64,000 bases of DNA from Carallia brachiata (taxonomy: Eukaryota; Streptophyta; Magnoliopsida; Malpighiales; Rhizophoraceae): positions 887,717 through 951,716 of the forward strand of contig JADCRB010000036.1 of NCBI GenBank assembly GCA_021464245.1, in the 5' to 3' direction. The position numbers were made by a program, and so were the translations under genes. A model generated the notes under the pieces. It worked only from the letters and a program-made list of their open reading frames with translations. It did no database searches and was not told where the DNA came from. This document shows, piece after piece, positions 1-64,000 of the stretch (the first letter of the stretch is position 1; each line of letters starts with the position of its first letter).

Positions 1-3000
1 CCAGTTGGCCTTGCTGGGATACTACCTTTGCTATCTGCTAGGTCCACATGACTTAAGTCCTTTCCTTCTGCTTCTTGCCAGCCTTTCACCATCTGGTTAA
101 GGGGCAGACTGTAATCAATGCCACAATATTCCTCAGTCTCATCGTCCAAAGGTTTCCATTTTTCAACCAGTGGGGCAAGTACACTAACAGCATGGCTCAT
201 ATCTGGCCTTTGACTGGGCTCTCTAGCCGTGCAGTGCCCTGCAAGTTCAGCAATCACAGAGATGCTCTCAAATGTTTCGTCTTTCACATCCAGTGCAGGG
301 TCAACTGCAGCCCTAAGTTTCTGCTTATCTGATTTGATATGCCAGAACCATGCAGCCAAGTATTGGCTTTCCTCTGGCCGGTCCTCATCAAGTGCCATTA
401 ACCCAGTCAATAGCTCCATTAACACAACTCCAAAACTAAAGACATCAGCCTTGGTTGTGATTTTCCCCGTCACTAAAAAATAAGCACGCAAAAGTAAGAA
501 CTACTAGCACATACATAAACGAGAATGAGAGAAGCAAAACTTGTCAGGTCAATCAGCATTGCCCATTTAAACCAAAATTGATTTGAACAGTATTTCTGTG
601 AAGTGAACACATTTTTTTTGTTACAATTGTTATGAATAATGGAAACAAAAACAGAAATGAAAAAGCAGAAATGTTAATCTTCTCATACTTCTGAAAGTTC
701 CACAAAGAGAACAAAGGTAAACAAACTTTGGAGGGTTTAAAAAGCAGAAATGTAAGGTTCAGATAAACAAGAAAAAAAAAACAGGAATATGTTGGGAAAA
801 ACAGTATATAACACAAGAATTTCAAAAGATAATGGCAGAAAACCAGAATAATGTTCATAAAGCAGTATTCTAATCACAGCCAGATACTCAATTAAAAGTC
901 AGCTACATCAGTCAATCACCACTACCTCTGATTTTGATTATATTTCTACATCAGTGAGCACATGTTAAGTTGCTGATGCCATATAGTTGACCATAGAAGA
1001 GATGGAAGACAATTGATCAAATGCTTACCAGCATACTCTGGGGCCAAGTATCCAAAAGTGCCAGCAAGCCTTGTCACCACAGATTTCTCTCCATCAGGAG
1101 CAAGTTTCACCAATCCAAAATCCGAAACTTTTGCTCTGAAATCATCACCTAGCAATATATTTGAAGATTTGAGATCTCTGTGTATGAAGCTCTGATGAGC
1201 CAGATTATGAAGATATTCCATTCCTCTTGCAACATCCAAGGCAATATTTAGCCGCCTCTTCCAAGAGAGAGGCTCCAATTTCAAGCTCTTCCAGTGGAAA
1301 AGATGCTTACTAAGAGCCCCCTGAGGCATATACTCATAAACGAGGATTCTCTCATTGCCTTCAATCGAATATCCCAAAAGGGATACCAAATGACGATGAC
1401 GGACTTTTGACAGAACTGCAATCTCTGACTGAAATTCATCCAATGCTTTGGTGCTAATCACACCAGCCTCCATTCTTTTAACTGCTATGTTTGTTCCATC
1501 ATCCAATTCTCCTTTGTACACTACCCCAAAGCCACCACGCCCAAGTTCATTTTCTGGAGCAAAATTCTTTGTCACATTGCGAAGAACCTGAACTGATATG
1601 ATCAGATTCCCTGCTTCAATGACATGAGAATCACCAATGCCACTGCCATTTATGCTCGGAGAACCACTACCTGTTACGGTAGAAGTGCCACCATTGGTGG
1701 TATTGGCAACAACTATCTTGACGACATTATCTGAGTCAGATGGATCTCTTGGATGAATTACAAGGGCATTTGGAGCCCTGAAGGCGTCATTTTTCTTCTT
1801 GTAACAGTAAATAAACAAAGGCATAACCAGAATAGCAACAACTGCAACACTTGCAACAGGCGCTAAAATTGCAACGAATGAGGACCTTTTAGGACTTCTC
1901 TGTTTGGCTGAAATTTGTGAAGACTCACCAGAACCAGAATTTCTGTCTACATTCGCTGAGGACGAGCTGTTGGGTGGAGAACCTGAAACTCCAGCTGATG
2001 GATTGTTTTTGGGAGAAGGGGCAGGATTCACTTGCTCCCCAGTACTCAAGAAAGGATTTCCTTTAGTTTCAACTTGAACATTGCTACGAAATTGTGGTAA
2101 TTGACCGGAAATATTGTTGTTACTAAGATCCAACGCTGTCAACAACGGCAAGGGGGTCCAATTTGTAGGAATTGGACCGTTTATGCTGTTGTTCTCTAGT
2201 TTAATTTGGAAAAGAGAATCTAGTTCTCCTACTGAAGGGCTCAAGGTGCCACTGAGATTATAATTTGGCAAAACAATGGAAGAAACTTTGCCTTTGGTGT
2301 CACAATGCAATCCCAGCCATGATGAACATGGATCATTACCACTCCACGAAGACACAAGTCTAGAAGGATAATTCAACCCACCAAGGAACTCAATAAGTGC
2401 CATAACTTCCGGTGCACATGCAACCCCAGGCGTGGATTGACAAAAAGCATTTGAAGTGCAAGAAACTTTAGCTGCTTTAAAATTTGGGGTTGGGCCCATC
2501 AACTGATTATTGTTCAAATCTAAATGAACTAATGTCATATTTATCAAGCTTTCAGGAACCAATCCAACAAGTTTATTACCATTAAGATTAAGATCCTTCA
2601 AGAGAGCCAAATTACCAATGCTGTCTGGAATTGTACCTGTGAACTGGTTCCCGTGAAGCCAAAGAACGGTAACCGAACTCATTGTCGCCACCACATCAAT
2701 AGTACCCGTCAACCCGCTGCCTTCCTGATTATTTAGCCACAGATTTCGCAAAGACATGCCTCCCGTAAAGCTTGCCGGAATCACACCAGATAATCTATTC
2801 CCCGAGAGTTTCAAGTTTTGTAAAGATGAGAAATTTCCTAGAAAATCAGGCAATGGACCGGCCAAATTACAAGACATACAGGAAAGATTAGTCAATTGAG
2901 GAGAGCCTAGCAACCCCTCTGGGAATGACCACCCAGTAGTAGCATTAAGATTGTTGTAATCCAGTGCCACGGCTTGCAAACTCACTAAACCATCAAAGAA

Positions 3001-3402
3001 ATCAGACGGGATAGAGTCGAATTGATTGTCATCCATGTAAGCGTAGAACAGTTTGGATAACCCACTGAGGGATGGTAAAGGTCCAGTGAATTGGTTCCGC
3101 TGAAAGCTCAATCTTTCAAGCATGGCCAGCTGGTTGAGGTTCTGAGGCAAAGTGCCCTTCAAGCTCAGATTTTGAACCTGAATCTGAGACACCCTTGAAC
3201 CAGAACAGAAAACATGTTCCCAAGATTGTCCACAAGGATCATCACCAGTGTCTGGCCACCCCAAGACCTGGGGATTCTTTAACCCATCTCTGAATGCCTT
3301 GAGAATAGCAAGGTCATTTGGGTAAGTGTCAGTGAACACCACAGCAGCAAATGAAAGGAGTGCTACAACAAGAAGAAGAAGCTTTATGGGGTGGCTTTCC
3401 AT
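1..3402 (-). CDS. TMK-type LRR receptor-like kinase, C-terminus cut by window edge
   Basis: Plasma-membrane receptor kinase of the TMK family, known from Arabidopsis for auxin-linked cell-surface signalling. Two exons are visible: 3402-1029 and 472-1, joined across a 556-bp GT-AG intron inside the kinase domain just after the APEYA motif. I start at the ATG at 3402 because a hydrophobic signal peptide (residues 1-24) follows at once; in-frame ATGs upstream add only a non-signal leader. In order: LRR N-terminal cap with DPCG, a first LRR block, a Cys-bearing island near residues 315-375, a short second LRR block, a Ser/Pro-rich stretch, one membrane span (about 509-533), then the kinase. Kinase motifs are GRGGFGVVYKG (621-631), Lys642, HRD with Asp743, and DFG with Asp761. 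The visible end reads SIPARPTG, the usual TMK tail, so only about a dozen residues are missing. No lesion seen. The exact TMK subgroup is uncertain. Confidence 0.95.
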
Positions 3403-3981
3403 GGCAGATTTTTCAAGTTTCAATTCTGCTTCATGAAGGGTTACGGAACCAAGCAAGAAAGAGAAAAGCTTCATTTTTTTAGCATCAATGCCTAGGCTTC
3501 CTGGGAACAACAATCTCTAATCTTGAACTGGAAATGATGAAAAAAAAAACACACACACACACACACACAAAAACAAAGTATTTTTAGACTACATGAACTT
3601 TACATAGAACTGTGGAAATGCTGACCACAGATGAAGAGAGAGAGAGGGAAAAAAAATTAAAAAAACAAGAAGAGAGAGAAGCTGGGAAACACCAAGAAAC
3701 CATGAAAGGTGGATCTTGGAAGAGTGGAAGAATGATGAGAAATATTCAACATCAGAAAACAAAGTTCTTTTTTACTAGTGATTGATTGGGAAAAATAACA
3801 AAAAAAAGAAGTCGAGGTGCCCGTACATTATTCGATAATTTATGTGTCACATCTGTTTTTCTGGAAATTTACCTTCGCACATGCCACGTCTGCCGATTCT
3901 CTCTTTTCTTTCGCTCTCTCTCTCTCTCTCTCTCTCTAATCTTTTTCTTAGAGCGAGGGGGAATGACGCATCGAATCTCGT
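3403..3981 (-). promoter_or_regulatory. 5' flank of the TMK-type gene with microsatellites
   Basis: This is the upstream side of the minus-strand receptor kinase. It holds an (AC)n tract at 3549-3569, GA-rich stretches at about 3634-3676, and a (CT)n tract at 3913-3938. GA/CT-rich tracts are common in plant 5' UTRs and core promoters. I could not fix a TATA box or transcription start. Confidence 0.4.
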
Positions 3982-4601
3982 TAGAAGTGTCAAAATGAAT
4001 TATTAAATTGATTTTGGGTTAAGTGATTTTAGGTTTATCTTATTTTAAGTTAGATTATTTATAAATTAAATTATTTTTAAGTAATTTTAAATTTGATTAT
4101 TTTAAATTTAAGTTGGATCTAAGTCACCTTATAGGTTGATCATATCATAAAAAAATGATATAATATATTTTATTAAATATTTAAAAATTTTAAAAATTTT
4201 GTTGAAAATTTTTAAAAATTAAAAAAAATTATAAGATTAAAAATAATTTAAGAGACTTCTTTTAAAATATTTTAAAAACTTAAAATAAAATTTAAAATTA
4301 CATAAAAAATCTCAAAATATTCTAAAAAATTATAATTAAGTAATTAAAAATAGTATAATTTATAATTTTTATAATATAAAATATGCTAAATTCATTTTAT
4401 TTAATTTTTTTGTTCCTTTAAGAAAAAAAAGTTCGGGTCAAACGAGTTATTCAAATAGAGTTCAGGTTTGACCCAAGATTTTCGGGTAATTTTGGGTTTA
4501 GTTCATTTCATGTTAATTCATTCTTCAAGTCGGGTTCGAATTGTATTATTTGGTCGAATTCGAGTCAACCCATCGAGTTGAGTCAAATTTTGACACTTCT
4601 A
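3982..4601. mobile_element. Non-autonomous hAT-like transposon (620 bp)
   Basis: Perfect 14-bp terminal inverted repeats, TAGAAGTGTCAAAA, sit at 3982-3995 and, inverted, at 4588-4601. The TAGRRGTGTCAA type of end is common in plant non-autonomous hAT elements. The 8-bp flanks (3974-3981 and 4602-4609) agree at five positions and differ only by transitions, as expected of an old 8-bp target duplication. The interior is AT-rich with GGTTCGAATT/GAGTCAACCC motifs near the right end and no coding capacity. Confidence 0.6.
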
Positions 4602-6479
4602 AACCCCATTCAATAATTCATTTACTTTGTTGAATTTACGTAATTATTAGATAGTCAGATTTGTTATTAATAGTTATTTTATATTTTTTATAATTATAAA
4701 TTAAAAATTAATGCATTCATATTTTTTAATAATAAATTTATAATATATTTAACTTTTAACATTTTAATCAGTAATTAGCATATACCACATATCAATGATT
4801 AAAAAAAAAAAAAACAATAAAAATAATTGTCTCTAAACTTTTGTGTCGTAATAAAGTTTTGCTGTCTAAGACCTCTTTCCATAAGATAAAAGGAATTTTA
4901 CTGTATAATAATGTAATAGAAGATGTGTGGTCTATTTATTATTTATTTTTCTTTAAATTCAAAATATTTTTCTTCGAAATACGTGATATTAAGTGTGTCC
5001 ATTGCATTATTCCTACTACATTACCGTCATATTATTTTAAAAAAAAAAAATAAGAATAGCATCTGGACCCTTTTATATAAAATTGTGCTAATTACGTCAT
5101 ATAATAAACTTAGTCTCTTCATCAAATTCACAAAAAAAAAATAAATTTAAGTGTCACCCAACAAAAAATCACCAACTTCTTAAAAACAAAAGAATTGACG
5201 AAAACAATAACTTTGGAATACGTGCATCATAAATAGAATTTGTTTGTTTACTCTGTCGTTGGTTAGTGAGGCCGTATTGCACATTGCTAATTTTTTAGTT
5301 CATGAAATCTTGGCTTTGGCGAGGTGGCGCCGTGACTTTGGTTGTGGGAGGTTTGAGGTCTCTTAGCTCCAAAATTTTCTATTCGATGGAGGTTGTCTAT
5401 TTTAAGTAGATAAAGTGTTTGCACGTATATTTTAATCTATGTTCTTCCACCTCCCCTAACAATTAGTTAACTAATTATTAACTATTACTAATCTTCAAAG
5501 AAAAAAAAAGTTTATGATTGCATATTGTCTAATTTTCTAGTTGTGATGCTATTCTAAGATAAAGGTTGACGTAGGAAATTTATATTTCAAATCTTTACAA
5601 ATATAATTGTTTGCTGTGTATTATTGACAATAATCTGCTTGTATTTTCTTCCTTCGTGTATTAAATCAGATTGATTATGGTATAGAGATGATAAGAAAGA
5701 CAACCGATTGTTGTGACTTAATAATTAAAATATTTTAATCATATCATAAAATCATTACTTTGAATTCTCATTACATTCGTCACTAAGATTAAACGAACCT
5801 CTAGTCCCCAATCAATTAAGTAAAAAGAAAAGTTATCAAGTTTAAATTAAACATGGAATAGATTATTAAATTCACTGGACAAAGGTGGCAATAAGAAAAT
5901 TGGGAATATTTGAAATCGTTCGAGAAAAATTAGGAATCATTGAATCAGTTTATCATCGTAATGATCGTTTTAGTTGTAATAATCGATCAAAGACTCATGT
6001 CTAGTTCAAGGTTGTTTTTTGGTTTATGATCGGTCAACAAGAAGTCTTCATTGCCGTTTGAGTGAGTGTGTCCGAGTGAGTTCCAACACTCCTGAAAAGG
6101 ATTGCCAAAGAATTTTGACGGTTTTTTCTTTAATATATGCTATCATTCTAGTTGAATTTTAATTAAATTTTCAAATTATGTTACAACGCTAGAAAAACAT
6201 ACAAATATTTACTGCTACTGTGGTGCTTGATATTCTTAACCATTTTCTATGAAAATCAAGCATATAAATGATGGATTTTTAATTTAACTTATATTTATAG
6301 TGAGTATAATTTATTTATAATTTTATACTATGTAATAAATGATATCTACTTAAAATAAAAAATGATGCAATAAATTTATATAATATAACATCACAAATGT
6401 ATTAAACACAAAAAATATGATTAAAAATAACAAATTATCAAAAATATAAATAAACAAATTTGCCTCTATAAAAAGGAAT
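4602..6479. other. AT-rich intergenic, no gene seen
   Basis: Very AT-rich, with many A and T runs and no protein match that I recognise. A locally GC-richer patch at about 5265-5450 could be a worn SINE or other retroposon, but I found no paired ends or target duplication. Confidence 0.5.
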
Positions 6480-6885
6480 GATAATATTTCAAAAAAAAGT
6501 ATTAATTTTATTTAAAATAATGACTCTAGTACTAATTTTAAAAAATAATAAATTTAACACTAATTTTATATAAAGTAACAAATTTAATACACTTTAAAAT
6601 TTATTAAATAAAATTTATAAAGTAACAAATTTAACACACTTTAAAATTTATTAAATAAAATTTATCTGTTTTGATAATGTGATACTAATTTATGTGATTA
6701 TCACGTTATTAAAATAGACATATTTCTATAAATTTATCATCGAAATTACTAGATTCTATTATATAAAATCATTATATAATAAATTTATTACTTTAAATAA
6801 AGTGAGTATTAAATTTATTATTTTTTAAAATTAATATCAAATTTATTATTTTTAATAAAATTAATAATATTTTTATATATTAACG
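6480..6885. repeat. AT-rich fold-back (MITE-like) element
   Basis: The left part (about 6480-6600) and the right part (about 6770-6885) are imperfect inverted copies of each other, both built on AATTTTAAAAAATAATAAATTT. The structure fits a fold-back MITE. The ends and target duplication are obscured by low complexity, so the superfamily is not assigned. Confidence 0.5.
6572..6665. repeat. 47-bp tandem duplication
   Basis: Two adjacent 47-bp units, 6572-6618 and 6619-6665, differ at a single base. They lie inside the fold-back element and must be a recent local duplication. Confidence 0.85.
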
Positions 6886-8432
6886 TCCAACAAATAAGAT
6901 ACGTTAAATAGAGGAGGAGAGATAGGCGAAATCTTCGGAGCAATAAAGCCAGCAGCGGACAGCCGGACGATGGCCACTGCCAACCCCAGTCGTTGTGCAT
7001 TATGCTGTTCGCCTGTCAAGATTACGAAAATGATTTTTTAATCTTTTTTCGGTAAAGTTTGGGAATTGGCACCCGCGGCAAACTGTCTACATTTTAATAA
7101 TTTTTTAATTTTTTCAAAAAATTTAAATTTTTTTATATAACACATATCATTTAAATTTATATTTTAAAATAATACTTATTTAAATATAAATTTTATTTTC
7201 TAAAAAATAATAAAATGATAAAATAATATATATGGGTACAATGACTTAAGACACTTTTTTTAATGTCCCTAATCACATTCTAAATTAGAAAAATCTAGAC
7301 ACTCATTGTTTCCATACAAATAAATACACAATATTTTTATACTATATACGAATTATTTTGCTATATAAATAGCATTTTACACAATATGTAGGAATTGTAG
7401 GTATAGTAGAAAATCATAAAAAAAATTTCATGTATTGTATAAAAAATTTCAGTATAATATAAAATATCTTGTTTATTATATAAAATTATTTTGCACCAAT
7501 TTATGTTTATAAATTGTGTGTTTATGTATTTGATCTCTTTTTCACTAGATTGTAGACTGTAACCTTAGGAATCTATTTTATTACGGCAGACATTAGAAAC
7601 TGTCCGCGAGGATCGCCATTTGTGAGTCATGTAAATGCCCTTTTTTTTTAATTTTTTTCCGTTTGATAAGTTGTAAAATTGCTAGAAATTAAAGCTTTTC
7701 ACCAATCGGCGATAAATGATTGCATTGACTACAATCCCGGAGTATTAAATAGTAAAAAGTAAAAGTATATAACTTTAGTCGGTCATGAATTTTTCTTTAT
7801 TACATTGAACGATAAAAATTAATTACAAGTGAATTCTGAAATCAAATGTCTTCATATTTAATAGTCATTAACTATATTTGGTAATAAATAACTAATCAAT
7901 GTTTATAATTCATGATGATCAGACGTAGATTGGAAGGACACAAATGAATATGCAGCATATAGAACGATATGTAACAGTTTATTTTTTTAATTAAATCATC
8001 TAATAAATATTAACTCATATTACTTTAATGTCACCTAATATACACTCACTTAAGATTTTCCTTTCATAATTTTATCAAGAGAGATACTTTATTAGATTTT
8101 TTTAAATAAGATCAAAGTGATATATATTATTTAATAATTAAAATTTACTATAAAAAATAAATAAATTACACATTAAATAAACAACACAATTAATTTAATA
8201 CAACCTAAAATTAAACTATGTAATAAAATTCATTCATCAATTTCCTTCTCTTTCATTTTCATGCAATGCCGTAAGCAAATGATGGGCCAGACTTGAGAGG
8301 AAAGGAAGAGAGAGCCTCATTTTCCGCCTATCAGTCGTCACATGAGGGACAGCTGTATTGGGCCATTATCTGTTAATTAAACAGGCTAGTTGGTGGCCTC
8401 TAAAGGGCAAAAAAAAAAAAAAAAATCTTCTT
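6886..8432. other. AT-rich intergenic, no gene seen
   Basis: No supported coding sequence. A slightly GC-richer patch at 6895-7010 gives only a short random frame. The rest is A/T-rich sequence ending in a poly-A run at 8410-8425. Confidence 0.5.
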
Positions 8433-8433
8433 A

Positions 8434-9680
8434 TAGGACTCGTTTGGAGATGTTGTCAGTTTTTTATTTTCTATTTTTAATTTTTACTGTTTACTGAATT
8501 TTTGTATTTATTGTTATCAATTTTGGTTTTTTTTTCTATAAGAATAAAAAATAAATAAATAGAAAAAGGATAGTGAGAGAAATGACAAAAATAATGTAAA
8601 TATAGACACAAAAAAGGGGGGAGAGAGAGAGAGAGAGAAAGAGGGTAGAGAGAGAATGAGTAGAGAGGGAAAGGGAAAAGAAAGAGAATCAGTAGAGAGA
8701 ATGATAGAAAGAGAAAGGGTTGAGAAATAATGAGTAAACAGAATAGTAGAGAGAGAAAAATGAGAGAGAGAGGGTAAAGAGAGAATGAGTAGAGAGAATG
8801 GTAAAACAAGAAAAAAGAGAACAAGAAAAAAGAGAGAGAGTCTGGGTAGAGAGAGAATGACTAGTGAGAGAAAAAAGAGAGAGAGAGGGTAGAGTGATAA
8901 TAGTAGAATGAGAAAAATGAGAGAGAATGTGGGTAGACAGAAAGGAGAGAGAATCTGGGTAAATAAAGAATGGTAGAGAGAAAAGAGAGAGAGAGAGAGA
9001 ATGAGTAGAGAGAATGATAGAGCAAGAAAAAGAAGAGAGAATGGTAGAGAGAGAATGAGTAGAGAGAATGGTTGAGGGGGAAAAAGGAGAGAGAGAGAGA
9101 GAAAGAGCGTGGGTAGAAGGAGAATTAGTAGAGAGAATGGTAGAAAGAGAAAAAGGAGAAAGAGGGTAGAGCAAGAATGAGTAAAGAGAGAAAAGAGAGA
9201 GAGGGTAGAGAGAGAATGGTAGAGATAGAAAAATGGGAGAGAGGGTAGAGAGAGATTGATAGAGATAAAAATGAGGGTACAGAGAGAATGAGTAGAGAGC
9301 GAAATAGAGAGAGGGTAGAGAGAGAGAGAGAGATTAGAGATAGAAAAGGGAGAGAGAGAGTAGAGAGAGAATGAGTAGAGAGAGAATGAGTGTTGAGAAA
9401 AAAGATATAGAGGGATAGAGAGAGGATGAGTAAAGAGAGATATACTCAAGAGGATAGATAGAGAAAGAAAATGTTGTAAGAGAAAGTATAGAAAAAAAAG
9501 TAAAAAATAAATTCAGAAAGCTAGTTTTTTTTATTTTCTCAATTTATTTTTTTTCTTTGAAAAACGCTTTTAACTTTTCAACAAAAAACAGAAAACAAAA
9601 TTAATACCAAACATGTTTTCTTTTTTTTGTAAAAAATAAACAGAAAATAGAAAACAAAATCCATTTCAAACGGACCCATA
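8434..9680. mobile_element. Probable TIR element carrying an expanded purine array
   Basis: The ends are inverted copies: GGACTCGTTTGGAGATG at 8436 and, on the other strand at 9677, GGGTCCGTTTGAAATGG, each followed by TTTTCTATTTT-type sequence. GGNNCGTTTGG ends are frequent in plant hAT-type MITEs. The candidate 8-bp flanks (8426-8433, 9681-9688) agree at five positions. Between the arms sits a long GA-rich tandem array instead of a transposase. Confidence 0.5.
8571..9490. repeat. Degenerate GA-rich minisatellite (~0.9 kb)
   Basis: Dozens of variant units of the type GTAGAGAGAGAATGAGTAGA run without a break, with almost no C on the plus strand. Ser/Leu/Phe-rich frames on the opposite strand are by-products of the repeat and not genes. 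The strand asymmetry would favour triplex or slipped structures. Confidence 0.9.
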
Positions 9681-12572
9681 GCTTTTTTGTTGAATGAAGA
9701 ACAATTGATTGTCTCTGAAAAAAAAAAGAAAAATGATTGTTTTTTTTTACAATATATTTTAATAATTAAGAATTTAAATATTTATATTAAAAATTTTTGA
9801 TATAAAAAAAAGTGTGTAGTTTTTTTAACTCACAACTTAATAAATTTCGTAATTAATAAAAAATAAATAAAAAAAGAAAATTGTTTAATCAAAGGAAGAA
9901 AGTAGTTATTGAAAACGATAGCTGACACACAGGATTGAAAGCAATTTAGTTCAGACGCATGGGAATCGAAAGAAAATTGGCCATTTAAATCAGTGAAGTT
10001 ATTTTTGTCTTGTCTTATTGGCGGAAATTTGGGCCTTTCGAAGCACTAAATTCATTGCAAGGGTTTCATTAAACCAAATTGTCAATCCCAATCTTGCTTG
10101 CTTTACCTTAATTGAATGAAACCAGTTGATCTTGATTATTTTGTCATAATCGTTAAGCCCTGAAAGCTACAGCTGCCCCCCACTACCACCGGCCATAAAA
10201 TTCAATGTATTCTTTGACTCTACCCCAGGTCAAGTGCAACTGCTTTCACCCACCAGTGCTTTAAAAAAAAAAAACAAATAAATGCAACTGAGTGAATTTG
10301 TCACCTAGCAAATTTGTAATGCTCATTACGTCACCATTTTTGCTTGCATTGAAAATTTAGGATAAATTATTTAGCTTATCAGTCATCTAGCTGTAACAAT
10401 CTGAATCTCTCAAAAATATTTTAATCCCCTGCATTATTTTTAAATTGGATATTTTGGATCAATCAAAAACATTTGGCTAACATACAAACAAAAGAGGTCA
10501 CATGTGTATTTGTTGCAAGTTGCAACCTCTTAAATTCGCTTTTATGAGCTAATATTATTATTGTCATTTATCGATTGAAAATCTGGTAAGGTTTTTTTTT
10601 TTTTTTGGCAATAATTTGGTGCGGTTTTGGCGGTGTGTTAGATGGGTTTTTTTAATTTGGACTTTAAAAGGAATCAAAGGGCAATGCCAAAAATAGGGCC
10701 CCCATAACCTATGATGCTCTATTATTTGACTCTTTGTTTTATTATGATGGAAAGAAATTGAAGCCCAGCGAGTCAAAAAAGTGCAAGCCCGACCCTTGTG
10801 TTTTTGTTTTTAAAAACCCCTTTAAAAAAAAACATTAAAAATAGTCCGTTAGTCTATTAATTATTATAAGAGTAGAAAAAATAAATAAACCGAACTTTAG
10901 AAACGAAGCTTTGAAACATACTTAATAATTTTTTTTTAAAAAAATCAAAATTCAAATCTCAATTTCATCTTCAAGCTTCTTTTTTAAGAGAGACTTGATA
11001 GCTACTCAAACTAAGTTCGGATGATTAAAAAAATACTTGCTTGTTGGTGCGTATGAGATTTTGAATTATTATTACAATGTGATGCCAAACAAAAGATATA
11101 AATATAATTAATGATCATTACCCAAGTTGTGGTTGTTATGCTTCCCAGCCAAAAACTATTGGGTCGGTGCCAAAATCACCCCCCCCCCCCTTTTCCGTAT
11201 AATGTCATGCAATCCGTCTAGACTACTTCATGTAATGATTTTGAAATCCATTGGATTTGAGCATTTAGCTATCCATTATATTAGGACTTAACAGGTTGTA
11301 TGGTACAAGAGTTACTTTGGTAAGCATGAATATTCAGATTGAAATTTCGTTGCTATTACAAGCCTTCTTCATCTAAGTACATAAATCTGAAAATTTCCAA
11401 GAAGTTATACTGCGAACAATAGATAAACCAAATAGCGACCAAAACAAAAACAAAAAGCAAGAAGATTATACTAACGAGATTGGTGGGGGTCTGCAATCAA
11501 CAAAATAACAAGAGGTGAGGTGACCTCCTAAAGAACCGAAAGCAAAATGGGGCCCCAAGTGCAATAAAGTCAATTGCTTTGCATCTTTTGTGCTCTAATT
11601 CATGTTAATCTTCCACTAATTAAGCCAATCATCTGCCCACTAATTGGGGGTAGAATTTTTTTTTTTTTTGGCTAAGTTATTTGCACTGACCCAAAAGTTA
11701 CCGATTATTAAAAGGAAGATATGGCAAGCGGAATGCTATCTTAATGCGTAAGTGGGACCTAGGGGCAATACTACACACACGCGCTCATAATTTTTTTTCG
11801 ACAAAGAAAAATCTACAAAACTATGCAATGTGTACATAATCGTTGTCATTCAATTTCAATCATCTTTTTTCAACAAACTCCTTGTCTTATTGTTTTTTAT
11901 AAGAGCAATATTAGTCCAACATTTTAAAACTCAAACCTTAATTTCAGGCTTAATAATTTTAAAAGATATATCCCAAATCTCACTATTAAAATTATGAACT
12001 CAACTTTCACAAGTACATATCTTTAACAAGTCAGATATTAAACAAGGTACTTCCAATCATATATTTTCTTATTTGAACTCTTCCTCAACCAACCAAAATC
12101 CATCAAATTTCCTATACTTACGCCGAATGGTGTCATTCCTAAGGTAATACTTTGATTCCTCCCCCCCCCCCCCATTTACTGTATTTTCTTACCTTATTGA
12201 CACATCACTAATTTAAGCAATTGGAGTTGGAGTACTTAATGTTAAGTCCCACCCTAGCATCTCATGCTTTAAACCTTTCTCTCTCCAACCTCAATTTGTC
12301 GGCCTGCTATTATTTTTTAACACGAAAAAATCGTTATATTAATATTCTTAAAACGTAAATAAAATCAATATAAAGGTTTCAAAAATACCTGCATAAAATA
12401 AGAATATAACTCAGTTCAAATAACTTACATTTTGTGAGATCATATAAACCGTTCCCAGACTAGGCTTGAAGTCAAAAAAACACACAATCCTTTAATAAGG
12501 ATATTAACCAATTAATGACTAAATCTATTTAATCACAAAGAGTTAACTAAATCTAATTTGGTTTGGATAAAA
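9681..12572. other. AT-rich intergenic with two C-runs
   Basis: No gene recognised. C homopolymers lie at 11179-11190 (12 bases) and 12160-12173 (14 bases). The remainder is A/T-rich with short simple repeats. Confidence 0.5.
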
Positions 12573-13400
12573 CTACACGTGACAGTACAGCCCGCATCTT
12601 GATGGATCTGTAAAAGAAATGGATCGAATATATTGAACACTGATTTCTAAAAAGACTAAATTACAAGTTACACAAAGGCAATAACACAAGACTATATAGT
12701 TGGATCCTTCCCAAACAGCTCTAAAAAGGACAAAAGTGCTACGAGGCAGAAGTAGCAGCAGTTTACTGGAGTGGCGTGGTAGCGGCAGCGTCGGCAGGGG
12801 CTCACTGGAGGAGGTCAACGTCGAATTGAAGAAGGGTGGTGATTGGGAAGTGGCCAGCTGTCGAGTGCGAAGGCCGATGACGCTCTTAAAGGAAGCTGCA
12901 GCGGGGGCGGTGCCGGTGCCATCTTCAGCGGCAACTCAACCCACTCCAATGGGTGCGTCGGCGACTGGTACTACGACGTCGACAGTGGAGCCAGTGTTGA
13001 AGTTGGTGGTATTGGTAGGACGGTTTTGGCAGCTGAGGTAGCGACAGACGCGACAGCTTCAGCGGTGGACATGGCGGCAGAAACGATGAAAAGGAGACAA
13101 GATGCTGAGGGGCATAGATTTTGAAGCTGAAAAGGCCGTGAGTTACTTTATTTGGACTAGATCTGTAAAAAAGTAAGCTAACAAGCACCATAGTAGTAGA
13201 GTGGGGCTAAAAGAGGAAGAAAAGATGCGGATGGAGGGAGACAAACAGAGAGAAAGTCGAAAGAGGGGGAAAAGAATAAGAGTAGTAAAAAAAAGTGGTT
13301 GGTCCAGGGACGAGTTGGGGGTGGGCTGTGTTGGAGAGTGCTTGAGAGGTTTTAGAGAGAGTGTTTTTTTTAAGGGAAAATGTTTATGGGTATATGATTT
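12573..13400. other. GC-rich island of unknown origin
   Basis: A GC-rich block (core 12700-13340) stands out from AT-rich flanks. Short frames occur on both strands. On the minus strand a frame near 13072 starts MSTAEAVASVATSAAKT, then soon meets a stop. The purine-rich stretch at 13215-13300 could be a reversed 5' UTR. I recognise no domain. It may be a decayed gene 5' end or a fragment moved by a transposon, but no terminal repeats were found. Confidence 0.3.
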
Positions 13401-15206
13401 TTTTTTATTATTTTTATATGTATTTTTTTTTTGTGTAATTATATGTATATTTTGTGTAATTATAATAATAAGAAATAATATAAAAAATATTATTATTTTT
13501 TGTTGTACATTTTTTTGTTTATAGTTATATAAAAAATACTCATAATTATATAAAAAAAATGCGTATAAACATAATAAAAAAAAATTATATGCTTATGTAA
13601 TGGAACCTTTTTTTTGGAAAGAGATCATATTGAGTGACCTGTTGGGCCGCTATTCGAGTTCGATGAGTTTTCACCACAAAATTGTGAACATGTGTACCGT
13701 CTCGAAGCTACTCGAGTGAACTGTGTGAGAGGAAAACATGGCATGCTAAGACAAGGGAAGTGACTCGCCTAAAGTGGATTGGAGGCCACTGGACTCTATT
13801 TGGACCACCTAATTTAATAACTTGCAAAAGGCCAGTAACTATCTTATCCACGTTACATAGTTGAGGAATATGCCCATTTCTTCTTTCAGCAAAACCATGT
13901 GCTGCCAGGTTTTGTTTGATCATTTAAAAGTAGAAGCAAGCACATACATTAAAATCCAGTTCGTCCAAGCATTAACCGAAAAAAAAAAAGAAGAAAGAAA
14001 AACAATTGCTTTCAGTGATAGACATGCCTCTTTAATGTTATACCATAAATAAATTATTAAAAAAAAAATTTACCTTCAGCGATGGACATGTCTCTTTAAT
14101 GTTATACCACAATAAGTTAATAACCAATGTTTCCAAAAGCCGTATCTTTGGCAAATCATAGGTTGCATCTTTTTTTTTTTTTTTTTTGAGGTTAATATAT
14201 TTCCTTCACCACAATTGGGGAATGTGACATTCCGTTCCCACTTGGGTTTTTTGGGGTTACACATCCATCTTCACAACCCCCAATTGGTTATTACTGGGGA
14301 ATGTGATAGAGTCCCCTCCCAATTGGGTTTAATGACTAATTTTACTTCACCATCTAATGACTCTTTTCTTAATCAAAGAAAAAGAAAAGTATATACATTT
14401 AGAATTCACTTCAAATTGTTAATTGAAAATAATTCTTAAATAATTATTTAATAATTAATAAAATAATTATTTATTAAATTTTTAGTTAATAACTAGTATA
14501 TTATATCTATATATATGTATATAATATTATTTATAGTTTATATAGAGGAAAACATGAGGGTTAATAAAATTATATATCTTTGATTTTTTTTTTTTTTTTT
14601 TGGTTTTTGACCCCGAACGGTGAAAGAAACAAAAGCCCAATTTAAGTTCCCAAAATTATATCTTGGCCCAAATAACGAGCCCATTTCCGAAAGTACGTAG
14701 ATGGTTCAATCTCTCATGGGCTGTAAAACCTTATTTTCAAAATAAAAGATTAAATTGAAGTTGAACGTTTACTCTAGTTAAGAAGAGTACCTTTCAACTA
14801 TTGAGTTGGGGATTCAATCACTGTCAATCTCATTCTCTCATCTCTTTATATGTCTATTAGAACTTCTCTCTTTATATGTCTATTAAAACTCCTAGTAAAC
14901 TAAATAATAATAATAATAATAATAAAAGATTGAATTGAGGCTCTGAAACCAACCCTCTATTTCCAACCCGAACCCGTCTAATCTATCTACCGACCCAGTC
15001 ATTCATCGACCCGCACCGACCCGCCGCAATCTTCAATTCCTCAATCTCCCCCAGCCGAACCGCAACCCGGGTTTCTTCACATCCGGCAATCCCGCACACA
15101 GTGAACTGAGTCTTGAAGTTGCCGTGCTGTTATTGTGCTTGTCGTGCTTTGTTGGTTGAAAATTTCTTCACGAATGACAATCGTGAATGTTGTACCATGT
15201 CAACAG
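13401..15206. other. Intergenic, AT-rich, with small repeats
   Basis: No supported gene. It holds a duplicated ~40-bp segment (14011-14114), an (AAT)n microsatellite at about 14901-14926, and a C-rich stretch with repeated GACCC motifs at 14960-15070. The region 14758-14880 has a GGGATTCAATC motif reminiscent of a SINE B box, without further support. Confidence 0.45.
14011..14114. repeat. Spaced duplication of ~40 bp
   Basis: 14011-14049 and 14075-14114 share the core ATGTTATACCA and most flanking bases, 64 bp apart, with a few substitutions. Confidence 0.7.
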
Positions 15207-16461
15207 GTTGGCCATGCATGATGAGTCAACGTCTGGACGAAAGGTGGATGATGATGTTCATGAAGGAGCTGTTCCTGCCTATCTGCTTGATCGTAAAACC
15301 ACAGGAAGGGCAAAGGTTAATGTTTGATGCATGTTTCCTAGTAAGTGTATATATGTTGTGCTATATAGACTGTTGTATAGCTGACAAATTTGCTGGCCTG
15401 TGGTGTGTGTAGATCCTCAGCAGCACGACAAAGCAAAAGAGAAAAAAGAGAAGGCCGGAAAGTGGGAGGTTTCTCTACCCAAGGTAAGATAACTTGATTT
15501 CTCCCTTTAGTTATAGATGCAGACACTTCCTGGAATTTGAGCCTCTGGGAGTTGAGGTGTCATTTTCCTTTTTTTCTCTTCTTGTATGTTTTAATTGGTT
15601 TGGAGTTGTGTCAAGGATCAGTACCCTTTAATGGTGTTCTTTCGTCTCCGTTAGGTCAGGCCTGTTGCAGAAGATGAAATGTTTAAGGTGATAAGATCGG
15701 GCAAAAGGAAGAGTAAGACATTTCTTTTTGTCCTATGATAGCTGCGATGTTAATTGTCCTGTTTTATTCTCTTTTTCATGAGATTGCTATTCACATATTC
15801 TAATAAGTATGATTAGCTTTTCGAAGGATAAGATGCCAGTGTCTTATCGGGGAGCCCTCTGCTATTGCTTCTCATACCACTTTTTGTTTGCTCTTCATTT
15901 CTGCAGCCAAGCAATGGAAGAGAATGGTCACAAAGGTTACATTTGTAGGACCGGTTTTTACAAGGAAGCCCCCTAAGTATGAGCGATTTGTCCGTCCTTC
16001 AGGACTACGATTCACCAAGGCACATGTGACTCACCCTGAACTCAAATGCACCTTCAATTTGGATATTATTGGAGCGCAGAAAAATCCTAATGGTCCAATG
16101 TATTCATCACTTGGTGTTGTGACCAAAGGAACAATCATTGAGGTAATGTTTTCTAGGCGTGTGATCGGTAACATAAGTTGTCCCCTAATGTCGTTGAGAT
16201 AACAAATCGCCCGTCGTGGATATCAGGTGAATGTCAGCGAATTAGGTCCTGTCACACCAGCTGGTAGAGTGGTGTGGGGTAAGTCGGTCCGACCTGTATT
16301 GTAATGGCAAAATGTTGTTTATATGTGCTGCTTTCCTCCGTGTGTCAGGGGTTATCTAATTTTTATCTGTTTGTGTTTGTTGCAAGGAAGTATGCTCAAG
16401 CGACAAATAACCCGGAGAATAATGGTTGTATACTTGAATAAATGCCGTACTTCTTGCGTAA
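15207..16461 (+). pseudogene. NSA2: NSA2 homologue (60S ribosome biogenesis), 5'-truncated and frameshifted
   Basis: NSA2 is a nucleolar factor (S8e-type fold) for pre-60S assembly, normally about 260 residues. Six exon-like blocks match it: 15207-15315 (EGAVPAYLLDRK), 15413-15483, 15655-15712 (VRPVAEDEMFKVIRSGKRK), 15907-16142 ([28 protein letters not shown]), 16227-16278 (VNVSELG) and 16387-16461. Most have GT-AG borders, so this is a duplicated rather than a processed copy. The first ~80 residues have no counterpart upstream. Block 2 carries two extra A's in an A run, which shifts the frame. Block 5 to block 6 loses one base, and an ~8-bp insertion precedes the old C-terminal codons. It cannot make the normal protein. 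It lies next to the LRAT-domain gene, as NSA2 does in Arabidopsis. Confidence 0.85.
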
Positions 16462-16489
16462 GACTAAGATAGCAGTAGCACACTAATAG

Positions 16490-16743
16490 CATCTTTGAAT
16501 TGTAAGAATTCAGTGAGAAAAAAAGTTGTAAAAAAAAAATTATAAAAAAGTAAAATTGTGAAAAAATATGAGAAAGTAAAATTTTATATTTAAATTATAT
16601 AAGAAAATTATAAGAAAGAAAAATGTATAGATGAAATTATAAAAATATTTATATAAATAATTAAATAATAAATTAAAATTACAATAATATCCTCGCAACT
16701 AATTAATAGATTAGAGGCTATTTTAATAATTATTCATATATAT

Positions 16744-16778
<35 letters not shown>

Positions 16779-16860
16779 TCTAAATAGTTTTTGCTGGTTT
16801 CTCTCACACACTACTTACTATTTATTTTTCTAATTCCTTTTCAACAGTTCCCAAACAACA
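16490..16860. repeat. Possible MITE with internal (TA)n tract
   Basis: A near-pure (TA)n tract at 16736-16778 is flanked by AT-rich arms. The outer parts show weak inverted similarity (CTTTGAATTGTAAGAA on the left against TTTGGGAACTGTTGAAAA on the right strand), as in worn hAT-type MITEs. The microsatellite is certain; the element is tentative. Confidence 0.4.
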
Positions 16861-17672
16861 AAAAAATGCATTGAAATGTGTGTTTTCTTTCTTATGCTTT
16901 TCGTTCCATCAAAGCAACTACAGTGTAAGGCAGGTAATCAAGTCAATCGAGTGGTCCATTTCAAAAATTCTAACGGTTCTTTTTTTTCTTTTCTTTACTT
17001 TTTTGGACTTCTGAATGATGTCAATGTACAGTGTTTGTTTTAGCTCTCCAGTGTCCTTGCGGGTGTAACATAGACATGTCCTGGTATAAATATATCAAGC
17101 ACTTCAATTCAAAAAAACCAACCTACCTGACGGAGTAATACCGCTGAACAAGTGACCGTGAAACCAACCCAAAGACAAAAAAAAAGAACTGAAAATACTC
17201 TGTGCAGGGGCGCGAATAATAATACTAATAAAAATATTCATTAATAACAATTTCCCACCTGGCATCTGCACGATTTCAGTTGAAAGCATGGTGGACCAGG
17301 CTTTACCTTCACCCTGCCACATAAGACGAGTATTGAAACACCACAAAATACAATCAAGAACGGAAAACCAGCTCGATGCTCCCTAGAGGAATATACATAA
17401 GGCATCACGAAGCAAACATAACAACCAACACCAACCCTTTAGACTTAGGATATAATTCATGGAAGAATGAATCGAGGAAACCCCAATGAATGTATCAGCT
17501 ATAAAGCAGATTATTAGTGTATTTCACATTTAGAGAAGCTGCGAATCGTGCGATGGGGACAAAGGCTCGAGTAATTATATATATATTATTTCATGTGGAC
17601 AAATCTCCAGCCTTTGTGCTTGACAAGAACAAAAACAAAGAGAGAGATTCAAATGTTTCTTCGAGTCCCAAA
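16861..17672 (-). other. 3' flank of the LRAT-domain gene
   Basis: This lies downstream of the minus-strand gene and probably contains its 3' UTR and polyadenylation region. No coding sequence of its own is supported. Confidence 0.4.
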
Positions 17673-19534
17673 CTACTGAATCGCTGGGACTGGTCTCGCT
17701 GAAATTGGGGGTTCAACAACAGTCAGCAAGCCTGTTGCGAGCCTCCTTGTCAAATCCTCCACGGACATCTTCACTACATCCCTCCTCATGCCTATATCAG
17801 CAGCATACCTGCTAGCACAGTAAACTCCAATAGCTGTTGCGGCCATCCCATAAATATTGGTCGTGACAAGACGTAATGGTGTGGATAAAACAGCTGCAAG
17901 AGGGCCCCCTATAATGGATACCGCTTGGCCGCTCTGTCCCATTGTCCCTTGATCCAAAACAAGTAACCCGGTTTTGCAATAGATTGCAAAATCTTCGCAG
18001 TTGTTCTTGAATACATTATAACATCCAAAGCCATTTTCAAGCAGATACTTTGCCCGATGGACTACAGCTGCATCTGGGTCAGAGACTGCAAGAGTACAAG
18101 TTCCACCACGAGCTTTTGCAAGAAAATGTGCAGGGCTGACAGCATACTCAAAGCGGTACAAGATACCACCAGCAAGAAAGCAGTTCAAGCATGAGAGGAC
18201 AACACCATGACCCCCTTCCCTTGTAGTACAGATGGGGCAAGGAACTTGAGAGTTTGCCGGTCCAGAGCTCACCAGAAGCAAATCCAGCACCGTCCCTGTT
18301 CCTACTTCTTGACCACGTCTTGTAAAGTGGATTACTCTTTCATCTCCAATATATATCCCTGATTTATGTTAAATTACACGGAAACACCATTAAGATTTGG
18401 ATAACATGAGAAAAATAATTGTAATCATCCTGCTAATGTCATTAATGTCAAAAGATCAATCTCATAGCCAGGAATCGAAAAGCGTCGGATTGGAAGACTG
18501 CACAAACACATTATTCACACAGCCTTAATCCTAAATTTAATTGGGTTCAACCATATGAATCTTTCATTGCCATTATGTTCTATCATGTACTAAATTTGAT
18601 ATGAGGCGTAATTGTTCTAAATCCTTCCTAACCAAATACTCCCATGTCAACTTAGGTCATCAATTCCCTTTCCTCTCACTGTCCACCTAACCTAGGTCTT
18701 CTCTCTTAATTGGAACATTTCTAAATCCACATATCCAAACCAACGCAAGGGCCACTCTCTCAGCTTGTAACCTAACAGAGCTACACCCACTTGACTACGA
18801 ATAGCTTCATTTCTTATTTGGTCATTTCTAGAGCAACCAAAACTCCATTTGAAAAATTCTCATGTCCACCACACCAACGCTCACTACCGTACAACATCAC
18901 GGGCCTAATTGATATTTGATGATTTAGGCATCAAAAATAACAACTGAGGAACTAAAGACGTGGGAGTACAGGGATTTTAGACTTGGATTTTGTTAAATCT
19001 CTTGGGCCAAAGATATCTTTATTAACCCTTTAAGGTTTCTTGATTCTTAACTCATTTGCATCATTATCCCAAAGTTCCCACTTTTGGAAGTCACAATACT
19101 AATGCATTTTACAGAAAAGTTTAATAGAAGACACTTGAATCAATTTCCACAAGGTCCAGAATTTGATTGACCTAGATACGCCCATCTTATAGGTACGTAA
19201 TACATCTACATTGTTCACTTCTAGGCTACGGGCTACATTTAACAAATCAAAAAAAAAAGAAAAAAAGAAAACCATACAAATCCTAATAAAAAGACTCAAA
19301 CTTGAAAAACAAAAAAAAAAAAAACAGGGATTACCGTGGTGTGCATAAATATAGGCAGTCCTCCAGGAGTATATATGATCCCCAGGCTTCAGGCTTCCTC
19401 TATCAATCCTGCGTTTAATTCATTCCATATTTTAGATTTATTATCTTTAATCCAAGCATTTTTAATAAATTTTTTCAAAAAAAAAAAGCAAAATTTACCA
19501 ACAAAAAAAGAAACCTGTTGGAAAGCAGCCCCAT
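17673..19534 (-). CDS. LRAT/NC-domain protein, LEAD-SENSITIVE1-like
   Basis: Predicted 259-residue protein with an LRAT (NlpC/P60-type) domain. Plant members include Arabidopsis LEAD-SENSITIVE1; the enzymatic activity is poorly known. Three exons with clean GT-AG introns: 19534-19515 (only 20 nt, MGLLSN plus two bases), 19408-19335, and 18358-17673. Phases match across both joins. The family signature SLKPGDHIYSWRTAYIYAHHG is spread over the exon 1-2 product; the His box is at residues 30-31 and the Cys box, NNCEDF, has its Cys at 152. A hydrophobic Gly/Ala-rich stretch follows (about 175-215). The start is supported by the typical MGLLSNR opening. The 976-bp second intron holds a LINE remnant. 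No lesion seen. Confidence 0.92.
18545..18905 (-). mobile_element. RTE-type LINE 3' fragment in intron 2 of the LRAT gene
   Basis: Minus-strand translation gives RNDQIRNEAIRSQVGVA and LRWFGYV, then PKLTWEYLV and WQ-KIHMVEPN in altered frames with stops. This is the characteristic C-terminal tail of plant RTE-clade reverse transcriptases (RIRNE..GVA...LRWFGHV...TW...W..RIH..DPN). It is a dead fragment in the same orientation as the host gene. Confidence 0.75.
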
Positions 19535-19959
19535 CTCTCTCTCTCCCGCTTTCGTTCTTCGCTTGTTAAACTTTCTTCTGCAGAATTGGGAATTTCCCTT
19601 TAGATCAAAGGGACGTACAATTCCTGGGGCTCTAGAAGAAAGCTTCGCAATTTGCAAGTTGGCAGCTTTTTGCGGGTGACGGACGGAGAGAGAAAAATTG
19701 GTTGCTTTTTTGCTTAGATGTGATGACGATTTTGCCCCTCCGATTGGAAAATTTATGAGAAACCTTCGTCGCTAAGGGAAGGCAAGGAGGACGAGGCTAT
19801 TTTGGGGACACGGTCAGACGGTCTGCTTTTGCACGTGGCTGTTGCCCCCTCAGAAGCGGAATGGTCTGCTTCGGCAGCATGGGCCGCGGGACCTGGCCCA
19901 TCCCGGCCCATCCCATCCCATCCCATCCCATCCCATCCTATCCAGAAGGCAGTCTGGAA
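19535..19959 (-). promoter_or_regulatory. 5' flank of the LRAT-domain gene with a (CCCAT)n tract
   Basis: Upstream of the minus-strand start at 19534. A CT-rich stretch directly precedes the ATG on the coding strand, as in many plant leaders. At 19896-19943 lies a run of CCCAT pentamers (ATGGG on the coding strand). No TATA box could be fixed. Confidence 0.4.
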
Positions 19960-20582
19960 TGCCATTGTATTATTGGTTTGCCGATGCGTTGGCGGTGTCT
20001 TGTGGAATTTGAATGGCAAATGGGCTGGTGGATTTGCTCACAATATTGGCAGTTGTTCGGCACTAGGAGAGGAATTGTGGGGCATTCTGAATGGCAAATG
20101 GGTTGGTGGATTTACTCACAATATTGGCAGTTGTTCGATACTAGTAGCGGAATTGTGGGACATTCCAAGTGATTTGGATTTTGCCTGGTAACGTGGTTAT
20201 AGGAGGATTTGTTTGCAAGTTGACTCAATGGTGGCAGTGCATTGCATCCAGAAGGGTGTCTCTCAATCTCATCCCTCATCGAATTTAATTCAAAATATTT
20301 GTGATTTACTCAAGTAGAAGTGGACTGTTCAGAATAATCATGTACACTAAAAAGTAAACTTGGTAGTTGATTGTATGACAAACCTTGCACTTTCACTGTA
20401 ATGAGGTTTTCACACATTCTTGGAGCCTCCCTCTCAATTGGGGCAATTGCTTTGGCAAGATGCAGTAAGAGTTCAGTGGCCCAAACATAAGTTTTTTTAG
20501 TTTAGGGTGATGTGATGTAATTGTTTTTTTGCTTTTTTATGGGTGTACTGCTTTCCCTTTTGATAAGGAGAAAAAAAAAAAG
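19960..20582 (+). mobile_element. L1-type LINE 3' fragment with RNase H domain
   Basis: Translation of 19981-20190 gives GGVLWNLNGKW, NIGSCS and AELWDI. Further on, with a few stops, come ICLQVDSMVAV, HPSSNLIQNI, VVDCMTNLALSL and LLWQDA. These are landmarks of the RNase H (RVT_3-type) domain that ends ORF2 of plant L1 LINEs, in the right order. A T-rich 3' tail and an A-run at about 20570-20582 follow, as expected of a LINE 3' end. The catalytic first Asp and all upstream ORF2 are missing, and several stops break the frame. Confidence 0.8.
20011..20166 (+). repeat. 78-bp in-frame tandem duplication within the LINE RNase H remnant
   Basis: Units 20011-20088 and 20089-20166 are each 78 bp (26 codons) and differ at about eight bases. 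The duplication repeats the GGF.HNIGSCS...ELW block and keeps the frame. Confidence 0.9.
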
Positions 20583-22030
20583 AACATGCTGATGCACTGC
20601 ACAATAAAAACAAAAATGTATAACCCAAAATAAATAAATAAAAATGATAATCCTGTGCTAGTGCCACTAATTATACAAAACTCGCATAATAAACCAAATG
20701 GGAGCGTATGGCCCCTCTTGTAGATGTAGTTGCGTAGGCGGTATGACATCGGGGCATCATGGTCATGGCCTTTTCATGAACCCATACAGTCCTTAGGTGT
20801 AAGGTCTTGCAAGGTTTGGTCTATATTATATGCCGCCTCAAAAAGAAACTAAAAAACAAATAACTTAAAAAACAAAATGCTACAAAAATGCAAAACATAG
20901 AGGGAAAGCGATTGGACAGTAATAAAATTACACGACCAAACCAAGCTCCTGACACGCTTGGTGAAGAGCACGAGGGGACAAAGAAATGTGGGATCACATT
21001 GTAATTAGCCCACAGACGTCACGGACTGGATGGGGGCACGGATGTTGCTTGGTAAAGAGTTTGTCTTTTAATTGGGTGATGTGATTTTGAGATGTTTAGA
21101 AATCACCAAAAAAAGAAACTCGGGATTTATCTAGATTAGCCAATCGAAATGTTTTTGATTGGCTATCAGGCCAACGGACGCGCCCACAACTAATAAATGC
21201 ACAACTTGAATTTGGATTGCATCTTTATGGCTTATACGCGTTATAACTAGAAGATTTCGGGTATGGTTTGCTCAAGCATAAGAGGTATTTGACTTCATCC
21301 ATCAGATATAGGCCACATTAGCCAACAGGAACCATTATATAAATTCAATTAAGTATTTTTAAAGTAATTATATAATTTTATTAACATTATTTGAAAACTT
21401 ATTTATTTTTTATGTTTTTAAAATCAATCATCTGACGATTTATATTATTTTAAAGTTATTTAAGTAGAGTCACTAAAATTTTTTCGTAATAAAAATGGGT
21501 TAATAAATAAGATAAATTAAATTATTGAGTGAAAATTACTACGAAGCCAAATAATAATTGCTTGAGTTATGTGCTAAAATAAAAGGTTCCCTTGACTTAC
21601 TTTTGATCTGCGAGAATATAACACCAAAAAAATACATATTCGTTTCTTCTTTTTTCGGTTATTGCATTATCATACTGGTAAATTACATGTTTGTGATTAT
21701 TTCATTAATTATGATTATATATTAAATTATAATATGAGAGACAACGGAATAGCAAAAAAAAAAGATTTATATAAGTGATTCCAATTAAATTTGATATTTT
21801 TTTATAAAAAAAATTGAAACTTTGTTATTCTGGTGGTATATAATATTAAATCATAAGATTTTCTCCGATTTACAATTGAGTGAATTGGATTACTTTACCC
21901 AACGGCAATCATCCACGTAACCGTAAGCACATCAACAGCCATGTTTAGCGATGCAGACAATTCAAACTTCGTAGGACATCTTCCCGGGTTCCCGATAGAA
22001 TATTCCTTGCGGACTTATGGTAAACATTCT
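20583..22030. other. Intergenic, no gene seen
   Basis: AT-rich sequence between the LINE remnant and the DGD1-type promoter. No coding or RNA gene recognised. Confidence 0.5.
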
Positions 22031-22200
22031 TTAACCAATGAATGATCCCCACGTGGCCATGAAATGCCACGTCATCGCCTGCCAAGATCAGCACTGGCAC
22101 CGGAACACCGCGGCCATATTTTTCGGTCCTACGTGGCCATCCACGTGTTCAATTCGAGAAAACTGTAGAAAGAGAAAATTCCTCCCTATATTTATCCGTG
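22031..22200 (+). promoter_or_regulatory. DGD1-type promoter with ACGT-core cluster and TATA-like box
   Basis: A CCAAT motif lies at about 22034. Four ACGT-core boxes follow: CCCACGTGGCC near 22050, GCCACGTCA at 22066, TACGTGGCC at 22130 and a G-box CACGTG at 22142-22147. CTATATTTAT at about 22185 is TATA-like, and the ATG follows at 22342. Such clusters are typical targets of bZIP and bHLH (light or ABA) regulators; the link is inferred from sequence only. Confidence 0.55.
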
Positions 22201-22341
22201 AATTTCCCTTTGCCTTCCTTACTGTTTCGGTTTATTTCTCTTCTGTAATTCACTGATTATCTTTCTCTGTCTCTGCCTAGAATCCCAAATTTTCGAAAAT
22301 TGTAATTCAAGAGAAAACCCTAATTTTGGAACCGGCGCGCC

Positions 22342-25300
22342 ATGGATGGCGAGGTGGCGCAACCGTCGACGTCGGCGAACGCGGCGTTCTCTTTCATATC
22401 CAGAGGGTGGCGAGAGGTTCGCGACTCGACCGACGCGGATCTCCAGCTCATTCGATCCCGGGCAACTCGTTCAAGAACCTTGCCTCCTCCTTCGACCGTG
22501 AGCTGGAGAACTTCTTCAATTCGGCTTCCAACCCCTTCCTGGTGCCGTCTCTCAGGTCGCCCCAGCCGCCGGCCGTGGAAATCGATTTCGTTAAGAAGCT
22601 GCGGCCGAAAATTTCGGAGTTCCGGAGGGTTTACTCCGCGCCGGAGATAAGCAAGAAGGTTCTGGAGAAGTGGGGCCCCAGGGCGAGGCTAGGAATCGAC
22701 TTGTCGGCTATAAGAAACGCGATAGTGTCGGAGGTGGAGGAGGGGGACAGGAAGGGGATTGTGGAGTTTGATAGGGTTTGGAGAGAGGAGAAGCGTGAGG
22801 TTTAGGGAATTTTGGGGAGAGGAGGAAGAGGAGGGACGACAATTTCAGGAGTGGGAGCCGATACGGTCCTTGAAAAGGAGGTTGAGGGAATTGGAGAAGA
22901 AAAGTGAGTCTCTGGATTTCTTTGAAGGGCTCAAGAGTAGTGAGTTTGTGGAGAAACTTAAATCCAGCTTGGTATGCCATACTGAATGAGTGTTTGTTAT
23001 TTCCAGTAACAGACCATTTTTTAAATTTTTTTTGGCTTTGTTTTTATGTGTTTCAGTTGCTATTTATTCTTTAATAATGCTTTTATCTATTTTTGCAGAA
23101 ATCAATTCGTAAGGATCCGCAGGCGTCAAAGGTTAGGTTCCTGCTACATTCAATCTTTGACTTGAAATCTGATTTCTGATTTACCTTTTTCCGTTTGTTT
23201 CTTGCTTTTAATGTAACGGAATTTTTTTTTTAATTTTTTTCCCCACTGTCAGGTTCCCTTTGGAAGTATTGTTGCTTGCATTGGGATATCATATATCTGG
23301 TGTTGTGTCTCGTAGCTCATCAATTTTTTTTTCCCATTGTGATAAAATTTTCCAGTAGTTAATCGGTGTTATCTTGAGTTTTCATGTATGGGGCATGATC
23401 AGAACAACTGCATAATCATGGTTTCTGGCGTTTTGCAACTGTGAGCTTAGCTAGTTCAAAATCTTCTAAGAATATCTCAGATTCTTGTGTTTATATGTTC
23501 ATGCCGAAATTTGGGTTGTCCATCATTGCGGTAAGAGTCCAGTTATCTCTAAATACCTGTATGACTTTGGTTTTTATTCTTTGAGATATTGATAGCATGC
23601 TGTGACACATTGATTTGAGATCGATGAATACATGCGTGCAGCAGAATCACTATGCTGAACTTTCTTCTACCTTCTATGTGATGTGTGAACTAAGACCAAG
23701 GTATACTGTGCTGAATTTTGCTTTTGTATGTCTATCACAGGAAGTACCACCGCTGGATATACCAGAACTTCTGGCATATTTAGTTAGGCAATCCGAACCA
23801 TTTTTGGATCAACTAGGCTTCAGAAGAGGTAAGTTATGGGCCTTTTTTGTAATTTTTATTTATTTATTTCAAGCTTCTATTTTGTTTGCAAGGGATGGTT
23901 ATTACTTGTTGCTTCTCTGTTTGCTTGTGTGATGTTGCGGTCTAGAATAATCGACGTTACTCTTATCCTTTAAGTGTATGTATAAAGCTGCAAATGTTGG
24001 TTCTAAATGTTGAGGATATTGTTTAGTCCCGTGAGAAATTAGGTTCTTCTTATAGAAGGGCAAATGTATGAGAGGTGGCAAGTGATTGGATGGACTGCAG
24101 ATATATACACTCTGATTTAGTATGTAAAACTGTTTCATGAATGGATAGATCAGGCTGAGGTTTTTTGACATAACTACCTTGTGCATGAGCAGAAAAGTTT
24201 TGCAACAAGTCTTTCGTACATTCTGAAAAGTACACTAATTTTGTGTGAATTGTGCTTTTGAAATTGAACACTTGCCTTTTCCCCATATTTTATTCATGTA
24301 TGTGACAAGATAGTGGAAAACTTGTGTAGCAAACGGAAGAATCAACTCATACTGCAGCCGCTACCTACTGGAGAATCATCATTCCTTGAGAATGAAAATG
24401 CAAATGATGAACTAGATATGAGGATAGCCAGCGTCCTTAAGAGCACAGGCCATTGTTATGATGGTGGCTTTTGGCCAGACTTCTCAAAGCATAACCCTTC
24501 AGATGGGAAGAGGCATGTTGCAATTGTCACGACTGCTAGTCTTCCATGGATGACTGGAACAGCTGTCAACCCTCTATTTCGAGCTGCTTACTTATCGAAG
24601 TCTGAGAAACAGAAGGTCACCCTGTTGGTTCCTTGGCTCTGTAAGTCAGATCAAGAGCTGGTTTATCCCAGCAATCTCACTTTCAGTTCACCAGATGAGC
24701 AAGAGAATTACATACGCAACTGGCTAGAGGAAAGGATTGGCTTTAAGGCTCATTTTAAAATATCCTTTTATCCGGGAAAGGTAAGTGATTCATGGTCTTA
24801 TTGTGCGCTGTTCAGTACTATATATCATAGTCGGTACATGAAAGCATTGTTGATGTTGTTTTCTAGTTTTCAAAAGAAAGGAGAAGCATAATTCCCACAG
24901 GCGACACGTCTCAGTTTATTCCCTCGAACGATGCTGACATTGCTATCCTGGAAGAACCAGAACACCTAAATTGGTATCACCATGGTAAGCGCTGGACTGA
25001 CAAATTCAACTATGTCGTTGGTGTTGTCCACACAAATTACCTTGAATACATCAAAAGGGAGAAGAATGGGGCTCTTCAGGCTTTCCTAGTGAAGCACATA
25101 AACAATTTGGTTACCCGTGCGCACTGCCACAAGGTGAACTTGGAAATGCCTGTTCTTTGGATAACCTTTATTGATTTTTAAGATGTGTTCTTGCCGGGCT
25201 TATTCAGAGCTGTTAGCTAGTGATGGTGGTTTAAGACTTAAAGTAAAACCTTTTGGCCAATGTAGTTTCAATTATGGTTTCATTAAGAGTTGGAGTCCTT

Positions 25301-26523
25301 AAACTGTTATGTGGCCTAAATTGTGTATGCTTTTGTCAGGTTCTACGCCTTTCTGCTGCTACCCAGGATTTACCAAAGTCTCTGATATGCAATGTTCATG
25401 GCGTGAATCCAAAGTTTTTGAAAATTGGGGAAAAGGTTGCAGCAGAAAGGGAACTCGGGCAGCAAGCATTTTCAAAGGGAGCATATTTCCTTGGCAAGAT
25501 GGTCTGGGCCAAGGGATACAAGGAATTGATAGATTTGCTATCCAAGCACAAGAATGATCTTAATGGCTTCAAGTTGGACGTGTATGGGAATGGAGAGGAT
25601 GCACACGAGGTTCAAAGTGCAGCGAAGAGATTAGATTTGAAGCTCAACTTTCTGAAAGGAAGAGACCATGCAGATGATTCTCTACATGGGTAAGGATCAT
25701 CTTGGAATGCTAATGCTTATCAAAACAATGCAAATTTAATTCAGAAATAAAGGATATTTTTTCCAATTTCCAGAACTTGATTGATAATTTTGGAAAAACA
25801 TTTGAAAGAGGGAAAATAATCCAATCTAATGGACTATGCTCTGTGCAGAGCTGGCCTGCTGAAATTTTTCTTGCATGCTAGCAAGTGTTGCGCCGTGGAT
25901 TTCCAACTCTTTGGGATTTCTCTTTTTGCATGCATTGCATCCTTTATAACATTTTCTTTTCTAATTTCGTCTGTCAACTCTCTCTTTTTGGTTGAAGGTA
26001 CAAAGTTTTCATAAATCCCAGTGTCAGCGATGTGCTTTGCACTGCTACTGCTGAGGCGCTTGCCATGGGAAAATTTGTTGTATGTGCAGACCACCCATCG
26101 AATGAGTTCTTTAGATCCTTTCCAAACTGTTTGACTTACAAAACATCTGACGACTTTGTCGCAAAGGTAAAGGAAGCATTAGAAAATGAACCTCAACCAC
26201 TTACCCCAGAGCAAAGATACAATCTCTCATGGGAGGCTGCCACCCATAGATTTATTCAATATTCTGATCTGGACAAAGTTTTGAATGATGACACAAATTT
26301 GACTGTATCTAATCAGAAAGGCATTGCAAAAGCAGTTTCAATGCCTGATTTGTCTGAGTTGGTTGATGGAGGGTTGGCATTCGCACACTACTGTTTTACA
26401 GGGAACGAGTTCCTAAGGCTTTGTACCGGGGCGATGCCTGGTTCACGCGACTATGACAAGCAGCATTGCAAAGACCTGCATCTCTTGCCTCCACAAGTAG
26501 AAAATCCCATATATGGCTGGTAA
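22342..26523 (+). CDS. DGD1: Digalactosyldiacylglycerol synthase (DGD1-type), exon 1 and one splice site broken
   Basis: DGD1 (GT4-fold glycosyltransferase, chloroplast outer envelope) moves galactose from UDP-galactose to MGDG to make the thylakoid lipid DGDG. Exons: 22342-22971, 23099-23131, 23741-23828, 24296-24780, 24867-25133, 25340-25689, 25998-26523; about 790 residues, near family length. Exons 5-7 are intact and nearly invariant ([58 protein letters not shown], ending VENPIYGW). Three breaks are seen. One base is missing at about 22463, after LQLIRSRA. One base is extra at about 22776-22784, restoring the frame; read without it, a TAA arises at 22648. The intron 3 acceptor reads TC, not AG, before 24296. 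Either a recently decaying copy or local sequence error; the 3' conservation argues against an old pseudogene. Confidence 0.9.
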
Positions 26524-29500
26524 GTAGGTACAATTGCTGGTTGTGCAACCTCCTATATCATAATCCCACCTTGTATGAAGAACCCTGATGGGGTTTGTTT
26601 ATTGGAAGGTTTTTCTGTGTCCACTTTTAATGTATTTATATCTTAAGCGTGAATATATGGACTGCTAGGTTTTGTTGTCTCAGTAGATATGAGTTGCTTC
26701 CAAACCATGTAGTCTAGCATCTATCCTCAATGTAAGAAAGTTGTAATGATTAGATTGTCTGGTGAATATAGTAGCATCTCTACCGCAATACTTCCTGCTT
26801 TTTAAGCTCTTGGTTTTATATATTTGATTTTGCTTTTCTTCTGAGGTGTTGTTATGTGTGACATATATATCGATTGGTAATTCAAGCAGTGTTATTCGGT
26901 TGTCTTATCATCTTCATGAAGATTTACAATGTTTGAACAACAATCTTTCCCTCCGCCCTCCGCTCCACTCCCACCCCCAAAACATGGAAAAGAAAAAAAA
27001 AAAAGAAAGAAGAAAAACCGAAAAAAGATGAAAATGATAAATTAGGGGTGATGATAGTGAACGCAGTAGGCATTATGTTTTATTCACGTTAAATGAAGGT
27101 GTTTTATCCATGGTTTCATGTAAAATTACTAGGGAAGTTTGGCATCCGGCCCCGCCTCACCCTAAAGATTGAGAAGCCAAAGTCTGTTTTCTCATTGAAG
27201 AGATCAAATGGTAAGTAGAAAACAAGAAATTCAAGCGGACAAAAATGCGTGGCTACGGCCGAGTACTCACCGTCACCAGTCAATCCTCCGCCGTTTGCAC
27301 GTGCCTCATATGCGGTCTGATTATACAATTATACCAATTATACCAAAAAAAAAAAAAGCGCCATTTGGAATCCACTGATTCAGAGGTGACTGGTCTAAGC
27401 GTGTGAACCTCATTATCTCTGAGTTACTGGCCCTTCATCTGGAGGAAGATGAGGCTTTTAGCACTGATGACAGTGATGGCCCCGCACCTGGAATATTCTG
27501 GGCGATGTTTCGGTTGTCCAAGTATAAGGCTTAAGCCTTGACTTTTAATGGCACTTTCATACGAGTCCGCAATGTTTTTGACTGAACTTAAATTCACTAT
27601 AACATAAATGTGGAACCAATTTATGAAATTATTTCTAATTTGATAAAAAGTAAAAACCGTGAAAATTTCTGTGAGAAAAAAGCTTTTTTTTTTTTTTTGT
27701 TTTTGTTACGTATGCAATTTTTGAGCGTTATTGGTAAAAACGTGGACCTGATCAATCTAATTATTACGATAATAAATTGAATTTCATGAAAATGGTGGGC
27801 CATTCAAGTGGCGTGGGCCACCCAACTCTTCTGCTCTAATTTCATGTGGCCTCTCTTCCTTTGTTCAACGATACCCATCTCACTCCTCTGGCTGGGAGGC
27901 ACTAAGAAGAGTGAGAAGCGCCTACACACTAGTTGGGATTGCAGCCACTTGCGCACATTGTGCTTTCCCAAGAATACTATACTTGTTATTTAAGGATTCA
28001 TAGTCATTCTGATGTGGCAGTTTATGTCAAAAGGAAGTGATTCGTATATGGTTCTGGATGCATATTCTTGTTCCTAATGTGTGACTATGATTGAGTACTC
28101 GACAAAACAAGCATTTCATTTAACTATATCTGACAACATTCTCCGGTTGATATTGATGTGTATCAGCATCAATTATGTTATTTAAGAGAAAGCTGCAAGT
28201 TTGTTTTGAGCAACAAAGAAATAGGAAAACAACAACTTGAGAAATCGCTAAAAACATGGATTATTATGTACCATGAAGGATATGCCGCCCCAATTGATCT
28301 TTTCTTTGCATGCTTTGTTTAATGGATTCTCACCAGAACGAAATGAAGCGAATGACTTACTTTTAAGTCACATACCCAGCAGCATCCAGTTGGACCAAGA
28401 CGTCATAATCATGCTGTAGAATATAATCAAAACGAGGGTGCGAAAGGGAGGAGAACTTATTTTTTGTTGACCTCTTTGCCTGAACTAAGGATTGATCAAT
28501 GACAACTGTATGATCTTCATCTAACTTAGTCAGAGTGATATTACAGTATATCGGATATCACTTAATTTTTACAGTACAAGAGTTTTTAATTTTAAAAATT
28601 AATGGAGAATCTAACTATTCATATTTGTTGGCTTAGGGAAGATAGGGTTCTCTGTACCATTTTATTCTATCGTTGATTTGTCTTTTTTTACAGATTAAAT
28701 AGACAGTTTCTTTATAACGAAGAGAAGTTGTAACTCTTTATAAGTTATAATTGCTTCCTCCTTTTTCCTGTTAATTATTTTTCTTATCTGATCGGGTTAG
28801 ACCATTATGAACGGATCGACCCGACCCATAAACTGACACATCCAATTGCAGATTGGTTCAACAGTGCTTTTCATTTCGATGGTTTATTGTGGTTTCACGT
28901 TAACTGATATGATCTGTATAGTTTAAGCCAGTTCTCTTGGTTGTGGCTATCAACGTATGGTTACTGGTTTTTATAAATGCAACCTATGAGCAATGCAACA
29001 TTCTTCATGAATCTGTTGGAGAAATGTTATTGGTGGACTGCACATGTAAGCGTTGAACCGAGTTAACTGCAAAAAGTTAGCAGCTTGCATTCCTAGAAAC
29101 TTAGATCTATTATCACCTGTATTTTGGTTGTTGTAGGTAATGAATTACTTATTTTGAAAGACCCTTTGACACAATGGCGTGGAGTCATTACCGGGTCCGA
29201 GAATCTTAAGTTAGAATCCAATCGGAAGTGGCACGAGCGCCATTCTACATCGTAGAGTTCATGAACGTTTTTTACTTTTTTCTTGTTTCTTTTGCGGGGT
29301 AGGGAAAGAAAAGAGGAGCAAAATTATAGTTCCCCACTGTCTGGATTTTGTGGCAGGCACTTAAGTGCTTTCAACTTATTTTTTGCGGTAATTAGTTATT
29401 GAAGCAGAGTCCTAGACGTCAAAACTAGCTTTTAGTGCTCTAACAAGGGAAAGCACAAGTGAAATTTGACAAACTCGATTTGTTTCAGCCAACTTTGATG

Positions 29501-29901
29501 CGTTACCTTTGACATTTTGAACAGAGAACTCTATAGAAGGGTCATCGTCGAACGAAGAAAATGACAGGCAACACACATACAGATAGAATGAGCAGTATTT
29601 TCATCTTCTTGCTCCCTGAGGTAGATTGTTAAACATTAGTTGATACAGGGGATGCACATTATATGACTGATAGCGACAGATTACTCAATTCTGGTTGTGC
29701 TTCAAAGCTTCAAATTTAGGTTGATTTTCCAGTGAGCGTACTGGAACTTTACATCATATGGCTCATCTGAACCATAGCGTGTTTAAATCAGAATACAAAT
29801 CTGTTTGATGGGAGAGATCCAGTTTGGAGCTCTTTTTTTTTCGAACAATCAAAAATAAAAATTTAGTCCTTAATACAACTTAATTTGTTAGTGATAAATA
29901 T
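26524..29901. other. Intergenic between DGD1-type and ALMT genes, no supported gene
   Basis: The first few hundred bases are probably the DGD1-type 3' UTR. On the minus strand near 28425-28360 a polypyrimidine-CAG acceptor is followed by a 17-codon frame ending in TAA; it looks exon-like but no partner exon was found. The segment 29165-29260 has tRNA/SINE-like motifs only. Nothing else is supported. Confidence 0.45.
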
Positions 29902-32112
29902 TTACACCTCTTCTAGTCGGCCGGGCTTGGGAGGTTGTGTACTCTCATTTTCCGGTGAATCAGCAGGTGTTCGGTGTATTGTTATGACAACCTGGTTACT
30001 ATCATCATATGAGACAGATTTAAAGCTTCCATGATGAAGTGATCGTGACTTTTCTTTTTTCACAGCAGGCTCCACACTCCTGAAATGTGCCAGGTTGGAG
30101 AGCTCCTGGACAGTTTTGTACAATTCATCCACGCAATTAACAATCTCAATCAATATGGATGCAACTGTTGCAGCTGGTGCAATAGTTAAGAAGCCTGCAT
30201 GGTCTAGTGAGGCAGCTTTCAGGATAAATTTTAAGTCCTCAATGGCTAGTTTGGAGTTCTCCACGTGAAAATTTGCCGGGGATGGATCTGTCATTGTTTT
30301 GATGGCTGATGCTAATGATTTCAATGCCTTGCCGGATTCTTCACTAATCTTTTTGCATGAATCAAAGATTTTAGTTTGGGATTCTTGTGGTGCCTGCAAA
30401 GAGTACAGAGTTACCTATAAGAAAATTTATGCCTCAGAAACTTCAATTATCATATTCAGTGTGTTAAAAAAGAGAAGTAAAAAAGGAGCTTTCTGTGATG
30501 ATTTTAGGGAAACAGTGTTATGGTACACATATTTTATTGCTTATAAGGAAAGCTTTAAACAAAGGATTCAACACATTCCAGCATTGGCATCTAGACCAGA
30601 GTTAATGCAGTATTACTTGGATTTGCATATCAGAGTTGATAAAGCCATTAAGAGCCTCAATCTGGTAAGCACATTTTCGCGAGAGGGCTCCGATCTTCAA
30701 GTATTGCTTCCAAGGATGCTGGAACCTAAATTGGCCATGGAGAGGTTCCCACCACGCGAGGTTTGCCTGCGATTTGAGGGGAATTCAATCTGATTAGCTA
30801 GCTGAAAGGCAGAATAGCACATAACATAAAAAAAAAGGAGATAACTCAAAAAATGAAGGTATAAAGTTAGTGGCACTCATGCAAAGAAAAGAGTGTCTGC
30901 CAGTGGAAAAGAGTCTTTTAGTTACCATGAAATCTTCAGTGGATTTTGAGTTGAGGACACTTTTATATTCCTCAAGAGATGACTTGTCATCCTCAGAGCA
31001 TCCAATGTATTCTCCTCCTAAACCTGAAGATTTATTGTTCGTGTTAACCCTTAAAGTGCAAACATCAATTCTGCCAACATTTAAGAAAAGCTACTAAATC
31101 TATTCAATTGGTTGCTATGCATATACCTTCAAGGTAGCTTCCAAGCTTTTCAACATTCGAAGCAACCATATAATGAAGATCTTCGCCTGCCCATACAGGA
31201 CATATAAACACAGATACGAGTATGCAAGTAACTCCGCCTATTATTATTGTTGATAGCCTCTGGTAAGCCAGTGTCAGGAGTTCTTCGATCCGATACCCCG
31301 AAACGGAAACCAAGCTGAATGTCAATATAAATACCATGACTCCATAATCGTATCTTGCCTTGATTTTTGGTAAGAATCTAGTGAATGTGGATGCTGCAGC
31401 TGCATGAATCCACCCCAATTAACTTTGCATCAGTAAGTAGATAATAGAATTTCAAATAATGGCCTAAAGTTTCTTTTATGTTGCATTTGCTTCTCATTGT
31501 ATCCAAAAATTCAATAGCTGATTCTGTTTATAACCACAATGCATACCCAATAGGAAGACAAGCAGTCCAAGAACAATAGGTTCTCCTTTCTCTCCAAAAA
31601 GACTTGCAAAATGTTGAGCTCCAACTCCTAATGCACCAGCTACCAATGTTGCAAAACCTCTGTTAAGACTCTTGCTCAAGGTTCCACCTAGACAATTAAA
31701 AAAAAAAAACAAGAATACAAACAATTATATAAATGCCATAGGACGACTGGCCGGGCGGATGATTTTCATGTAGAAGTTAGACCAGAAGTGAAGTATGCCA
31801 AAGTTCTGAAATTAACTCACCTACAGTGAACTCAAATACTACCACCACTGTTAGCACAGCCCACATTCCCGAGACCCCAAAACCATCATATAGAGACCTG
31901 GAATAGTACAAAAGGGAGACCAATGTGAGGGCCAACCCCACTTTTAGGGAATGAATCACTATTCTTGGGTCATCTTGCCCAAGCTTTTTCACATTTTTGG
32001 CAATTTTGATGACCTTGGCTTTGGACTTGCCAGGCAAGGCCTTGGTCCAGCCCCAAGCATGTGGCCCGGCCTTCTCTTGTATTGCTGCCTCTGTCTCCAT
32101 GGGTACAGACAT
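29902..32112 (-). CDS. Aluminium-activated malate transporter (ALMT) family anion channel
   Basis: ALMTs are plant membrane anion channels for malate and related anions, at the plasma membrane or tonoplast depending on member. Six exons: 32112-31821, 31687-31547, 31399-31127, 31023-30926, 30766-30617 and 30393-29902, all with GT-AG introns and matching phases, giving 481 residues. An in-frame TAA lies upstream of the ATG at 32112. The N-terminal half holds the membrane segments: [59 protein letters not shown] and [17 protein letters not shown]. The conserved WEP motif is at residues 274-276 (AWWEPLHG), and a long C-terminal cytoplasmic part follows. Closest in feel to ALMT2/8/10-type members; the exact orthologue and target membrane are not decided. 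No lesion seen. Confidence 0.95.
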
Positions 32113-32278
32113 TGGGGATGTTGGCAACTTCACATGAGCTACACTGGTAAACAATTGTTGCAAAGTTTAAGTACTTGGGTGGGTTGGTTTCTATTTTTCT
32201 TGGTATATATGGGGGAGAAAGATGACTGTATGCTTGGAATGAAATGCTTTTTTGGGGAGTGCCCCTCACTGGCCTGTG

Positions 32279-32286
32279 TTTATATA
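32279..32286 (-). promoter_or_regulatory. TATA box of the ALMT gene
   Basis: On the minus strand this reads TATATAAA within CCTATATAAACA, about 167 bp before the ATG at 32112, a normal place for a plant TATA box. Confidence 0.6.
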
Positions 32287-32339
32287 GGAAAAGAGAGGTG
32301 CGGACAAGTAGGATGAGCCACAAAGATTTTGTTTGAGTA

Positions 32340-34759
32340 AAAAAAAATAAAAAATAAAAAATAAAAATATGGGTGAGAAGGCTTTTATCTACCTTTTCTC
32401 AATTGAAAAAAAAAATGATGTTGAAGACTTGGATATAATCTAGGCAATAAATTGGCAAACATAAAGGGCGGCCCACGATTCTTTATGTTTGATTTTGGAA
32501 GAATTTATTGCCCGTAGACAGCTAAAGAAAAGGGGCAATTGCTTGTTGAGGTCACCATGTGATCAGAATTCAGAACCGAAGGCATGAGTTCATTGTCTTA
32601 TCAGTGGGAGAATAATATTTAGTATTTGGTCACTACACTTTTCAGAAATTGTCATGAGATTTAACAATTAGCCCACCAAAAACTTTTTGGGTGTGTGGTA
32701 TTTTATACATCATGGTTATTTTTTTTTATTCGGATACACGCATAGGGTTGCCCCTTATCATTTAGTGCAAAAATTGTTCTAAACTTCTAGCATTTCCTAA
32801 TAACTATATGATGAACGTAACTTAAAAATCTCAAGTTCAAACTATGAAGGTGGGGAGTGAATTTAGGAATATAGTACTGTAGGCACACAGCACCTCAAGT
32901 ATACATATATTTTGTTTAGGTTTTTATAAATTGCCCCTAAATTTCTGTGGTGCCCTTTTTCTTTTTTCAAAATTATCCCGTTAAATATTTTTGCCCCTCA
33001 ATTTTATATTTCTTTTATAAATGTGCCTCTAATAAATTTCATCATTTTGCAGGCCCACACTTTTTTTTTAAGAAATGTTTTTTGTAACTTTAATTGACTT
33101 CTAAAAATTCTTTTTGTTCTTTTGATAAGCAAAAATTATTTAATTTGCTTAATATTGTCCATATAAGTTTCTTCGATAGAGCATGATCAAATTGGGAAAT
33201 ATATATAGATGTCCATTCTGTAAATGAACTTTCATATGTAAACAGAAAGCTAGAAATTATAATTTTTCACAAAAGGCCAAGAAACATATAGCATGTACAC
33301 AACTGTAATGCTTTTAAAATTAGTTTTGATACTAGTCATTACAACAACTACAATAGAATTAATGTTTTCAATTAAGAATTTCGAAAAGATCAACTATGTA
33401 ATCTAATGGGAGATGGAATGACAAATAATTGTATAGTTACTAATATAGAAAAATATGTGTATATATGAAATATGAAAAAAATTATTCAGAAATTTCAAAA
33501 TGTGAAAAATTTATAGATAATGTGCAATAACATATATTTATATCTATTATATGTACATATAAATTTCTCTTGGAAAAATATTTTTGGATCCATCACTTGT
33601 TGAGCATACACTTTAGTGAATTAATGATGTTGTTCAATATTTAAAAAGCAGTAAAATGGACAAAGAATTATAGATATACTGTTAACAATTATTCAAAAGA
33701 AGTATTTTTTTTTTCCGGTGTTGGTACTATTTACTAAGAGGTGATTGCTAATTTTACCTTTTTTTTTTACGTAAAATACGCTTATGATCTTATACTATAT
33801 AAATTTATTTTTTCATTTTTCTTTTCTAGTAGACTTCAATTTTTATATGATATAAAATTATCAATAAATTATACTTATAAAAAAAAAGAAGTTAAATTAG
33901 AATTCCCTTACGTAAGATCCAACAGTTTGAAATACTCTCTCTTTCTCACCGTCGCCGACTTTGAGTGGGGGATATGCCCTCATATACAACAACTTGCAAT
34001 ATAACCCATTTTGGAGTCTAGTTATTATGAATTTAATAATGTGCAAGAAGTGAAAAAGTGTCTGAATTTTAAAATTGAAGCTAGTGCCATAACCTAACAA
34101 AAAAGAAGGAATATATATATATCAACCGGTTTACACTATCCGATCAATGCTTTAATGGATTGAGTTGCTCAATATCGGTATAGCATCATACCGTACTTTT
34201 CAAATCAATGTGATATACTAAGTTAAATAGAAAATAGACAATAGGGAAATAAACAAGAAAGGAAACATACGTTCTTACATTACATGGAGAGGTCTTCCTA
34301 AAAAACAAAAGATGGGATATCTTTTAAGGCGGAATTTATTTGCATTCACCTACAAAGTGAGTAAACTAAACTTACTTTATAAAGTATAATATGGGCAACC
34401 TATTCCTTAATAAAAGAACCGGTTGACCACCTTTAAAAAAAAAAAAAAAAATTCCCCCTGTCAACGATCTGCAAATTTTCTTACCCACCCTTTTTTTTTG
34501 AGTAATTTTTTTACCCTTCCCTAACAAATGCAACAATTATTTTTTTTTGGGAACTGCATGAAAAACCTTTGTTTTTTTTTTATAGGAAAAAGTGTTATAT
34601 TGCTAATTTTGTTTCTTTTTCCCTTCAAGTTTATTGTATGTTGTAAGTGGATTTAAAATATTTTATTATATTAATATTTTTTTTACACAATATATACGTG
34701 CATGTAGGATTCCTTTTAAATATAAAATAAAAAATAATTATATGGATTATGAAAAAATA
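32340..34759. other. AT-rich intergenic, no gene seen
   Basis: A-runs and T-runs dominate. A motif AAGTTCAAAC at about 32830 resembles a SINE B box but has no matching A box or target duplication. No gene recognised. Confidence 0.5.
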
Positions 34760-35325
34760 AAAATTTTAGTATTTCAACTTAAATTTTTAGTATTCCTACT
34801 CAAATTTTTTTGTTTGATTACTTAACTACTCAAATTTTAAATTAATATAAATAATTAAAATTTTAGTAGAAGTAGACTCAATTTTTAATAATTCTACTCA
34901 ATTTTTAGTTTTCAACACTACTATCAATTTTTGAAATTATGTACAAATACTTAAAATTTGAATAGTTGAGTAGACTCAAATTTTTAGTACTTCTACTCAA
35001 TTTTTGTTTTAAGCACCTAACTACTAAATTTTTTAGTATTTCTACTCAAGTTTTTAGTTTTTTGTACCAACTACTCAAATTTTTAAATTATGTACAAATA
35101 CTTAAAATTTGAGTAGTAGTTGACTTAAATTTTTAGTACTTCTACTTAAATTTTTTAGTTTAAGTACTTAGCTACTCAAATTTTTAAAATTATATACAAA
35201 TATTCAAAATTTGAGTAGAAATATACTCAAATTTTTAGTACTTTTACAAAAATTTTTAGTTTTATACACCATTTATTCAAAATTTAAAATTATATATAAA
35301 TACTCAAAATTTAAGTATAATTAGA
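34760..35325. repeat. Tandem array of ~100-110-bp AT-rich units
   Basis: About five diverged units share the order ACTCAAATTTTTAGTACTTC, then TAGTTTTAAGCACC-like, then AATTATGTACAAATACTTAAA, then TTTGAGTAG. The unit starts fall near 34780, 34872, 34974, 35122 and 35231. The unit also contains short inverted pairs (CTACTCAAATTTT with AAAATTTGAGTAG) that could fold. Confidence 0.8.
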
Positions 35326-38300
35326 TATTTTTTTGTTTTGAACACTTCATTGCTCAAATTATATTATTGTCATTATATTGTGATTTGAGAAAAAGTAATT
35401 TTTTAAAAATTCATCAAACATATTTTAGTAGGTTGTTATTATTTTATGAATAACTATTATTTTTTTAACCCAATATAGAAAATGCTTTGAAATTTTACTT
35501 TTTTATTATAAAATCATTTTGAATTCTTGAAGTGGAGTTTTTAAAGTTGCTTTTGTTGCCCAGGTGATACCAAAATTATAAGACAAAAAATATATACGGT
35601 ATAAAAAATGTTATTAAATTTTTTAACAGCTTTAACCATTCTCTCACTAAATACGTCTCAAATTCTCAATCTCCCATTGTGAGTCATACATAAGTTATAT
35701 TTAATTGGATATCCATCATTTACACCAGTGTCGTTTTACATGTATCTTTTTCTTTTTCTTTTTTTTCTTGTAAAGAAATTTTTTTTTTTTTTTTTATGTC
35801 TCTTCTTGTTTGCTTTTATGGTGTTACCAGCACATGTTCATTCTAGGATTATTGTTCTGGGATTATCTAAGTTCTGAGAAAATCAAATAGAAGAGACAAC
35901 GTAGGTTCATTCTTTATGTTTTTATACCTTTTAGGCCCACCGATTTCTTTTGTTTGTTTTTTTGTATCTTTTGGTTTTTCATTTAACTTGCAGAATAGGT
36001 AACCAACTTAATTGAAATTGAATTTATTATACTCACATTTTAAGTAAGTATAAATAACATGCACCATCTTTTAAATAATAATTAATACAGTAATTGTAAT
36101 AACGCTAGTTTAAAATTGTTCCTGGACATGATCCGCCATGTTAAATACCTTTTACTGTTTTTCACGTTTCATAATAAGAGTGTTTCAAAAATTTGTGTCA
36201 AAATGAAATTTCTAGCCATTTAATTGGTCTATTCTTTTTAATTCATAAAAATGTTTGATTGTGTGAACGAAATTGTTAAAACTGAATAAGCCAAGTCAGC
36301 AACCACCAGTGAAAAGGATCAGACGCTAGCATCTAGTTTTCTGTTCAGTTATCTGGCTGCACTTCACACAAAATCTGAACCAAAATAAAAAATGTGCTTG
36401 GAAATGAGAAAAGTTCTTCCTGTTTTGCTACGGAATATCCCAAACTATATAATAAGCCAATAAATATTTTCTTTACCGTTCTTCATCCACCGGGAAATGA
36501 TCCAATTTCGCAAATTTTATTGGCCTACTTGCCTATGCACGAATCAATAGAAAGAGTGGACGTTACAAGAGGGAAACAGCAAAGCTTGCCAAATGCCTGA
36601 ACTCTATTTGTGCCTCCCACATGCTCAAATCTCTCGAACCTTATCTACCTTTTATTCTAAGTGTTATGCCAAACCCAATTTCTGAAAGGCCTAAAATTCA
36701 TGCCGAGATTTTTGGTTTTTCTTGAGCAATCTTGATTTTATTTTCTGAAATGTGCAAGCCCGGTATTGTGCCTGTAGAGCTAGAGTATATGGAATATGTG
36801 CATTTAATTAATTTGTCTGAATTCATTAAATCTCATGCGCACAGTTACATATCTGCTTTAGCATATATACTTGAGAATATTAGTATATGGTCTCAATATA
36901 TATAGTTGTTTGCGGTTGTCTCATTATCTATGGTATATAATTAATCAGGCTCTGAGCCTGTGATAATATGCTCTTTTTTTCTTTTTTTCTTTCTTGTTTG
37001 TTGCTGTCAAACTTGAAATATTCTTCACTGATGTTGAATAGATGTCCAGAGTTTAGGACAAGTATTCTAAACGTATACAGGCCACTCCCTTACTTCTGAC
37101 AACAAAAGGAGCATGCCAAAGTGTTACTTACAAACAAGAATATAACTTTGAAAATGTGAAAAAAAAAGGGGTCACCATTACTTTCTAGCCAAGATAATCT
37201 ATCTAGGTGTATGAAGCAAAGAATGACAAGACAAGATACAACACAACTTTATTTAATGTGTAAAGGTTGAGATTTGGGTGTCTGAGTCTCCCATACTGTG
37301 ACTTCTATTTGCTAGTTACATAAAATAAATGAACTGTGTCGATTACATCCTATATAAATCTCCATGGGACACTGTTTGGAGTGTTACAAGATTATTAAAA
37401 AAAAAAGTTTATGGAAAGAATATTTAATTAGAGAGGATTATTAGAACGTGAGTTTAAATTTCAGTTTTCCACCAAAAAAAAAAAGATGCAAATAGATCAG
37501 TAAAACGTGAAAAAAAATATATTTTGACATTTTCATAACTTATTGCAAAAATCTCTTTAGTTGCACATTTTGTTGTTTAGTTGTAAATACTAATTTGGGT
37601 AGGAACTTAAATTTCAAAAATAAAAGAAATATTTTTTATTTAACGGGACCTATATTCTGGATCTTTTTTGGCTAGATCTTTGGCCATAAAACAGCTCTAC
37701 AGAATTATGCATTTTTTAATTAATGCTTGCAAATTATCCATATTTGTATACGAGTACAATTAAAAACATCAGGACTTGAGAATCAACATAAAATGTTAAT
37801 GGACAAGGGATCTTCGGCCGGGCTAATTTCTACTCGGTGTCCAAAGTGTTGCACCTCAGTCTGAAGCACTTGCAACTGCCCAAGGGAGAAGCCATGATTC
37901 CACCACTACAGCGGGATAAGGACTTGTATTTCGGTCGTCTTTCCTCAATTTTTTTTCTTTAAAATCCATTTTCAAGCTTTTTCTTCTTTTTATTTTTTAT
38001 TTTTTTTATACATATAGTACAACGGTCCTACAATGTATAATATGAGTCTGCGTATGTCTCGAGTCTAATGGCTGGCACTGCACGCCTATGTAATACTAGT
38101 AACACCCTTCTATAGATGAATTCTAGCTTAGAAAAAATGTTTGACAGCACAAGCTTGTGCTTGATGAGGTAAAGAGACCAAAAAAGTATCACATTAGACA
38201 GAGAAGGTAGAGTTAGCAATATGTAAGTTGTAAATGCTCATAATTTAATACTTTTAAATTTTTGGTGAAGATGTGATATCAAGATTTATAACATTTCGTT

Positions 38301-38391
38301 ACACTTCTACAATACTCGTTAGCACAAAATATCATTATTATTTAAATTATTATTATATATATATTTTTTGTCATAACTCTCAATCTCCGCT
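35326..38391. other. AT-rich intergenic, no gene seen
   Basis: No supported gene or RNA. A 26-base AAGTTTATGG...GAGTTTAAATTTC patch at 37405-37465 resembles a worn SINE B-box region. Confidence 0.45.
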
Positions 38392-39355
38392 TGTGGGCAG
38401 AACGTGTTATTTCCATTTAAGGTAAGAAATTTTGTCTACTTAATTTTAAATTTGCTCTAGTGAAGGCCACATATGGGAGTTGGAATCCTTTTAATTTGGC
38501 GGCCCAAGGATCTCAGATCTCAAAGATAAATACTTCTTGGGGTAAGCAAGCAGCCTCACGTAAATGTCACGTTACACTTTTTCACATTACCGAATCTCAC
38601 TAACAATTAACTGGTAAGCCTTGGCCCACCATTCTACATGCATGCACCGCCAAAGGCACGCTTTGACTTCTGCAGGCCTTTGCTATTAGTGTCACTTTTA
38701 ATTATGATTATTTCACAATCATATTTACTTGACACCAACTGTCAATTTTTTTTTGGTCCCCGGCGAACATTTGTCATTTAGTCTCCTTATGGAGGAGCCA
38801 TCTTCTGATGCGAGATAATAAACATGTCTACCTCATGGCCTAATCGGAGCAAATTCTTGAAGCCCTTAAAGGGTCTAATCATCGTTGCTTCATTAATAGT
38901 GCCTTTAATCAAGTGGGTTGCAACTTTCATCTCAAATCCCATCTTTTGTATCTTATAACATGTTTGTCCACTCGATCAATTGGATCAAACAACATGCAAG
39001 CATAAGCACCTTTTGCTTTCTTTCAGCTTTTCATCAGCAAGGACATGGCTGTGTACTTGAAAGAAGGTTTCCGTCTTTCCTTTTTTTTTTTTTTTCCCCC
39101 AATGCATTCATTTTCTTTTTATACCTTTTAACTAGGTAATGCTATATTTATATTCAACAAGAATGGAGCACCTGTAGCGAGGCACTTGTATCTTTTTAAG
39201 ATTTAATGACTCTTGAAAGGTTGAAAGCGATTGCAACATCAGATTTGATGGCCGGGCAATTTTGTACTTGAAGAACCTCAGAAGGAATTTCCTCACTTTC
39301 CAAAAAATAATAATAATAATAATAATAAACTTAGAATGACTCTTTTTTTTGGGGG
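38392..39355 (+). repeat. Non-coding segmental duplication, copy 1
   Basis: Collinear with 43523-44570, 5.1 kb away. Shared blocks include GTGAAGGCCACAT, ACCATTCTACATGCA, TATGATTATTTCACAATCAT, CTACCTCATGGCCTAAT, GGAGCAAATTCTTGAA, GGTCTAATCATCGTTGCTT and TTTCAGCTTTTCAT. There are many substitutions and indels. No open reading frame is shared, so the conserved content is non-coding, perhaps promoter-like. Confidence 0.85.
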
Positions 39356-39774
39356 TCTACAAAGAGGGTGTAAACACCAACGGGGGAGGGGGATTTTTTT
39401 TTTTTTTTTTATATATCATAAAGCTGCTGTTGAGTTGATTAGTGAAAAAAAACTATGCAGAGAGTTAAATTAAACACTCTTCTAATGTTGATAATTTTTT
39501 TTTTGGTCTGCTTTAGGATTCTTGATTAACATGTGACCTATGTTCTGCACATATATTAAAGAGTAAGGAAAGCAAAAAAAAATATCAAGAGTGTATATCA
39601 AACATTGTTTTAAATATTAACAATACTATTTGTAAGCACAACAAATTTTGAATATAAAAAAATAAAATCTCTATAATGTTCGTCTTATTTATGAATTACT
39701 GGTCAACAATATAATTAATAAAAGAGTTCTCAAAAGGTTTATAACAAAAAACGGACTACTCGTAAAAAAAACGT

Positions 39775-39866
39775 AATCAAAATATAATAATAGAATTATA
39801 CTATACTTTATATTTATGCAAATTAGTATAATTTCATGTAAATCACGACCTTATATATATTGGTTA
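39775..39866 (+). repeat. Dispersed repeat, copy 1 of 2
   Basis: Matches 41440-41525 in the same orientation: TACTATACTT, ATGCAAATTA, TATAATTTCATG and TATATATATTG are in the same order with scattered substitutions. Confidence 0.7.
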
Positions 39867-41439
39867 AATGAAAAGTACAACAGATGACTTTCGTCCTTGA
39901 CTGCCAGGTTTAATGAGCAATATTTACGTTGAACTTTTGTTTTTCTAAAAAAATTGGTCATATCGATAGGCGTTAGTATGGATGGTAAGGTTCGTCATCA
40001 ATTAATCAGTTTAAATTATGAAAATATAGTCATGTTAAATAATTACTGAAAGATTTTTATCATATTTTAAAATTTTATTTGGATCAATATAAATTAATCA
40101 GTTTAATAAATTAAATATTACACAATTTTAGAAAAAAAAAAAAGAAGAAAAGGGCCATAGTCGATAGATTACGGAAAATCGAAATCCAATTCATAGTCTT
40201 TTTCTGATTGTAAAGGGACCCACCTATTACATGTTGAAGTTGAAGAAAAAAACACAAAAAGGTTTAACTTTAGAAAGACAGAAGGGTGATACATACAGTT
40301 GTAGTTTAATTAGATTTGGATTAATCGACCTTAAAATTAAATATTTCGTATGCAAATATCAATTGGAATAAATTAACTTATAAGCAAAAAAAAAAAGAAA
40401 AGAAAAGTAACACACAGGTAACATAAAATTCTCGGTTCAGGAAAAAAGGTGACATAAAATTCAAAAGTTATCTCCTTCATTCTCCAACATCTAAGCAATC
40501 AAACATAAACATATTAATGTTAAACTTCAAATTCATTCAACAAAAGAAAGAAAAACTCCATCCCAAATGATTGTTTATATGATGATTCAGTACATTTCTA
40601 TATAGTTGATTAAATTTTAAATTTCCATTTCAACAGTTTCATTGGCACGTACGCTTCGTGGCTTCACTCCAATATTGAGTTTGAAGGATGTTGTCACAAT
40701 TGCCTGACAGACTTAAGATTCAACAATTATTATATGGGCTGTAACGGAGTTATACTCGGATCCATCAATTCTTGAGTAATGGGTCCTCCTCATAAGGGAG
40801 ATTGAATGAGGACGTCAACGATTAACCCGTAATCTCGACCCATAAGTGCGATAATGTATATATTAATAATTCACTTTTTTGTTCTAAAAAAAAAAACAAA
40901 AGAAAGAAATCTTACACAAAATTTGTCATTGTTCTTCCTTTCTCGACATCCATACACAATCGAATTTAAATAATTTCAAATTTTGATCACTTTGATTCTA
41001 ATAGAATTGAACCAAAAAACAACATAGAGCAAAAATCTCCAACTACTTTTTCCCTCAAAAATTCTCCGCAACCAAACAAATAAGTTCCAATAGAGAAAGA
41101 AGAAGCAAGATCAAGAAGACATTGCTTCAGCAAGAAAAGTGCCATTAGGAGTCAAGAACTAAGCGGCTAATTAACTTCGCGCATCAATCTTAAGAGCGTC
41201 AAGAGTGTTTCCAGCCATGGCCTCCTGAGCCCACGCGTCGCTGTCATTAAAGAGAACCGCTGTGTCAAAAGCCACATTAACCCAAGTGAAAAGCCTTGAC
41301 TCCATAATAAGGAAGGATTCTCTCCACGTTTATAACCCAAGGAAAGGACTTCTCGCCAAAAAAAAAAAAAAAACAAATATTTGTAATCAAGATATTACTT
41401 AAAAAAGGACTTCTTGCAAAAAAAATAAAATAAATTGTA

Positions 41440-41525
41440 ATCAAGATACAATGATAGCGTTACACTATACTTCACATTCATGCAAATTACTATAATTTCA
41501 TGCAAGCCATGACACTATATATATT
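41440..41525 (+). repeat. Dispersed repeat, copy 2 of 2
   Basis: Partner of 39775-39866. A preceding GTAATCAAGATA-like stretch is also shared with sequence just before copy 1. Confidence 0.7.
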
Positions 41526-42061
41526 GATGTTTTTAGCCATCAAATTATGCATTGATGTTTTTAGCAATCAAAGTACATTGTGGCATGATTAAATCATAGA
41601 TAAAAATACAAGGAAGAAGAAATACAAACAACAAACACGAGAATCTCTTAATAAGTTATTTTACCTGTTCAAACTCTTTAGAAATAATGAATTTCTATTA
41701 TTCTAGAGTAAAGCTGACTTTCTAAAGACACAATATCATAGTTATAGAGACAGGGAGAAGAACCTAAATCAGTCATTAATTCTCTGAAAATAATAATAAC
41801 TAATCTCATTGATTTTCTTATTTTAGGAGTAATTTTTTTGTCTTGTTTATTAAAACATAAAGGGAAATTTAAATGAAAATTTATGACTAATTTTTTTTCC
41901 TTTTAAGTAAATAGAAAGGAAATTTAAGAGTAGTTTTCTTTTCCTTTTTTTGCCTTTTATGGGAGAAGCCACCACATATGCTATAGCTCAATTTGTACAT
42001 ATGCTTAGATTTTCTTAAAATGCATATATGAGGACGATGGAGCTATTGCTCTTGTCTCTAT

Positions 42062-42990
42062 AAATCAAGGTTGTTAGAATCAGACCAATTATCGAATCAA
42101 AAATATTAGTGGGTTAAGGTTCAACCAGTATTCGAATTGATATTTAATTAAAAAAAAAAATATAAAGGTAATTAAACAGATAATAATTATAGATAATAAT
42201 TAAATATTAATTTTTTTAATTTTAAGGACTAAATTAAAATTTTTTATCCAATTTAGGTTAAATTGAATTTTTAATTATATTTAATATTTAAATTATAGTT
42301 TAAATAATATTTAAGATCACATTATAATTTATAAATTTTAAAATAGTACATGGACTGTTCGGTGGAGAGTTTTAGAGGAGAAAAAAAGAGCTAAAGTCTC
42401 TCAAAAAACAGGAAATATGTGAACTTAGAGCAAAGTGGTGTTGTTTATAGAATTGAATAAACTTTTTATGTTTTTTTAAAAAAGAAAATATATAAACTAA
42501 ACATAAACCTAAACCTAAATTCTAATCTTTCCACTTTATCCTTCATGTAGCGCGCCGCAACCCACCAAAAGTCTAAAACCAATTCGTTTCCTTCTTCTTT
42601 GCTGCGTCTTCTACCTACAACAACGGCATCAACAGCAACGCCATTTTCTAGTGCTTCACCTCCACCAAAATATCTTCTACTCTTTTCTATTTTTTCGTTC
42701 TTCTTTGCTGTTGTCTTTTGCCTACAGCGCTGGTGCCATCGATTCCTCTCTCTGCCACCAAAAGTTGATGCGCCATCCTCTTCCTTCTGCTCTGATTCTC
42801 TTCTTTTCTTGGCTTGATTTCTGCTTCCATGGCCAGTGCATACCCAGCCGGCAGACCGGTCAAAACTCAGATCGATTCATCGGTCGAATCGGTCAGGTGA
42901 CCGGTTTTTTACCGGTTCATTCAATCTTGAGTTTTAGGTCAACATCAGACCGAACTTAGAATCGACTGATTAAACTTGTCGATCCAGTTC
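42062..42990. mobile_element. CCGGTT-rich non-autonomous transposon-like region
   Basis: The left end has GTTAGAATCAGACCAATTAT and GGTTCAACCAGTATTCGAA. The right end has repeated CCGGTTTTTTACCGGTTCA, CGGTCGAATCGGTC and CAGACCGAAC, all typical of a common plant non-autonomous family with ACCGGTTCAACCGG subterminal repeats. A CT-rich, GC-richer middle (42545-42800) may be captured sequence. The termini and target duplication are not resolved. Confidence 0.4.
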
Positions 42991-43522
42991 GAATTTAATA
43001 ATATTACAGTAAACAACTGCATGCCCAAAAATTCAGGTCAAAAGAAAGGACAAAAATTGTAAGCTCTATCTAGCGAAATTTGGTCTGTACTTCTCTTTTT
43101 GTTGTTTATTTCCTAAAAGTGAAAAAGATAATTTAATATATATTTTATTTTAAAATACATAGCGAAACATAAAAGCTCACCCAGCAGAGCAAATCAAATT
43201 TAAGAAGATACGCAAAACTGGTAATCTGCAACACTCGCAAATAGGCCTTCTTTTTTGTTTTTTTTGGTAGAACGAATAGCCGTTCCATTTTTGGCTAACA
43301 AGTCACGATTCCATGAGCACTAGACAGGGCGCAGATAGTTGATAACTTGTGTTTTAATTCTCGGGTCTGAAGTTTAAATTCTAAATCTAGCGTTCACTCT
43401 TTCTCTCCTTTTACCGTTAGACTACTAATTTCAATGAAAGAAAAGTCAAGATTCCATACATTAGCACAAATTGTTAGTCTTCAAATTATTTTTCTACCAG
43501 AAGCCTCAACTGTGCAAACTTT

Positions 43523-44570
43523 CCTCCGCTTATGAGTGGAGCATGTCATGTCCATCTAATTAAGGTAAGAAATTTCAGCAATTTAATTTTAGTTTTTTCT
43601 GGTGAAGGCCACATGTGGGAAGCTGGAAATCCTTTTAAATTGGCGGATAAAGAATCTCAAAGATAATGCTCCTTCCAGTAAGCAAATAAAGCCACGCTAC
43701 CCTTTTCACCTGACTGAATCACTAATTAATAAAGCATTGGGGCACCATTCTACATGCACCACCACAGGCACCTATTGGTTTCGGTAGGAATTCTCTATTA
43801 GCGTCACTTTTTAGCTATGATTATTTCACAATCATGTTTGGTCGCCGGCGAACGTTTGTCGCTTAGTCCTAATGGATCGAGGTGAGCCATATCTAACTGT
43901 GATGATATATACGCACGTCTACTACCTCATGGCCTAATTAATTGGAGCAAATTCTTGAAACCCCTTAAAGGTCTAATCATCGTTGCTTTTATCATGGATT
44001 CTTAGCATGTTAATCCACTCAATGACTTTGGATCCAATAACACGCAAGGCACAAGTACCTTATGCTTTATTTCAGCTTTTCATTTGCAAGGATATGATTG
44101 TATACGTACTTGAAACGTGGTATTCTGGTATTCTCTTCCCTTTTATATCAGTTTGCACTCTAGTTAATGCGTAACAAGATATTATATCCAACGAAGAATG
44201 GAGCAGCCGTATAGAGGATGCGTACCTTTTCTAATTTTTTTAATTAATACATTTTTTATTCATTAAGAAATTTATTGGGACCATAAACTATAAAATAGAA
44301 TACAATGAGAATAGTTTTCTCTATCTATAAATCTCACAATTTCCTTTCTAAAATTTTAAACTAAGACTTCTAAAATAAAAGTATGAATTCTAATTATTGA
44401 AGCGTTCCATGAGGTTCTTTTTTAATTATTATTTTTTTTAGATGATCTTTTTTAATTAATCTTGAAAGGCTGAAAGCCTGGCAATGTTAGAATTTGATGG
44501 TCCTTAGAATGAATTTCACGACGGTCCAAAAAAACCGTATTTAGAATGGGTATATTTTTTTGATCAATTA
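43523..44570 (+). repeat. Non-coding segmental duplication, copy 2
   Basis: Partner of 38392-39355. The collinear match is interrupted at 44249-44447 by a SINE-like insertion absent from copy 1, which gives a relative date: duplication first, insertion later. Confidence 0.85.
44236..44460 (-). mobile_element. SINE-like insertion with 13-bp target duplication
   Basis: The sequence between two direct copies of TTTTTTAATTAAT (44236-44248 and 44448-44460) is absent from the other duplicate segment, so insertion is shown directly. On the minus strand it has a B-box-like AGTCTTAGTTTAAAATTTTAG and resembles 45610-45775. A variable-length target duplication and a tRNA-like box fit a worn SINE. Confidence 0.6.
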
Positions 44571-45609
44571 GAATATGGGTGTATATTAATATAAGTTAAG
44601 AAATAGGAAAAAATCCGGAAGCCACAAAGCCACACCAAGGCCATACATAGTAACATTCACTCGAGATCCAATATTGCGCTGCATGTGACTTACCATTTTA
44701 GGCCGCACAAGTAACCCACAAATTCTCCTTCATTACGATTTATTTTTTTTAAAAAAAATTATGAAAGAATTTCAGGAATACTAGCTAGCTTTTTTTTTTT
44801 TCAATCCTCAATTCATATATATATATTTTTGAGAATAATCCTCAATTCATAGTTAATTATTAGAATGCGTCGCATTATACTTCCATTATTGATTTTCCAA
44901 AGGGAAGCAAAGGAATGATCAATTTATGAAAGGGGGAAAAAGAGAGATTATTTTGTTCACGGATCGGTGATTGAATGGGTTTGCAACTGGGCCGCTGGCT
45001 TGCAGAGGAAATTAATGATACAAAAGTATAAACATAATAAATAAATGTCCTCTTACATCGATATTGAGCCAGAGCCGAATACTATAGAGCTCACATTACA
45101 TTTAGGCCCACAATTCTAAGGCCCTGAGTGAGTTTTTTTTTTTTTTTTTTTTTCTAATTGTAATGAAGTCCTTCACAATGGTAGACCAAAAAAGAAGTCG
45201 TTCACAATGTACCCAACAAAAAAACAGAGGAGCCCTCCAGAAGTATGGCTCGTCTTGCGCTGACGCTTATTGGTGGGCCCAAAGCGCTCATATTTGAATA
45301 ACCAAATGGCCATCCTACGGTTGTTCTTTGTGTGAAGAAATTCGTAGGATTACTCATGACCAAAAAAAAAAAATTCGTACGATTACGAAAATATCATGTA
45401 TAAAGTAAATGTTGATCCTTTTTTTTTCAATTTTTTTGGTGAGCGGTTTACTGAATTCGGTAACGAGAAAAGACCTATTCAAAAAGTGAATGAAAATGAA
45501 CCGTGTATATTGCCACTCTGACTTAAAAAGTAGATTTTTGGGGGGGGGGGGGGTGGTACTGTTTCGAATGATCAATAAGACAACTCCTTTTCATGTTCTC
45601 TCTCTTTTT

Positions 45610-45775
45610 TTTTTACTATTAAGAGACTTATTGGACCATGAACTTTACAATTGAGATAACTCTTTCTTTTGATAAATCTCACAATTCCCTTTTTAGGATT
45701 TAAACTAAAAACTTTTAAAATAAAAATATGAATTCTAACTATTAGAATGTTCCGTAAAGGACTCTTTTTCCTATT
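45610..45775 (-). mobile_element. Second SINE-like copy
   Basis: On the minus strand it matches 44249-44447: AGAATTCATA, TTTTATTTTA, AGTTTAAATCCTA (a GGTTCRAATCC-like B box), GGAATTGTGAGATTTAT, TTCATGGTCCAATAA and TCTCTTAAT are in the same order. No clear target duplication. Confidence 0.5.

Positions 45776-45778
<3 letters not shown>

Positions 45779-45808
<30 letters not shown>
45779..45808. repeat. (AG)n microsatellite
   Basis: An uninterrupted AG dinucleotide run of about 30 bases. Confidence 0.95.
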
Positions 45809-45809
<1 letters not shown>

Positions 45810-48800
45810 GCCCATGGGCTGGTCCAGCTGGTGCAGAATTAGTACTAAAACAGATGGGTCACCTTTACACTGTTAGAGATGGCCCATCTTATGTGGTCCA
45901 AGTCACCTTTGGCATGATGTTCCCTTGCCACTTTAGAAAGGTAAACCATCACAGAAATTGACCTCTAGCGTTTAGCCGTCACTCATTAGTCACACGGTTT
46001 TCAGTTTTAAGAGCTGCCCATCAAGTGAAAGTTGCAATCCCTTTGTGCTTTTCAGTACACATAGAAGACGTAAATAAAATGTGACAGTCAGCATAGCTAC
46101 ATAAAAATTAAAAAAAAAGAAAAGAAAAACAAGTGACAGTGAAGAGAGAAGAATTAAATGATGTAATGGGCTTGGACGGAGCAGCTCATGTAAACAAAAA
46201 CATGTAGGATGCCACTCCCCTCAGTATGAAATTGGGAATCATCGTTGTACATCAATAAAAACAACAACAACTAAACAACAGAGACGGTGTTTTGTAAAGG
46301 AATCAAAGGCCACCTACCCTTCTCTCTCAAAGTCATTATTTCAGTGCCCAACAAGTTGACACATGGGGACTCCTCTTTTTTCAATTCAAGTAATTTACCA
46401 ATTTAACTGCATTTAGAACGTGTGTTATTTGCCAATCTGCCGCTGGGTACAAAAAGTTATATCAACATTCAAGATGAAAGCTACATCCAAGGAAAAAGAA
46501 AGATGGCAATAAAAAAGAAAAGGTAAACCCAACATTTCATTTTCTTCCCCCTTTTCGTTATGTTATTGTATATTGTTAATTGAATAGGCTAGCATGCCAT
46601 ATGGGGAAAGCGAATTTCTAGTTTGAGTCCTCTTGCCCACCAAGGAAACTTGACCTAATTGATGTTTCACTGTGGAACATATATCAAAATGTTTGACATG
46701 TATCAAGCTTATTTTAATATTGTTTCGTCAATGATGCAAAGAAACACAGCAGGAGACTGACTGAAAGATATAAGGCATTTTCTTGATAGTGAAGTAAATA
46801 ACACAATATACAAGGTTGTCTAGGCTTTCTGAGGCACTAAGCCCTCCAAAACAAACACCCCAGTATCCAATCTTGATTAGAAAGAAGCTAACCATAAATC
46901 AATAACAATATTATTAGAATAGGATCTTCACTAGAGATGAATGTTACGGGTGCCGCCTGCTCTATATTCTATACTATACTTTTTTCTTAAGCGTTATTAT
47001 GTTATCAGAGGATTCAACTAAAATTTAATTGAAATAATATCATAGTAATATTATTTGTCTTATATATTACATGAGACAATAAAATAATATCATATTTATA
47101 TAATTTTAAATAAATTTTAAATAAATTTGACAAACTATTTTTTTTCCACTTTTTTTATATGTTGATAAGTATAAGTTTGACTACATTACAATAATTTATC
47201 CGTCATCATCATCATAGCCAAAAACTTCAATTGTCACAATCCAACCCTTTTTGGACATGGCAGGCTACTCGGTCTCTCTCTCTCCCCAGTACCAGTTTTC
47301 TTCTTTTTAAGCTCTCTCTCTCTACTCTAGTAAAGGAAGTTCAACCTTTAAAGCAGCAAAGTTCATAATTACAAATAAAGGGAAACCAATATATACAGTA
47401 GCTATTATCACAAGAAGAATTAGGCACAGCCCTTGGTCCACCGATTTGACGGGTAAGCAATGAGGTTTACATAATTCATTGCCTTATGGTGGAGGGGATG
47501 ACGAAGTCAAAGCTGAGAATTGTAGGTGACCCTTTGTCCCGCCTAACAGAGTTGTGGAGACTGCAACGCCACGTCCACCATATAAAGAAGTTTTTGAGGC
47601 TATATCAGTTGGGCAATCAAAGCACATTTTCTTGCCACCAAATACCAATGTTTGAAAATCACAACAATACCAAGTTTAATTATTTCTTAAAATAGCAAGA
47701 CATAAATTCGTAATATTAAAAAAAGAAATACTAAATATTAATATTTAAATAATAACAAAATAGTAATAAAATAATATATATTATTATATGATTGAAATTT
47801 AAAAAAAATTTAAATAATATTAAATAAATTACGTGATTATTTTATTATTATTTAAGTTTAAATTACATAATGAAACTCTGAAAAAAAAAAAGCAAGAATA
47901 TGTGAGTAAGAAAGAAATAAATCTTTCAAGGGCTACGTTTGTTGATTTTTCTTATGAACAAAAAAAAAAAAGGAACTTACCGTTTTATATCCATAGATGT
48001 GCCAGAGGGGGCTTGAATTATCAAAATACACTGTTATAGACTAAATTTTCTTGAGGATAGATATTCTTTATCTCACAATTTAAGCACAATTTTATAATTA
48101 ACTTAATTCTTTGGTTATTCCCAATCGTCTAGATTGAACAAAACACAGACCTTTAACATTACTAAACTAACATGTGTACGACATGAATAAGAGGATGAGT
48201 CCAGGAGCATCTATTCTTTGTTTGCATTCGTCCGAATGTGTTTGGGCACTAGATTCCGCACAAGAGTGGAATCATAAGAAGTATTTGATGCTAACGGAGT
48301 AGTATTTTGCAAAAGAAAGCCCCAACATCAGTGCTATTAATCACAAAATAAAGAGGAAGACGGATATCGCTGACTGTGTAATCATATATATATATATAAT
48401 TGCTAAGGCATCGCATTAACCAAAACCCAGGTAGATTACTGAAGGGATTCAATGATTTCTTCGGGTAATACGTGAATTATTGTGATTAGAAATGGCCAAA
48501 ATGACCAAACAATAATTGGAGACATGATTTAAATGCAACCAAGCCAAACGTCCAACGGCTTTTGTTGGATTGTACCATTTGTACGCTTAATTTATTGGGC
48601 AATGGCCAAAAGAACCTAACATAAGAAATTTTGTTTTTGAAAAAAGGCTCCTGGCTGCCGCTGGCTTTTGACTCCAAGTCTCCAAGCATGCACCAGCTAG
48701 CTCAAAAGGCTCGTACAAGACAAGAAACAAATTTCTAAATAGATACTCTAAATATAAAGGACTTTTATTTATTTCAATATATATAGACTATAGATTGAAC

Positions 48801-50199
48801 CCCCAAGTTTCCCCCCTATTCACATTTAGGTCAATTGTAAATATTTTTGGTTGAGCTATTTTGTTTAGATCCTAGTTGTTTAAACTTTAGAAGAAAAATA
48901 TAACAGAATCATGCTTCATATAGGGATTTCTTGAAATGAAATTTAATGTATATAAACTATTGTTAAAATTGGTTACCATCGTTAAGTAGCTTAAAAATTG
49001 TTATGTCAGACACTTAAATCTTATTAGAATTTTAAGTTGGACAACTTTATTTCTTGCAGGAAATAGTAATTCTCTCGTTAACCCTCCCAAAAGGATTTAT
49101 ATACTTGCATTTCTCTTTGTTTTGTCCCCTAGACTCTCTATAATTCCTCAAATCATCTCTCTACTTCCAATATGCTGTTGTCAATGCCACCCTATAAATG
49201 AGAAGCTTTTATTAATTTGTAAAATTAGTATAAATTAATCATTCATTTTCTGGAAGGGATAAAAAAAAATCCATTGCAGCAAACTAATTTTTCTGTCAAT
49301 AAAAACATACTTCTTAACTATATTCGAATGATAATCAAACCTACACTCTTTCATTAAAAAGGCAATCATAATATATTTTGCCTCCATTAACTGCAGGAGT
49401 AATTTTTATATCAACCTATGGATTACTATTTTCTTATTAATTTCAAGAGTGACATAAAACAAATTTTTTTTTCTTGTTCTTATTTTCTTACTTTTATTTT
49501 TCTATGTTTAAAAATAAGAAGTGATAATTGTATTTTGTAGAAAAATTATTCTCTAGCATAGCCTAAGATGTAGTATTAAAACTTTCATTATCCAAAGTGA
49601 TAGTCTGAATATTGATTCAGCATATTTCTACACAATTAATTTATATTTAAATCCCTATTCTATTATTTTCTAATGGCCAAAAAAACTCACGTGTCCTCCA
49701 AAAAGGGGTTTGAATGATTTGGTTGAAATGTGAATATTTAATTCACAATTCGATGATAATTAGGTAAATTGTGACAAAACTTCATTTAAATGTATTAATG
49801 TTTGAATGGTAGATATTTTTTTATAAAAAGAAAAATTAGATGAAGGTATAAACAGTAACCACAACTTTTGGCCATAGATGCATACACCACTATGCCGCTT
49901 TTTGTCGATAGAAAAAACAAAAATAATTGTAACTTTCACTTCCGAAAATATCTGGGGGATGCCATGTCTTTTTGTGTCCGGGAAAGGTAGAGATACACGA
50001 ATTTTGTATTAAAAGTATATATATTTAATAAAATAATAATATTTTTATATTATTTTAGTAAAAAAAATTTCAAATAATTTTTTTATAAAAAAATCTCCTA
50101 TAAGATATACATTTTATATTTTAATAATATTCATATCAATTTTTAATTTTAATTTAAAAAAATAAAAAAAAAGTTAATTTTTTTATTAATTTCAATACA

Positions 50200-51230
50200 G
50201 GTATTGAGCTTTTGCTCGGTACTGTATTTGAGCCCTTTTGTATCTCTCGCCATCGACTGGTCTTACACTCGCGCCAGCCCCAAAAGGGCTTGACCAGAAC
50301 ACTCTCAACCCGTCGATTGAATCGTGAAGACACGCGGCATAGCTGCAAGTGGTTTTCTATTTTTACAGAGGTTAATATGGGATGATGTCACAGTGGGATT
50401 TTTGTCGCACTGAGTTACAACAGATAAAAGGCTGCGTACAAACTTATGTCACCATCCATTCCCCGTGCCCGCACGCACTTAGGTCACCAATCACCCCAGC
50501 TGCGGATCACCGCACAGCCTTCGGATTACGGTTTCTACACCGTTCGATCCCCTTAGGTTCTTTTATTGCTGTTAATCTAACGGTGAGCATCAATCACAGT
50601 GGAGGACAAACTCGTGCACTGCCTGAAAAAGACCCAAAAAAGCTGACAGTAGGCGTATAAAATTTTGAAAGCCGCTACACAGACACGTATAAGTAGATAT
50701 AAAAAAAATATATAATTAATTTAATAATATTTAATAATTTATTTTTTTATTTTTTAAAATTTAATAAATTTTTTATCGATACACATCTACTTATCTTTTT
50801 TTTTTAATTTTTTCATCTTGGAAAGGGACTGAACGGTCATTCTATAGAAAAAGACAGGCCAGGCCAACGTGGCAAGACAAATGCGAAGCGGGGACAAAGG
50901 CGTTAAGTGGTATGAACATGCGACACGTGTCCTTATCAGTCTCAAAAGCCGACAACGACAAAGCTTGGAAGATAGATATGATAGATCGTCAACCAAAGCA
51001 GGAGGAGACGTAAAAGTTGCCCGGGAGACCCAGCCTCTCCTCCCATTGGTTGCTTTCTTGACTTGGTGACACGTGGGGCCCAACAGTCTGTGGAAGCTTT
51101 TGATTAGGTGGGGGGCCCCGTGGGGGACCAAGACAGCGGCTAGGCAAGGGGAGGCGAATCTTCGCCATTAACGACGAAAAAAAGTCGAGCTTCGTTAGCA
51201 ACCTGTAGCTATTTACTGTTCTATTATCTA
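50200..51230. promoter_or_regulatory. GC-richer segment with G-box/ABRE motifs but no visible gene
   Basis: The composition rises above the AT-rich flanks. GACACGTGTCC lies at 50922-50932 and GACACGTGGGG at 51069-51078, both strong ACGT-core (ABRE/G-box) forms. A short AT-rich insert at about 50685-50795 with ATAAGTAGAT inverted ends looks like a small MITE. The frames in the region match nothing I know. It may be an orphan promoter or decayed gene. Confidence 0.3.
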
Positions 51231-53389
51231 TATAAATTTATTTTATGAAGAGTAAAATTTGGTAATTATATTTAAATAATAATATGCAGTAATAATTTTA
51301 TTTAATGAAGTTTAAAATTTTATTTATTTTGTTCATAAATTGAATTATAAACCAACTCATGTTATTCTATTTATATTTTGAAATTACTCGTAAAATTACT
51401 CGTTAGAGATTTTTAAATTAATTTTCTTTTTTATATATAATTCGTCCACTAACTTATGCTGCATAATAAATAAATAAAAATTTACTACAATAGAACATAA
51501 TAAAAAAATTTTATATATTATAAAATTATTAATAAATTATAGTAAAAAAAATTAAGTAAAAAATAACAAAAGACCATGTTGTTTTTGAAAAAGAAGCAAA
51601 GTGATCGTACAGAAAATTGACACGCATACGGTGAGAGTTGGGGAGCTGGGTCCACAATGTTTACGGCAACAGTCCAATCCCATTTTTTTTTTTTTTAAAA
51701 AAAGGAATACGTTTTTGAAGGAGGGTCAGGCACGTGAGCTGGACGAAGCGTGACTCGATGGAGTGCCTAACTCGGATTTATGCACTCGGCAAGTATTTTG
51801 GGTGTGAATGAATTTCTGACTGTTGGATTCAATATAGTTAAAACTTTACATAATAAGATCTGACGGTGTTTAGGCAATTTGGACTCTTTCCCTTGTTAGT
51901 GCGACGGTGACGTGGCAGTTCTTGTCTTCTTGACAACATACGCGCGCGGTGGGGAAATTAGGTTTGAGAACTTTTGAGCACGAAAATTTCACTGTCAAAA
52001 ACGAATTATGTGGAAAATCTTTACAAGGAGGCAAACATGGCCGAGGGTGTAGTACAATTTTGGGGCTTTAGCCATTGTGGCATGTTAATTGACCTTAATT
52101 TCTAATGAACATAAGGATTTGTAACATGATTTTCAGAGATTTGCCGGCGTTTAGAGTTGAGTGGACCATAGGCAATTGCAACTTGATTTTCAAAATTTAT
52201 TTGTTTGTGATCCCTTGATCTCTTTTCATATGGTTATCCTTCTACCCATCATTTAGTTGCTTGGTTGGTGGAGATTAAATCATTATGCCAAATACAATGA
52301 AGGTTAGGGTTTAATCATGTTCTCCGAAAGATAATTTCGTAGCCAAAATTTGGTCTTTAATATCCGACGATGGGATTAATTTTGAGGTACCACTTCCTAC
52401 TAGTACCATAGGCCTTATGCTCGAAACAAATAGAGAGACGATAGCTATTGTTAGGAGTAGTTTTTTGTTTTTTTTTTGATGTACCGCAAAATGAATTTTC
52501 GGCCTATCACGTATGTATAACATACTTGTGCCGTGGGGATTAATTATCATGTGATTAAGAAAGCAATTAATAAAAGCCAACACTGTTAATGAACATGAAT
52601 TGGAGGTCACCGGTGCACGACACATTTTGTGCACATCATTAATTAGCATTAATTAGATGGCTATTACGGTTTCTACTGGTATGGGTCGGCTCCAGTAGAA
52701 AAAGGAGGGAAAAAAATAACCCTTCAAGTGAGGTTTCAGTTAGTTTTTCAGACCCGTATCCTCAATTCTTTTCCACTTTGTTCCTCCTAATTATTTGCAC
52801 TAATTAATTGTAAAATGAATAAAAACTATTGACCAAGGTTGTTCGGAGAGTCGGGTGTTGATATGGGTGGAAATTGAGGTTTATAATACTAGAGAGAATG
52901 AGAGGGCATCACAATACTCGAAAATCTTCGTTCATAAATTGGAGGTCCTTGATAGGGCAGCCATGAGGAGGAATATTAAATTATTTAACAAGAGCAGGAA
53001 TATCAATTGTATTATGTATCTTACAATCTAATCAATCATCTCGCTGATAGAATAAAAAAAAAGAAGGGTCCAGCTACAGTACAACGGAAAATGAATAGGA
53101 GAGAAAGGTTGGCTCTTTTTCTTTTCTTTTGTTTTTTCTAGGTTGAAAAATTTTAGTGTGTTTACAAAGGTAAGTAAAAAAATGCATATAAATTTCTTTG
53201 ACAACTGTACACATAAGGAAAAACTTTTTAATTACTGTATATACTTTTTTATCATTCATTTTACACATTTAACTTAGTTATACATCTATCATAAGTTTTT
53301 CAAAAAAATAGAGAAAAAGAAAAATAAAAAGACATCGAATTCTGTGGAATCCACGTGCCACCCCACCTTGTCTCCTTCTCTTGATCTAT
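51231..53389. other. AT-rich intergenic left of the LTR element, no gene seen
   Basis: No supported coding sequence. Isolated CACGTG motifs occur at 51731 and 53352. Confidence 0.5.
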
Positions 53390-53394
53390 AACTT

Positions 53395-54207
53395 TGTAAA
53401 CAAAGAAAAAAAAAATGAATTCAATGAATTCGTTGAATTCAATGGTCGGCGTTGCCAATTTTGAATTGGCAACGCTGGCCAAAGAAATTTTTTTTTTAAA
53501 AGAAAAGATTCATTTTCCATGTGATGTTCACATGGGAAAAGAACCCTATAAATAGACCTCTGCCCCTCAGTTCAAAAGACATTCAGCAAATCTGTAAATA
53601 GAAAAATCTGGAGAATTTGAGAGAAAAAGAAAATTTTAAAAATCTCTCATGAAAATTTCTCCTTTTCTTACGTGCTTTTACTCTGCAGTATACTCTCCTA
53701 ACTCCTTTTTGAGAGATATTTCAGGGGTAAGTCTCAAAAAATTTGCTGTTTCCATTTCTAAAATTATTTTTAAATTTATATTCTCCGATCGCTGTAGATC
53801 TGAATTTATGAGAATATAGATCTGAAAATATCAAATTACTTCAAATCCGGCTGGGATTAACCATACGGCCCTCAGCAAAATCCAGGCAGCTCATCCGAGA
53901 ACAAGTCCCTTCGACCCTCGGTGAAATTAAGTCAGATCGGCTCAGATCAGGTCTCTGCGGTTCTAACCGTAGTCAAAACGTCCAAATCAGATCCGTTTCA
54001 GTCTACCAGTTCAAGAAAAAGCGTGGAAATTATTTCTGTCAAGATCAAGCTCGTGCAGCCCTTGACGGAGTCAAAAAAGGAACACTAATCGGAGGATCTA
54101 CGGAGATCGACCCCACGTAAATTTTCTTTTCTTTTACAATTTTTATTTGTAATTTATTTTTGTATTTTCGAGTTTAATTGTTTTAGGCTCGAAATTTACG
54201 CTTTACA
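53395..54207 (+). repeat. 5' LTR (813 bp)
   Basis: Matches the 3' LTR throughout, with a palindrome-rich head (CCATGTGATGTTCACATGG) and CCTATAAATAG at about 53544, a TATA box. It carries a 79-bp segment (53401-53479) absent from the 3' LTR. In 53850-54080 it lacks single bases in several 2-7-base homopolymers that the 3' LTR keeps. Confidence 0.97.
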
Positions 54208-54232
54208 AATTTTTGGCACGCTCGGTGGGACA
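54208..54232 (+). promoter_or_regulatory. Primer-binding-site region
   Basis: Directly after the LTR's terminal CA comes AATTTTTGGCACGCTCGGTG, where the minus-strand primer tRNA should pair. TTGGCRCGCYCGGTGGGAC-like sites occur in other plant Tat elements. I did not assign the tRNA. Confidence 0.6.
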
Positions 54233-54258
54233 TCTTCACCTCCCATCTCTTGTTCCTT

Positions 54259-54405
54259 AAAAAAAAAAAAGGTAAAAGGGGAGCCGAGAGAAAAAAAAAA
54301 GTAAAAAAAAAAAAGTAAAAAAGTAAAAAAAAAAAAAAGTAAAAAGTAAAAAGTAAAAAGTAAAAGTAAAAAAAAAAGTAAAAAGTAAAAAAAAAAAAAA
54401 AATTT
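54259..54405 (+). repeat. A-rich (AAAAAGT)n leader tract
   Basis: Runs of A separated by GT at 5-12-base spacing fill most of the leader before gag, ending TTTTACAG just before GTGTTCAGC. Confidence 0.9.
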
Positions 54406-54426
54406 TACAGGTGTTCAGCACATCAA

Positions 54427-55721
54427 ATGGCACCGAAAAGGAGTACAACTGCTGCCACAAAAAAGAAGGCAACGGCTCCATTGCCTGCATCAACTACCCT
54501 ACCTGGGTACGCAGGTCCAGAAACCCGGGGACGGACACAATTTCTTGCCGTCCAAACCCGACAAAATGTCGAAATGGAGAGTCCACAGCTCGCACAACAG
54601 GATCTCTCCCCTGACTCTCTTGCCGCATGGAGGAGTCGATCACCCACCCCGATCGAAGTCGGGGGCAACACGACGAAGCCTGCTCAACAAAATCCGACTC
54701 ACACAGAAGAATCAGAAGAGTTTTCTCCCCCAGTCTTTCCCGGAGCCTCATCTGTTGCCGTCATGATGACCAACACAACCAGCAGAGAAAGGATTTCAGA
54801 ATTGGAGAACAAAATTTTGCAGCTGATCAGAGTCGTGGAGGAAAAAGATCAACAGATCGCCGCTCTCAAAGGAAAGCCCCGATCCAAGTTGATCCCGAAA
54901 TCCGCGAGGAGCAACCATATCCACCCGGTTTCACTCCAGAAGCCACACCAGCCGACGTCTTCCTGCAGAAAAGCGACCAGGTAGTTCTACACAGCTGCCA
55001 CCCTCAAATTCTGTAGCTTCGCTATCTGTTCAACAATTGCAGGAAATGATAGCCAATACGATCCGACTGCAACAAGCTACATCCTTCCAAGGATCACAGA
55101 TGTACGTCAAACCGTACACCAGACGGATCGAAAGTCTCAACATGCCCTTGGGCTACCAGCCGCCCAAATTTCAACAATTCGACGGACGAGGCGATCCCAA
55201 ACAGCACATCGCCCACTTCGTTGAAACCTGCAACAACGCAGGGACTTATGGAGATCTCTTGGTGAAGCAGTTTGTTCGTTCACTCAGGGAGACCGCTTTC
55301 ACCTGGTTCATAAATCTTGAACCAGAATCGATCGACAGTTGGGAACAGCTACAACGAGAGTTCCTCAACAGATTTTTCAGCACTCGAAGGACGGTAAGTA
55401 TGATGGAGCTTACCAGCACCAAACAAAGGAAAGGAGAGCCCGTTGTCGAATACATCAACAGATGGCGTGCCCTCAGCTTGGACTGCAAAGATCGCCTGAC
55501 GGAGACTTCTGCCGTGGAGATGTGCATCCAGGGAATGCATTGGGAGCTGTTATACATCCTGCAGGGTGTCAAACCCCGAACTTCGAAGAACTGGCGACCC
55601 GCGCACATGATATGGAGATAAGCATCCAGACTTCCGGAGGCACGGTTCCCATCCAGTTGGACCAGCAAGGGGGCAGAAGGGAGATTAAGAAACCCAACAG
55701 CTCCGGAAAAGGAAAGAAGTG
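54427..55721 (+). pseudogene. Retrotransposon gag, frameshifted
   Basis: Starts MAPKRSTTAATKKK. A coiled-coil-like segment (ISELENKILQLIRVVEEKD) follows, then the capsid-type Gag domain at about 55140-55620 with PKFQQFDGRGDPKQHIAHF, FINLEPESIDSWEQL and TKQRKGEPVVEYINRW. The frame changes at least twice between 54860 and 55040, and again at about 55583, where one T is missing beside a TT. The coat protein function is structural (particle formation). It cannot be read as one protein in this copy. Confidence 0.9.
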
Positions 55722-57503
55722 ATGACTGTTGAAGCCGCACCAGTAAAAGTGGGCGCCAAAGCTAAGGTAAATCCTCCGACCCAAATAACTCAGCCAAAAC
55801 AACAGGAAAGGCGGAAGGTGACATTGCGAGAGTTGGAGCAGAAGCAGTATCCATTCCCCGACTCAGACGTCCCCGACATTCTTGAACAACTCTTGGAGGC
55901 GAAGCTGATCGAACTCCCAGAGTGCAAGCGGCCGAATGAAAAGGATCGAGTCAGCGATCCGAGATTCTGCAAATATCACCGGATAGTAAGTCATCCAACC
56001 GAGAATGTTTCGTCCTGAAGGAGCTAATCATGAAGCTCAAGCCAGAATAAAATCATTCTGGACCAGGAAGGCATAACCTCGCAAACCAGACCACCATCAC
56101 TTCAAAACCATCAGAAGAGTGACACACCGTAAGGAGGAGCCGCTCGACAACAAAAAGTCGACAACGGAGAAGGTATATGAAGCTCTCCAAACCCTTCTCG
56201 CTAACCCTCAGCTGTTTATAGCTTTGCAATCAACAGAAGTGTGGCAAAATCAAGTCAGCAATACTCTCCAGACCTCAGCTGAATCACAGCCATCAAATGA
56301 TTAACTCAGCGGAGCAACAGACGGACCAAAATCACGTCGGATGTTACTCTGCTATCTCATTCATTTTCAGATGAGATCTCCTGCTGGGGTCCAAACCCCA
56401 CAATCGGCCGCTGTATGTATCAGGCTATGTGAAAGAACAGAAGGTCCGACGTATTCTGATCGACGATGGCTCAGCAGTCAATATTATCCCAAAATCCACC
56501 ATAAAGGAGCTCGGCATCGGCATTGATGAATTATCAGACAGCCGCTTGATGATTCATGGCTTTAATCAAGGAGGACAGAAAGCAATTGGGATGATTCGCT
56601 TGGAGCTAACTATCGGTAATCTCACTTCTAGCACTTTTTCACGTGATTGATGCACGTACCACATATAAGATGTTGCTAGGACGACCGTGGATTCATGGAA
56701 ATGGAGTTGTGCTCTCAAGCCTGCATCAGTGCTTCAAGTACTACAATGGTGGCGTTCAAAAGGTCAATGCTGACTTAAAGCCGTTCGATGATGCTGAATC
56801 ACATTTGGCGGATGCAGTCTTCTACACCGACACAGACAATCCGGAGATCATTCCATCAAAAGCTACTTGGACTGGGGGCATCCACAAAAAGGGAAAAGCT
56901 GTCGAAGAACCTGCCAATGCTCAACCTCAGGCTCCAACAAATGAAAAGCTGCCACAGCCTGCTGAACTTCGTCCGAAGGATGTTGCATCTTCAAGCTCCA
57001 CTCCAGTCCTACGCTATGTGCCGAAGTCACGACGCTCAGAAGGTCAACCCCCTTTCTCTTATTGTATTGATCTTAAACAGGAGCAAGGTCATAGCCAACC
57101 CAAAACAAAGGAGCTGCACAACCTGAAGGAGACTTACACTCTGCCGATACCAAAGATTGAGCCGGTTTTATCTTCAAAACCATTAAAAGGCTTCGTCAAA
57201 CCACACACGGGGGCAGTCGAAGGCGGCTCACTTCCAGAAAGAAGAACACATGAAGGATTTGATCCTAATGCATACAAGCTTTTGGCAAAGGCAGGCTATG
57301 ACTTCTCAAACCCGAGCACAATGGGTACGCTGCCGTCCACACATGGCGCCGCTTCTCAAACATCACAGTCCCGACCTGGCTTAGGCTATCAGGAGAAGTC
57401 ACCTGTGCGGATCACGCTAAAGAGCCGAAGCCGAGCAGCTGATGCACGTGCCATCAACCACCACCAAACAAGACAGGCTTATCCAGTCAAACAAAGAAGG
57501 TGA
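55722..57503 (+). pseudogene. Gag tail, aspartic protease and linker, frameshifted
   Basis: A Cys/His-containing gag tail (FCKYHRIVSH) ends at a one-base loss near 56006. The protease active-site motif ILIDDGSAVNI is at about 56449-56481, followed by a frameshift near 56635. Then comes the conserved YKMLLGRPWIH block and a long hydrophilic linker with EGFDPNAYKLLAKAGYD and RPGLGYQ, typical of Tat-lineage elements. The protease would cleave Gag-Pol during maturation. Confidence 0.85.
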
Positions 57504-58560
57504 AGTCAGAGGTTCTGCATTTCATGTCACAATTAGCGAGGAGGCTGATTCCGACTCATCAGATGGTGAAGTGAAGGAGGCTCCCCCGGAACTTGAAGAT
57601 GGTGGCCAAGCAACTGTTGATGAACTCAAGGAGGTCAATCTTGGCTCTCCGGAAGATCCTCGACCTACATTTGTAAGTGCTTTACTTACTGCAGAAGAAG
57701 AGCAAGAATATGTTCAGGTATTAAGTCAATACAGGGACGTGTTCGCATGGAGTTACAAAGAAATGCCTGGACTTGACCCAAAAATTGCGGTGCATCGTCT
57801 AGCAGTAAAGAAGGGTGTTCGTTCTGTCAAGCAGCCACAACGACGGTTCCGCCCGGAACTCATTCCACAAATCGAGGAGGAGGTGAACAAGCTGATCAAT
57901 GCTGGCTTCATCCGAGAGGTCACCTACCCAACGTGGATTGCCAACATTGTCCCGGTAAGAAAGAAGAATGGACAGTTGAGGGTATGTGTTGATTTTCGAG
58001 ATCTTAACAGGCCTGCCCGAAAGATGACTTTCCGTTGCCCATAACGGAGATCACAGTCGATGCAACAACGGGTCACGAAGCATTGTCCTTCATGGATGGT
58101 TCTTCAGGCTATAACCAAATCAGAATGGCACCAGAAGACGAGGAGTTGACAGCATTCCGCACCCCAAAAGGTATATACTGCTACAAAGTTATGCCGTTTG
58201 GATTGAAAAATGCTGGCGCCACTTATCAACGTGCTATGCAAAAAATTTTTGATGACATGCTGCACAAGATTGTAGAATGTTATGTTGATGACTTAGTTGT
58301 AAAGACTAAGAAGCGCAAAGACCACCTCGAGGATCTCAAGACAGTGTTCGAAAGACTTCGGAGGCATCAGCTCAAAATGAACCCTCTCAAGTGCGCATTC
58401 GGTGTCACATCAGGAAAGTTTCTTGGGTTCGTGGTGCGCCATCGTGGAATCGAAGTTGATCAGTCAAAGGTTGAGGCAATTCAAAAGATGCCTGAACCTA
58501 AAAACCTGCACGAGCTGCGAAGTCTACAAGGAAAGCTGGCCTACATTCGCCGTTTTCTCC
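57504..58560 (+). pseudogene. Reverse transcriptase domain, frameshifted
   Basis: The upstream region has VLSQYRDVFAWSYKEMPGLD. RT motifs are present: RRFRPELIPQIEEEVNKL, IVPVRKKNGQLRVCVDFRD, FMDGSSGYNQI, VMPFGLKNAGATYQRAM, and the catalytic YVDD at 58281-58292. One base is missing in a G run near 58011, splitting the domain into two frames. RT copies the element RNA into cDNA. Confidence 0.93.
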
Positions 58561-59575
58561 AATTTAGCTGGGAGATGTCAACCTTTCCATCGGTTGATGA
58601 AGAAGGATGTCAACTTCGAGTGGGACGAAGCTTGCAGCAAAGCCTTTGAGAGCATAAAGAAGTACCTTTCCAATCCACCGTCCTGGGAGCTCCAATTCAA
58701 GGAAAGTCGTTGATTCTCTACATTGCAGCGCAGGAAAGATCTTTGGGAGCCTTGCTTGCACAGGAAAACGAGCAGGGAAAGGAAGTTGCCCTGTACTACT
58801 TGAGCAGAACACTAAACGGTCCGGAGCTGAGTTATTCGCCCATTGAAAAGACATGTCTAGCACTGTTCTTTGCCATTGACAAGCTGAGGCACTACATGCA
58901 AGCTCACACGGTACGTCTCATTGCCAGAGCTGATCCTGTCAAATATATCTTATCTAGACCAATCTTGTCAGGACGACTTGCCAAGTGGGCAGTAATCCTA
59001 CAAAGCTACGACATTGTCTACGTGCCTCAAAAAGCAGTCAAAGGACAAGCTCTAGCAGACTTCCTTGCAGATCACCCTGTTCCGTCAGATTGGGAGTTCA
59101 CAGATGATCTTCCAGATGAAGAGGTCTTTTACATTGAGACACTGCCACCATGGACGATGTTCTTTGATGGTGCAGCAAGGCGTGATGGTGCTGGTGCCGG
59201 CATAGTGTTTGTCACTCCTCAACGACAAATACTACCATATGCTATCATTCTCGGTGAGTTATGTTCAAATAATGTTGCTGAATACCAGGCTTTGATCATT
59301 GGTCTTCAAATGGCTGTCGATATGAAGATTCCAACTATAGAAGTCCATGGAGATTCCCAGCTCGTCATCAACCAACTTACAGGATTGTATGATGAAGAAA
59401 GAGGACCTTGCGCCTTACCATCAACGTGCTCGACAGCTAATGGATGAATTTGAAAGCATCACCTTGGAGCATGTGCCTCGACGAGAAAACACTCAGGCAG
59501 ACGCGTTGGCTAACCTGGCCACTTTCTTGCAAAGTCAGAAATCCAGGCTACAGTTGTTGCCGTATGCCAGAAATG
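58561..59575 (+). pseudogene. RNase H and second (archaeal-type) RNase H, frameshifted
   Basis: The classical RT-linked RNase H has SLGALLAQENEQGKEVALYY, SYSPIEKTCLAL and GRLAKWAVILQSYDI. The second RNase H begins FFDGAARRDGAGAGIVFV at about 59160 and continues LCSNNVAEYQALIIGL and DSQLVINQL, then NTQADALANLA. A paired RNase H is a hallmark of the Tat branch. Frame breaks lie near 58556 (two bases), 58680 (one), 59391 (two) and 59533 (one). Confidence 0.92.
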
Positions 59576-60885
59576 GATAGTGCCACAGAAGGATGATGAA
59601 GAAACTACACTACAGCAGCTGTATCTTATACGTCTCGCGGAGGACGAGGATTGGCGCCAACCAATCATTGACTACTACAGCACGGGAAGCTGCCCGAAGA
59701 TCGTCGTCATAAGACAGAAATTCAACGACGAGCTCCCCGCTTCATATATCTCAAGGATGCTCTGTATCGAAGGTCTTTTGATGGAGTTTTACTTCGCTGC
59801 CTAGCAATGAAGAGGCAAAACAGCTCTCACTGAAGCACATTCTGGTGTTTGTGGCGGACATCAATCGGGCCTAAGTTGCACTTCCAACTCAGAAGGATGG
59901 GATACTACTGGCCAACCATGGTACGTGATTCAATTGAGTTTGCTAAAACTGTCAAGCTTGTCAATTTCATGCGAATTACATACATCAACCACCGGAGCCA
60001 CTGCATCCAACTGTCTCATCCTGGCCCTTTGAAGCTTGGGGTCTCGACTTAGTGGGGCCCTTGCCAAAGTCATCCCTGGTCACCTGTACATCCTCGCAGC
60101 AACCGACTACTTCTCAAAATGGGCTGAAGCCATTCCACTTAGAGAGGTAAAGAAGGAGCATGTTGCCAATTTCATCCGGACTCAGCTGATCTATCGCTAT
60201 GGAGTCCCTCGATTCATCATCACTGATAATGGTAAGCAGTTCTACAACAGCTTAATCGACAAGCTCTGCGAGAAGTTCAAGTTCAAGCAGTACAAGTCAT
60301 CCATGTACAATGCCCCAGCAAATGGCTTGGCCGAAGCATTCAACAAGACCTTATGCAACCTGTTGCGGAAGGTAGTCTCTAAATCCAAAAGAGATTGGCA
60401 TGACAGAATTCCGGAGGCATTATGGGCGTATCGTACAACTTACCGGACTCCAACACAGGCGACGCCATACTCACTTGTCTACGGTGTCGAAGCAATACTG
60501 CCGTTGGAAACACAGATTCCATCTGCGCATGGCTGTTCTGGAAGGACTCACACAGGAGGAGAATGCTCGCCTACGTCTGGATGAGTTAGAAGCCCTCGAT
60601 GAAAGGAGGCTCGAAGCACAACAGCAACTTGAGTGCTACCAAGCCCGGCTCACCAACACGTTCAACCGCAGGGTCCGCCTCGATCTTTTCAAGTTGGAGA
60701 CCTTGTTCTTAGTGCGACGGCCCATCAACATGAAGCATCGGCCTGGTGACAAGCTTACTTCCAAATGGGACGGGCCATACTTAGTGCAGGAGGCCTACAC
60801 TCACAACGCTTACATGCTGTCAGACCAAGAAGGCGTCCGAATCGGCCCAATCAATAGTAAATTTCTGAAACAGTATTATGTGTAA
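59576..60885 (+). pseudogene. Integrase, frameshifted
   Basis: Contains remnants of the zinc-binding N-terminus, the catalytic core with DDE context (ATDYFSKWAEA, FIITDNGKQF, NGLAEAFNKT) and a C-terminal part ending GPINSKFLKQYYV. Breaks are near 59675, 59810, 59818, 59871, 59948, 60078, 60523 (two bases), 60678 and 60710. I saw no in-frame nonsense substitution when following the local frames. Integrase inserts the cDNA and produces the 5-bp target duplication seen at the ends. Confidence 0.92.
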
Positions 60886-61195
60886 ATATGTTTAAAAAAA
60901 ATCAAAAAAATAAAAAAAAATAGAAAAAATAAAAAAAAAATCAAAAATCAAAAATCGAAAAAAAAAAAAAATTGCTAAGTCCCGATCTGAAAGACCAAGC
61001 GAAAATCCAAACCCAAACACTTGAGCCCAATTCAGAGTCCAACTCAAAAGCCTGAAAACCAAATCCAAAAACCCAAGTTTAGAAGCCCAAACACTCGACC
61101 CAAATCCAAAAATCCAATTCCAAAACTCAAACACTCGACCCAAAATCCAATCCAACTCCTGGCCCGCATGAGTATAAACTTGAACGGCCCAAAAA
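60886..61195 (+). repeat. A-rich tract and degenerate CCAAAYCC repeats between integrase and homeobox frame
   Basis: 60893-60972 is A-rich with TC interruptions, echoing the leader tract. 60985-61160 is built of variants of AATCCAAACCCAAACACTCGA. It has no coding capacity on the plus strand and separates pol from the homeobox frame. Confidence 0.8.
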
Positions 61196-61203
61196 TATAA
61201 AAG
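61196..61203 (+). promoter_or_regulatory. TATA box upstream of the WOX frame
   Basis: TATAAAAG lies 89 bp before the ATG at 61292, leaving room for a start site and a ~60-base leader. It suggests an internal promoter separate from the LTR. Confidence 0.5.
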
Positions 61204-61291
61204 CAACGGAGGGTTTGAGTCTGAAACTCAGCATCAGTCTCAACCGATCTTCACCACATACCAAGACCTTTGCTCCTTTGCCACAAGAAAG

Positions 61292-61903
61292 ATGGAACCA
61301 GTTGCAGAACCTCAAGACAAGGGAGAAGAAAGGTCACCCCGCACAAGGTGGCAACCGACCATGGCACAACTGCAAATTTTAGAGGAAGTCTTCCACAACA
61401 ATGGAGGTATTATTCCTAATGCATCTCAAATTTACCAACTTGTCTCACGATTGCGCCCGCTCGGGGCAATCGAAGGAAAAAATGTGTTTTATTGGTTCCA
61501 GAATCGGAGAAGCAGAAAGAAACCAGCACTCAGAACTGCTTCTTCCAAAGAACAGTCTGTCGTTCCGATAGTAAATCCCACTGGTACAGCTTCGCCCTCA
61601 AATGAAGCAGGTCCGAGTTCTTCCACTGCAATGGTCTCTCCACGGTATCTTCATCAAAGTCGTAGCCCATGGGAGAATGCATGCTGGTCCTGGTGGTCTT
61701 ACGGAGTCAGCCAAGGGTTCATCCCTCTTAGATACTTAAGTCTAGTAGGAATTTTTCTAGCAGAAAGGAGTCATTCCGGCGAAATTTTGCCTCTCTTTCA
61801 AGAATATTCCGGCAGCATCAACCAGCCGGAAAACAACGTCAACATCATCGGCCCACCAGACGAGGCCGAGCTTGACTTGGAGCTGCGCCTTGGGCCCCGC
61901 TAG
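61292..61903 (+). CDS. WUSCHEL-related homeobox (WOX) protein inside the retrotransposon
   Basis: An uninterrupted 203-residue protein with no intron. Residues 17-78 form a WOX-type homeodomain: RTRWQPT at the start, FHNNGGIIPNASQI, and a recognition helix GKNVFYWFQNRRSRKK. GKNVFYWFQN is characteristic of WOX proteins, and the spacing after NN matches the WUS clade. Residues 164-171 (EILPLFQE) resemble the WUS box, and LDLELRL at 194-200 is an EAR-like repression motif near the end. All three landmarks of the modern WOX clade are therefore present in order. Host WOX genes usually have an intron within or near the homeodomain, so its absence suggests capture from spliced RNA. Host WOX proteins are nuclear regulators of stem cells and organ initiation. 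Whether this copy is expressed is unknown. Confidence 0.9.
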   Translation: MEPVAEPQDKGEERSPRTRWQPTMAQLQILEEVFHNNGGIIPNASQIYQLVSRLRPLGAIEGKNVFYWFQNRRSRKKPALRTASSKEQSVVPIVNPTGTASPSNEAGPSSSTAMVSPRYLHQSRSPWENACWSWWSYGVSQGFIPLRYLSLVGIFLAERSHSGEILPLFQEYSGSINQPENNVNIIGPPDEAELDLELRLGPR

Positions 61904-62804
61904 GACGACCGACAAGATAAGGTGCAACGACTTCTGCAACACACGGCAACGGCTTTCGTGACACGCGTCAGCCGCTGTCTCTTTTGTCTCTTATACAGGA
62001 AAGGGACGTGGATGACCCTGCTCGATTCTGCGTACCTTCTTTTTGACTTTTTAAAAAAAAAAAGTTAAAAAAAAAATCTTTATCATATGTATATATATCT
62101 TGCATTCCCGAGTTGCAATACTCACCCCTCAGCTCTTCTTTCTCAAAAGAAAATGGTTAGTCTCTGTACTTGTCTCAGGAAGTTCTTTGACCAAGAAGTT
62201 GGAGGCGCACGAGTTAAGAAAAGAAGGAGTAGTCTTTCTCGATGGATCCTTAGAAACCCTCGAAACTCATTCTCCAACGCCATCGGTGTCATGGAGTTCC
62301 AACTACTCTCCTTAGTTCACATCTATCGCAGCGAGCCGAGAAGTTCTGATCGTCCTCATGGATCTACAAATGCAGCAACGTGCAGGGAAGTTCCAACTAC
62401 TCTCCTTATGTCGAAGCAGATTCGGGAATCATCACCATAACCCGTCTCTCTGTGCGCAGGTCTTAAAGTTTCAAAGTACTGGGTCTTCCTCTTGGGGAGG
62501 TTCAAGTTCTTTGCCTACCGGATCATCCTCACCAGAGCTCTGGAACTTTAAGACATATAAAAAATCCTTTGCGGGCTATGGAAGCTCGAACGCACCTGGA
62601 GCCAGAATGTCAATTTTTATATTGGCTGAGCTGCTAACTTTCTCAAGATTGTATCGGGTTCCTATTGCGATCCAACAACAGCAGGCATGGTCAAAGATAG
62701 AAAACTCCAAGATTCAATATTCATCAGGACGTTTCCAAGTTTCAAACTGGACTTCAAGACTCGGTTCGAATCATCTCTGTAAAATTCTTTCTTACCGACC
62801 CTTG
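61904..62804 (+). other. Spacer between WOX frame and 3' LTR
   Basis: Probably the 3' untranslated part of the captured unit plus element spacer. The block GTTCCAACTACTCTCCTTA occurs twice, at about 62296 and 62390. Two overlapping frames (62087-62440 and 62358-62822) are open but match nothing I know; the second has a Ser/Gly-rich stretch, STGSSSWGGSSSLPTGSSS. A function is not supported. Confidence 0.4.
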
Positions 62805-62817
62805 AAGTGGGGGCATT
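62805..62817 (+). promoter_or_regulatory. Polypurine tract
   Basis: AAGTGGGGGCATT directly precedes the TG of the 3' LTR, the position where plus-strand DNA synthesis is primed. Confidence 0.75.
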
Positions 62818-63563
62818 TGTAAACAAGGAAATTTTTTTTTTTAAAAGAAAAGATTCCTTTCCCATGTGATGTTCACATGGGAAAGGAACCCTATAAATAG
62901 GCCCCTGCCTCTCAGTTCAAAAGACATTCAGCAAATCTGTAAACAGAAAAATCCAGAGAATTTGAGAGAAAAAGAAAATTTTAAAAATCTTTCAAGAAAA
63001 TTTCTTTTTTTCTTACGTGCTTTTATACTCTGCAGTATACTCTCCTAACTCCTTTTTTAGAGATATTTCAGGGGTAAGTCTCAAAAAATTTGTTGTTTCT
63101 ATTTCTAAAGTTATTTTTAAATTTATATTCTCCGATCGCTGTAGATCTGAATTTATGAGAATATAGATCTGAAAATATCAAATTACTTCAAATCCGGCTG
63201 GGATTAAACCTCATACGGCCCTCAGCAAAATCCAGGCAGCTCATCCGAGAACAAGTCCCTTCGACCCTCAGTGAAATTAAGTCAGATCGGCTCAGATCAG
63301 GTCTCTGCGGTTCTTAACCGTAGTCAAAACGTCCAAATCAGATCCGGTTTCAGTCTACCCAGTTCAAGAAAAAGCGGTGGAAATTATTTCTGTCAAGATC
63401 AAACTCGTGCAGCCCTTGACGGAGTCAAAAAAAGGAACACTAATCGGAGGATCTACGGAGATCGACCCCACGTAAATTTTCTTTTCTTTTACAATTTTTA
63501 TTTGTAATTTATTTTTTATATTTTTTAGTTTAATTATTTTAAACTCGAAATTTACGCTTTACA
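62818..63563 (+). repeat. 3' LTR (746 bp)
   Basis: Begins TGTAAACAAGGAAA and ends GCTTTACA. Collinear with the 5' LTR apart from the 79-bp segment missing here, about 20 substitutions and several one-base length differences. The TATA motif CCTATAAATAG is kept at about 62890. Confidence 0.97.
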
Positions 63564-63568
63564 AACTT

Positions 63569-64000
63569 TTAATATTTTGTTCAATTTAATATATAACCTA
63601 TGAGGACATGTTCATTCTAGGAATACTCGATCACACATTGAATAGAACTAAATAAAAACCTCATGATCATATAATTAAAAGTATATACGAAACAGACGTG
63701 ATGCATAGCTATTGCTTGTGGCACTTTGCACAACAGCTTATACGGCACATGAGCTATGAGCAATTGTATTCCCCCTCTAAAATCTAGCGTCTTCCATGCC
63801 ACCAATTCCAACATTATATGCGTCGAAGGGGACCTCCAATTGTCAGTTCAACTTTTCCCTCCAAGAAAAAAAAATGGAACTTTAATACTTTGATTGGATT
63901 GAGAGAAAGTGAGTAGAAAAAAATGAATAAGAAATAGTACAGTAATAATAATATTATAATTGATAAAAAATAATAATTAAAAATTTGTAAAAAAAAATAA
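63569..64000. other. Right flank of the LTR element, no gene seen
   Basis: A non-repetitive patch to about 63830 and then AT-rich sequence. No coding sequence recognised. Confidence 0.5.

Follow-up and report, generated by a model that had tools for sequence, protein, structure and literature searches.

Does the WUSCHEL-type homeobox (WOX) frame that lies inside a retrotransposon of Carallia brachiata belong to that element as one of its own genes, and if so, what might it do there? The 203-codon frame opens on the plus strand of the window (the whole stretch of 64,000 nucleotides that was analysed) with an ATG at 61292, and its stop codon ends at 61903. The surrounding retrotransposon, which has two LTRs, spans 53480-63563. 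A sequence-only reading of this stretch had placed a WOX frame with a homeodomain, a WUS-box-like motif and an EAR-like tail between integrase and the 3' LTR. Pfam, PDB and alignment results bear this out: integrase is encoded upstream of the WOX frame and on the same strand.

The Pfam Homeodomain profile matches residues 17-77 of the cargo protein with an E-value of 3.3e-12, and a sequence search of the PDB yielded two matches, the WUSCHEL homeodomain (6ry3, E 5.1e-18) and STENOFOLIA (6wig, E 1.2e-15). A single-sequence AlphaFold2 model of the cargo had a mean pLDDT of 56.5, with residues 21-70 in blocks at 81-93 and the remainder of low confidence; the best structural match of its homeodomain part was the WUS homeodomain on TGAA DNA (6ryd, E 2.3e-4). 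Together with the tree described below, these matches identify the homeodomain as WUS-type. According to the structural account in PMC7203112, WUS reads bases through R38, Q89, N90 and R94, and W39 docks the arm. By alignment these residues correspond to R19, Q70, N71, R75 and W20 of the cargo, which are invariant in 14/14 aligned cargo copies and in both cargo types (see below). The homeodomain loop is one residue longer in the cargo, in the WUS rows of the alignment and in one WOX2 row. In the recognition helix, the cargo has NRRSR or NRRHR where the modern WOX proteins of the host have NHKAR. Towards the C-terminus, the WUS-box-like motif appears among the 14 aligned copies as TLPLFP or ILPLFP (seven copies), ILPLFQ (five) or other forms (two), the host WUS motif being ETLPLFPIH, and the tail carries LELRL or LELHL in the majority of aligned rows.

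Features of the element and of its WOX cargo (window coordinates)
Feature	Position	Strand	Evidence
5' LTR	about 53480..54207	+	terminal TGTAAACA absent here; end GCTTTACA at 54207 read from sequence
gag	55037..55618	+	Retrotrans_gag PF03732, E 2.1e-15
protease remnant, weak	56429..56647	+	Asp_protease_2, E 0.0063, under the Pfam cut-off
reverse transcriptase	58035..58646	+	RVT_1, E 3.9e-31
dual RNase H, Tat-type	58710..59444	+	RT_RNaseH, E 6.6e-23 (residues 1-100), then RVT_3, E 7.8e-12 (residues 152-228)
integrase core	60036..60581	+	rve, E 6.9e-10
integrase C-terminal part, different frame, as far as the pol stop	60400..60882	+	weak SH3_Tf2-1; 150 related places
conserved cargo leader	61132..61291	+	TATA-like TATAAAAG at 61196-61203
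WOX cargo gene, 203 aa	61292..61903	+	ORF, Pfam, genome copies
homeodomain	61340..61522	+	Pfam residues 17-77; R19, Q70, N71, R75 match the WUS base-reading residues
WUS-box-like motif ILPLFQ	61784..61801 (residues 165-170)	+	alignment of 14 copies
EAR-like LDLELRL	61871..61891 (residues 194-200)	+	alignment of copies
3' LTR	about 62818..63563	+	GTGGGGGCATT immediately before; ends read from sequence

Angiosperm Tat elements such as Ogre and Retand are described as carrying a second RNase H (aRH) between RNase H and integrase (PMC6317226). The window element has this arrangement, with RT_RNaseH followed by RVT_3, taken as a stand-in for aRH, and rve downstream; its integrase end is of the chromodomain-less kind, as 60400-60882 gives just a weak SH3_Tf2-1 match. 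Judged by these domains, the element is a Tat-type Ty3/gypsy retrotransposon. The Retand lineage does not fit. Its elements are reported to carry an antisense TRP28 ORF (PF04195) and to have 2.9-6.6 kb between pol and the 3' LTR (PMC11963269); in the window, PF04195 matched none of three short antisense ORFs, and the corresponding region, about 1.9 kb, falls outside that range. Elsewhere in the window, a kinase frame at 949-3405 (minus strand) is closest to two proteins of Rhizophora mucronata (87% and 84%) and then to Erythroxylum (75%), as would suit a host within the Rhizophoraceae but distinct from R. mucronata. A long open frame at 8517-9449 (minus strand), repetitive and rich in Ser, Leu and Phe, is probably repeat sequence and not a gene.

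Searches of the host genome (337.5 Mb) revealed at least 150 near-full-length copies of the cargo. The best 150 of 2294 first-look candidates were scored, and all of them match nearly the whole cargo protein at 86-100% identity (E <= 5e-113); by our own count of the table, 108 of the 150 rows contain no internal stop. For 20 of the scored loci the 5' parts were retrieved as well. Integrase lies upstream in 19 of these (the match being short or weak in L013 and L022), and 15 are enclosed by an LTR pair. With the best-matching pair of candidate LTR ends taken for each locus, target-site duplications agree in 5/5 letters at eight of the 15 LTR-paired copies and in 4/5 at three; three have none and one was not assessable. 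The window copy, the 5' LTR start of which is missing, was left out of this scoring.

We also searched with the integrase end, independently of the cargo, and scored the best 150 of 1672 candidates. By coordinates against 223 listed cargo places, the cargo follows within about 2.5 kb downstream at 51 of these 150 loci. Ten loci were sampled from the remaining 99, at intervals along the first 70 entries, and all ten carry the cargo at an identical position downstream of integrase. The family therefore carries the cargo as a rule. The same frame recurs between pol and LTR in independent, LTR-bounded insertions, which the sequence-only reading had named as proof of element cargo, and the WOX frame is confirmed as a regular gene of the retrotransposon family.

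A second cargo type was found in six of the 10 integrase-selected copies, open in L069, L073 and L074 and broken in L066, L070 and L075. Its homeodomain block has NRRHRETV where the first type has NRRSRKKP, and at the backbone-contact residue Y67 is replaced by F. A comparison of the window copy with L073 showed that the two are close at codons 1-34 (pS 0.094) and 171-203 (pS 0.044) and differ strongly at codons 35-84 (pS 0.389, pN 0.193); codons 85-130 gave pS 0.258 and pN 0.097, and codons 131-170 contain eight amino-acid changes and no synonymous one. Because high synonymous divergence is concentrated in one block, the pattern points to recombinational exchange.

The cargo is preceded by a conserved leader. 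Pairwise divergence among 17 copies is 1.7-4.6% over the 40-column blocks nearest the ATG, four in number, and 7.2-24.8% over the ten blocks beyond them, and the TATA-like TATAAAAG, 88 bp upstream of the ATG, is kept in 19 of 21 copies. Given this conservation, the simplest reading is that the cargo has a putative promoter of its own. The U3 regions of the LTRs, which contain palindromes or repeats, fall into three or more types. In the 3' LTR of the window, a core-promoter palindrome with 15-bp arms, TCCTTTCCCATGTGA-TGT-TCACATGGGAAAGGA, lies at 62855-62887, shortly before CTATAAATA. This window-type palindrome is perfect, contains TGAT and TTCA, lies just upstream of the TATA box and gives a fold z-score of -8.05. 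In other copies its place is taken by CTTTCACACG repeats in tandem or by hairpins unrelated to it; in the 3' LTR of L009 the palindrome is excised and TTCCTTAAGGAA is left, as if it had been lost via a hairpin.

Substitutions between the 5' and 3' LTRs amount to 3.81% in the window element and range from 0.64 to 6.02% over 16 pairs (the window and 15 loci; L027, which matched elsewhere, was omitted, L021 was counted once, and L020 and L024 pair different U3 types). Since the U3 types of the two LTRs differ at L020/L040 and at L024/L044, L020 and L024 could each be a recombinant or combine pieces of two elements. Dating in years from LTR divergence was abandoned because pol is far more alike than the LTRs: 12 copies differ by 0.86% in pol (L009-L028, oriented 1-2450) and by 8.2% in their LTRs, a mismatch that could stem from recombination, gene conversion or repeat polishing.

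These LTR features bear on the possibility that the cargo works within the element, binding its own LTR and setting the timing of element transcription. The retained base-reading residues of WUS would suit such a role, as would the window-type palindrome before the TATA box and the TGAATTCA arrays in the LTRs of other copies. WUS is reported to prefer TGAA sites (PMC7203112). However, TGAA/TTCA exceeded dinucleotide shuffles at P <= 0.01 in just two of 17 LTRs (four of 21 were not countable), and the five type C LTRs hold at most one such site each. Because enrichment is confined to two LTRs, we retain self-regulation only as a rival to the reading preferred below, and an unlikely one.

The sequence-only reading had further set an intact WOX frame against a shattered gag-pol. 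The gag-pol frames of the window are indeed broken, but the contrast fails as functional evidence because cargo-selected copies are intact by the choice of sample, and the cargo frame is open in only three and broken in seven of the 10 integrase-selected copies. The contrast reflects ascertainment, probably with assembly indels in addition. Five young copies that are nearly identical have frame-breaking indels at similar rates in pol, in the spacers and in the LTR (3.1-4.2 per kb); the cargo of these copies, which were picked by it, contains none and presents one common open frame. Since indels outnumber substitutions in the pol of young near-identical copies (4.41 versus 3.50 per kb), we infer that many indels are assembly errors.

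The dN/dS comparison suggested earlier was run as pN/pS and gave values below 1 for the homeodomain in both samples. Among 17 distinct cargo-selected sequences, a sample biased to conserved proteins, pN/pS was 0.427 overall (CI 0.284-0.656), 0.160 in the homeodomain (CI 0.063-0.380) and 0.614 outside it (CI 0.387-1.027). The 10 integrase-selected copies, which show no in-frame stops after removal of gapped codons, yielded 0.546 overall (CI 0.358-0.887) and 0.416 in the homeodomain (CI 0.227-0.726); frame-shifted homeodomain controls from the same sample gave 0.571 and 1.789. The value for pol was 0.126 (14 copies). Collectively, these data moderately support purifying selection on the homeodomain, weaker than that on pol and with one control close.

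The same numbers have to be weighed for a neutral passenger, captured once and copied along inside the element without being of use to it. The seven broken frames, the overall ratio of the integrase-selected copies, the out-of-frame control at 0.571 and the ratio outside the homeodomain, the interval of which extends beyond 1, are what such a passenger could produce. Against this stand the presence of the cargo in all ten sampled copies, in two homeodomain types and with C-terminal motifs kept, the homeodomain ratios, the conserved leader and the common open frame of the five young copies, even though these were picked by it. On balance, we regard a useless passenger as improbable, and selective retention by the element as the better reading.

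Homeodomain trees that combine 14 host WOX exons with proteins from databases place the cargo in a single clade (support 100/95) on the modern-WOX side (95/87, and 93/87 in another tree). The 65 alignment columns and the long branch limit finer placement: the cargo is not recovered inside the WUS subclade, and placement tests rejected a grouping neither with WUS (p-AU 0.33) nor with the intermediate clade (p-AU 0.131). The cargo branch measures 1.0-1.2 changes per site, and the capture is therefore old or the cargo has evolved fast. Homeodomain identity to the 14 host WOX exons found is 40-53%; by plain identity the nearest is a WOX3-like exon (35/66), followed by WUSa, a WUS exon (33/65), the paralogue names being our own assignment. 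A recent host source was rejected on account of this low best identity among the exons found. That the frame is a nested insertion of its own, or a misassembly of a host WOX locus, is scarcely conceivable: the genome does contain host WOX genes, but the low homeodomain identity to the 14 exons, the constant cargo position in 10/10 sampled elements and the target duplications outside the LTRs speak against it.

The host has two WUS genes (G000:C90:2365750 and C65:260930), and its WOX1-, WOX4-, WOX11- and WOX13-like exons are paired, as after genome duplication. In both WUS genes the homeodomain and the WUS-box match as separate pieces with stops between them. The cargo joins the two in a single uninterrupted frame, so that the absence of introns pointed out in the sequence-only reading holds and the cargo fits a spliced source. 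This source was probably a spliced modern-clade WOX of WUS-like type. In the protein database, none of 24 matches (142 candidates) covers the whole cargo, and the named ones are mostly plant WUS or WOX proteins; as transposon genes are often omitted there, this does not confine the cargo to the present host. Of 56 pattern matches in viral contigs, none was a relative.

Taken together, we consider it likely that this gene of a Tat-clade Ty3/gypsy family was captured from a spliced WOX and has been kept as an extra element gene with a putative stem-cell role. The element would long ago have taken up, between pol and the 3' LTR, a spliced WOX transcript of the modern clade, probably a WUS-like one, and carried it ever since as its own extra gene. 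As far as motifs and conservation allow a prediction, the cargo would be transcribed separately, probably from the conserved leader, and its product would be a nuclear DNA-binding co-repressor of the WUS type. Its most likely role would be either to shift cells harbouring the element towards a stem-cell-like state or to act, in the shoot stem-cell lineage, on promoters of the element or of the host. Either way, new insertions would reach the germ line. Counting against this explanation are the moderate pN/pS of the integrase-selected copies, the close control and the small number of open frames, much of which assembly indels may explain, as well as NRRSR/NRRHR in place of NHKAR, the change of Y67 to F in the second type, the WOX3-like identity of the nearest host exon, the three of 15 LTR-paired loci without a target duplication, the two loci with LTRs of different U3 types and the scarcity of LTRs enriched in TGAA.

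WUS acts in the stem cells of the shoot, and it is from these that the germ cells of plants derive. A retrotransposon with a WUS-type gene among its permanent components would offer a direct approach to how elements reach the next generation. A bolder version, which we put forward tentatively and hold to be rather doubtful, is that the family keeps the regulator under selection for access to the germ line via the meristem, and that its lineages compete by swapping homeodomain blocks and with them DNA targets. If this were true, the present family and the Vigna case discussed below would point to a recurrent strategy of plant retroelements. Mobile copies of a gene for a developmental regulator number well above one hundred in this one genome, and transposons may inflate the number of WOX genes that annotations of plant genomes report. 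The interest of the system is high because the function of the cargo can be tested directly.

With WUSCHEL itself the cargo shares the homeodomain with its one-residue longer loop, the base-reading residues, the WUS-box and the EAR-like tail. It differs in that only 33/65 homeodomain residues are identical to host WUSa, in its NRRSR/NRRHR helix, and in being a 203-residue, intronless and multi-copy gene. Animal retroviruses transduce oncogenes by copying a spliced host regulator into an LTR element. Both cases place a spliced host regulator inside such an element; however, oncogene transduction is a one-off replacement, whereas the WOX cargo is shared across a whole family, in an element that retains its pol domains.

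The second RNase H and an extra ORF between pol and the 3' LTR are common to Ogre, Retand and the present family (PMC6317226, PMC11963269). The extra-ORF domains named in these accounts are the plant mobile domain, Transposase_28, Athila ORF-1 and a few others, whereas here it is a WOX; Retand ORFs are described as mostly antisense in their longer pol-3'LTR region (PMC11963269), unlike the sense cargo found here. Closer in kind are the Ogre-like elements of orchids, reported to have captured an ORF for a 2-ODD (m6A demethylase), and elements of Citrus in which the ORF is YgdH (LONELY GUY-type) (PMC9289625). These are likewise Ty3/gypsy families that retain a host-type gene as an extra ORF, but their cargoes are enzymes and not a homeodomain factor. 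The same screen of 121 angiosperm genomes lists 2-ODD, YgdH, B3 and other domains, and its main text does not contain "homeo" (PMC9289625).

The sequence-only reading knew of no described plant family with such cargo. This has to be corrected: a literature search for WOX-carrying plant retrotransposons returned a single precedent, a 2023 meeting report of LTR-flanked WOX amplification in coastal Vigna (Naito, PMC10714607). According to this brief account, Vigna marina and V. riukiuensis contain many WOX copies, more than 1000 in V. riukiuensis, mostly between identical LTRs and with target duplications. By description, the multiple WOX copies, the LTRs and the target-site duplications are features common to both systems. 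The Vigna hosts are legumes, and the report does not say which element lineage or WOX clade is involved or where the cargo lies, nor does it give a test for selection. What is new relative to Vigna is the second plant order, the element lineage, the family-wide retention, the second, mosaic homeodomain type and the conserved TATA-containing leader. A captured WOX is thus a family-wide component of an element that is Tat-type by its domains, with one brief precedent in legumes.
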